The notes under the pieces: model-generated
Seen by the model: only the letters and a program-made list of their open reading frames with translations
Told to the model about the DNA's origin: nothing
The model's database searches: none
NCBI GenBank assembly: GCA_937958875.1
Contig: CALGMJ010000152.1
Coordinates: forward strand, 1-42,432
Length of the DNA stretch: 42,432 nt
Direction of reading: 5' to 3'
Source: an uncultured Verrucomicrobiales bacterium
GTDB lineage: Bacteria; Verrucomicrobiota; Verrucomicrobiia; Verrucomicrobiales; Akkermansiaceae
Position numbers and translations under genes: made by a program
Shown: in pieces, positions 1-42,432 of the stretch
Layout of the letters: every line of letters starts with the position of its first letter
Numbering within the stretch: position 1 is the stretch's first letter

Positions 1-17
1 TTATCTCAGTAAGCTGA

Positions 18-2258
18 TCAGAAAGTCCCATTTAGCTTTCGGCCCATCCAGAAGAGGCCCAGAAGGGAAATGAGAATCGTAGGCGTGAGCCAGTGTGCCC
101 AGAGTTTCATGGAACTTACTAAAGGTTGAGGTTCCGGGAGAGCATTGATTTTTTCGACTAAATTTCCAAGTTCGTTCACGGTCACTACGGCACCGCGTGA
201 GACCTGGGTAATTTCCTTGAGTACGTCAGTCCGAACTGGAAGTCCTGTTTTTTCGATCTCATCTTGCTGCGAGATGATTTTCGCCTCCACGGAAGCACCG
301 GGCTCACCAGCGACAAAGGTTTTGAGCAACCAGGTGCCCGGCTGATCCACGGGGAAAGTCCCTCGATATCCACCCCAGACTGAATTGTCCTGTTTCAGTT
401 CGATTCGTTGTTGGCTGCCATCAGGCGCAGTGAGATCGAGTAAGACTTTACCGTCCTGAAGGGGCGCTCCATTTTCAGCGAAGGCATTTGCGGTAAGAAA
501 AATTTGTTCCCCTGGCTTAGGACGTTCTGGTGAAAAGTAGAGTCGAACTCTTTCACCTGCAGCCATATTTCGTTGGTACGACATCCATCGGGTTACCTGT
601 CCCCAGAAGCGATAATGATAGAGATCTTCAACACCCCGGCGCCATCGCCAGGCTGAGTCCGTCGCCATGTAGAGAACCTTTCCAGAGCCAGCCCGGGAGG
701 TAACGAGGATGGGGATACGGCCGGAGGCATTGCGTCGATTATCGTTCACGGCAAGCACTTTGGATCCAGCTTTGGCTCTGATTACTGGAGCTTGCCAGTA
801 GAAACCGGGGAGATTTTGCCAGATGATTTCATTTTGAGCCTCGTCATCTCCTAACATCGTTAAAAGGCTCTTTTGGCCTTCTGTGGTGAGGCGCATCGGA
901 GAGGGCGTGCGATCACTGAATCCTTCCTTCTGGGTTTCATCAAGCTCGACCGGAATAAGATCGGAAAGGGCGGATTCAGTAAGAGAGAATTGATTCCCCG
1001 CAGCTCCTGGGATGAATACCACGCCACTAGCCTGATTTTCCACGAGGCCTTTGATGAGATCTGCTTGTTCTGCGGTCAATCCATTCGGGCCGATCCCGAT
1101 ATCTCCGATGAAAACGACATCGTACTTCTGAAGGTCTTCTAATTTTTCTGGGAAGGCAGAGATGTAATCTGGACCGTCACCAATACCGAGCTGAGGGTGA
1201 AGTAGGAGACAATCAATAGAAACCCCGGGGTCTCGTGCGAGAGCGTTACGAATGAAGCGGTATTCCCAACGCGGAGTGGACTCGATGACTAGAACGCGGA
1301 TATTTTCCGGTTTACCATTCATCGTGAATGAGCGTTCATTATTAGTGGTGAGAAGTTCGCCATTCGCCACCGGAAGAGAGAGGGTGAGCTGAACTACTCC
1401 TTCTTTCTCAATGCGCCAGAGGATGGAGTCATAATGAGTGCCATTCGCAGGAATAGTGATGTCTTTCGTTTTCTCTAAGCCACTCTCGCTTTTGATTCTC
1501 ACAATGGTGCGAACTTCTCGAGCGAGGGATGATTCAATAGTAAAGGGGATTTGGACATTTTCTCCGACGATCCCATAAGTCGGAGCATTCACAGATTCTA
1601 GATTTAGATCAGGCAGCTTTCTTTCGCTTCCGGTGGGGAGAGCAAAGAGCGGGGCTCCTCTGAGGCGGAGTTTTTGAGCCGCAGATACGGGCGGCTTTCC
1701 TTGGTTCCAGTCACCATCACCCAGCAGGATGACAGCTCGGAGATTGCCGGCATTCTCAGCGACATCGAGTAAGGCCGCATTAAGATCTGTCCCAGCCATG
1801 GCGCGCTCCGCGGCACTCGCTTCTGCCGAGGGAGCTTGTCCAAACGATTGTTGCGTGATCCGGTTAGCGCCTTCATCCGCAAGGTCAGTCCAAAACTCTG
1901 TTTCTAGCAGCTGCTGAACGAGATCTGCACGCGTCACCACAGTTGGTTTTTCCGTCAAATATTCCGGTAAGAGAGCATCTTCAGTCGTCATCGAGCGAGA
2001 CTCATCCCATAGGATGGCAATCTCAGGTTGAGCATCTGAAGATTGAATAGTGCGCCATTCTGGACCTAGCAATAGAGTGCACGCAATCAGGATACAGAGG
2101 AAACGAAGCACCTCTAATGTTCCCGTGCGCCGAGGTCTTTGAGAACGAGAAACCGCAGTAATGCAGAGGACTAGGCCCAAAATAAGTGCCACAGAAATCA
2201 GCACGAGGGTCAGAGTGCTTGCCTGGAAATGAAGGGGGCCAAAATTAAAATGCGTCAC
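18..2258 (-). CDS. VWA/glutamine-amidotransferase-like membrane protein
   Basis: A 746-residue membrane protein that ends the MoxR/DUF58 cluster. Two hydrophobic segments lie near the N terminus (about residues 15-36 and 50-64) and one at the extreme C terminus (about 722-740). A VWA-like region starts near residue 80 with a DESRS metal-site-like motif, and a region near 320-430 resembles the glutamine amidotransferase-like fold seen in similar BatA-associated proteins. The start is GTG and overlaps the upstream stop as GTGA, so translation is probably coupled. By family knowledge such proteins accompany MoxR chaperones and act at the membrane or periplasm; the client is unknown. The assignment to this broad class is good; the exact function is not known. 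Confidence 0.75.
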   Translation of the reverse strand: MTHFNFGPLHFQASTLTLVLISVALILGLVLCITAVSRSQRPRRTGTLEVLRFLCILIACTLLLGPEWRTIQSSDAQPEIAILWDESRSMTTEDALLPEYLTEKPTVVTRADLVQQLLETEFWTDLADEGANRITQQSFGQAPSAEASAAERAMAGTDLNAALLDVAENAGNLRAVILLGDGDWNQGKPPVSAAQKLRLRGAPLFALPTGSERKLPDLNLESVNAPTYGIVGENVQIPFTIESSLAREVRTIVRIKSESGLEKTKDITIPANGTHYDSILWRIEKEGVVQLTLSLPVANGELLTTNNERSFTMNGKPENIRVLVIESTPRWEYRFIRNALARDPGVSIDCLLLHPQLGIGDGPDYISAFPEKLEDLQKYDVVFIGDIGIGPNGLTAEQADLIKGLVENQASGVVFIPGAAGNQFSLTESALSDLIPVELDETQKEGFSDRTPSPMRLTTEGQKSLLTMLGDDEAQNEIIWQNLPGFYWQAPVIRAKAGSKVLAVNDNRRNASGRIPILVTSRAGSGKVLYMATDSAWRWRRGVEDLYHYRFWGQVTRWMSYQRNMAAGERVRLYFSPERPKPGEQIFLTANAFAENGAPLQDGKVLLDLTAPDGSQQRIELKQDNSVWGGYRGTFPVDQPGTWLLKTFVAGEPGASVEAKIISQQDEIEKTGLPVRTDVLKEITQVSRGAVVTVNELGNLVEKINALPEPQPLVSSMKLWAHWLTPTILISLLGLFWMGRKLNGTF

Positions 2259-4213
2259 GAGACTTTCGCGGGTTTAGGTTGCAGGCTGAGAAAGGCTTCC
2301 ACGAGTAGAAAGAAGAGAAGGGCTATGAGAAAAAAGCGCCAAGCTTCCTGCACAAGATCGTCTTCGTTATTCTGTTCTTCGAAGAGGGAATACGAAACCC
2401 CTTCCAGAAGCGTTGCTAAGCGATCTTCAGAGACTTTCTCGAGGCTACTTTCCTCAGGAGCTCGATTTACTGCCAGAAGCCGGTCACCAAGTTGATAAAC
2501 GCCACTTCGATAGTGCTCTTGTCCTGAACTATCGTCTTCGTAATCATCGAGGCGTGTCCGAGCTTCATCTAATTTTGTCTGACTCAGTTCACTTCCGGCT
2601 ACGGTTCGGTATCCGGAATGAAGCCGGTTCATCCCCAGCTCGATCATCCGCTGGACCGTGACGAGATGAAGGGCGGTGAATTCTAAATTTGACCAAGTAT
2701 CAATGGGCTGGGTTCCTACAAAGATAGCGCTGCCTTGACCTTGGATTTTACGCAAGATGAGGGGAGTCTGATCATCCCAGACAGCGAGACTGCTTCCTTC
2801 ACCTTTAATGGCTATTCGTTTGATTGCACGCAGCTGACTCACTGGTAAAATTTGACCGTCGATACCATCTCGCCAAGGGCCATCATCACGAGTCCATGGA
2901 CCGTTGATGAAAAATTGATCTGAGGGAGCATCTTCGATTCCACCCCAGGAAATACCGAGGACATTTTCGGTGGATTTTTCATGGGTTGGGAAGAAGAGCG
3001 CAGCTCCTCCGGACTCAACATAACGAGTTAAATTCGTTGCGGCTGCTCCTGAGGGTAGGGGAGCCTGCCAGATAATGAGGGTCGCGGTAGGCCAGTCGAT
3101 TTCACTCGTCTGTGCAGGTGAAATCACCTCGCAGGAATAGCGCTCAAAACCTGTAGGAGCGGCTGCTTTCCTGAGATAGGCTGCCGATTCGCCTGAAGGA
3201 TCATGACTCACGATCCAGGTCTTTACCGGCTTTTGTCCTCCGAAGGCGTAAAAAGCAGAGTTATCTCGCAGATTAAAATCTGCTGGTAAACCAACCCACC
3301 CGTAACCCTCGGTGTCGACGGCCGCGAGTGGTAAACGTTTCTGGAAACGCAGCTCTTGCCCTTCCATCGTGATGCGTTCAGCCGTACGTGATCCCTTATG
3401 GGTAAAGGTGATTGGGATTGATTCCGACCCAGTGTCCTGAGCGCGAGTCAGCTTTAGATCGAGTGTGATTTCATTATCTACCCGGCGAGAAGCCAGCAGC
3501 TCGAGGCTATGGTTCTGAGTAAGTCCGGTCTTAGTGGTGAGAATGCGAAGACGAGTGCCTGTTGGCAGACTTTCCATGCCTACCCGAACCGCTTGCCAGC
3601 GAGAATCTTCCTCACGCCAGTCGGGTGCTTGTAGATCTGAGGCGAGCCAAATTTCTGAGCGCCCAGGTGCGGTCTCTTGCAGATAGTCGACGGCCTTCGT
3701 CAAGAGCGACGGGATATCGGCCTGCGTATCTGTCGCCTGAGTCGATGAGATTTCTGGTAAAACGTCAGGAGATGGCACGTCTTGGATTTCACCACTAGCG
3801 CTGTCGATTAAGACCAAACGTGGAGACCCCATTTCTTCCAGAGTGTTGGCGATACGGTTGAGCACAGCTTCCCTCTGACTCGGGGCACCGTCGCTAGCAC
3901 GTAGCTCCATACTTGCGGAGCGATCGAGTACGAGGACTACCGTTTCTACGGCACCGCCACCCCATCCAAGAAATCCGCCGATAAGTGGACGAGCGACAGC
4001 AACGACTAAGGCTCCTACCGCGAGGGCGCGGCATGCCAAAATCAGAATGTGCTTGAGGCGTTTCTTGCCCCGAGATTCCCGGGAAGCTTTTAAGAGAAAG
4101 CTAGTAGCAGCCCACTTCACCGTGCGAAAGCGACGCCGATTGAGTAGGTGAATAATCACCGGGATGGCCATTGCTAACAGGCCCCAGAGAAGAGTTGGTG
4201 AGAGGAAGTTCAA
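2255..4213 (-). CDS. BatA-like protein with VWA domain
   Basis: A 652-residue protein. The N terminus has the BatA (aerotolerance regulator N-terminal) signature: a hydrophobic helix with IPVIIHLLNRRR followed by a VKWAATSFL segment. A second hydrophobic stretch lies near 58-78, a VWA domain begins with a DRSAS metal-site motif near residue 97, and a C-terminal membrane helix lies around 627-645. The start is TTG and overlaps the DUF58 gene stop by four bases (TTGA). BatA-type proteins are thought to form membrane complexes with MoxR ATPases and DUF58 proteins. The family call is confident; the physiological target is not inferable here. Confidence 0.85.
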   Translation of the reverse strand: MNFLSPTLLWGLLAMAIPVIIHLLNRRRFRTVKWAATSFLLKASRESRGKKRLKHILILACRALAVGALVVAVARPLIGGFLGWGGGAVETVVLVLDRSASMELRASDGAPSQREAVLNRIANTLEEMGSPRLVLIDSASGEIQDVPSPDVLPEISSTQATDTQADIPSLLTKAVDYLQETAPGRSEIWLASDLQAPDWREEDSRWQAVRVGMESLPTGTRLRILTTKTGLTQNHSLELLASRRVDNEITLDLKLTRAQDTGSESIPITFTHKGSRTAERITMEGQELRFQKRLPLAAVDTEGYGWVGLPADFNLRDNSAFYAFGGQKPVKTWIVSHDPSGESAAYLRKAAAPTGFERYSCEVISPAQTSEIDWPTATLIIWQAPLPSGAAATNLTRYVESGGAALFFPTHEKSTENVLGISWGGIEDAPSDQFFINGPWTRDDGPWRDGIDGQILPVSQLRAIKRIAIKGEGSSLAVWDDQTPLILRKIQGQGSAIFVGTQPIDTWSNLEFTALHLVTVQRMIELGMNRLHSGYRTVAGSELSQTKLDEARTRLDDYEDDSSGQEHYRSGVYQLGDRLLAVNRAPEESSLEKVSEDRLATLLEGVSYSLFEEQNNEDDLVQEAWRFFLIALLFFLLVEAFLSLQPKPAKVS

Positions 4214-5103
4214 CGTTTTTGGGTCAGGCGTCCGGTGATAAATTGAGAGAGTGTTTCCTCAAGATTCGCATCTGTCTGAAGAAGCTGGTAATCCGCGTTC
4301 ACGTCGTATGCTTTGCGCTCGGTATTCTCGAGAAATTCTTTGAGTGCAGATTGATATTCATCGGCAATCAGGTTTGGCTCTGCGACCACGGTGGTGCCGT
4401 CTTCGAGGTCAACAAAACGGTGCGGACGGTCAAACTGGAAGTTCACCTCCTGAGGGTCCATGAGGTGAAAGAGAGCGATATCATGTTTCCGATAACGCAA
4501 ATGCTGGAGCGCATCTGCGAGTTCATTGGCGTCGACAAAAAAATCAGAGAGGACAACGACCAAGGCGCGTTGTTGGATTTTCTCAGCCACTTGATGTAGT
4601 GCAGCCACTAATCCGGTTTCACCTTTCGGTTCAATTTTCTGTAGGGAGTCAAAAATATGCTGAAGCTGGGCTGCTCGACGGCTCGGGGGAATTTCCAGAT
4701 GTAGTTTCTCGTTACAGCAGGAAAGTCCCGCAGAGTCTCCCTGATTAACAATGAGGTATGAAAGACTGGCCGCAATCCGCCTCGCAAATTCGATCTTAGA
4801 TGGATGTTCGGCAGAGGAGAAATCCATCGAACCTGAAGAATCAACCACGAAGTAAGCACGAAGATTCGTATCGGCTTCGAACTCTTTAATATAATAGCGA
4901 TCCGAACGTGCGTAGGCCTTCCAGTCCAGCCGGCGGGTGTCATCCCCTGGAACGTATTTACGATATTCCGCGAATTCGACCGAAGAACCACGATGTGGTG
5001 AACGGTGGCGGCCAGCGACATTTCCCACCATCGGGAAGCGCGACTCCAGAGGAATCGCACCCAGCCGTGCTAAGATATTGGTATCGAGGAAATCGTATTT
5101 CAT
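4210..5103 (-). CDS. DUF58 domain protein (MoxR partner)
   Basis: A 297-residue protein with the DUF58 signature: a GxxxSxxxG-type stretch around residues 30-42, then EFAEYRKYVPGDDTRRLDWK (about 44-63) and an ARSDRYYIKEFE segment. It continues into a VWA-like fold with a DSSGS metal-site motif near residue 88. No signal peptide or membrane helix is seen, so it is probably cytoplasmic. It starts with ATG overlapping the stop of the preceding small membrane protein gene (ATGA) and is coupled to the BatA gene after it. DUF58 proteins are standard partners of MoxR ATPases in envelope-related or metal-chaperone complexes. Confidence 0.9.
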   Translation of the reverse strand: MKYDFLDTNILARLGAIPLESRFPMVGNVAGRHRSPHRGSSVEFAEYRKYVPGDDTRRLDWKAYARSDRYYIKEFEADTNLRAYFVVDSSGSMDFSSAEHPSKIEFARRIAASLSYLIVNQGDSAGLSCCNEKLHLEIPPSRRAAQLQHIFDSLQKIEPKGETGLVAALHQVAEKIQQRALVVVLSDFFVDANELADALQHLRYRKHDIALFHLMDPQEVNFQFDRPHRFVDLEDGTTVVAEPNLIADEYQSALKEFLENTERKAYDVNADYQLLQTDANLEETLSQFITGRLTQKR

Positions 5104-5537
5104 CGTAAAGATTGGAAGCTTTCAGTGAGATTCGAAAGACAGAAGTACAATCCACAAGTAAACAACATTGCTTTTGAAATCAGATCAAGAGTGATGAAAC
5201 GCTTAGGCACTTCAGAATTTCGAGCGAGCTTCCGATTTCTCAGTAGTTTCAGAATGGTTCCCACCGTGATGATCAAGATGATACATGACCAGAAAATCGT
5301 GGCAGCCCATGGTAAATTCACATTTAAAGCTCCTGGGTTTCTGGATGATTGGAAGCCAATGACAAAGAAGGTCAGCATACCTAAGATAATTAATGGAGCT
5401 CCGATTTGGATATTCTTTTTATGATTTATGATTTGTGTCGAATGGAGATTCTCAGGGACCAATTTCCTTGCTTTTTGGTCGATGAAAGAAGATCCAAAAA
5501 TCCCTAACCACGCCAGCATTTGAAAGAAGTATTCCAT
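5100..5537 (-). CDS. small membrane protein of unknown function in the MoxR cluster
   Basis: A 145-residue protein of no recognised family. It has an N-terminal hydrophobic segment and likely membrane helices near residues 48-63, 75-98 and 118-135, with a basic stretch (KLLRNRKLAR) between the last two. It sits 10 bases after the moxR stop and overlaps the DUF58 start by ATGA, so it is almost certainly translated as part of the cluster. Standard MoxR-DUF58-BatA clusters do not usually carry this gene between moxR and the DUF58 gene. It may be a membrane anchor or regulator for the complex, but that rests on position only. Confidence 0.75.
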   Translation of the reverse strand: MEYFFQMLAWLGIFGSSFIDQKARKLVPENLHSTQIINHKKNIQIGAPLIILGMLTFFVIGFQSSRNPGALNVNLPWAATIFWSCIILIITVGTILKLLRNRKLARNSEVPKRFITLDLISKAMLFTCGLYFCLSNLTESFQSLR

Positions 5538-5547
5538 TCGTAATGGT

Positions 5548-6900
5548 CTAAAAATCTTCCCGCATTTCTTCTACAAGGCGTGCGACAATTTTCTTCGCGG
5601 TCATGCCCTGAGACTCTGCCGCAAAGTTCGTCAACACCCGGTGGCTTAACACGGGCTGGGCAACCGCTTCGATGTCTTCTAGTGAAGCCATGTATGTCCC
5701 GCGGAGAGCGGCGCGAGCTTTACAGCCAAGGATGAGATATTGAACGGCGCGAGGGCCTGCACCCCAGCCGACGTATTCCTTGATCCATTCTGGAGCATCA
5801 GGTCCGTCTGGGCGGGTGCGTCGTACGATGTCCACTGCATAATCATAGATGTGATCTGGCACAGGAACTCGACGGACGAGGCTTTGATAATCAAGAACTT
5901 CCTCGCCAGTAAGGATTGGCTTGAGGTCTGTTTTGTCGAGTCCAGTTGTTTCACGGGCAATTCGCCGTTCTTCATCCTCAGTAGGGTAGTCGACTTCGAT
6001 CAGGAACATGAATCGGTCGAGCTGTGCCTCTGGAAGCGGGTAAGTGCCTTCCTGTTCCACTGGGTTTTGGGTCGCAAGGACAAAGAAGGGAGCGTCTAGC
6101 TGATAGGTCCGGCCTAAAACGGTGACATGGCGTTCCTGCATCGCCTCGAGCATGGCGGACTGAGTCTTGGCAGGAGCTCGGTTAATCTCATCTGCGAGGA
6201 CGATGTTCGAAAAGACGGGTCCTTTGACAAATTCAAACTCACGTTTCCCGCCTTGGCCGTTATCCTGAATAATATCAGTGCCAGAAATATCCGCTGGCAT
6301 GAGGTCAGGGGTGAACTGGATTCGATTAAAACTAAGATCGAGAGTCTCGGCTACGGATGAAACGAGTAAGGTTTTCGCTAGTCCAGGGACGCCCATGAGA
6401 AGGCCATGGCCACGGGCAAAAAGGCAGATGCAGAGCTGCTCGATAACATCCTCCTGGCCGATGATGACTTTCCCTAATTCTGTCTTCATCTTGGCATAAA
6501 CCTCTCCGAGCTGATCGATGGCTTCCTTATCATCCTCAGGAAACGAACGTTTCGTCTGAGGTTTCGATGGGGCTTCAGGTTCTTCTTTCTCAGATTCAGA
6601 TTGAGAAACAGGAGAGGGGACTTCGGTTGCTGGCTTAGGCTTAGCTATGGGTGCCGTGACTGGCTTCGGCGGCTCAGGCGTTACAATGGGAGCGTCAGCT
6701 TTTGTCTCCTCCTTATAGGAAATCGGCTGGGTGATCTTCGCAGGCTGAGGAGGAATGATTTTCACCGGAGCGGTGATTTCTTTAGGCCGGAAGGGATCGA
6801 GAGGCTTTGGCGGGACAGGCTGAGGCGCTGAAAGAGAGGCGTTTTGAACAGAATCATCAGCATCAGGGATTTCAGCAAAGGGACTTGGAGGCTCGTTCAT
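5548..6900 (-). CDS. MoxR-family AAA+ ATPase with long N-terminal extension
   Basis: A 450-residue protein. Residues about 1-125 are a low-complexity, Pro/Lys/Glu-rich, presumably disordered extension. The MoxR AAA+ core follows, with Walker A GVPGLAKT (near 174), Walker B ADEINRAP (near 236), the sensor-type stretch ATQNPVEQEGTYPLPEAQLD and a C-terminal lid ending near residue 440. MoxR ATPases act as chaperones that insert cofactors or assemble complexes with VWA proteins, which fits the DUF58 and VWA genes downstream. Typical MoxR proteins have roughly 310-340 residues, so the extension is unusual. It heads the cluster and reads from an ATG. Confidence 0.93.
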   Translation of the reverse strand: MNEPPSPFAEIPDADDSVQNASLSAPQPVPPKPLDPFRPKEITAPVKIIPPQPAKITQPISYKEETKADAPIVTPEPPKPVTAPIAKPKPATEVPSPVSQSESEKEEPEAPSKPQTKRSFPEDDKEAIDQLGEVYAKMKTELGKVIIGQEDVIEQLCICLFARGHGLLMGVPGLAKTLLVSSVAETLDLSFNRIQFTPDLMPADISGTDIIQDNGQGGKREFEFVKGPVFSNIVLADEINRAPAKTQSAMLEAMQERHVTVLGRTYQLDAPFFVLATQNPVEQEGTYPLPEAQLDRFMFLIEVDYPTEDEERRIARETTGLDKTDLKPILTGEEVLDYQSLVRRVPVPDHIYDYAVDIVRRTRPDGPDAPEWIKEYVGWGAGPRAVQYLILGCKARAALRGTYMASLEDIEAVAQPVLSHRVLTNFAAESQGMTAKKIVARLVEEMREDF

Positions 6901-7122
6901 GGTCAGGAAAATTTCTTAAAAAAAGAGGTCGAATAGCGGAAATGAGAATTAGTTGAAGAGTCCGAAATATCGTCATCTCCTATCTATCCTTGACCCTACT
7001 ACGCCCACCTCCTTTGGCAAGTATGCAAGGAAGAGAGACGTAAGAAGTGCACCTGCTTTATCGACTTTCTCTGTCCGGGCTTGATTTTCGCGCTCTGTAG
7101 GAGAGCTTCTCCCAGATTCAAA

Positions 7123-7977
7123 GTGACAGAAGACTTACAAAAACCTCCTTGGTGGCTGTGGCCAAACCTGCTGAGCCTAGATGCTCCAGTAGTTGCCCTG
7201 GCGTGGTTTTGGATGTTCGCCAAGACCTGGGGACTCCGAAGCCTTCCAGATTCGTTACCTTTAACTTTAGCGCTGTCAGTCTGGGCAGTCTACGCGCTCG
7301 ACCGGCTGATCGATGCTCGTTCCAGCCAACCTCGGGCCTCACTTGAAAGACGGCATCATTTCCATCGAAAATTCCGCTGGCTTTTCATCATCGGCATTGT
7401 CGCTGCTTTTTCGTGGATTAGTTATGCCTCACTTTACCTACTTTCACGGACCGTCTTGATGTATGGAGCCTTTGTGGGGCTATTGGTTGTAGGGTATTTC
7501 ATCATCGCTCTTGCTAGAAAGTCTGGCAGCACCGGAATCCTTAAAAATGCCATTGCTGGAATCACTTTTGCCTACGGAACTGCAACCGGGGTGCATGCTT
7601 ATGCGCCTTCATTGCATTTCACTCAGATGGTCTTTTCCTGGGAGGTCGGGCTCTTCGGTGCTCTTTGTGCCATTAATATGACCGCGATTGATTTCTGGGA
7701 ATTAAAAGGCGAAGACGAAGAAGATGCTTCAGCTTTAATTGGAATGGCAACCATCGTGGTGGCAGGGATTGCGCTTTTCTGGGCCACTCGCAGTGATGCG
7801 TGGGCTAAGCCATTTCACTACGCTATTATCACGGGAGCAGGAGGGATTTACGTTCTCAATAAGCTCAGAGCTCAGCTCGACAAACACGCCCGGAGGCTAT
7901 GGGTCGATCTAGCTCTACTCGCACCCGTTTTGCTCTTTTGGGTCTGGATGACCTATTATCGCACGACCCTCGCTTGA
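7123..7977 (+). CDS. UbiA-like polytopic membrane protein
   Basis: A polytopic protein of about 284 residues if read from the GTG at 7123. The frame stays open upstream to a TTG at 7081 (298 residues); neither start has a well-placed Shine-Dalgarno. About seven or eight hydrophobic helices are visible. An Asp-containing motif (YALDRLIDAR) follows the second helix and a second acidic motif (AIDFWELKGEDEEDA) lies in the later part. These sit where UbiA prenyltransferases carry their two Asp-rich Mg-diphosphate motifs, although the first is a degenerate form. It is divergent from the MoxR cluster. It may transfer a prenyl group to a quinone-type acceptor, or be an inactive relative; the substrate is unknown. 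Confidence 0.65.
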   Translation: MTEDLQKPPWWLWPNLLSLDAPVVALAWFWMFAKTWGLRSLPDSLPLTLALSVWAVYALDRLIDARSSQPRASLERRHHFHRKFRWLFIIGIVAAFSWISYASLYLLSRTVLMYGAFVGLLVVGYFIIALARKSGSTGILKNAIAGITFAYGTATGVHAYAPSLHFTQMVFSWEVGLFGALCAINMTAIDFWELKGEDEEDASALIGMATIVVAGIALFWATRSDAWAKPFHYAIITGAGGIYVLNKLRAQLDKHARRLWVDLALLAPVLLFWVWMTYYRTTLA

Positions 7978-8037
7978 TTTCGCGGCGATCACGCCTTACC
8001 ACGCGCAAGCACCTTCACTTCCCCAATCGATTTTTAA

Positions 8038-8673
8038 ATGATGAGCGAAACAGAAACGCAGAAGAAACCAGCGATCCTCCTCCTCGGCGCACCCGGAGCC
8101 GGGAAGGGGACCCAGGGAGCTATTCTCGGAAATATCCCAAGATTTTATCACTATGCTAGCGGTGATGTTTTCCGTAGTCTTGACACTCGGACGGAGCTGG
8201 GTCGGAAATTTGTGGAATACTCAAAGCGAGGTGAGCTGGTGCCGGATCATTTCACGATCGAACTCTGGGCAGTTCAGATGGAAAATCTCATCGCGACTCA
8301 TGTTTACAAGCCGGACATCGATATCTTAGTTCTCGATGGCATTCCGAGAAATGTTGAGCAGTGTAAAATGCTGGAGGAGCACGTTACCATTCATCAGGTT
8401 TTTCATCTTAGCTGTCCGGATCGGAGCGAGCTTGAGCGTCGGATGCGTAAACGCGCACTCAAGGAACATCGGCTCGATGATGCCAGCGAGACCGTGATTC
8501 AAAATCGGATTCAAACCTACGAAGCAGCGACGAAGCCGATTCTTGATTTTTATCCCGATGAACTGTGTTGTGATATCGATGCGAGTCAGTCACCGGCAAA
8601 AGTGCTCTACGACATCTTAGCTCGTCTTCAGACGCTCGGTGTTTATCAGGAAATCTCAGCCATGGTGGTGTAA
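8038..8673 (+). CDS. adenylate-kinase-like nucleoside monophosphate kinase, short (LID-less) form
   Basis: A 211-residue cytoplasmic NMP kinase. It shows the P-loop GAPGAGKGTQ (about 19-28), the NMP-binding ASGDVFR motif, an LDGIPRN motif equivalent to the usual DGFPR, and an RLDDASETVIQNRIQTY segment equivalent to the C-terminal core arginines. The stretch between the last two motifs is short, so the large LID with the zinc or HPxSGRxYH-type insertion is absent. Family knowledge suggests phosphotransfer between nucleotides, but the specificity (AMP, CMP or UMP) cannot be read off. ATG codons at 8038 and 8041 are both possible. It lies two bases before fmt, suggesting co-transcription. Confidence 0.85.
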   Translation: MMSETETQKKPAILLLGAPGAGKGTQGAILGNIPRFYHYASGDVFRSLDTRTELGRKFVEYSKRGELVPDHFTIELWAVQMENLIATHVYKPDIDILVLDGIPRNVEQCKMLEEHVTIHQVFHLSCPDRSELERRMRKRALKEHRLDDASETVIQNRIQTYEAATKPILDFYPDELCCDIDASQSPAKVLYDILARLQTLGVYQEISAMVV

Positions 8674-8675
8674 CG

Positions 8676-9605
8676 ATGCGTATCGTATTTATGGCAACCG
8701 GCGAGATCGCCGAGGAAACTTTTAAGTGGCTCTTAAAATCAGGACACGATGTCTGCGGTCTAGTGACACAGCCGGACCGTCCTGTTGGCCGCAAGCAAGT
8801 TCTTACTGCACCTGGTGTTAAGACGCTCGCTCAGGATGCTGATATCCCAGTGATTCAGCCGGAGAAAGTACGAGAAGCATCTGCTCTCACGCAGATTAAG
8901 GACTGGGAGCCTGAGATCATTGTGGTCATGGCTTATGGGCAAATTTTACCCCAGAAACTGATCGATATTCCGAGTCGGGCAATCATCAATCTTCACGCAT
9001 CCTTACTACCAAAATACCGTGGAGCTTCCTGTATCCAAGGTCCTCTGAAAGCTGGTGATTCTAAGACGGGCTGGAGTGTGATTCATGTCGAAAAGAAACT
9101 CGATGCCGGGAATGTGATTTGCCAACAGGAAATCGAAATTTCCCCTCAAGAAACGGGAGGCGAACTTCATGACCGACTGGCCCAATGTGCTCCTGCCGCA
9201 CTTGAAGAAGCTTTACGGATTTTTGAAAATCAGGATGTAGTTGAAGGAGAGAAGCAAGATGAAGCAGCCACGAGCTACGTGCCCAAACTTCTCCGTGATG
9301 ATGGACGCATCGACTGGAATCAAACAGCTGAAGAAATTGAGCGTTTAATACGCGCTTACCATCCTTGGCCAGGCACCTTTGCGATGCTAAAAGGAAAACG
9401 CCTTAAGATTTTTCCACCCACTGAAATTTCGTCTAGCTCTGGAAAACCTGGTGAATGTCTCGGGATGACTCATGAAGGCATTGGAATTGCATGTGCTCAG
9501 GGGAGTCTCGTACTTAAAAATCTCCAGCCCGATGGGAGCCGCCGAATGACAGCCCAGGAGGTTATTGCTGGGAGGGCCGAAGCCCTCCAGGCGGGCTTAG
9601 AGTGA
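8676..9605 (+). CDS. fmt: methionyl-tRNA formyltransferase
   Basis: A 309-residue enzyme that formylates Met-tRNAfMet using 10-formyltetrahydrofolate for translation initiation. The N-terminal Rossmann domain contains the catalytic NLHASLLPKYRGAS segment (about 106-119), matching the family SLLPxxRG motif with Asn and His in place, followed by a D-containing DAGN motif. The C-terminal OB-fold domain (about 205-309) binds tRNA. The residues after the motif (SCIQ instead of the usual APIQ) are a mild variation. The ATG lies two bases after the kinase stop. The 3' end overlaps the convergent cytochrome gene by nine bases. Confidence 0.96.
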   Translation: MRIVFMATGEIAEETFKWLLKSGHDVCGLVTQPDRPVGRKQVLTAPGVKTLAQDADIPVIQPEKVREASALTQIKDWEPEIIVVMAYGQILPQKLIDIPSRAIINLHASLLPKYRGASCIQGPLKAGDSKTGWSVIHVEKKLDAGNVICQQEIEISPQETGGELHDRLAQCAPAALEEALRIFENQDVVEGEKQDEAATSYVPKLLRDDGRIDWNQTAEEIERLIRAYHPWPGTFAMLKGKRLKIFPPTEISSSSGKPGECLGMTHEGIGIACAQGSLVLKNLQPDGSRRMTAQEVIAGRAEALQAGLE

Positions 9606-11384
9606 TTTTAAATACTCGACCAGAGCCCAGCGATCTTGATCGTCGAGATCGGTTCCAAATTCGTGCCCAATATTCGTATTAGGAGCCTTTGTCGTATCGT
9701 AGAGATAGTTCGTAGGTCCCGGGATATTAAGATAACCAACTTCGATCGGATCAAATTCACGATTCCCAACGTAGAACGAGGTTTCCCGTTCTGTGACTGG
9801 TAAGAGAAGCTGATATAGGGTGCGGACAGAACCATTGTGAAGATACGGAGGTGAAGCCCAAATCCCGTTGAGTAAATGAGCTCGATAACCCACGGTCTGT
9901 CGCCATTCTGGATTTCCATTAACTTCCCAAGAAAGAGCTATTTCTTCGGAAATACCGCGTGCTTTCATCGTCGCTGCACGCACTTTTTTCACCTTAGCTG
10001 AGAGCGCTGCCAATCGCTCAGGGCCATTCGTTTCAGGAAGATTGAAGGTATCCCAGCGAGCGCTGTTGGTGCCTATTTTTTCAATCGGATAATCCTTACC
10101 GGCAGGCGAAGAATGGCATTGAGCACAATTTTCAGCGAAGAGAACTTCACCACGGGCACGTTTCGTTTCATCAATAGCTGGGAAAATACTCGGCCAGCTG
10201 GGAGGCTCAATTTTTCGTAGGAGCTGATCCATCTCATTGATTGCCCTTGGAAGTAAACTTGTCGTGATGCCGTCTTCAGCTACATCCGCACCAAGGGCAA
10301 TTCCTTGTGCGAGATTACGATCCATAACTGAGTTCGTATTTCCATCGGCATGAAACCAAGTGTAATTTGCATTCCCGAATAAATGAGGCACAACGATCGG
10401 CGCATTCAGCTTCGCGGAGGAATCCTGCATTACGATACGTTGCACGAGCCCCCAAGCATCATCACGGCCAGGGCCAGCTGGGGGCGATTCTTTGATCGTG
10501 TTTACGGTGAGTTGTCCCATTTCTAGGCGTTCTCGAAGTAGGAAAAGAATCGTTTTTACGATATGGAGCGTCTTATCTGCCTTACTTAGACTGTCGAATC
10601 CTTCTTGCGTGAGTTCCTCAAGGGATTTCGAAGGGTCATTGACATCGCTATGGACGGCGCCGAATTCTCGGCGAAGAAGAGCGATGAGTTCGTCTGCTTC
10701 AGCGTGACCTGAGGAATCCAGCGCGTCATCGATAAGGGCTTTTTCAGCAGCAGATTTTATGTGAGTGAGAGCCAGCTTGCTGAGATTTAACTGCTGTCCG
10801 ATTCCTCCAGCTCCAGATTCGTCATGAACCGCATGTAAAAGTCTCGCAACGAAGGCGAGTGACTCACCAGGATGCTTGAGCATTTTCTGAGCATTGGTAG
10901 CAGTATCGAGAATCCATTTTTCGACATCGATCAGATTCGGCGCGCCATCGATCCTAAGGCGATGCATTTTTTTTCCATCCTGATACTGAATTTCACCGGT
11001 GTGACAGGCTGCACAGTTAATCCCAATCACAGGCATTTGAATTCCAAACGCGAGCTCGTCTGTGTGAGCAGCAATTCCGACCGGGAGATTCCAGGGATTT
11101 CGCTCAGATTTTTCTGAGAGCAAAAAGCCGTAATCCTCGAGCGTTTCGCTCATGAATTTTCCAGATTCTTCATCCTTAAGCGCGGAAAGCATCGCGAGCG
11201 GAAACATCGTCGTGCCTTGGAAGATATGGTGCAGTTTTTCGCTTTCAGTTTTACTTAGGCCGACTTCGACGCGTGTAAATGGTTTCGCTTCTGGAATGTC
11301 AGGCCCAGGTTGATAACGGAGATAATAATAGCCGAGAATGAGAATAAGAACTGCGGCTAAGGGGAGGAGTAGCTTGAGCTTCAT
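9597..11384 (-). CDS. RoxA-like dihaem c-type cytochrome (peroxidase/oxygenase relative)
   Basis: A 595-residue exported cytochrome. An N-terminal signal or membrane anchor spans about residues 5-22. Two covalent haem motifs are present: CAACH at 124-128 and CAQCH at 420-424. The C-terminal part has the segment NGIWASPPYLHNGSV and later FYVGNREFDP, which resemble the dihaem cytochrome c peroxidase and RoxA-like rubber-oxygenase relatives. It should act in the periplasm or at the membrane in redox chemistry. No maturation or partner electron-transfer genes are next to it. The 335 bases upstream have no gene and probably hold its promoter. Whether it is a peroxidase, an oxygenase or an electron carrier cannot be told from sequence. 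Confidence 0.8.
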   Translation of the reverse strand: MKLKLLLPLAAVLILILGYYYLRYQPGPDIPEAKPFTRVEVGLSKTESEKLHHIFQGTTMFPLAMLSALKDEESGKFMSETLEDYGFLLSEKSERNPWNLPVGIAAHTDELAFGIQMPVIGINCAACHTGEIQYQDGKKMHRLRIDGAPNLIDVEKWILDTATNAQKMLKHPGESLAFVARLLHAVHDESGAGGIGQQLNLSKLALTHIKSAAEKALIDDALDSSGHAEADELIALLRREFGAVHSDVNDPSKSLEELTQEGFDSLSKADKTLHIVKTILFLLRERLEMGQLTVNTIKESPPAGPGRDDAWGLVQRIVMQDSSAKLNAPIVVPHLFGNANYTWFHADGNTNSVMDRNLAQGIALGADVAEDGITTSLLPRAINEMDQLLRKIEPPSWPSIFPAIDETKRARGEVLFAENCAQCHSSPAGKDYPIEKIGTNSARWDTFNLPETNGPERLAALSAKVKKVRAATMKARGISEEIALSWEVNGNPEWRQTVGYRAHLLNGIWASPPYLHNGSVRTLYQLLLPVTERETSFYVGNREFDPIEVGYLNIPGPTNYLYDTTKAPNTNIGHEFGTDLDDQDRWALVEYLKSL

Positions 11385-11461
11385 CAGGCAGATAGGACTA
11401 ACACTGGCACGACTGTATTTGCAAGCTATGTCCGAATGCCTAAACGCAGTGAGTGCGAATA

Positions 11462-11484
11462 AACCCTCTCATTGAGAGAGGGTT
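11462..11484 (-). terminator. candidate terminator hairpin
   Basis: A perfect 9-bp stem (AACCCTCTC / GAGAGGGTT) with a five-base loop. Read on the minus strand it is followed by TTATTC, a weak T-rich tail. It lies downstream of the PDZ gene and upstream of the cytochrome gene in the same direction, so it may end the sigma/anti-sigma/PDZ transcript. Confidence 0.5.
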
Positions 11485-11618
11485 ATCGATTCCGCATTAC
11501 ATATATTGTGTGAAGTTATCCATGGTGGGGAGAATCCTACGTGTATAGAGATCCATCCTTATTCGCGTATGTGTGCTGTAGACGAAAACCTTCTTCACTG
11601 ATTTCAGCAATCAAAACA

Positions 11619-11645
11619 GATGATCAAGTGACGAACCTGATCATC
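11619..11645. repeat. 8-bp inverted repeat (hairpin or operator)
   Basis: GATGATCA and TGATCATC flank an 11-base spacer. There is no T-run, so it is unlikely to be an intrinsic terminator. It could be a protein-binding dyad or an RNA hairpin in the 3' region of the PDZ gene transcript. Confidence 0.4.
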
Positions 11646-11719
11646 GTAAGCTTACCTGAGTCGATTGTTCAGGACGCCCTGCGGATGTCAAAGATTGGTC
11701 TGTGAAACAAAATCACAAC

Positions 11720-12682
11720 CTATTGCGAATCGAGTCCGAGTCTTTTGATTCGCTCTCGTAGATCTGTCGGGACTGCTTCTTTGTCTTCAGGAGAATTATA
11801 AGGCCCTTCGAAAAGAAGATTTCCTTCACGATCTTGGATGCGAAGATTTTTTAATCCGTTGTCAGTATTTACGGTAATGGTGCCTTGGCCATCACTCAGG
11901 GTCATAGAACCTGAAGAGCTTGATTGGAGTCCAAAGTTGAAGGAATCTTTGGAACTCATTTGGCCGAGAATATCGTCTAACTGAAGATCAAGACCTGATG
12001 AACCGCGCCCAAATGCTCTTTGCCTCATGGCTCGCATTTCTTCAATTTGTTGCCGTAAAGCATCGTCAAACCTGGAGCCTCCTAGCTGAGGTGTTGGTAG
12101 CTGTTGAGGAGGCGTTCCTTTTCTCGCTTTATTCCATGCAGATGCCTCGGGAATGCTTTTATGAGCGTCACTCCGAGGAATGAGCGTCACTTTTTTCGTG
12201 TTGAATTTCCCGCGGTGAAACCACGCTAAAGGGACCTCATCACCAGGCTTGCAGAGTTCGATTTGAGCGCTGAGGTCATTCTGGGTGAAAATTTGAGTGC
12301 CGTTAAAATTTGTCACAATGTCACCAGGCTTCAGCCCAAGCTGCTCAGCCGGACTATCAGGCAAAATGTGGCGAAGCTGGATACCGCCATCAATTTCAAG
12401 ATGCCAAGCGATGCTCTGATGCACCGGTTCGCCACCGATTCCGAGCCAGGCTTTGTCTTGATTTAAGGCTGCAGGAGATTTCTTTTTGGGAACTATTTCC
12501 GCAGCAGCTACAGGCGTTTCAACTTGTCCATCTGGTGGCACACGTTCCGCCATTGGAATTTTCTCATCCTCTTGATCAAGAGATGATGGGCGTTCAATTC
12601 CCTGCACACTGCTAGAATTTACCAATAAAACGGTAAGCAGCGCAGAGCCAATTCGGGGGCTAAATGCGTTCTTTCCTTTCAT
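11720..12682 (-). CDS. exported PDZ-domain protein
   Basis: A 320-residue protein with an N-terminal signal-like hydrophobic segment (about 11-28) and one PDZ domain (about 78-170) carrying the SPAEQLGLKPGDIVTNFNG core. No Ser-His-Asp protease domain is present. The rest is polar, with a region near 205-225 rich in Arg, Met and Gln. It is the last gene of a three-gene group with an ECF sigma factor and a putative anti-sigma factor, 29 bases after the latter. PDZ proteins often sense or bind C-terminal peptides in envelope-stress pathways, so a role in controlling the anti-sigma factor is plausible but inferred. Confidence 0.8.
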   Translation of the reverse strand: MKGKNAFSPRIGSALLTVLLVNSSSVQGIERPSSLDQEDEKIPMAERVPPDGQVETPVAAAEIVPKKKSPAALNQDKAWLGIGGEPVHQSIAWHLEIDGGIQLRHILPDSPAEQLGLKPGDIVTNFNGTQIFTQNDLSAQIELCKPGDEVPLAWFHRGKFNTKKVTLIPRSDAHKSIPEASAWNKARKGTPPQQLPTPQLGGSRFDDALRQQIEEMRAMRQRAFGRGSSGLDLQLDDILGQMSSKDSFNFGLQSSSSGSMTLSDGQGTITVNTDNGLKNLRIQDREGNLLFEGPYNSPEDKEAVPTDLRERIKRLGLDSQ

Positions 12683-12711
12683 GGGATCGTTGGTTTTTGA
12701 GACAATAATCG

Positions 12712-13443
12712 TTAATCAGCAACCACTGGTTCTAAGATGATTTCACGCCTTGGTTTTTCGATCGTCAAGGTTCCATCAGTAGACGCCGCTTGAAAACGGT
12801 ATTGGTCGTTAAAAGTGGCCTCAATACACCGGTATATTTTTCCGTCTTCAGCCACCATTAGTCCTCTTTCGCTAAGGCCGACAAAATTTGCATCTTGTTG
12901 TGTGAAGTTATAAGACGCTCGTTGAATTCTAGCGCTTTGCAGTTGATGGGCTTGAGCGTTAGCAGGAATCAGACGTGCTGGTTGAATAATGGCACCACTA
13001 GAGATTTCAGAGGAATTGGCCACGTTTTCAGCTGGGTCAGTAACTCGGTGTTCGGAGACAAAAGCCATCGAAACGCCTAAAGCGGCAACCGCAGCAGCAG
13101 ATTTCCATCCGATCCAAGGTTTACGCTCCTTCTTAGGCTGAGGCTGGGTTTGGGAATCAGAGCTTAGGGTTACGATTTTTTCTTCTATCGGCACCGATTC
13201 GTGCCAGCGTGACATGGCGGAATCTAGCCGATCTAAGAGTTCAGCAGAGGCTGGCGCTGGCTGCAAATGCTCTAGAATTTCTTCTAAAGAAGGCTCCTTC
13301 TCAGCTTTTGTTGAGGTGATGTGGTTCTCAGAAGAGCTAGCGGCGCACATAGCATCGTCAAGCCGAGCCAACAACTCCTCAGAGAGAGGTTGTGGTTTAA
13401 GCTGCGCTAGAGATTCTTCTGGGGTATGAATGTCAGAGTGCAT
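12712..13443 (-). CDS. putative anti-sigma factor with duplicated helical motif and one membrane helix
   Basis: A 243-residue protein whose gene follows an ECF sigma gene by 16 bases. A single hydrophobic helix lies at about 112-127, giving a cytoplasmic N half and a periplasmic C half. The N half contains two copies of a similar motif, LAQLKPQPLSEELLARLDDAM (about 12-32, shown here only by its conserved L-x-P-x-x-x-ELL-x-RLD-x-AM pattern) and its counterpart near 54-74. No zinc HxxxCxxC anti-sigma motif is present. The anti-sigma role is inferred from gene order and topology; the family is not recognised with certainty. Confidence 0.65.
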   Translation of the reverse strand: MHSDIHTPEESLAQLKPQPLSEELLARLDDAMCAASSSENHITSTKAEKEPSLEEILEHLQPAPASAELLDRLDSAMSRWHESVPIEEKIVTLSSDSQTQPQPKKERKPWIGWKSAAAVAALGVSMAFVSEHRVTDPAENVANSSEISSGAIIQPARLIPANAQAHQLQSARIQRASYNFTQQDANFVGLSERGLMVAEDGKIYRCIEATFNDQYRFQAASTDGTLTIEKPRREIILEPVVAD

Positions 13444-13459
13444 GATCGTGTGTTATCAG

Positions 13460-14035
13460 TCAGATGTCTCCATTCAATCGGGATGTAGTGAGGTGTTTTT
13501 TTAGTGCTTCGATGCCGTAGCGATACCGCGAAGCGGCGGTATTGAGGGAGATTTCTAGGGTCTCTCCAATCTCAGCAAAAGTACGATCTCCCCATAGTTT
13601 TAGGGTGATGACTTCTGCAAATTTTTGGGGAAGATTTTTCAGTCCAGCCGCGATGATCCGTTTCGTTTCATCCTGACTATCGGTGAGTTCGAAAAGCGGC
13701 ATATCGCAGTATTTGCCAAGACCTTTTTCATCATCAATAACCGCTTCTTCACGACGTTTTCGTCGATCATCACGGCGTCCGAGGTCGATCGCTTCTCGGC
13801 GAATCTGGGTGTATGAAAAAGCTAACCATGCGTCTTGACCGCCGATGAAAGTCCCCTCCTCCACTTTACGTGCGAGTTTCACTAAGGTCTCTTGAAGAAC
13901 ATCCTCAGCATCGGCGAGCGAGCGTGTTTGTTGGCGGGCAAAAAGGAGGAGCTTAGAGCCATGTTCAAGAAGCCAGGGTCTCCAGCGTGATGGTGCTGGA
14001 GCGGTTGTGAGTGGGGTTGCATTGGCGGTATTCAC
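13460..14035 (-). CDS. ECF-type RNA polymerase sigma factor
   Basis: A 191-residue sigma-70 family protein. Region 2 is visible around residues 25-85, with DAEDVLQETLVKLAR matching the ECF core-binding helix. Region 4 is at about 135-185, with LPQKFAEVITLKLWGDRTFAEIG and a helix-turn-helix ending ISLNTAASRYRYGIEAL. It starts with GTG; no other upstream start is convincing. It leads a three-gene set with the membrane-bound anti-sigma candidate and a PDZ protein, a typical arrangement for envelope-signal-responsive transcription. The promoter it recognises was not identified. Confidence 0.92.
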   Translation of the reverse strand: MNTANATPLTTAPAPSRWRPWLLEHGSKLLLFARQQTRSLADAEDVLQETLVKLARKVEEGTFIGGQDAWLAFSYTQIRREAIDLGRRDDRRKRREEAVIDDEKGLGKYCDMPLFELTDSQDETKRIIAAGLKNLPQKFAEVITLKLWGDRTFAEIGETLEISLNTAASRYRYGIEALKKHLTTSRLNGDI

Positions 14036-14146
14036 GGTCAGATCTTTCGATGCTTACTTTGAGAGCGTAACTCTGGGACTTTCTTGTTCAAATTAAGTTA
14101 GAATTTTTTGCGAACATTTCAACTAGCTTTCAATCAGTCTCTAATT

Positions 14147-15400
14147 TCATGTGCTAGGCATGAGCTTCTTAACTAACTTATTTAGTGTAAGCCCTTGAAT
14201 TGCAATAGAAAAGATGACGACCAGATAAGTCGCAATGAGAATGGCCTGACGAGCACTTTCATCGAGACTTTCTTTCGGTAAAGCTAAAGCCAAGGCGACC
14301 GAAATGCCGCCCCGCAGTCCGCCCCAAGTTAAAATACGAATCACTCCAGGTGAGAATTCTTGTTTTTTCTGTAGGACGAATACAGGAAGACTGACCGCAG
14401 TGAAGCGACAGCAGAGGACGACAAAAATGAGGATCAATCCCGCGCCGAAAGCCGGGCCGGTGAGCTTCAGGATGAAAATTTCCAGACCCAAGAGAAGGAA
14501 TAGCAAGGCATTGAGAACTTCATCGACGAGCTCCCAGAACATATCGAGATGCTCGCGAGTAGTATCGCTCATCGCCATGGTCCGCCCATGATTTCCAATC
14601 ATGAGACCAGCCACAACCATCGCTAGTGGTCCACTCATATGGAGCGAGCTCGCGAGTTGATACCCTCCTGTGACAAGGGCGAGAGTGATTAAGATTTCTA
14701 CCTGATAGTTATCGATGCTCTTGAGCATACGATAAGCTAGGTATCCCAAGATGCCTCCCAAAAGGACACCTCCGCCAACTTCCTCTAAGAAAAGCAGGCT
14801 GATGTGACCGAAGCTGGCTTCACTTGTCCCCGCAGCGAGCCCGACCAGCACGAGATAGACAACAACCCCGACCCCATCATTAAAGAGAGATTCTCCCGTG
14901 ATCTTTGTCTCAAGCGATTTAGGAACTCCTGCTTTCTTGAGAATCCCTAAAACCGCTACAGGATCCGTGGGGGAAATGAGTGCGCCAAAGACGAGACACC
15001 AGAGAAATGGGACGGTAAGTCCGCAAAGCTGAAAGATGTAGAAGGAAATCGTTCCAACCATGAAAGTCGAAAGAACCAATCCAGCGCTTGCAAGAATGGC
15101 CACGACCCATTTCTGCTCTCTGAGGTCACCAAGGTTCACGTGAAGAGCTCCGGCAAAAAGAAGGTAGCTCAGCATGACTTCCATCACGGTTTGATTGAAG
15201 TCAATTTGACCGACAAAATCACGCGCTCCAGAGACGAGAGTCGCAGGCAAATAATTCCCAAACATGAGCATCAGGGCACTCAGAATGAGGCCGATGAGCA
15301 TGATCCCAATACTGTTTGGGAGTTTGAAAACGCGATGATTTAAGTAGCCAAAGCCAGCAGCTAAGGTGAGCAGGATCGCAGCGGTATCTAAAAGGGTCAC
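14147..15400 (-). CDS. CPA1-type Na+/H+ antiporter
   Basis: A polytopic inner-membrane exchanger with about 12 helices, mainly hydrophobic throughout. The segment FGALISPTDPVAVLGILKK followed by GESLFNDGVGVV carries the conserved Asp pairs of CPA1 sodium/proton exchangers, and RGGISVALAL near the C terminus is also typical. I place the start at the GTG at 15400, which aligns with the family N terminus; a longer reading from GTG at 15442 adds 14 residues. It exports Na+ (or K+) for H+ in pH and salt control. No regulatory tail is present. It follows glnS in the same direction but with a gap, so co-transcription is uncertain. Confidence 0.88.
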   Translation of the reverse strand: MTLLDTAAILLTLAAGFGYLNHRVFKLPNSIGIMLIGLILSALMLMFGNYLPATLVSGARDFVGQIDFNQTVMEVMLSYLLFAGALHVNLGDLREQKWVVAILASAGLVLSTFMVGTISFYIFQLCGLTVPFLWCLVFGALISPTDPVAVLGILKKAGVPKSLETKITGESLFNDGVGVVVYLVLVGLAAGTSEASFGHISLLFLEEVGGGVLLGGILGYLAYRMLKSIDNYQVEILITLALVTGGYQLASSLHMSGPLAMVVAGLMIGNHGRTMAMSDTTREHLDMFWELVDEVLNALLFLLLGLEIFILKLTGPAFGAGLILIFVVLCCRFTAVSLPVFVLQKKQEFSPGVIRILTWGGLRGGISVALALALPKESLDESARQAILIATYLVVIFSIAIQGLTLNKLVKKLMPST

Positions 15401-15489
15401 GGCAGTGAGTCTAACAACGAAGCGGCGAGCCGCAAGGTTCACTCGTCATAACATGATGAGTCTGCATTACGCCAAGTAGAATGGAAGCA

Positions 15490-17148
15490 TCAGCCCTTCT
15501 TAGCCCAGGAATCCTTCAAGGTGACGATTCGATTAAAAATCGGCGCAGAAGTAGTGTGATCATCGTCGGTAGCGAAGTAGCCTAAGCGCTCAAACTGACA
15601 GTGCTCGTTCGGATTCATTTCAGCAAGACTGGGCTCGACCTTGGCGCCCTTCACTGTTTCCAGGCTTTCAGGATTCAGGCAGTTTAAATAACCGCCTTCT
15701 ACGCTATCTGGCTGCTCTTCGGTAAAGAGTCGATCGTAGAGGCGGACTTCAGCATCGATGGCATCAGGTGCGCTCACCCAATGAATGGCAGTGCGGCACT
15801 TAATTCCCTCAGGAGCAGATTTGCCAATCGTATCAGGAATGAATTCGCAGTGAATTTCTGTCACCTCGCCAGCAGCATCGACCTCGTGCCCGACGTGCTT
15901 GATGATGTAGGCTCCCCGTAATCGCACGGCACCATCAGGGCGAAGTCGGAAGAATTTCTTAGGTGCATCAATCTTAAAGTCGTCGCGCTCGATCCAGAAT
16001 TCGCGGGAGAAATTTAACTCTCGTGAGCCATCATCGGCGTTTTCAGGATTATTTGGTACGGAAACCTTCTCACTTTGCCCTTCAGGGTAATTTGTCACCA
16101 CGACTTTCACGGGATCGAGAATGGCCATCTTTCGAAGCGCGACTTTGTTGAGGTAATCGCGGATCTCGAATTCCAGAAGTGAAAGGTCCGTTAAGGAATT
16201 CTGCTTTGTTAGACCAACGCGTTTCACGAAATTACGAATGGCCTCGGGCGGATACCCACGGCGGCGCATCCCGGAAAGCGTCGGCATGCGAGGATCATCC
16301 CAACCATTCACGTATCCTTCTTCGACAAGCTGGATAAATTTCCGCTTACTCATCACGGTGTAGCCAATATTCAGCCGGGCAAATTCGATTTGGCGTGGCT
16401 TCGAGGGCACGGGACAGTTATCAACGACCCAATCGTAGAGTGGGCGATGATTCTCAAATTCGAGTGAGCAGAGCGAATGCGTAATGTGCTCCTTGGCATC
16501 TTCGAGCGAGTGCGCGAAGTCATACATGGGATAAATACACCATGCCTCACCAGTGTTATGGTGCTCAGCGTGAAGGATCCGGTAAAGCAGCGGGTCACGC
16601 ATATTCATGTTCCCAGAGGCCATATCGATCTTCGCTCTGAGGACGGCTTCGCCTTCCTTAAAATCGCCAGCACGCATTTTTTCAAAAGCAGCGAGATTCT
16701 CATCGACGCTTCGGTCACGATAGCTGGAAAATTCCCCTGCTTCGGTGACGGAACCACGCTTTCGGCGGATCTCATCCGGCGAATCCTGGTCGACATAAGC
16801 GAGGCCTTTCTCGATCAGCGCCACGGCGCAGTCGTAGAAGTAGTCGAAGTAGTCACTCGCGAAGTAAAGATGATCTCCCCAGTTGTACCCCAGCCACTTA
16901 ATGTCCTTTTTTATGCTTTCGACATACTCGACATCTTCCTTGACGGGATTGGTGTCATCGAAGCGTAAATGACAGCGACCACCAAATTCTTCTGCGATTC
17001 CGAAGCTCACCCCGATGGCTTTAGCATGCCCGATGTGGAGGTAGCCATTTGGCTCAGGTGGGAACCGTGTGATAGGCACGGAATGCTTCCCGCTTTCGAT
17101 ATCGGCCGCGACGATCTCGCGGATGAAGTCTTTCTTTGCGTCACTCAT
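15490..17148 (-). CDS. glnS: glutaminyl-tRNA synthetase
   Basis: A 552-residue class I synthetase, the usual GlnS length, that charges tRNA-Gln. The HIGH motif appears in PPEPNGYLHIGHAKAIG near residue 38, followed by FDDTNP. The KMSKS equivalent is VMSKRK near residue 267. The C-terminal half contains the two beta-barrel anticodon-binding regions (about 338-540) with an ending CQFERLGYF typical of GlnS rather than GluRS. It starts at ATG, overlapping the preceding dipeptidase stop by ATGA, so the two are translationally coupled. Having glnS implies direct glutaminylation, at least in part. Confidence 0.97.
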   Translation of the reverse strand: MSDAKKDFIREIVAADIESGKHSVPITRFPPEPNGYLHIGHAKAIGVSFGIAEEFGGRCHLRFDDTNPVKEDVEYVESIKKDIKWLGYNWGDHLYFASDYFDYFYDCAVALIEKGLAYVDQDSPDEIRRKRGSVTEAGEFSSYRDRSVDENLAAFEKMRAGDFKEGEAVLRAKIDMASGNMNMRDPLLYRILHAEHHNTGEAWCIYPMYDFAHSLEDAKEHITHSLCSLEFENHRPLYDWVVDNCPVPSKPRQIEFARLNIGYTVMSKRKFIQLVEEGYVNGWDDPRMPTLSGMRRRGYPPEAIRNFVKRVGLTKQNSLTDLSLLEFEIRDYLNKVALRKMAILDPVKVVVTNYPEGQSEKVSVPNNPENADDGSRELNFSREFWIERDDFKIDAPKKFFRLRPDGAVRLRGAYIIKHVGHEVDAAGEVTEIHCEFIPDTIGKSAPEGIKCRTAIHWVSAPDAIDAEVRLYDRLFTEEQPDSVEGGYLNCLNPESLETVKGAKVEPSLAEMNPNEHCQFERLGYFATDDDHTTSAPIFNRIVTLKDSWAKKG

Positions 17149-18491
17149 AAGTTTGAAAGTTCAGTCAGAAGTGCACGGCTCATTTCGATGCCTGCTTCAA
17201 AGTTTTCGACCGCGAAATTTTCATTCGGGGCATGGATTTGACAATCAGGAAGCGCGAGTCCGAGCATCAGACTATCTGCGCCAAGGATCTCCTTCATGTC
17301 CTGAATAATAGGAATACTCCCCCCTTCTCGAATAAGCACGGGAGCTTTACCGAAGCTTTTTTCGAGGGCAGTTTGTGCAGCTTTCCCGAAGACAGAATGA
17401 GGATCATTATGGTAGGCCTTACCGGAATGTCCGCGCTCAATCTCGATGCGAACTCCTGGAGGAGTATGCTTTTCTAAATGAGCAATGACAGCCTCCTGGA
17501 CCTGGTCTGGATTCTGCCCTGGGACAAGTCGACACGAGAGCTTGAACATCGCCTCCGCAGGAAGAACCGTCTTTGAGCCTTCGCCCTGATATCCTCCCCC
17601 CATGCCATTGACCTCCACCGTAGGGCGAGCCCAGATCAACTCGGCCGCAGAATACCCCGGCTCTCCGAAGACTTCGCTTGAACCGGTAACCTTGAGAAAA
17701 TCAGCATCGTTAGCACCAGGTACTTGAGCCCACATTTCACGCTCCCAGTCTTCAAGCGGGATTACATTATCATAGAAACCCTCGACCGCCACGCGGCCAT
17801 CGTCTTGGTGAAGGCTTGCGATAAGACGAGCTGCAGCCGAAGCTGGATTCGCAACCGCACCACCATAGACTCCAGAATGTAAATCTCCGGACGGGCCATG
17901 AACTTTCACTTCCACGCAAGTGATGCCGCGTAAGCCATAACCAAGAGTCGGAGTGCCGGGTGCTACCATTCCCGTATCCGAGACCGCGATAATATCACAA
18001 GCCAGCTCAGCTTTGTGTTTTTCCAGAAAAGGAACCAAATTTGGAGAACCAATCTCCTCCTCCCCTTCGATGAGGAAGATTACATTGAGAGGCAAGTCAC
18101 CTTCTTCCTGAAGAATTTTTTCCGCTCCAAGCATGTGGACAAAATGCTGCCCCTTATTATCGGCACCACCGCGTCCCCAGATTTTCCCATCGCGAATTTC
18201 AGGCTCAAATGGAGGGGAGTGCCAAAGTTCGACTGGGTCGACTGGCTGCACGTCATAATGACCGTAAATTAAAACCGTCTTTCTATCGTTCTGGTGCTTA
18301 TTTCGAGCGACGACAATCGGATGTTGAGCAGTCTCATGAAGCTCAGCATTTAACCCCATTTTTGCGAACTGAGCCACTAGCCAGTCCGCATTTGCGCGCA
18401 CATCTGAAGCGTGCCGAGAATCGGTCGAGATACTGGGAAAGCGAAGATGTTCGAAAAGACGTTCAAGCTCAGGTGTCATGAAGAAAGACAT
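17145..18491 (-). CDS. M20-family dipeptidase
   Basis: A cytoplasmic zinc dipeptidase of about 448 residues. Metal-ligand motifs are visible: YGHYDVQP (His and Asp), WGRGGADNKGQ (Asp), EGEEEIGSPN (the Glu pair) and a late His in LPDCQIHAPNENF. A dimerisation domain insert lies about residues 190-350. The frame is open upstream to a TTG at 18515, but the ATG at 18491 is more plausible. A second ATG lies 12 bases further in. It probably hydrolyses dipeptides or acyl-amino acids. Its stop overlaps the glnS start, placing it in an operon with glnS, though the link is probably not functional. Confidence 0.9.
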   Translation of the reverse strand: MSFFMTPELERLFEHLRFPSISTDSRHASDVRANADWLVAQFAKMGLNAELHETAQHPIVVARNKHQNDRKTVLIYGHYDVQPVDPVELWHSPPFEPEIRDGKIWGRGGADNKGQHFVHMLGAEKILQEEGDLPLNVIFLIEGEEEIGSPNLVPFLEKHKAELACDIIAVSDTGMVAPGTPTLGYGLRGITCVEVKVHGPSGDLHSGVYGGAVANPASAAARLIASLHQDDGRVAVEGFYDNVIPLEDWEREMWAQVPGANDADFLKVTGSSEVFGEPGYSAAELIWARPTVEVNGMGGGYQGEGSKTVLPAEAMFKLSCRLVPGQNPDQVQEAVIAHLEKHTPPGVRIEIERGHSGKAYHNDPHSVFGKAAQTALEKSFGKAPVLIREGGSIPIIQDMKEILGADSLMLGLALPDCQIHAPNENFAVENFEAGIEMSRALLTELSNL

Positions 18492-18526
18492 GTCGTGAGG
18501 TGGACATTCTCGCAAGCTGCAAGTTT

Positions 18527-18829
18527 TCAGGAAGCGTCAGAATCTTGATCGATTCCCAGCTTTTGCTTCTCCTCTCGAATTACCGCGAGAGCATCGTAGA
18601 TCGCCATCAAAAGAAGGAAGCAGCACCAAAATGCCGTCCCTCCCCAGAATACTAAAAATCGCCAAAGCCCCTGCCCCAGCCAGTTCGAAAGTGGCCACAC
18701 TCCGAGCACAAAGAGCACTATGAGCACGAGCAGTAGCCCACTCATGAACTGCCTCCTTCGTTTTCGATCTCTGAGGGTGACTTCCGCGATGGCTTTGGCC
18801 ATCAGCCACCCTGTCGACTGCTGACTCAT
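18527..18829 (-). CDS. small membrane protein of unknown function
   Basis: A 100-residue protein with two hydrophobic segments (about 29-48 and 55-77), a basic stretch before the first (RDRKRRR) and a charged C-terminal tail starting at REEKQK. No family was recognised. It lies 35 bases upstream of the dipeptidase start and 39 bases downstream of the Wzz-like gene, in the same direction, so it may share their transcript. Confidence 0.7.
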   Translation of the reverse strand: MSQQSTGWLMAKAIAEVTLRDRKRRRQFMSGLLLVLIVLFVLGVWPLSNWLGQGLWRFLVFWGGTAFWCCFLLLMAIYDALAVIREEKQKLGIDQDSDAS

Positions 18830-18868
18830 ATCTCGCTAAAAGGTCGAAATGTGGAGTTTCAATACCAC

Positions 18869-19771
18869 TTAGTCCCGCTTCGGGCTAAACAACTTCCACA
18901 GGAGAAGCATCAAAATCAGCCCCAAAAGAAGTCCTAAGGTTAACCCCCAGAGGGCAAATTCCTTCTGAATGGGCTGTTTATCAGGACCAGAAAATCGAGC
19001 CGGAGCGACGGCTTCTTGCACGACTTTAATCTCGTTAAGCGCAGTGTCCCAAAAGGATCGTTCATTGCTTTGACTCTGTTGCACGTCCTCAAGATCATCT
19101 TTCGCATCTTCGAGTTCCACGCTGGCTTCGAGAACCTCTGTGATCTCAAAAAAGGGACGTAGATTTGTCTCAAGTGTAGGCTCCAGTGGAAGACCATTTG
19201 CCTTCATTGCGGCAGCAGCCTTTGCCAAAGCTGCCAGAACAGGCTTTCGAGCTTCAGAAATTTTTTCATCCAGCCGCTCAGCCGCTTCCGTCCGCTTCCG
19301 CTCATCCATTTCCGCAAGACTAGTGAGAGCCTGCCGTGAAATAGCATTCGCAATATCAGCGGCCTCCTGCGGTGAATCGCGTGTCACGGTGATGCTGATT
19401 TCGTCTTTCTGTGAGATGTCAACATCGACAGACTCGGAGAGAATTTTCAGAGCCTCGCTATCATCAAGCACCCAAGTATTGGCTAAATTCAGCTCTCGGA
19501 GGACGGGCCTCAAAGTGCCCAGTCCATTGAGAATTCTTTTCGCCTCCGTCTGGCTGGAATTATTAACGCCTTCTGTATCTGAAAGCATTTTACCCTGCGC
19601 AAATGGCTTCCGAATATCAGCCTCAAGAATTGCCACGGAGCGATACTCCTTCGGCCCCTTTTCCCAGACCTGGTTAGCATAAAAATACCCTCCAACGGTC
19701 CCTCCAATTGCGAGTAAAATGAGGATCCAGCTATACCACCAAAATCCCTTGCGTCTCTTGCGCTTTAGCAT
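18869..19771 (-). CDS. Wzz-like chain-length-determinant membrane protein
   Basis: About 300 residues read from ATG at 19771; the frame is open to TTG at 19798. It has a basic N terminus (KRKRRKG), one membrane helix at about 9-32, a long charged region with coiled-coil character (about 145-250, Ala/Glu/Lys rich) and a second helix near the C terminus (about 268-292). This two-helix layout with a periplasmic coiled coil, plus the ITVTRDSPQEAADIANAIS segment, matches polysaccharide co-polymerase (Wzz) proteins. No kinase domain and no polysaccharide genes are adjacent, so its partner polymer is unknown. Confidence 0.7.
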   Translation of the reverse strand: MLKRKRRKGFWWYSWILILLAIGGTVGGYFYANQVWEKGPKEYRSVAILEADIRKPFAQGKMLSDTEGVNNSSQTEAKRILNGLGTLRPVLRELNLANTWVLDDSEALKILSESVDVDISQKDEISITVTRDSPQEAADIANAISRQALTSLAEMDERKRTEAAERLDEKISEARKPVLAALAKAAAAMKANGLPLEPTLETNLRPFFEITEVLEASVELEDAKDDLEDVQQSQSNERSFWDTALNEIKVVQEAVAPARFSGPDKQPIQKEFALWGLTLGLLLGLILMLLLWKLFSPKRD

Positions 19772-19833
19772 GCTGAAATTTGTGCACGAGTTAAGCAAAT
19801 GTCACAAGCTTAAGCTCACTCTGGACACACTTC

Positions 19834-20910
19834 TTAAAGAGATTGATGAAAAAGATCTTCACTCTTAAGTCCTAGAACGAATGCCACCATGAGATCAATT
19901 GTCTTTTCGACATCACGATAGTCCGCCATTTCCACCACCGAGTGCATACAGCGCAGGGGTAGTGAGACCAGAGCGCTCGGGACGCCATCTCGTGAGTGAT
20001 AAATGCTATCCGTATCAGTCCCGGTGAATCGGCTCGATGCCTCATGCTGAAGTGGAATTTTCCCCTTCTCTGCTTCAGAGATCAGACGCTCAACAACGAT
20101 GGGATGACTCGCCGTCCCGTGAGTCACGGTCGGCCCCTCACCTAGCTTCACTTCTCCATACATCGCATGACTAAGCGCGGGGGTATCAGTAGCATGGGTC
20201 ACATCAGTGCAAAGACACACATCTGGTTGTAATCGGTGAGTTGCCATCTTTGCGCCATAGCCACCGATTTCCTCTTGGACTGCATTTAAACAAATGACGG
20301 TAAATGGCGGCTTCGATTTTACTTTCGCTAGTTTTTTCATCGCCTGAGCAACGATGTAGCCACCGATACGATTATCGATTGCCCTACTCACTAGCCGGTG
20401 CTTTCCCAACTCGGTAGGCGTATCAGCATAGACTGCGGGGTGCCCGACTCTCAGCCCCATCTCCGAAACCTCACTCCGGCTTGATGCCCCAACATCGACC
20501 CAGAGTTCATGCACTTTGGGCGCTTTCTCATTGGCGAGCGAATCGCGTCGTAGATGAATAGCCGTATTTCCAATAATCCCAGCAACCACACCCTGGTCCC
20601 CAAGGATTTGAATGCGTCGTCCTCGCCCCGTCGCAGCATCGCTACCACCGACTCGATCGAGGTAAAGGAAGCCATCCTTTGAAATATGCTTAATCATAAA
20701 GCCAATCTCATCTGCGTGAGACTCCAGCATGACGATTTTTTTACTCTTCCCCTTGAGGGTAGCCCAGGTCGAACCGTAAGCATCGCACTCCACTGAATCT
20801 GCAAATTTTTCCATATAAGAAGCCCACACTCTCTGCCCAGGCATTTCAAACCCAGTTGGACTCGGTGTTTCTAGGAGCTCAAACAAGAATGCTTTTTCAG
20901 TCTTCGTCAT
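19834..20910 (-). CDS. M42-family aminopeptidase
   Basis: A 358-residue cobalt/zinc peptidase. Conserved metal-site segments are visible: MLESHADEIGFM (His, Asp), SRAIDNRIGGYI (Asp), VQEEIGGYGA (Glu-Glu) and the late PLRCMHSVVEM (His). A C-terminal TDTDSIYHSRDGVPS segment matches the family's TDA...G.P region. The PDZ-like insert of M42 enzymes is around residues 66-150. It probably removes N-terminal residues in the cytoplasm, forming a large oligomer in known relatives. The exact specificity is not determined. It is divergent from the DUF4328 gene. Confidence 0.9.
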   Translation of the reverse strand: MTKTEKAFLFELLETPSPTGFEMPGQRVWASYMEKFADSVECDAYGSTWATLKGKSKKIVMLESHADEIGFMIKHISKDGFLYLDRVGGSDAATGRGRRIQILGDQGVVAGIIGNTAIHLRRDSLANEKAPKVHELWVDVGASSRSEVSEMGLRVGHPAVYADTPTELGKHRLVSRAIDNRIGGYIVAQAMKKLAKVKSKPPFTVICLNAVQEEIGGYGAKMATHRLQPDVCLCTDVTHATDTPALSHAMYGEVKLGEGPTVTHGTASHPIVVERLISEAEKGKIPLQHEASSRFTGTDTDSIYHSRDGVPSALVSLPLRCMHSVVEMADYRDVEKTIDLMVAFVLGLKSEDLFHQSL

Positions 20911-21002
20911 ACCTAAAGACTGCCGATAGGGATGAAGAAGGTGAAGAGAGAATTTCTAATCCCTAAGCTTTTCTTTATGATTAAAGTCCCGCAACCTTAG
21001 GA

Positions 21003-21773
21003 ATGACTGAAGTAAATCCCTACGCAGCCCCTCAAGCTGATCCTGGGAAAATTGAAACCAATGCGCCATTCCAAGGTGCGCCCTCCCCCTATGGGCCTTG
21101 GCGAAAGACAAAGTGGCTCAGCAACCTTGTAACAGGGCTCTTTTTAATTCTAATTCTCTGCTATGTGGCAAAATTAGTATTATTCAGCACTTATATCAGT
21201 AGAATTGGCAATGTGGGCTTTGACTGGTTCGCTAGCGAAGAAGGTGAACGAATTGTGGCAAATGAAGAAATCCTTGTCCCCGTGAGTCAGGCCTTAACAG
21301 TTCTGATCATTATTTTTTGGTTAATCTGGACAAATAAGAGCTGTAAAAACGCGTGGCTGATTGCTGGTAGACGAGGATACTTCCACCCTAAAAGCACCTT
21401 CACTCCAGGATGGGCTGCTGGTTGGTACTTTGTTCCCGTCGCCCTCCTTTGGAAGCCATTTCAGGCAATTGCATTTATGAGAGATGCTTCTCAAAAAAGC
21501 CAACCTTCGGAAAATAGCACTCAAATGGGAAATTTGCTGGGCTTTTGGTGGACCTTTTGGATCACCAATAACATCCTCTCTAAGCTAGCGCAAAGATCTA
21601 TCGACAATGTGGAAACACCTGATTCTTTCGTTTCAGCGCTCTACTTCAATTCCATCGTTACTGGCATCTCAATCATCGCCGCTATTGCTGCCATTCTTGT
21701 CGCGAGACGGCTCACTAAAATCCAATATGAGAGAGCTCATGAATTTAAGCTCCCTGAAACAAATTTGCATTGA
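21003..21773 (+). CDS. DUF4328 membrane protein
   Basis: A 256-residue membrane protein of the DUF4328 class. The N terminus begins with the NPYAAPQADP motif common in small membrane proteins of Planctomycetes and Verrucomicrobia, then has about five hydrophobic segments (near 40-62, 95-112, 140-155, 175-195, 210-235). The family stretch AGWYFVPVALLWKPFQAI is present. A TTAGGA sequence directly precedes the ATG. It is 49 bases upstream of tRNA-Cys and may be co-transcribed with it. Function is unknown. Confidence 0.85.
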   Translation: MTEVNPYAAPQADPGKIETNAPFQGAPSPYGPWRKTKWLSNLVTGLFLILILCYVAKLVLFSTYISRIGNVGFDWFASEEGERIVANEEILVPVSQALTVLIIIFWLIWTNKSCKNAWLIAGRRGYFHPKSTFTPGWAAGWYFVPVALLWKPFQAIAFMRDASQKSQPSENSTQMGNLLGFWWTFWITNNILSKLAQRSIDNVETPDSFVSALYFNSIVTGISIIAAIAAILVARRLTKIQYERAHEFKLPETNLH

Positions 21774-21822
21774 GGGATTGACACCACAGGTCAGGACCTC
21801 TACCAATCCGCCGCCGACAAGC

Positions 21823-21897
21823 GGCGGAGTAGCCAAGTGGTAAGGCGCGGGTTTGCAAAACCTGTATTCGAGAGTTCGATTCTCTCCTCCGCCTCCA
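21823..21897 (+). tRNA. tRNA-Cys (anticodon GCA)
   Basis: A cloverleaf can be drawn: acceptor GGCGGAG/CTCCGCC, D arm AGCCAAGTGGTAAGGC, anticodon loop TTTGCAA giving GCA, and a T arm with GTTCGAT. The discriminator base is U, as expected for cysteine tRNA, and CCA is encoded (21895-21897). A strong intrinsic terminator follows. Confidence 0.97.
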
Positions 21898-21907
21898 ATT
21901 TTCTTCT

Positions 21908-21946
21908 GGCCGAATCCTTTTAAAACAAGGGATTCGGCCTTCTTTT
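21908..21946 (+). terminator. intrinsic terminator after tRNA-Cys
   Basis: A perfect 10-bp stem (GGCCGAATCC / GGATTCGGCC) with a 12-base loop is followed by TTCTTTTTT. It is correctly placed to end the tRNA-Cys transcript. Confidence 0.9.
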
Positions 21947-21997
21947 TTGTTCCGAAGCAAGCTCTTCAGAAATTGCGATAGCGAATGGGCGCCTCTA

Positions 21998-22324
21998 CTA
22001 AATCAGTTTCCTCTTTTCAGCGAGAAAGCCGAGTAGAAGGAAAGCGCCTAATACCGCTGAATCCAGCCACACATTACTCAATTTTAGAATCTGCGAATGA
22101 ATGGATCGCGCAATGAGCAGGGTCAGAAAACCATAACCAAAGCCACAAACGACCACAAAAAATAGAACCCTAAGGACGAAGCTCCACGTGCGGGCGATAT
22201 TCTTCGTAAATTTGGCTAGCGGGCCTCCGTAAATCACGAGAAATGAAGCTGCCCATGCGGTGCAGAGAGTCCAACTATTCGCCCTTATATAACCAGCAAC
22301 ACTATTAATAATTTGCTCAATCAC
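21998..22324 (-). CDS. small membrane protein of unknown function
   Basis: A 108-residue protein with about three hydrophobic segments (near 15-33, 48-68 and 85-102) and a short basic C-terminal tail (AEKRKLI). No family is recognised. It lies alone between the two tRNA genes on the minus strand. Regular membrane-segment spacing supports a real gene, but coding status is less certain than for its neighbours. Confidence 0.6.
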   Translation of the reverse strand: MIEQIINSVAGYIRANSWTLCTAWAASFLVIYGGPLAKFTKNIARTWSFVLRVLFFVVVCGFGYGFLTLLIARSIHSQILKLSNVWLDSAVLGAFLLLGFLAEKRKLI

Positions 22325-22429
22325 TTAGACCTTATTCAACGACAGTAAAGTAACGAAGGATCATCAATCCCACCTCAGAATGAGCTTAGTTTTTTGCTCT
22401 TTCTAGCCTCAACAAAGATAATTGAGATT

Positions 22430-22504
22430 TGGCAGGCCCGTAGGGAGTCGAACCCCAATCTATGGTACCGGAAACCATTGTTCTATCCATTGAACTACAG
22501 GCCC
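22430..22504 (-). tRNA. tRNA-Arg (anticodon CCG)
   Basis: On the minus strand the acceptor GGGCCTG pairs with CGGGCCT (with G-U pairs). The anticodon stem ATGGT/ACCAT encloses the loop TTCCGGT, giving anticodon CCG, which reads CGG. The T loop TTCGACT is present, the discriminator is G, and CCA is encoded (22430-22432 on the plus strand as TGG). Confidence 0.96.
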
Positions 22505-22675
22505 TCCTAGAAGGTGGCGGGAATTTAGCGAAACCGGCTTTGAAGTCAAACTTTAGCGAGAGATTTGAGTCATTTTTGAGAAGGATGTGCAAATCATCGC
22601 AATTTCGGCTACTTTCTTTCAGTTAATTTTTGTTTTTTACTGGAAGGGTGGCCGAAATCCTGCACTGTCGCGCTG

Positions 22676-23293
22676 ATGCCAAGCCCCGATCAATCATCTG
22701 AGCACTTGGTGCTCCCTTCGAGAAGATCATTCCTCACTACTTCTGCTATCGCCGTCGGCGGTATTATAAGTTCCCCAAGCGTCAGTTCTGCTGCGCTTTT
22801 CCGCCACTCAACCCCCATTGACCTTAGCTTCCTCCCAGATTCCTGGGTCCGCCGCGAAGGTGACCGCACATTACAAGCCTACGCACGTTACCTGAAAGGC
22901 CTGCGTTTAAAATTCGTCACTCCTGAACAGGTGATCAAAGCCCATGCTCGCCGGAAAGGAAGTGTATGGAATAGCCTCCCGCCTATGTCGATGTGGCGCT
23001 CTATGGGAAGCACCCTTAAGGCTGCTGACAGACTGGCGGCTACTATCGGGATGCCGGTCAAGACTGTGACTTCAGCTTATCGCAGCCCAGCTTATAATCG
23101 CCGCTGCCCAGGTGCGAAGCGGAATTCATGGCATATGCGTAACTACGCACTCGATTTACAGTTTTCAACTTCCACCTACAAGGTCGCTCAGGCTGCACGA
23201 TACATCCGTGACAAAGGTTACTTTAAAGGTGGTGTCGGGCGATACAGCTCCTTTGTGCACATTGACACACGGGGACATAATGCCGACTGGTAA
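22676..23293 (+). CDS. Tat-exported M15/DUF882 (YcbK-like) peptidase
   Basis: A 205-residue protein with a Tat-type signal: SRRSFL at residues 15-20, followed by a hydrophobic stretch and a VSSAA cleavage-like site near 36-40. The catalytic zinc motif is visible: H153 and D160 in WHMRNYALD and H195 in FVHIDTRG, the pattern of M15 D-Ala-D-Ala or YcbK-type peptidases. It probably trims peptidoglycan cross-links or stem peptides in the periplasm. A bidirectional-looking terminator follows. The exact bond cleaved cannot be read from sequence. Confidence 0.88.
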   Translation: MPSPDQSSEHLVLPSRRSFLTTSAIAVGGIISSPSVSSAALFRHSTPIDLSFLPDSWVRREGDRTLQAYARYLKGLRLKFVTPEQVIKAHARRKGSVWNSLPPMSMWRSMGSTLKAADRLAATIGMPVKTVTSAYRSPAYNRRCPGAKRNSWHMRNYALDLQFSTSTYKVAQAARYIRDKGYFKGGVGRYSSFVHIDTRGHNADW

Positions 23294-23334
23294 TCCCCTC
23301 CCCTGCTCATAGCAGGCAGTCGCACCAAATTTCC

Positions 23335-23374
23335 AAAGGGTAGGTTTTACGAAGTTCGCATCCTACCCTTTTTT
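23335..23374 (+). terminator. intrinsic terminator after the M15 peptidase gene
   Basis: A 10-bp stem (AAAGGGTAGG / CCTACCCTTT) with a 17-base loop is followed by more T residues. On the minus strand the A-run gives a T-tail too, so it may also terminate the convergent SLC13 gene. Confidence 0.85.
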
Positions 23375-23383
23375 AGGCTCTTT

Positions 23384-25246
23384 TTAGAGCGGCCAGATGA
23401 CTGGAATAAGGAAGCTCGCGACTACCCAAAGAATGAGTGCCAATGGGAAGCCTGCTTTAAAGAAATCGCCAAATTTGTATCCGCCAGCCCCATAGACAAA
23501 GGTATTTGTCTGATACCCAATAGGCGTAGCGAAACTGGCAGAGGAGCCAAACATGACGGCCGCAATGAGTGGGCGGGGGTCTACGCCAAGATCGATCCCA
23601 ACAAATATGGCTAAGGGGGTCAAAATGACTGCGACCGCATTATTGCTGACCATCTCGGTCATGACTGCTGCTAATAGATAAACCATTGCAATGATGATTC
23701 TGGGATCAAGCCCTCCTACTAAGTCCACAAAGCGGTGAGCCAAAAGCTCCGCAACTCCTGAAAACTCCATGGCTTTCCCTAAGCCAAGCATACCGAAAAT
23801 AAGAAAGAGCACTTTCCAATCGATGGAATGATAGGCTTCAGAAGGCTCGACACAACGAGTAATCAGCACTCCCAGAGCAGCGGTAAGGGCGACGAGTACG
23901 ATTGGGATTTTAGGAATCACTCCAAAGCCCCCGAGAGCTCCGATGAGCATGAATGAGAGGAGGGCGAGAATGGCCAGCCAGGCTTTTTTCGGACGTGTAG
24001 TCTGTTGCTGAGGCTCACTTAGATTCACGAAATCTTTCAGCTCAAAGAGCTGCTGCATCCGACGCGCAGGTCCCTGCACAAGGAGAGTATCACCAAAGGC
24101 GAGTTTCACATCTTCGAAACGTTCTTGCAGGTTTTTTCCTCGTCGATGAACGGCTATGATAAGAACACCGAAGCGTTGACGGAAATTAAGTTCCTTTAAG
24201 CTCTTGCCCGCAATAGTGGAGTCAGGACCGATGATTCCCTCCATGAGAACCGCTGACTCTGTGCGGATATCTTCTAGCCCGAGATCATCACTGGAACGAA
24301 GACTGACTTCATCACCAAGGTTCATTAAGTTCTCGAGCTTTCCTTTTAAGATGATTTCATCGCCGACTTCGAAAACGACATTTTTGAGTGAAATTCGTAA
24401 CCGATGACCATCACGAATGATATCGAGGATGCGGATCTTTTTTTGTGTCTTAAGCCAACTATCAGTGAAACTTTTCCCTGCCAGGGGCGACCCCTTAGAA
24501 ACGAAGGCGTGGGTGATGTATTCGCGCGAGGCGTTACTATCGATCAGGGTGGCCAGAGTGGATCGATCAGGTAGGACCTTGTCGCCCAAAAAAACGAGAT
24601 AGAAAAAAGTGACCACAACGAAGGTCAATCCCAGCGGAGTGACATCGAACATATTGAAGTCGATATTTGCCTGTTCCTTCGCGATTCCTGAGGCGACGAG
24701 ATTTGTAGATGTCCCGATGATGGTGATCGTGCCTCCTACGATGGCAGCATAGGATAGTGGGATGAGAAATCGAGAGGCCATCCAGTCTTTACGCCGGCAA
24801 ATGGCGAGAACGATAGGCAAAAATACCACCACAACTGGGGTATTATTCATGAAGCCAGAGAGTCCAGCCACGATGAGAATCATGACGATTAAAAGACGAC
24901 GACGACTGGTGGCAGCTGTTTTTTCAAACCAATACCCGAGGGACTCGATCACTCCCGTACGCTCCAAAGCTTCACTAAGAACGAACATACAAGCGATGGT
25001 AATGGGAGCGGGATGAGAGAAGACAGAGAGAGCATCGCAGCGCAGACGTAATAGGGCCTCATCAAGCGCTGATCCTGTGAGGCCGGAGGTTGGGATGGAG
25101 ACTGAGATTGGGAGGACTCCGATAATCACACAAACAACAAGAGCCCCCATGGCGACGACCTCAGGTGAGAGCCACTCCTTGATGAAGCTCGCAAAGACTA
25201 CCAGGACTAGGATTCCTAGAGCGATTTGTTGCCACGTTTCGACCAT
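23384..25246 (-). CDS. SLC13/DASS-family permease with two RCK-C domains
   Basis: A 620-residue transporter. Hydrophobic helices occupy about residues 5-195 and 415-615. The middle (about 200-395) contains two TrkA-C/RCK-C-like domains, each with a GSPLAGKS or DSTIAGKS-type motif. The motif NNTPVVVVFLPI lies in the first membrane half and SNNAVAVILTPLAI in the second, as in the inverted-repeat SLC13 fold. Relatives carry di- or tricarboxylates, sulfate or other anions using Na+ or H+. RCK-C domains suggest gating by a cytoplasmic ligand. Substrate unknown. It has its own ATG at 25246. Confidence 0.9.
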   Translation of the reverse strand: MVETWQQIALGILVLVVFASFIKEWLSPEVVAMGALVVCVIIGVLPISVSIPTSGLTGSALDEALLRLRCDALSVFSHPAPITIACMFVLSEALERTGVIESLGYWFEKTAATSRRRLLIVMILIVAGLSGFMNNTPVVVVFLPIVLAICRRKDWMASRFLIPLSYAAIVGGTITIIGTSTNLVASGIAKEQANIDFNMFDVTPLGLTFVVVTFFYLVFLGDKVLPDRSTLATLIDSNASREYITHAFVSKGSPLAGKSFTDSWLKTQKKIRILDIIRDGHRLRISLKNVVFEVGDEIILKGKLENLMNLGDEVSLRSSDDLGLEDIRTESAVLMEGIIGPDSTIAGKSLKELNFRQRFGVLIIAVHRRGKNLQERFEDVKLAFGDTLLVQGPARRMQQLFELKDFVNLSEPQQQTTRPKKAWLAILALLSFMLIGALGGFGVIPKIPIVLVALTAALGVLITRCVEPSEAYHSIDWKVLFLIFGMLGLGKAMEFSGVAELLAHRFVDLVGGLDPRIIIAMVYLLAAVMTEMVSNNAVAVILTPLAIFVGIDLGVDPRPLIAAVMFGSSASFATPIGYQTNTFVYGAGGYKFGDFFKAGFPLALILWVVASFLIPVIWPL

Positions 25247-25309
25247 AAATGAATGCCAACAAAGTATGAACGGTCACTACGCGCGAAGCAACCTATTCCA
25301 GCAAGTGCT

Positions 25310-25732
25310 TTACTCGACTGCTTCTTCACGAGCAGCGACGGCTAATCGGAAAGCCTCTTGGTCGCCATAGCGGCGAATAGAAAATTTCACACAGCGCCTT
25401 TTCCCCGGTTCTGGAGACCAGGTTGCTTGCCAAAATTGATATGAAGCTCCGTTCGTTACCACGGTGACTTTTGAAACTCCGACGACTCCAGACCGATTCC
25501 GGGTTGAGCGAGTGCAAATACGAGTCTGCTCACTAGCCGCGATTTTATGGAGAAGCGCATCCCTCCAGGCTCTAGCCTCTCGCAGTCCGCGTTCAGAATT
25601 TCCATAAATACGATCTCCAAAATATTTCGCGTATTTAACACCACGCCGCTGAAGTCTAACCTGCCAGCCATGAGTCCCAGCATCAGGGAGGTCGATGCGA
25701 GCGATGGCATAGTTAGGATCTGGGCTAGGCAT
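25310..25732 (-). CDS. tandem AP2-like DNA-binding domain protein
   Basis: A 140-residue basic protein. The C-terminal half (about 80-140) has an AP2/ERF-like domain: SGVVGVSKV, then YQFWQATWSPEPGKR, then a KFSIRRYGDQEAFRLAVAAR stretch ending in a helix. The N-terminal half (about 18-64) resembles the same fold: WQVRLQRRGVKYAKYFGD followed by an ARAWRDALL helix. Bacterial AP2 domains are usually fused to HNH or integrase-type endonucleases; here no nuclease is present. It is probably a DNA-binding regulator or a remnant of a mobile endonuclease. It lies between an SLC13 transporter and a conserved unknown gene, without obvious mobile neighbours. Confidence 0.7.
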   Translation of the reverse strand: MPSPDPNYAIARIDLPDAGTHGWQVRLQRRGVKYAKYFGDRIYGNSERGLREARAWRDALLHKIAASEQTRICTRSTRNRSGVVGVSKVTVVTNGASYQFWQATWSPEPGKRRCVKFSIRRYGDQEAFRLAVAAREEAVE

Positions 25733-25791
25733 AACCGATGACTTCAGGAACGGTATGAGAGTGACAGGTTAACTGTCAAATTAGAGAGCCC

Positions 25792-27186
25792 TTATTTTTG
25801 GGTGTGTGCATGGCGACGAACCAAATCACGAGCAGGCTCAGGGACCCAGCGTTCCCAGTCACCCGACTTCCGATATCCGCGTAAAATTTCGCGTCCTGTC
25901 TTTTTCAAAAGCTCCTCATCCCCAACTTCTAAGCCCCTGATGAGACCATTCTCAATGAAGTGTCGATAGAGGTGTTCTAAGTTTTCTGGGGCGCGGAAAG
26001 TTTCCGCGGTGACACATTCATTATCTTTCCGGTTTCGCCACGGATAAACGAGGAGTGAGATCCCAGATTTAAAGAGTCGCCCGAAGGATTCGAGGATTCC
26101 TCCACTGAGATTTTCAGACCACTTCTCTTTGAACAATTCATTAAGAAGCCCAATGGAGAGAATCATCCCGACCGGTTCACGCGTATAGAGGCGCAAGGTG
26201 GCGGCCACTCGGTGGAATTCGGGACAATTTGAAATCATAACCACTTTCCCTAGAGCCTGAAGCGTATCGACACGGTCAATGAAGGAAATGAGATCAATCT
26301 CACCGTCACGCAGGAGATTTGCGAGCGAGACCTCACAAACTTCTCGGCACGGTTTTGCTTTCTCGGATTGCTCATCACATGGAAAGACTTTTGAACCCTG
26401 CTCGAGCATATCGAGGTGTAAATTCGTCACCGGCATAAAGCTACCCCGGAGCACGAGTAGAGGAGTCCGGTAAAATGCTTCCGCTGCCTGAACGACTTCA
26501 CCATTCGGCATGAAGACAGTCGCTGGAGTGCAGCACTGTTTCACCAGCTCTAGAGCGCAGAGTCGATTATCAACCATCTCAAATCGCTCTCCGAGAAATT
26601 TCAGCATATCGATCTCAATTCTTCCTGGAGCAAGGTGTGCTGTGAGAGATTTTACGAAGGTTTCTAAATCTGTGGAGTGATGAAAGGCAGCCCAGATCAG
26701 GTTCACTCCCAAAATACCGAGAGCCTCCATTTGGTCGACATTTTCTTTATCGAGTAAGCGTGTATGTAGTAAGATCGTGCCAGAGCGTCCATTAGGTCGA
26801 GCTTGGTAACGGATGCCTAACCATCCGTGGCATTCTTCCTTATCTTGGTATCCTCGTGCTCGGACAGTGTTGCAGAAGGAGAAAAACCGTGATCGATCTC
26901 CCCTCTCTTCCATGAGTCGTTCGTGGAGGAGATCATACTCATAATTGAGCATTTGCACGACCCGATCTTGCGAGACATAGCGTTTTGATTTCCCATAAAC
27001 GGTGTCACTGATGGTCATATCATAAGCCGAGATCGACTTGGCCACCGTGCCAGCACTTGCTGAAGCTCGGAAGAAATGATTAGCGACTTCTTGACCTGCC
27101 CCGATCTCGGCAAAGGTCCCGTAAATTGAAGGATCAAGATTGAGCTGAAGTGCTTTATCTTGAACTGTGCGAATGGTCTCACTCAT
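25792..27186 (-). CDS. conserved protein of unknown function (464 aa), coupled to the PBP module
   Basis: A 464-residue soluble protein with no signal or membrane segment. It opens with a region containing YGTFAEIGAGQEVANHFFR (about 22-40), a stretch I recall from a widespread conserved family that is often mis-named as a nicotinate-nucleotide adenylyltransferase or TonB-dependent receptor. None of the adenylyltransferase HxGH-type motifs are present and no beta-barrel is likely. Its ATG is eight bases after the upstream zinc-ribbon gene's stop, so it belongs to the PBP operon. Function is unknown. Confidence 0.7.
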   Translation of the reverse strand: MSETIRTVQDKALQLNLDPSIYGTFAEIGAGQEVANHFFRASASAGTVAKSISAYDMTISDTVYGKSKRYVSQDRVVQMLNYEYDLLHERLMEERGDRSRFFSFCNTVRARGYQDKEECHGWLGIRYQARPNGRSGTILLHTRLLDKENVDQMEALGILGVNLIWAAFHHSTDLETFVKSLTAHLAPGRIEIDMLKFLGERFEMVDNRLCALELVKQCCTPATVFMPNGEVVQAAEAFYRTPLLVLRGSFMPVTNLHLDMLEQGSKVFPCDEQSEKAKPCREVCEVSLANLLRDGEIDLISFIDRVDTLQALGKVVMISNCPEFHRVAATLRLYTREPVGMILSIGLLNELFKEKWSENLSGGILESFGRLFKSGISLLVYPWRNRKDNECVTAETFRAPENLEHLYRHFIENGLIRGLEVGDEELLKKTGREILRGYRKSGDWERWVPEPARDLVRRHAHTQK

Positions 27187-27194
27187 TGACTGAA

Positions 27195-28391
27195 TTATTT
27201 AATACCTTTAACCCAACCATTAGTGACACGCTCTAAGATTTGGACCTGGCTTGAGCTGCGAGCGTTCTTAGGGTAAGCAATTTTGAGAATCACCGGGATC
27301 GAAGGCTTTCTTTTTAAATTCTCAAAGAGCTCAGAATCACGTTTTATATATCCCCAAAGGGCGCCTTCGTCGTCAGGGAAATTCAAACGATACGAAGCCC
27401 AAAATTTATCATCCGAGAAGTGATAGTTATAATAATCACGCTTCTGCATTTCTACACGAACTTCAACGGGTTCGGTTGGGCGTGATTCCATCAATTCCTG
27501 GATACTCTTTTCGCTATAACCAACCCAGCTTTGCCAATCGACGAAATAACCGTCTTCTGTCTTTTCCACTGCGACGGGTTTCGTTGAAAAATCTTTGAAG
27601 CGGACTGAGGTTGAGAGGAATGTTTCTCGGTAAGAAATGCTACCCTCCTCAAGCGAGCGAAACTTCCCGTAATTGAATTCCTTATTCGTATAATGTGCCC
27701 TCATGAGAGGTAACACTGTGTCTGCATTACGGACAAATTGAGCTCTCGTCTCAACATCTTCAGCGGAGAGGAAATTCGCAACCGCTTCACTGACTTTCGG
27801 GAGTTCAAAAGTGGCAAATTTAGCAATGAGTGCTGTCGCCTCATCATTGATCTCATTCTGCTGTTCATCGACAGTCAGGGCGAGACTTGATTCAACAGAG
27901 GCAAAGTCTACATCCTGATCGATAAGTATTGGCATGCGCCCGGCCTTGGGTGGAGGGGCCGTTTTTGTCCGGTAGGAATAGAATGCGAAACCAAGGGCAA
28001 TCAATGTCAAGGTGCTCACGATAGCCATCCATGGTATGGATTTTTCAGAAGACGTTTCCGTCTCCTCCCAGTCGAGCCGCTCAGCATTTCCACCAAAACG
28101 TCGTCGGCGATGAGTTTGGTCTTTCCAACTAGAATCCGCTTCATCGGATGCCTCTACAATCTCTGCTTTTTTCGCCACGATAGGCTGTCCCGCAGGAGTG
28201 GGTTTCGGCTGACTTGGATTCTTAGCGGAGTCAGATTGAGGGAGAAGAATGTTGGCAGAACAAGATGGGCATTTGCCGATCTGGCCAATCCGGTCCCCTG
28301 GGGCACGGAAAAGAGAAAAACAGCTCGGACACTGGTAAGGCGTCCAGCCACGTAATTTCGATTGCTGAGCTAATTCAGAAACAGAGGTCAT
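27195..28391 (-). CDS. zinc-ribbon and single-helix membrane protein of unknown function
   Basis: A 398-residue protein. An N-terminal zinc ribbon is visible as YQCPSC (about 19-24) and GKCPSC (about 39-44), a CxxC-x15-CxxC pair. A polar, acidic linker (to about 118) leads to one membrane helix (about 122-140), and the remaining 250 residues form an apparently extracytoplasmic region without recognised motifs. Its ATG overlaps the PBP stop (ATGA), so it is translationally coupled to the PBP. Topology suggests the zinc ribbon is cytoplasmic and the large domain periplasmic. Function unknown; position suggests a peptidoglycan-related role. Confidence 0.7.
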   Translation of the reverse strand: MTSVSELAQQSKLRGWTPYQCPSCFSLFRAPGDRIGQIGKCPSCSANILLPQSDSAKNPSQPKPTPAGQPIVAKKAEIVEASDEADSSWKDQTHRRRRFGGNAERLDWEETETSSEKSIPWMAIVSTLTLIALGFAFYSYRTKTAPPPKAGRMPILIDQDVDFASVESSLALTVDEQQNEINDEATALIAKFATFELPKVSEAVANFLSAEDVETRAQFVRNADTVLPLMRAHYTNKEFNYGKFRSLEEGSISYRETFLSTSVRFKDFSTKPVAVEKTEDGYFVDWQSWVGYSEKSIQELMESRPTEPVEVRVEMQKRDYYNYHFSDDKFWASYRLNFPDDEGALWGYIKRDSELFENLKRKPSIPVILKIAYPKNARSSSQVQILERVTNGWVKGIK

Positions 28392-30865
28392 TCGAGAGCT
28401 TTAGGGAGTTTGAAGCGTGGAGGGCGCGGGAGGCGTAAAAGTGCCTCTTTCTCGCCTTTTACCTGATCATCAATGGCTAAGGTGTCGTCATTCAGAACGA
28501 ATCCTCCTTCAGTGGTTGCATCTTCAGGAGCGAGACTCGGTTTTTCACTTTGATAAGGGTCTGCCCCAATGAGTAAGGGCGCTTTAGGTTTAATCGGAAC
28601 GACGGGAAGAGCTTTGCGCGGTGGTTTCGCCGTGATCAAGCCAGACAGATCAATGCCTGCCCCATGAATGGTGCAGATCCCGATCTTAGGTCCCTTACGG
28701 AAGTACTCCTTATAACTTGTAGATCTAAAGCTCACCTCTCCGGTCACCGGATCTTCTACCGAACGATTACAGTAGAGAGTGGGCTTCTGGCCAGAATGAC
28801 GACAACAAACGACTTCTTCAATCGTATTAGGACGGGGAATTTCTTGATCTGCGAACTGTGCTCGTGCGCTGTTAATCCCTGTCTGCCAGATGGGATAGGC
28901 TAGTTCTTTAGCGAATCCACCAGTCACAATCGGTTTGCGACTTCCTTGGTGGAAACCGACCCAAACTGCCCCTGTGATTCTACCAGTATAACCAGCAGTC
29001 CAAGCATCCGTGAAATTATAGGGAGTGCCAGATTTCGCTCCACCTTTAAATTCTCCCCCAGTTAACCCGGAAGAGACTTCGGAGAGATTCCCAGTCTTCA
29101 ACACATCATTCAACATGGTGTGAATCTGGTAAGCGGTCTCTGGCGAACAAGATTTGAGATATTTAGCCCCAACTTTTTGGGTAGCCTGGTAAACCACAGC
29201 CCCAGCGGAGTCCTTGATTTCCTGAATATACGAAATTTTTGCTAATCTCTCTCCACCATTAGCAAAAGAAGAGTAAGCCTTGACTACTTCTGGGACACTA
29301 GCTGGATTCCAGCCAACAAGGTTACGATTAAACAGTTTTTCCTCGGGGAAATTGAAGCCAAATTCTTTGGCGTTTTCCATGACTTGACTCAATCCAACAT
29401 CGATTCCGAGCCGAACCGAGGCGGCAATCTTGGAATCTATCAGAGCCTGACGTGCGGTAATATTCCGTTGAGAGTACTCTGGATTGGGGATCTCCATCCC
29501 CCACTCACCTACCACACCTTCAAGGCCGCCCACCATGAGGAGGCGGTTATTCATCTGTGCATCCATCACTGGAGTGGCTGGAGTTCTCCCCTTTTCTAGG
29601 GCGCTAGCGTGAACAATTGGGAAAAATCCAGTGCCGAGCGGACGGCGTCCTAGTTCAACAAAGTCATACTGCGAGTGAGCATAATTTCGCCCTCCCACAT
29701 GAGCGACGGCCTCCCCGGTCACGTGATCGACGAAAAGGGCCGCTCCCTGTAAATAAGTTGGCGCCTTTTTGCCTCGTTTGAAATCTTCATATTTCGCATG
29801 CGAGTACCCGGGAAGTAGTTCGATATCGTCAAGGTGTTCACTCAGTGCCTGCTCGAGGCGATTTTGGACATCTGAATCAATGGTAGTCTGGATTACAAAA
29901 CCACCTTCCGCCATGGCTTCCTCACCGATTGTCTCACGAGCGATTTTTTCAATCTTTTCGTAAAGATAGGAGCGGCCACGTAGAATGGGACGAGGATTCA
30001 CCGTGACTGGCAGAGCCAAGAGCCGATCTCGCTCCTCCAAGGAAATCATCTGCTCGAGAGCCATGCGCCGGATAACGTGATCACGACCGATTTTATTTCT
30101 CTCAGGGTGACGCAGAGGAGTAAACCGAGAAGGATTCTTCACACAAGCTACGATGGATGCACATTCGTGCAGCTCAAGATCACGGGGTTCTTTACCAAAA
30201 TATCCTAAAGAAGCGGCCCGGACTCCGTAGTATCCAGAACCAAAAGGCACTCGATTAATGTAGAACTCAAGAATCTGAGTCTTCATGGCCTTCTTTCGAC
30301 TGATCGGATCAGGATACTTATCCTCAAAATCAATTGCCATTTGCTCTTCGAGACGTAAGGCCAAAAATGCCTCCACCATTTTTCGCTCGTAACCACTTTG
30401 CTCCTCACGCCGAGCCACTCCCAATAAGTCAAAGGCATTTCGTACGAGTTGCATCGTGATTGTGCCTGCACCTTGAGTGACCCCACGGCTCTTCACATTA
30501 AGATACACGGCGCGGGCTACCCCAACCCAGTCGACCCCGTCATGCTCAAAAAATCGCTGATCTTCCTGCGCTAAAAGGGCATCAACAAAGAGTTGAGGCA
30601 CTTCCCCGATAGGGATTTTATCGCGATTCTCAGAAAACATCCGGCCAATCTCCTGACCATTACGATCGAAAATGAGGTTCGGCTCCTTAACGCGGTCAAT
30701 CAATGCTAGATCATAAGCATTTGCTTGATCTCGATACGGTTGCAGCTTCTTGTCCACGATAAACCCCGCCAATGCCACGAGAACGAGGCTGAAAATGACG
30801 AAAATCCTAAAGCCCTTTCGCTTGTAAAAGCGGGGCTTTTCCTTCCTTTTCTTTCGACCAAACAT
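28388..30865 (-). CDS. class A PBP-like glycosyltransferase with degenerate transpeptidase
   Basis: An 825-residue protein: cytoplasmic basic tail, membrane helix at about 20-37, GT51 domain (about 60-270) and a penicillin-binding-like domain (about 370-670). The GT51 motifs look intact: EDQRFFEH with E101, GAGTITMQLVRN, RKMVEAFLALRLEEQ with E165, and YGVRAASLGYFGK. In the transpeptidase domain the usual SxxK is TGFF at 412-415, within the aligned stretch RRPLGTGFFPIVH, and the SxN position is SKI (478-480). KSGT at 611-614 is kept. Such a protein should polymerise glycan strands but is unlikely to cross-link or bind penicillin covalently. It is coupled to the zinc-ribbon gene. Confidence 0.88.
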   Translation of the reverse strand: MFGRKKRKEKPRFYKRKGFRIFVIFSLVLVALAGFIVDKKLQPYRDQANAYDLALIDRVKEPNLIFDRNGQEIGRMFSENRDKIPIGEVPQLFVDALLAQEDQRFFEHDGVDWVGVARAVYLNVKSRGVTQGAGTITMQLVRNAFDLLGVARREEQSGYERKMVEAFLALRLEEQMAIDFEDKYPDPISRKKAMKTQILEFYINRVPFGSGYYGVRAASLGYFGKEPRDLELHECASIVACVKNPSRFTPLRHPERNKIGRDHVIRRMALEQMISLEERDRLLALPVTVNPRPILRGRSYLYEKIEKIARETIGEEAMAEGGFVIQTTIDSDVQNRLEQALSEHLDDIELLPGYSHAKYEDFKRGKKAPTYLQGAALFVDHVTGEAVAHVGGRNYAHSQYDFVELGRRPLGTGFFPIVHASALEKGRTPATPVMDAQMNNRLLMVGGLEGVVGEWGMEIPNPEYSQRNITARQALIDSKIAASVRLGIDVGLSQVMENAKEFGFNFPEEKLFNRNLVGWNPASVPEVVKAYSSFANGGERLAKISYIQEIKDSAGAVVYQATQKVGAKYLKSCSPETAYQIHTMLNDVLKTGNLSEVSSGLTGGEFKGGAKSGTPYNFTDAWTAGYTGRITGAVWVGFHQGSRKPIVTGGFAKELAYPIWQTGINSARAQFADQEIPRPNTIEEVVCCRHSGQKPTLYCNRSVEDPVTGEVSFRSTSYKEYFRKGPKIGICTIHGAGIDLSGLITAKPPRKALPVVPIKPKAPLLIGADPYQSEKPSLAPEDATTEGGFVLNDDTLAIDDQVKGEKEALLRLPRPPRFKLPKALE

Positions 30866-31979
30866 GAGTTCACTACCGACCCCCGATCTAGGTGGCCTTC
30901 AACAGGCATTTCCTTACCCCCGATTTAACGACGGGGCAATCACCGTCTTTTCTCAAGAGCTGTGTCATGAAATGGAAATATCGGGGCCAATGAGTTTTCA
31001 GCAATTCATGGCCCGCTGTCTCTATGATCCTAAGCACGGGTATTATGCTCGCCCAGACACCGCTACCGTCTCAAAAAAAGGCGATTTCATGACAAGCGTC
31101 TCCGTGGGGGCATGCTTTGGAACCCTTCTAGGTAAGCGTCTCCGAACTTTTCATAAAAAAAATGGCAGTCCTGACGATTTCACGATTGTCGAGATTGGTG
31201 CGCATGATGGTTCCTTATGTCAGGATATCAGAAGAGAATTCCCAGAAGCGAATTACACCATCGTGGAACCACTTGCTGAACGGCGGAAATTTCTACGCGA
31301 AAAGCTTGGGCCAGAGGTAATCATCTTAGAGCAGGCTGAAAAGGTCTCGATCTATGGTGCGTTGATTGCGAATGAAGTGCTCGATGCCTTACCGGTGCCT
31401 CTCTTGCTGTTCAGTTCAGGAGCTTGGCATGAAGTGGGTGTTACGGCTAATCTTGAGTGGACAACTCTTCCCGAGCTTCGCCCTGAACTCAAAGCTTTCA
31501 CTGAAGAACTTGGTAACGCATTTCCAGAAGGTTACGTGACTGAGCCCCCTCCAAAGCTTGCAGAATTTTTCGCTCCGCTAGATCGGCTTTTCGATCACGG
31601 GCTCATGACTTTTGTCGATTACGGACTCGATGCCGAAAATCTCTACTCCACGAGCCGCACGGTAGGGACCCTTCGTTGCTATCATCGACATCAGACAAAG
31701 GTTCATCCTTTAGATCGCCTAGGGCAGCAAGATATCACTGCCGATGTAAACTTTACTGCCGTGGAGAAAGCAGCCTCGGATATAGGATATCTCCCCTGCC
31801 CGATTATGAGTCAGAGCCGATATCTTACCCACTGCGCGAAGGAATGGCTTCTCTCCGAGAATCCTCCAAGCCCTAAGCTTTTACGAGAATTTCAAACCCT
31901 GATCCACCCCAGTCAGTTTGGCTCCCGTTTCTATATCCTGGAGCTACTGAAGGGAGAGGTGGAGCAAGCGTTTCCTTAA
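30864..31979 (+). CDS. MidA/NDUFAF7-like SAM-dependent methyltransferase
   Basis: A 371-residue methyltransferase of the DUF185/MidA class. The N-terminal motif MSFQQFMARCLYDPKHGYYA (about 43-62) and the GDFMTSVSVG segment are typical. The SAM-binding VEIGAHDGSL motif lies near 110-119, followed by the IANEVLDALPV motif (about 168-178) that resembles the conserved NEVxDAxP segment of the family. Mitochondrial relatives methylate an arginine in complex I assembly; the bacterial substrate is not known. The ATG shares two bases with the divergent PBP start codon. It is convergent with the Gfo/Idh gene. Confidence 0.88.
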   Translation: MSSLPTPDLGGLQQAFPYPRFNDGAITVFSQELCHEMEISGPMSFQQFMARCLYDPKHGYYARPDTATVSKKGDFMTSVSVGACFGTLLGKRLRTFHKKNGSPDDFTIVEIGAHDGSLCQDIRREFPEANYTIVEPLAERRKFLREKLGPEVIILEQAEKVSIYGALIANEVLDALPVPLLLFSSGAWHEVGVTANLEWTTLPELRPELKAFTEELGNAFPEGYVTEPPPKLAEFFAPLDRLFDHGLMTFVDYGLDAENLYSTSRTVGTLRCYHRHQTKVHPLDRLGQQDITADVNFTAVEKAASDIGYLPCPIMSQSRYLTHCAKEWLLSENPPSPKLLREFQTLIHPSQFGSRFYILELLKGEVEQAFP

Positions 31980-31990
31980 TTTGGCCTTAT

Positions 31991-33277
31991 TCAGAGGACC
32001 TGAGTTTGGCCTGGGATCGCACATGGATAGGTCCCATCTGGTCCAGGCTTAGGGCCGGGGTCCGCATTCCAGTCTAAAGTCTTCGGGGTTAAGGAAATGT
32101 TAGAATTCAAAGACTCTTCCCATTTGAGCTCCTGACCGGAATAAGTTGCCATCCGCCCAAGAATGGCAGTCATGGTGCTTTCGGCAGTGTAGTGGGCATT
32201 ATTAATGGGTTTATCCTCACGAATGTGGCGATAGAGCAAATTGTGCTCATCCTGATATGGATCATTCCGTTTACCGCGGAAACGCCAGACCGTCTCTCCC
32301 TTTTCATCGACGATCTTACCAGGGTAAGCCCTCCCTTTTTGACAACCGATGATTTCCGTCACTCGGTTTAAGGTATTTGGCTGATGACGGCATTGTGAAT
32401 TCAGCACGGTCCCATCAGCATAAGTGTATTCGACGTAGTGGTGATCGAAAATTTCGCCGAAGTCTTTCCCTACTCGAATTTGACGACCACCCATTCCTTG
32501 TGCCTTGACCGGATGCGCCCCCTTAAACCAGTTCATGACATCGATATTATGAACGTGCTGCTCCACAATGTGATCTCCACAAATCCAGTTAAAGTAATAC
32601 CAATTCCGCATCTGGTATTCCATCTCTGACATTCCTCCGGCGCGCTCGCGCACCCATACCCCAGAAGAATTCCAGTACACTTGGCCAAACTTTATCTCAC
32701 CGACTACACCACTCTGAATCTGGCTCAGAGTCTCAAGGTATTTCTGATCAAATCGCCGCTGGAGACCACAGACTACTTTTAGATTCTTTTCATCCGCCTG
32801 CTTAGCCGCGGCGATGACCTGCCGCACCCCTGGAGCATCGACTGCCACTGGCTTCTCCATGAAGACATGCTTCCCTTGGGAAATTGCGTATTCAAAATGA
32901 GCTGGGCGAAATCCTGGTGGAGTTGTCAAAATGACGACATCAGCTGCATCAATGGCAGCACGATAACCATCAAATCCATCAAAAATACGCTCAGCTGGAA
33001 CATCCACCTGATCTGAGAATCGTTTTTGAAGGCCTGCGAGAGTGCGTTCTGCATTATTCCGAAAAGCATCGGCTACTGCGACAAGGCGTGTTCCAGGCAC
33101 ATTTAAGGACTGAGTCGCAGCACCTCTCCCCCGTCCGCCGCAACCAATGAGCGCAACTTTAATCTGATCTCCCTTTCCCTCATCTTGCCCCATTCCAACT
33201 AGAGGAAGACTAGCAGCAAGAGTTGTCCCTGTTTTTAAAATCTGCCGTCGATCAAAGGATGAAGTAATGCTATTCAT
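31991..33277 (-). CDS. Tat-exported Gfo/Idh/MocA oxidoreductase
   Basis: A 428-residue protein. The N terminus has a Tat-type signal, DRRQILKTGTTLAASLPLVG (about 9-28). The nucleotide-binding domain follows with GCGGRGRGAA (about 45-54) and the family motif EKPVAVDAPGVR near 142-153. The C-terminal alpha/beta domain contains YFNWICGDHIVEQHVHNID (about 226-244). Gfo/Idh/MocA enzymes interconvert or epimerise sugars using NAD(P). Many copies with Tat signals are typical of Planctomycetes and Verrucomicrobia. The sugar substrate is unknown; no adjacent catabolic genes define it. Confidence 0.9.
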   Translation of the reverse strand: MNSITSSFDRRQILKTGTTLAASLPLVGMGQDEGKGDQIKVALIGCGGRGRGAATQSLNVPGTRLVAVADAFRNNAERTLAGLQKRFSDQVDVPAERIFDGFDGYRAAIDAADVVILTTPPGFRPAHFEYAISQGKHVFMEKPVAVDAPGVRQVIAAAKQADEKNLKVVCGLQRRFDQKYLETLSQIQSGVVGEIKFGQVYWNSSGVWVRERAGGMSEMEYQMRNWYYFNWICGDHIVEQHVHNIDVMNWFKGAHPVKAQGMGGRQIRVGKDFGEIFDHHYVEYTYADGTVLNSQCRHQPNTLNRVTEIIGCQKGRAYPGKIVDEKGETVWRFRGKRNDPYQDEHNLLYRHIREDKPINNAHYTAESTMTAILGRMATYSGQELKWEESLNSNISLTPKTLDWNADPGPKPGPDGTYPCAIPGQTQVL

Positions 33278-33313
33278 TGGTTCCGTAACCTTACGGGCGC
33301 TGCTTTGAAAAAC

Positions 33314-33775
33314 TTACCGTAAAAGTTCATCTTCATAAACCACGGTGAGACCAGCTTGATTCAGGATACTGGCGCCGAACTCCTCATCCTCTAAGTGCAT
33401 CGCTAAAAGGGACTGTCCTTGATTCTGCACTAGCAATGAATAGGCAAAATCCACATTCGTCTCCCCTTCGTGCAGAGTAGCGAGGCATCTAGTTAACCCA
33501 CTCCCTGACTCCCTGAGTCTCACCACCACGAGGCGCGATACCGTAAATGCGATTCCCTTTTCTAGTAAAAGCTCTTCTGCAGCATCTGGATCACTGAGCA
33601 CGAGGCGCGCTACAGTGGCATCCCGAGAATCCTGCACACTCACCCCGATCACTTCGATCTGACGCCGACGGAGCAGATTTGCCAGTGATGAAAAAGCTCC
33701 CACTCGATTTGCTAACATCACTGAGAATTGTCGTACAAATTCACGTTTTCGACTTACTCCCTCAACCGGATTCAT
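33314..33775 (-). CDS. ACT-domain protein (acetolactate synthase small subunit-like)
   Basis: About 153 residues read from ATG at 33775; the frame is open to a TTG at 33841. Two ACT-like units are visible: an N-terminal one with FSVMLANRVGAFSSLANLLRRR and VIGVSV, and a second with ATLHEGETNVDFAYSLLVQN. The arrangement resembles acetolactate synthase regulatory subunits, but no ilvB, ilvC or ilvN neighbour is present, so it may be a free-standing amino-acid sensor. It is divergent from tcdA. Confidence 0.72.
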   Translation of the reverse strand: MNPVEGVSRKREFVRQFSVMLANRVGAFSSLANLLRRRQIEVIGVSVQDSRDATVARLVLSDPDAAEELLLEKGIAFTVSRLVVVRLRESGSGLTRCLATLHEGETNVDFAYSLLVQNQGQSLLAMHLEDEEFGASILNQAGLTVVYEDELLR

Positions 33776-33852
33776 GCGCAGGGATCTAACACTTTCCTCT
33801 TGGGCGATCAATCGACTTGTCCTTCTTCTAAAAATCCTCAATTACCCGAGTT

Positions 33853-34653
33853 GTGACTGACGCATACCTCTCACGTTTCGCTGGTATTGGCCGCTTATAT
33901 GGAGAATCTGGGCTTAAAATTCTTTCTGAAAGCCATGTTCTCGTGGTCGGGATTGGAGGTGTGGGCTCATGGGCTGTGGAGGCCCTCGCCCGTTCCGGGA
34001 TAGGCGTTCTTTCTCTGGTTGACCTCGATGATATTTGCGTCACGAATACGAATCGTCAGATTCACGCCCTCACCCAGACCGTGGGACAATCGAAAGTAAG
34101 CGCCATGGCTAAGCGACTCATGGAAATTAACCCAGAAATCATCGTCCACGAGCACCAGAATTTTTATACGGAACAATCCTCAGCAAGACTGCTGCTGGAA
34201 ATTCAACCAGACTTAGTCATCGATGCCATCGACTCCGTGCGGCAGAAGTGTCACCTCCTTGCGACCTGCCACCAGCATGAGATCCCGGTGATTACCAGCG
34301 GCGGTGCAGGTGGTCGCATTGACGCTACCAGAGTCACTATTACTGATCTTGCATTAACGCATAATGACGCCCTCCTTCAGTCTGTGCGGAAACAATTACG
34401 GGCGAATTATGACTTCCCTCGTACTGAGAAAAAACCTGTGAAATTCAACATCCCGGCAGTCTTCTCCTCGGAGCCTCCTCTTTATCCTCAATGCGATGGC
34501 TCTACCTCAACCGAGAGACCTGCTGAAACGCCAGCTGGGTTGAAATGTGATGCCGGCTATGGCGCAGTAACACACCTGACCGCAAACTTCGGTAATCTCA
34601 TGGCAGGTTGGGCCTTAAATCATTTAGTAAAAAAACAGGGTCAAAAGAAGTAG
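33853..34653 (+). CDS. tcdA: tRNA threonylcarbamoyladenosine dehydratase (TcdA/CsdL)
   Basis: A 266-residue E1-like (ThiF-family) enzyme that cyclises N6-threonylcarbamoyladenosine at tRNA position 37 using ATP. The start codon is GTG. The nucleotide-binding motif VVGIGGVGSWAVEALARSG begins near residue 30, followed by LVDLDDICVTNTNRQIHAL, typical of TcdA. The later DAIDSVRQK segment and the Arg-containing KPVKFNIPAVFSSEPP segment fit the family. Length matches E. coli TcdA (about 268). It is followed by hpf after about 60 bases. Confidence 0.93.
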   Translation: MTDAYLSRFAGIGRLYGESGLKILSESHVLVVGIGGVGSWAVEALARSGIGVLSLVDLDDICVTNTNRQIHALTQTVGQSKVSAMAKRLMEINPEIIVHEHQNFYTEQSSARLLLEIQPDLVIDAIDSVRQKCHLLATCHQHEIPVITSGGAGGRIDATRVTITDLALTHNDALLQSVRKQLRANYDFPRTEKKPVKFNIPAVFSSEPPLYPQCDGSTSTERPAETPAGLKCDAGYGAVTHLTANFGNLMAGWALNHLVKKQGQKK

Positions 34654-34713
34654 CCTTCTCCCTAATCGCCTGTTATCTATAGGGATCGGATTTTTATTTC
34701 CGAGACCTTCATT

Positions 34714-35304
34714 ATGCAAACTAGAAACGCGAATCCCCAGATCGTCGTGACCGTGCGTCACGAAGAAATTACGGAATCACTCCGCGAATATGCGGAAAAA
34801 AAAGTGCAAGGGATCAATCTTGATTACCCTCGTATTATCGAAGCAAAAGTTATTTTGGACGTTGAAGGCGGCCTTCGCCACAAAGCCGAAATAGTCCTCT
34901 TCTGCGCGAACCATATTGTCATCGACGCCTCCTCGACTACTGAGGATATGTATAAGAGCATCGACTTCACCATTGATAAAATCTGCCGCCGGATGCGAAA
35001 GCACAAAACTCGCCTCCTCAAGCGCCACCGCCCAAAACCAGAGGATACCATTAAGCATCTCGATGAGAGCAGCTATCGGGCAGACTTCCTCGATAATCTT
35101 CCTGAAGAAGTGACCGAGGATGCTGAGCCATTCTTCGTACATAAGGAAGCATTTAGACTGCGGCGCCTCTTTAAAGAGGAAGCGATCACTGATCTTGATC
35201 TTACGGAACGCCCCTTTGTCGTCTTCCAGAACGCGCGCAGAAATGTCGTCTCCATCGTCTGGCGTAAGCCGGACGGCGAGTATGGCATGGTCGATGTTGA
35301 CTGA
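34714..35304 (+). CDS. hpf: long-form ribosome hibernation promoting factor
   Basis: A 196-residue protein. The N-terminal domain (about 1-105) binds the small ribosomal subunit and shows the family pattern ITESLREYAEKKV followed by a basic stretch KICRRMRKHKTRLLKRH. An acidic linker leads to the C-terminal dimerisation domain (about 138-196) with VVFQNARRNVVSIVWRKPDGEYGMVD, the hallmark of long HPF that makes 100S dimers in resting cells. A strong intrinsic terminator 40 bases on shows it ends a transcript. Confidence 0.95.
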   Translation: MQTRNANPQIVVTVRHEEITESLREYAEKKVQGINLDYPRIIEAKVILDVEGGLRHKAEIVLFCANHIVIDASSTTEDMYKSIDFTIDKICRRMRKHKTRLLKRHRPKPEDTIKHLDESSYRADFLDNLPEEVTEDAEPFFVHKEAFRLRRLFKEEAITDLDLTERPFVVFQNARRNVVSIVWRKPDGEYGMVDVD

Positions 35305-35344
35305 AGCTGATTCCTTATGTTAAATCGTTGCTTTAAGCACCGAT

Positions 35345-35379
35345 GCTCCGCATCTCCCCACAGGATGCGGAGCTTTTTT
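35345..35379 (+). terminator. intrinsic terminator after hpf
   Basis: A 10-bp perfect stem (GCTCCGCATC / GATGCGGAGC) with a 9-base loop and a TTTTTT tail. Confidence 0.95.
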
Positions 35380-35435
35380 GTACCAGATGAATTCAACAGT
35401 TTTCATGTGAACAGAAATTTAGATACTCAGCTGCG

Positions 35436-36206
35436 ATGATTCATCCGAGCGCGATTATTTCACCCGAAGCCTCTCTTCACCCGAGCGTCGAGGTGGGGCC
35501 TTTCAGTATTATCGAGGATGGAGTCACGATGGGTGCGGGCTGCAAAGTCGATGCTCAGGCGAAAGTCTGTCGAGGTGTTACCATGGGCGAGAATAACAGC
35601 ATCGGATACGGTGCCGTCATCGGTGGTGATCCTCAGGATCTAACCTTCGATCCTAAGACTGATTCAGGAGTAAGCATCGGGAATGGAAATACTTTTCGTG
35701 AATACGTCTCAATCCACCGCAGCACGGTTCCACAGGGACAAACCGTGGTAGGTGATGAAAACTTCATGATGGCTACGACTCACCTCGCCCATGATGTCAT
35801 CATGGGAGATCACAATGTTCTCGCAAACAACGCCATGGTCGCCGGACATGTTCAAATGGGGAGCCATATCTTCATGGGGGGAGGCGCAGGTTATCATCAA
35901 TTCATCTACGTGGGTGATTATTCGATCATCCAAGGTAACGGCGGTGCTACCAAAGATGTCCCCCCTTACTGCATCGTCCACGGAATCAACCAGCTTTCTG
36001 GGTTAAACATCGTCGGCCTCCGGCGAGCAAAATTCGGTCCAGAACTCAGAAAGGAAATTAAAGCAGCATACCGCACCCTTTTCCAAGGACGGGAAAGCCG
36101 AGCAGCATCGCTGGCTATCATTGCGCGCCAGAAGTGGAGTGATGAAGCAATGAAGCTTATTGATGCGGTGAGACTTCCTTCTAAAAAAGGAATCCTCAGC
36201 AGATAA
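35436..36206 (+). CDS. lpxA: UDP-N-acetylglucosamine acyltransferase
   Basis: A 256-residue cytoplasmic acyltransferase for the first step of lipid A synthesis. The left-handed beta helix is visible as many hexapeptide-like repeats from residues 1-190, for example IHPSAIISPEASLHPSVEVG and later MATTHLAHDVIMGDHNVLAN with the catalytic His in THLAHD. The stretch GLNIVGLRRAKF near 190 and the C-terminal helical domain match LpxA rather than LpxD. It is alone in its operon: no lpxD, fabZ or lpxB is adjacent. It supports a Gram-negative outer membrane. Confidence 0.95.
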   Translation: MIHPSAIISPEASLHPSVEVGPFSIIEDGVTMGAGCKVDAQAKVCRGVTMGENNSIGYGAVIGGDPQDLTFDPKTDSGVSIGNGNTFREYVSIHRSTVPQGQTVVGDENFMMATTHLAHDVIMGDHNVLANNAMVAGHVQMGSHIFMGGGAGYHQFIYVGDYSIIQGNGGATKDVPPYCIVHGINQLSGLNIVGLRRAKFGPELRKEIKAAYRTLFQGRESRAASLAIIARQKWSDEAMKLIDAVRLPSKKGILSR

Positions 36207-36222
36207 GAAGAAAGCTCAGCGG

Positions 36223-36981
36223 CTATGATTTTGAATCATTTTGGACGAAGCGGGTCGCGCGCCCTCCTCCAGTCGCGAGCTCGCTCAGTTGCTCAGGATT
36301 TCGCCCGTTGGCAATGAGCACTTGGATCCCGCTTCGAGTGGCGTAATCAACCGCTTTCAACTTTGACCCCATGCCACCGATGGAAAATTTTCCAGATTCG
36401 TCCCGGGCAAGGTGGTAAACATCCTCAATCTTTTCTACTTTCTCAATGAGTGATGAATCATGATTCAATAGCCCATCAACAGTGGTAAAGAGAATCAATT
36501 GATCCACCTTTAGAAGATCAGCGACTTTCGCTGACAGCATGTCATTATCTCCAACTCGGAGCTCATCAACGGCCACCGAGTCATTCTCATTGATAATAGG
36601 GATGATCCGGCCATCTGCGAGAAGACGCTTCGCAGTAGCAAAGACTCGGGCAGAGTTATTTTCAAAATCAGGCCCAGTCAGTAAAAGCTGAGCTGCAATG
36701 AGATCGAACTGAGAAAACAAAGTCGCGTAGCGCTGCATCAGGCGGGCCTGCCCTACGGCTGCAGCGGCTTGACGAGAGTCAATATCTTGAGGATACGCTT
36801 CCAAATTCAGAGCTGAAACACCAGCACCCACTGCCCCTGAGGAAACGAGAATACAGGAAAATCCCTTTCCTTGAAGATCTGCGACAGCCGTGACTAATCG
36901 CACGAGCGAAGCACCATCAAGCGTTCCATTTTCCTTTGTCAGCACCCCGGTGCCGACCTTTATGACAATTAACTGTCCCAT
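36223..36981 (-). CDS. proB: glutamate 5-kinase, short form without PUA domain
   Basis: A 252-residue amino acid kinase that makes gamma-glutamyl phosphate, the first step to proline. The start MGQLIVIKVGTGVL is the family phosphate-binding Lys/Gly motif. Further motifs are LVSSGAVGAG (about 47-56), the NENDSVAV segment, and GGMGSKLKAVDYATRSG near 202-218. It ends after the kinase domain, lacking the C-terminal PUA domain of E. coli ProB (367 residues). It lies 15 bases after argS, in the same direction. No proA is adjacent. Confidence 0.94.
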   Translation of the reverse strand: MGQLIVIKVGTGVLTKENGTLDGASLVRLVTAVADLQGKGFSCILVSSGAVGAGVSALNLEAYPQDIDSRQAAAAVGQARLMQRYATLFSQFDLIAAQLLLTGPDFENNSARVFATAKRLLADGRIIPIINENDSVAVDELRVGDNDMLSAKVADLLKVDQLILFTTVDGLLNHDSSLIEKVEKIEDVYHLARDESGKFSIGGMGSKLKAVDYATRSGIQVLIANGRNPEQLSELATGGGRATRFVQNDSKS

Positions 36982-36996
36982 CGTGCGAGAGATCCT

Positions 36997-38757
36997 CTAC
37001 ATCCGCTCAGGCACGTCAATGCCGAGCAAACTCAGTCCATCTTTCAGCACCCTTGAGGTGAGATCACAAAGAACGAGACGCGTTTCACGCTGAGTCCCTT
37101 CTGATTTCAAAACCGGGCAAGCCTCGAAGAACGAATGGAAGGCGCGCGCAAGCTCCAATAGGTAGGTGCAGAGTAAATTCGGGCGGAAGTCATCAAGAAC
37201 GACACGAACTGAATCACCGTAGCGAGCCAGCATTCTTGCAATGTGGATCTCCGCAGCTTCTGTGAGTTCGATGTTTTCAGAGGACAGGCCATCAATTTCG
37301 CTCTGCTCAAGTTTTCTGAAAATCGAGCGAGCTCGCACATAGCTGTAAAAAAGATAAGGCGCAGTATCTCCTTCGAGAGCGACCATTTTATCGAGATCAA
37401 ACACGTAATCCGACATGCGGTGGTGCGCTAGCTCGGTGAATTTGACGGAATTTACCCCGATTAACTCGGCGAGAGAATCCTTCTCCTCTTCCGTCTCAAG
37501 GTGAGATTTCTCAGCGACAACAGCTCGAGCAGCCTTAACGGCATCATCGAGAACATCCGCCAGTTGAGGTAAATCTCCGGCACGGGTTTTTAACGGTTTC
37601 CCGTCTTTTCCTAAAATCGTACCAAAGGCAATGTGGACGAGATTAATCTGATCATAGCCCAGGCGGGTCGAAATATCGAAAAGTTGCTCAAAGTGACTTC
37701 CCTGACGAAAATCGACAATATACCACACTTGGTCGGCTTTCCACTCATTGAGACGGTGCTCAACTGTCGCGATATCTGTTGTCGCGTAGTTGAAGGCCCC
37801 ATCCTGCTTCCGCACAATCATGGGTTGGTCCTGCCACTCGCCATCGCGGTTGATTTTAAAAGGATCTTTCTTCGGCGGTTTTTCTTCGCCAGAGAAGAGA
37901 CACAATGCCCCATCGGACTCTCGTGCATAACCCTCTTTCTCTAGGCGCTCCACGAGAGGGGCCAGCTGATCATTATAAGCACTCTCACCAAGCCAGTGAT
38001 CAAAGCTCACTCCTAAGCGGTCATAAATTTGATTGAGCCCTTTTTTCGAAAGTTCTACGCAGCGTTCCCAGATTGCCTTATTCTCTGCATCCCCTTGTTG
38101 GAGAGCGACGAGTTCCTGGCGGCAGGCTTCTTTGATCGCCTCATCTTCCTTGGAGGCGTCGCTCGCGGAACGATAAAGACGTAAAAGCTCTTGGAGAGGA
38201 GCTGTTTCCAGCGCTGCTTCATCAACTCCCTGTTTCCAGGCCCAAGTTACCATCCCGAATTGGGTGCCCCAGTCTCCGATATGGTTATCCTTGATCACCT
38301 GATGCCCTAGGCGGCTAGCAATACGGCCAAGGCACTCGCCAATAATGGTCGAGCGGATATGGCCAATGTGCATCGGCTTAGCGACATTTGGAGCAGAAAA
38401 GTCGACGACAATGGTCTGACTTTCTGTCACTTGAGGCACACTCAGAAGCGCGTCCTGAGCCTGTAGATGAACATGCTTTGCCCACGCCTCAGGGGTGATT
38501 TTAAAATTAATAAAGCCTGGGCCAGCGATCGAGGTCTCTGCCAAGTCAGAATCGAGGAGATCTACGATCTGCTGAGCAAGTTCACGAGGATTCTTCTTAG
38601 CTGGCTTAGCTAGCATCATCGCAGCGTTACTCTGATAATCACCAAACTGAAGATCTGCAGCCGCGCTGATCTGGATGCGAGCAGGATCCGGGATTGTTAC
38701 CCCAGTTTTTTCAAGAGCAGCGAGGAGATTTTGGCGAAGTTGAATCGGGATATTCAT
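36997..38757 (-). CDS. argS: arginyl-tRNA synthetase
   Basis: A class I synthetase of 586 residues from ATG at 38757; a GTG three bases earlier also fits. The N-terminal additional domain is followed by FSAPNVAKPMHIGHIRSTIIG, carrying the HIGH motif, and by NHIGDWGTQFG. The KTRAGD stretch stands in place of KMSKS, common in bacterial ArgRS. The C-terminal DALR-type anticodon domain ends the protein (about 465-586). It follows the PTS EIIA gene almost without gap and precedes proB, probably in one transcript. It charges tRNA-Arg, including the CCG tRNA also encoded in this window. Confidence 0.96.
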   Translation of the reverse strand: MNIPIQLRQNLLAALEKTGVTIPDPARIQISAAADLQFGDYQSNAAMMLAKPAKKNPRELAQQIVDLLDSDLAETSIAGPGFINFKITPEAWAKHVHLQAQDALLSVPQVTESQTIVVDFSAPNVAKPMHIGHIRSTIIGECLGRIASRLGHQVIKDNHIGDWGTQFGMVTWAWKQGVDEAALETAPLQELLRLYRSASDASKEDEAIKEACRQELVALQQGDAENKAIWERCVELSKKGLNQIYDRLGVSFDHWLGESAYNDQLAPLVERLEKEGYARESDGALCLFSGEEKPPKKDPFKINRDGEWQDQPMIVRKQDGAFNYATTDIATVEHRLNEWKADQVWYIVDFRQGSHFEQLFDISTRLGYDQINLVHIAFGTILGKDGKPLKTRAGDLPQLADVLDDAVKAARAVVAEKSHLETEEEKDSLAELIGVNSVKFTELAHHRMSDYVFDLDKMVALEGDTAPYLFYSYVRARSIFRKLEQSEIDGLSSENIELTEAAEIHIARMLARYGDSVRVVLDDFRPNLLCTYLLELARAFHSFFEACPVLKSEGTQRETRLVLCDLTSRVLKDGLSLLGIDVPERM

Positions 38758-38760
38758 CAC

Positions 38761-39219
38761 TTAGGCAGCAGTAAGAATTTGGACGACTTCCTCCGCAGTG
38801 TCTGCTGAAAGAAGCTGCTCACGACGAGCGCACTGACTGAAGACTTTAGCGAGCTCTGAAAGTGTCTGGAGGTGTTGTGACGCTTGCTCCTCAGGAACAA
38901 GAAGCAGGCAAATACAGTGCGCTGGCGAATTGTCAGGAGATTGAAAATCGATTCCCTCAACAGAACGACCAAATACGGCCATTACTTCTGGAAGCCCTTG
39001 GATGCGGGCATGAGGAATCGCCACTCCAGAGCCAACACCAGTCCCAATCTGGGTCTCGCGCTCCATGACAAGCTGAGTGAGATACTCACGATCTTCAGGG
39101 GCAATACGATTAAGATCAATGAGGTGGCCAATCATTTCCGAAATCACCGCTTCGGTTTCAATCGCTTGTAATTGGGGGATAACACACTCTGGCGAGACCA
39201 AGTTTTCGAGGATGGGCAT
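38761..39219 (-). CDS. PTS EIIA-type (PtsN/fructose-like) phosphocarrier protein
   Basis: A 152-residue EIIA domain. The phosphorylated His lies in GSGVAIPHARI (about 63-73), the typical PtsN/EIIA-Fru motif. The C-terminal part has the LLVPEEQASQHLQTLSELAKVF pattern of this family, given here in pieces: LLVPEE, then HLQTLSELAKVF. No EIIB, EIIC or HPr gene is adjacent, so a regulatory role (nitrogen or potassium-type PTS) is more likely than sugar uptake. It is the first gene of a group with argS and proB. Confidence 0.9.
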   Translation of the reverse strand: MPILENLVSPECVIPQLQAIETEAVISEMIGHLIDLNRIAPEDREYLTQLVMERETQIGTGVGSGVAIPHARIQGLPEVMAVFGRSVEGIDFQSPDNSPAHCICLLLVPEEQASQHLQTLSELAKVFSQCARREQLLSADTAEEVVQILTAA

Positions 39220-39368
39220 GTGAGATGATGATGAGTTCCGCCAGTCAGCGGACCACTCTGCTAAGGGGTGCCAGAGGAAGATTCAAGAGCAATCCCATTA
39301 ACCTAAGTTTAAGAAATTCATTCCTCGTAGAAAATAATCGTTGAAAAAATAAAAATTCAGCATCGGAA

Positions 39369-39402
39369 ATAAAAAAGCTCTGTGGTTTGCACCACAGAGC
39401 TT
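39369..39402 (-). terminator. intrinsic terminator after the YlbF-family gene
   Basis: A perfect 12-bp stem (AAGCTCTGTGGT / ACCACAGAGCTT) with a TTGC loop. On the minus strand it is followed by a T-run (the A-run at 39371-39376 on plus). Confidence 0.92.
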
Positions 39403-39467
39403 CCGAAACTCTTTTTTGAGATTTTTTTAGTGAATCGCTCCGACCGGAGCGTCTTGGCTTAACAGCC

Positions 39468-39902
39468 TCATCCACCGCCGCCGCCTTCAGCACCGCCGCC
39501 GCCACAGCAGCCACCGCCATTGGCTTGCGCGAAATCCTCTGCGGTAGGCACCCGGCCGAGCTCTAAAGTCATTCCCACATGCTGACTCACAGTGCGTTGA
39601 AGAGTCTCCAGCGCCTGTTGTGCCTGCATGAACTCGGAAGCTACGGAATTTGCCATCAGAGCTTCGCGTGCGACTTCAAATTCATGAACTTCAGCGTCAG
39701 CAAGCTGAAGGCCAGCCTGCTGCTTTTGATTCAATTCTTGTCCTTTTTCATGAACAGATTGATAGGAAAGGCGCGCTTCGTCGTTATTTAAGAATGTCTC
39801 GATCTTGGCGAGAAGCTCTTGGTAATCGGAATCCTGCGTGATGGTCTCACACAGTTCCCGCGTCTTGGACATTACTGCGGAGTCATCTTCAAGTAACTGC
39901 AT
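39468..39902 (-). CDS. YlbF/YmcA-family protein with Gly/Cys-rich tail
   Basis: About 144 residues from ATG at 39902; the frame is open to a GTG at 39935. A helical YlbF/YmcA-like domain spans most of it, with two long helices separated by a KGQELNQKQQAGLQLAD stretch. The last 17 residues are almost all glycine with two adjacent cysteines (GGGCCGGGG). In Bacillus, YlbF, YmcA and YaaT form a complex with iron-sulfur clusters that affects RNA maturation and biofilm control; a Cys-bearing tail here would fit metal binding. It is divergent from a repeat-protein gene. Confidence 0.8.
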   Translation of the reverse strand: MQLLEDDSAVMSKTRELCETITQDSDYQELLAKIETFLNNDEARLSYQSVHEKGQELNQKQQAGLQLADAEVHEFEVAREALMANSVASEFMQAQQALETLQRTVSQHVGMTLELGRVPTAEDFAQANGGGCCGGGGAEGGGGG

Positions 39903-39972
39903 GCCGCCTACGTATCCCCGCTCCACGCGCTCCACAATGGCGAATTCCTAAAAAACTGCTAAACTTCCAGCT

Positions 39973-41223
39973 ATGAACAAGAAGATCCCTCTTTTAACGG
40001 CCGGGTGGCTCGCCACAACGGCTGCCGCCTTCTACCTTGGCCAATCAAAGTCTCAAGGAGGAGCTGATTCAGTCTCCTCGACCGCGAACCCTATCTCCTC
40101 TAGCCGAGTCACTACGAGATCTACGAATGCGAATCACGAAGAGGCTTCCTCGCGCTCATCTTTGAAAAATAGCACTCCACGAAGCTCTAGGGCGCAAATC
40201 GATGAAATCGGAGATCTGATGAATATCAGCGATCCCATCGCCCGAACTCGTGCGTTTTTAGAGTTGGTTCAAAATCTTTCACCGAGTGAATTCGAAGACG
40301 CCGTGGTTCAATTCCGAAGTTTAGGAATGACCCGCCAGCGCATGGGTGAGTATGCCATGCTGCTTAGTGCATGGGCGAAAGTAGACCCCCTGGCCGCGCT
40401 AAAATACGGACAAGAAAATACAGAGACCAATTTTGCTCGCCAGACGATTCTAGCGACATGGGCTCAAGATTCCCCGGCAGCAGCCATTGCCTGGGCACGC
40501 GAAAATTTCGAAGGTGGAGCTGAGCAGTCAAACCCTTGGTTGGTGGGAATTATTCGTGGAATTGCAAATACAGATTTAACCCAAGCGACCGACCTCCTCA
40601 CCGAACTCCCCTACTCTCGTGGCCGGGGAATTGCATTAGGCTCAATCATCGCAGCCTTGGATCAGCAGGGGCCGGAAGTCAGTAAGAACTGGGTTGCTTC
40701 ACTAGATGATGCTCGCCTGCAAGCCGGAGCTGCAGCCCGTATCGCAGAACGCCTTGGAGAATCTGATCCCATCGCCGCTCTGGATTGGGCTTCATCTCTC
40801 GGAGATAATGCTCTTCAACGCGCTGCTCCCGAAGTTATCGAAAGCTGGGCGAGAGAGGATAAAGACGCCGCTCTTTCATGGCTCGATCAGCAGGATGACC
40901 AAATTCGCTCTTCTGCGGCCCCTGAGATGGTCCGCAACCTCAGTATTGATGAAGCTCAGTCTTTTCTGGACGATCATGCTGGGAAACCTGATTATGACCG
41001 CGCTATTCAGACTTTAGCCCGCCGAGCCATGGCTGAAACACCAGAACTAGGTGCCGACTGGATTATGCGGATGTCGAATGACCGTCAACGCACCCGCACC
41101 TTCCACCGTGTCCTAGGAGATTGGATGAGGCGGGATCGCGATGGCCTGATTGAGTATGTAAATAATAACCCCGTTCCCGAAAGCATCAGCGGCCGCCTTA
41201 ACAGGGAATTTTCCGGTGGTTAA
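39973..41223 (+). CDS. exported repeat protein of unknown function
   Basis: A 416-residue protein with an N-terminal hydrophobic segment (about 7-22), probably a signal or anchor. After a Ser/Thr-rich linker (about 30-75) come several degenerate helical repeats marked by W-A-x-x-DP-x-AAL-x-W: WAKVDPLAALKYG, WAQDSPAAAIAWA, GESDPIAALDWA, WAREDKDAALSWL. Such repeats probably form an alpha-solenoid scaffold. No known enzyme domain is seen. It is followed 16 bases later by msrA, so the two are probably co-transcribed. Confidence 0.75.
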   Translation: MNKKIPLLTAGWLATTAAAFYLGQSKSQGGADSVSSTANPISSSRVTTRSTNANHEEASSRSSLKNSTPRSSRAQIDEIGDLMNISDPIARTRAFLELVQNLSPSEFEDAVVQFRSLGMTRQRMGEYAMLLSAWAKVDPLAALKYGQENTETNFARQTILATWAQDSPAAAIAWARENFEGGAEQSNPWLVGIIRGIANTDLTQATDLLTELPYSRGRGIALGSIIAALDQQGPEVSKNWVASLDDARLQAGAAARIAERLGESDPIAALDWASSLGDNALQRAAPEVIESWAREDKDAALSWLDQQDDQIRSSAAPEMVRNLSIDEAQSFLDDHAGKPDYDRAIQTLARRAMAETPELGADWIMRMSNDRQRTRTFHRVLGDWMRRDRDGLIEYVNNNPVPESISGRLNREFSGG

Positions 41224-41239
41224 ATGCTCCTAACAATCT

Positions 41240-41860
41240 ATGAAACTACTAACGCTTCTTAGCTTTATTGCTCTCACCTTGCTAGCCTGCCAAGCAGAGC
41301 CTAAAGAGGGAAAATTTAAGGATGACGAAAAACCAATGCCTGACGTAAAAACTGAAACAATTACCCTCGGCGCCGGGTGTTACTGGTGTGTCGAAGCTGT
41401 CTTCCAGCAGCTCGATGGCGTCATTTCTAGCAAATCAGGATTCATGGGTGGGCACGTAAAAAATCCAACCTACGAGGAAGTTACCTCCAAAACCACCGGA
41501 CACGTCGAAGTCATTCAGCTCGTTTACGATCCTGCCAAAATCTCCACGAAGACCATCTTAAAGTGGTTCTGGAAGTCTCATGACCCCACTGATGGTGGTG
41601 GCCAAGGTGCAGATCGCGGACCACAATACCGCACTGCTATCTTCTACCACTCTGATGAGCAGAAAAAAGATGCGGAACAGTCTAAAAAAATCGCACAGGA
41701 AGCTTTCGATAAGCCAATTGCGACTACCATCGAAGCTGCTGAGGAATTCTACCTCGCCCCTGAAGATCACCAAGATTACTACTTCCGTATGAAAAATCGT
41801 AATCCATACTGCCGAGCAGTGATCACCCCTAAACTCGATAAGCTGAACCTCGAGAAATAA
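41240..41860 (+). CDS. msrA: lipoprotein-type peptide-methionine (S)-S-oxide reductase
   Basis: A 206-residue MsrA. The N terminus is a lipoprotein signal: a hydrophobic stretch with lipobox LLAC, lipidated Cys at 17. The catalytic GCYWCVEAVF (Cys47; usual GCFWC) is followed by the family segments GFMGG, GHVEVIQLVYDP and the later YRTAIFY. The enzyme repairs methionine S-sulfoxide. The signal places it in the periplasm, outside the usual cytoplasmic thioredoxin supply, so a separate electron donor is needed. No msrB is adjacent. Confidence 0.93.
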   Translation: MKLLTLLSFIALTLLACQAEPKEGKFKDDEKPMPDVKTETITLGAGCYWCVEAVFQQLDGVISSKSGFMGGHVKNPTYEEVTSKTTGHVEVIQLVYDPAKISTKTILKWFWKSHDPTDGGGQGADRGPQYRTAIFYHSDEQKKDAEQSKKIAQEAFDKPIATTIEAAEEFYLAPEDHQDYYFRMKNRNPYCRAVITPKLDKLNLEK

Positions 41861-41908
41861 ATTTGATCCTACTCCCTGCGTAAGCTGAGTTTAATAAGAC
41901 TTATTCAT

Positions 41909-41941
41909 AATGGTCATCGCGCGAAAGCGTTGATGGCCATT
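41909..41941 (+). terminator. GNRA-tetraloop hairpin, possible msrA terminator
   Basis: AATGGTCATCG pairs with the TGATGGCCATT side, with one bulged T and G-U pairs, and a CGC-GAAA-GCG tip. It lies 49 bases after msrA. The following TTACGTTT is only a weak T-tail, so termination is plausible but not certain. Confidence 0.5.
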
Positions 41942-41952
41942 TACGTTTAAGC

Positions 41953-42050
41953 TCGTCCGAACCAGATCAAGACCGGAAAGCAAGGTCTCCCTACACAAGG
42001 GAGGAATTCAGAGCACAGGCAGCCCGGATACCTGAGGTATTAGAGGACGA
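41953..42050 (+). ncRNA. candidate structured RNA of unknown type
   Basis: The ends TCGTCC (41953-41958) and GGACGA (42045-42050) can close a multi-stem fold. Inside lie AGACC/GGTCT with a GGAAAGCAA loop (41970-41988), CCCT/AGGG (41989-42001) and ATACC/GGTAT (42028-42040). It matches no RNA family I can name. It could be a small RNA, a riboswitch-like element for the lipoprotein gene, or chance structure. Confidence 0.35.
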
Positions 42051-42133
42051 AAACCACTGATTACCCTGATTTTACTGATTTGCTTAGGTTCCGCAATATA
42101 GGCATCAGTGAAATCAGGGTAATCAGTGGTTTT
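42050..42133. repeat. 30-bp near-perfect inverted repeat
   Basis: The 30 bases from 42050-42079 are the reverse complement of 42104-42133 with one mismatch, separated by a 24-base spacer. The arms consist of repeated 9-base units of the form NNCTGATTN. The right arm ends in T residues and the left begins with A residues, so it could terminate transcription in both directions. It resembles dispersed palindromic elements. Confidence 0.85.
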
Positions 42134-42272
42134 TAAAACGATCTTTCAGGCAACTGCTCTCACTTTTAGCAAGATCTTAGTCTGGGATTGCTCCATTGTG
42201 TAGGGCCCCCTGAAAGCGGAAGCTGGAAATTGATTTTGATAAGCTCTCTAAAAGCCGCTAACTCATTGAGTT

Positions 42273-42432
42273 ATGAATAGCTTATTCAGAGTCACACTTT
42301 CCCTAACGGTAGTGATACTCTCTGCTTCTTGCGCTAGCCGCGGCTACACTCCATCAAAACTTTACTACGACCACGATACCGGCGAGGTCAGTAATTATGC
42401 GCCCCAAAGACGTATTTCTAATCCAGGAAATA
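42273..42432 (+). CDS. small probable lipoprotein, 3' end outside the window
   Basis: An ATG at 42273 opens a frame that runs to the window edge (53 codons, partial). The first 20 residues are a signal-like hydrophobic stretch ending LSASC, a weak lipobox, followed by a Tyr-rich polar sequence with no recognised motif. The lipoprotein call rests on the signal alone. Confidence 0.6.
   Translation, partial: MNSLFRVTLSLTVVILSASCASRGYTPSKLYYDHDTGEVSNYAPQRRISNPGN

Follow-up and report, generated by a model that had tools for sequence, protein, structure and literature searches.

A class A penicillin-binding protein (PBP) homologue encoded on the reverse strand of the window (the whole 42,432-nucleotide stretch of Verrucomicrobiales DNA analyzed here) appears to be a conserved glycan polymerase whose pseudo-transpeptidase module is retained for a structural or regulatory role, while other enzymes carry out the crosslinking; from sequence comparisons, we put the probability of this reading at roughly 0.7. 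By definition, class A PBPs both polymerize and crosslink, and a clade that keeps such a protein with a retired crosslinking site would represent a natural separation-of-function experiment. It raises the questions of what purpose the transpeptidase-fold (TP) domain serves without crosslinking, and which enzymes crosslink its glycan.

The gene occupies 28388..30865 (reverse strand, as are all of its features below), and re-reading of the open reading frame bore out the intact 825-codon frame described in an earlier note on this DNA, which is open throughout and without an internal stop. The domain order of the product is TM-GT51-linker-TP. The N-terminal transmembrane helix (residues 19-37; 30755..30811) was located by a hydropathy scan and corresponds to helix 17-50 of the predicted structure; class A PBPs typically have a single membrane anchor. 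The GT51 glycosyltransferase domain (residues 70-268; 30062..30658) matches PF00912 with an E-value of 3.3e-50, and the GT51 Glu residues that the note had reported as present, the catalytic E101 at 30563-30565 and the second one, E165, at 30371-30373, are invariant in 70 relatives together with D102, T137, Q139 and K162. The TP domain (residues ~372-660; 28886..29752) was assigned from PF00905 (E = 8.6e-9), predicted fold and structural match, and is catalytically degenerate; the Pfam match, at residues 375-636, is weak (35.4 bits) and lies above the cut-off of 22.1. With the GT51 catalytic Glu, the C-terminal PF00905 fold and the N-terminal membrane anchor all present, the protein belongs, in terms of descent, to the class A PBPs. 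Three C-terminal cysteines (C688, C699 and C731) are also conserved in the alignment of relatives.

The TP active site departs from that of a functional bifunctional class A PBP at two of its three motifs. In phmmer alignments with solved PBP1a structures, TGFF (residues 412-415; 29621..29632) stands opposite SSFK, STIK or SSIK, and SKI (residues 478-480; 29426..29434) opposite SRN or SKN, and an alignment of 117 sequences gave the same placement of both; the third motif, KTG, is retained as KSGT (residues 611-614; 29024..29035). All three assignments agree with those of the earlier note. Since TGFF and SKI occupy the aligned SxxK and SxN positions, the Ser nucleophile (now Thr), the Lys base (now Phe) and the Asn of SxN (now Ile) are gone. 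The proposed loss of nucleophile and general base is thereby upheld, the lost base being the Lys of SxxK, while the claim that SxN was lost holds for its Asn and not for its Ser, which is still there. A different alignment exposing a proper SxxK had been named as grounds for rejecting this interpretation; the only SxxK strings in the 825-aa protein, SRKK at 189, SHAK at 355 and SGQK at 691, all fall outside the TP active site. We infer from these substitutions that TP catalysis and covalent beta-lactam binding are absent in this protein, although the site could still support some chemistry or bind a ligand, because KTG is retained nearly everywhere in the clade described below.

A tree of homologues built with the motif columns removed placed the protein among 93 sequences of the class Verrucomicrobiae that form a paralogue clade (83% SH-aLRT), apart from the clade of intact copies. 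The catalytic Ser column of this clade holds Thr in 92 sequences and Ser in one, and the Lys column is more varied (F 29, L 29, T 22, K 9, I 2, Q 1, V 1). The window's own family comprises 52 sequences (support 100), in which the first position is always Thr, the Lys position always Phe, Leu or Ile, and the SxN position SKI in 51 and SKV in one, so that Lys and Asn are absent from all 52. The conservation of TGFF/SKI in relatives, a check proposed in the note, is thus answered in favor of fixation. The nearest relative, at 77% identity, reads TAFF/SKI/KTGT, and complete single-contig genomes are among the independent genomes with the same substitution state.

The 93-member clade is nevertheless not uniformly dead, because it contains eight TxxK members and one member with a complete motif set. 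The eight (L137, L139, L140, L142, L145, L065, L079 and L083, out of 92 Thr-bearing sequences) all come from other families and have SxN in seven cases; judging from their motifs, they may be PBPs with a Thr nucleophile or may represent a stage on the way to loss. The exception, L077 (G050:C27:19413-21482), carries the full SAFK/SKN/KTGT set with a TCC codon for Ser inside an otherwise Thr-bearing clade, and its motif set could be ancestral or could have arisen by reversion. Across the tree, exchange of the Lys for a hydrophobic residue coincided with loss of the SxN Asn in three to four of five independent contrasts, with none in the opposite direction (sign test, p = 0.125-0.25); this correlated loss is only suggestive, because the test falls short of significance with too few contrasts. 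Two extra and very divergent class A PBP copies on long branches were also observed, L092 (G036:C6; SSFL/SKN/KSGT) and L093 (G038:C1; TAFL/GKT/WGGT).

A class A PBP homologue was matched in all 58 near relatives searched, and the gene itself is present in 25 of 27 genomes of the genus, with one copy split over two contigs; the two genomes without it are assemblies of 81% and 85% completeness. In the class-wide sample, 47 of 141 genomes were matched at E ≤ 1e-80. Three of these (G111, G137 and G176) had a sole match at E-values of 1e-94 to 1e-83, and the copies read, those of G111 and G137, are intact.

Measures of constraint and the predicted structure point to a TP-fold domain that is maintained. 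With pairs of saturated dS left out, dN/dS in close pairs was 0.03-0.11 for the TP domain, similar to the 0.00-0.10 of the GT domain, and mean conservation of TP columns was 0.605 in the window's family versus 0.613 in intact paralogues. The AlphaFold2 model, computed with 70 relatives, has a mean pLDDT of 88, with most GT and TP blocks above 90, and T412 opens helix 411-424, the place that the catalytic Ser occupies in active PBPs. A structural search matched the model to solved class A PBPs over its full length (Z 42-47). Together with the fixation of the substitution across the clade, the low TP dN/dS and the confident fold prediction sustain the view, first advanced in the note, that this protein is specialized and not decaying.

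The 2.94-Mb metagenome assembly from which the window derives was searched family by family for other wall-synthesis genes. It holds three GT51 genes, encoding the 825-aa protein, a 742-aa class A PBP (G000:C32) with intact SIFK/SRN/KTGT, and a 541-aa protein; the second, active-type class A PBP that the note suggested looking for is therefore present in the same genome. Two class B PBPs with SxxK, SxN and KTG intact were also found, as were one complete SEDS gene, one SEDS fragment and eight YkuD (L,D-transpeptidase-type) genes. Alternative crosslinkers are thus available, given the intact class A PBP, the class B PBPs and the YkuD genes. The 541-aa GT51 protein (L086, G000:C52:15451-16287 region) has kept its GT domain, but its TP domain is reduced to a relic that lacks SxN and KTG. 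Further members of this third gene type are L087, L096, L099 and L104, and in G032, G034 and G027 it and the gene for the intact class A PBP are arranged head to tail.

These results are best explained by a class A PBP paralogue passed on vertically in the class Verrucomicrobiae, in which the TP domain has become a pseudoenzyme and GT51 remains fully constrained. The GT51 module would most likely act at the membrane, making glycan strands from lipid II, and the TP-fold domain may serve as a structural or regulatory element through docking or allosteric coupling, possibly binding stem peptides non-covalently via the retained KTG strand. One or more of the cell's other enzymes (the intact class A PBP, the class B PBPs, the L,D-transpeptidases) would then crosslink the strands.

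Other explanations were weighed as well. A pure scaffold or regulator, with both enzymatic halves silent and the protein organizing or inhibiting other synthases, would agree with the certainly non-canonical TP half, and the syntenic membrane partner described below as well as C688, C699 and C731 would suit a component of a complex. We regard this as unlikely, however, since none of the GT51 motif residues has been lost, E101, K162 and E165 do not vary among 70 sequences, and the GT dN/dS is as low as given above; such constraint is expected of an active enzyme. Alternatively, Thr might replace Ser as the nucleophile in an enzyme that is altered but alive, as the presence of Thr in 92 of 93 sequences and the retained KTG could suggest; an active TxxK stage is conceivable in the other families that hold the eight T..K members, seven of them with SxN. 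For the window's protein this is very improbable: the SxN Asn has been lost in the protein and its whole family, and replacement of the Lys by Phe, Leu or Ile leaves the Thr hydroxyl without an activating base.

Two further explanations fare worse. Recent decay of a class A PBP into a pseudogene could account for the lost catalytic residues, particularly in a genome that already has another intact class A PBP. Yet the reading frame is uninterrupted here and in nearly all relatives, the substitutions are fixed across genera and families, TP dN/dS is low, and the gene is missing only from two incomplete assemblies of the genus; we consider decay of this copy barely plausible, and conservation and dN/dS rule it out at the level of the family. 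A sequencing, assembly or alignment artefact, which a source assembly only 77% complete might invite, has a negligible probability, as the loss recurs in the nearest relative and in independent genomes, some of them complete and single-contig, and the same motif state there rules it out. A conserved glycan polymerase with a pseudo-transpeptidase module remains the reading that we favor.

The genomic neighborhood of the gene is also conserved. Directly downstream, 27195..28391 (reverse strand) encodes a 398-aa membrane protein that carries a zinc ribbon at its N-terminus (conserved cysteines C20, C23, C40 and C43, A2 numbering), followed by a conserved transmembrane helix at ~119-137 and a conserved C-terminal domain; in the window its ATG overlaps the stop codon of the PBP homologue by four bases (ATGA, 28388-28391). 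A homologue is the next gene after the PBP homologue in all 24 loci of the genus that were read and also lies downstream in three further family members, and a more diverged one is detectable downstream in nine loci of genus g3. This position makes the zinc-ribbon protein a candidate partner of the PBP homologue. A structural search with its model (mean pLDDT 71) returned no match below E = 0.001, the best being 0.0088, and we have therefore left its fold unnamed. The third gene of the syntenic block, at 25792..27186 (reverse strand), encodes a 464-aa protein that had no match in Pfam or NCBIfam but shows high conservation across the family, with the copy of the nearest relative 84% identical; in another part of g3, its homologue directly follows the PBP homologue. 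Upstream, a divergent SAM-dependent methyltransferase (PF02636, Methyltransf_28; 30864..31979, forward strand) is a conserved neighbor by synteny, although probably functionally unrelated to the PBP homologue. The start codons of these two opposing genes overlap in CATG (30863-30866), as they do in relatives, and one of the two annotated starts may lie further downstream.

A bolder version of the favored reading would incorporate this neighborhood. The protein could be an ancient class A glycan polymerase of the Verrucomicrobiae that is by nature insensitive to beta-lactams, with its pseudo-transpeptidase pocket repacked as a peptide-sensing or partner-docking module, the zinc-ribbon protein as a dedicated partner, and its strands delivered to L,D-transpeptidases. 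We offer this combination tentatively, as a minority possibility; if true, Akkermansia and its relatives would build part of their wall outside penicillin-sensitive crosslinking.

The Akkermansia case illustrates the extent of the substitution. A complete genome of one contig and 2,664,102 bases (G148), which we strongly infer to be the A. muciniphila type strain ATCC BAA-835, carries a copy of the gene (2584479-2586785) that reads TAIL/SKI/KTGT. The preservation of the same loss in relatives that include A. muciniphila argues for a lasting specialization and not a broken gene. One of the three GT51 genes in this genome has an intact TP motif set (GSLFKPF, SRN and KTGT), among three transpeptidase-family matches in all, and nine YkuD genes were detected. 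A. muciniphila is a human gut bacterium, and the finding bears on the beta-lactam response of a gut organism of wide interest. Akkermansia was scored as a classic case in an earlier survey on the basis of aPBP gene presence (PMC8406291); gene presence alone masks that only one of its three GT51 genes shows an intact TP motif set.

Our search of the open-access literature brought up no earlier account of a class A PBP whose TP is dead by nature, which is not proof of absence. In the V. spinosum essential-genome paper, the cell-division table has class B PBPs (COG0768), and a text search found no mention of a class A PBP. Among known systems, bifunctional class A PBPs such as E. coli PBP1a and PBP1b or A. 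baumannii PBP1a (3udf) share with the 825-aa protein the TM-GT51-linker-TP order, the fold, and the GT and KTG motifs; the difference is the replacement of the SxxK Ser and Lys and of the SxN Asn, and the protein scores 343.5 bits against the TIGR02074 (PBP_1a_fam) cut-off of 508.75. The intact paralogue of the same genome (G000:C32), in the sister clade on the tree, has the same architecture at ~34-35% identity, in its case with SIFK, SRN and KTGT. If its GT domain alone is active, the 825-aa protein would work like the monofunctional GT51 enzymes MtgA and SgtB; in contrast to these, which have no TP domain, it retains a whole and constrained TP-fold domain, and its TIGR02070 score of 80.7 bits is below the cut-off of 182.65. 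E. coli PBP1b S510A, in which TP is inactivated, still polymerizes glycan and suffices for crosslinking by the L,D-transpeptidase YcbB (PMC5089857), and resembles the 825-aa protein in having the nucleophile removed and GT intact. However, S510A is a laboratory mutant, whereas the loss in the 825-aa protein is natural, old, and includes the Lys and Asn.
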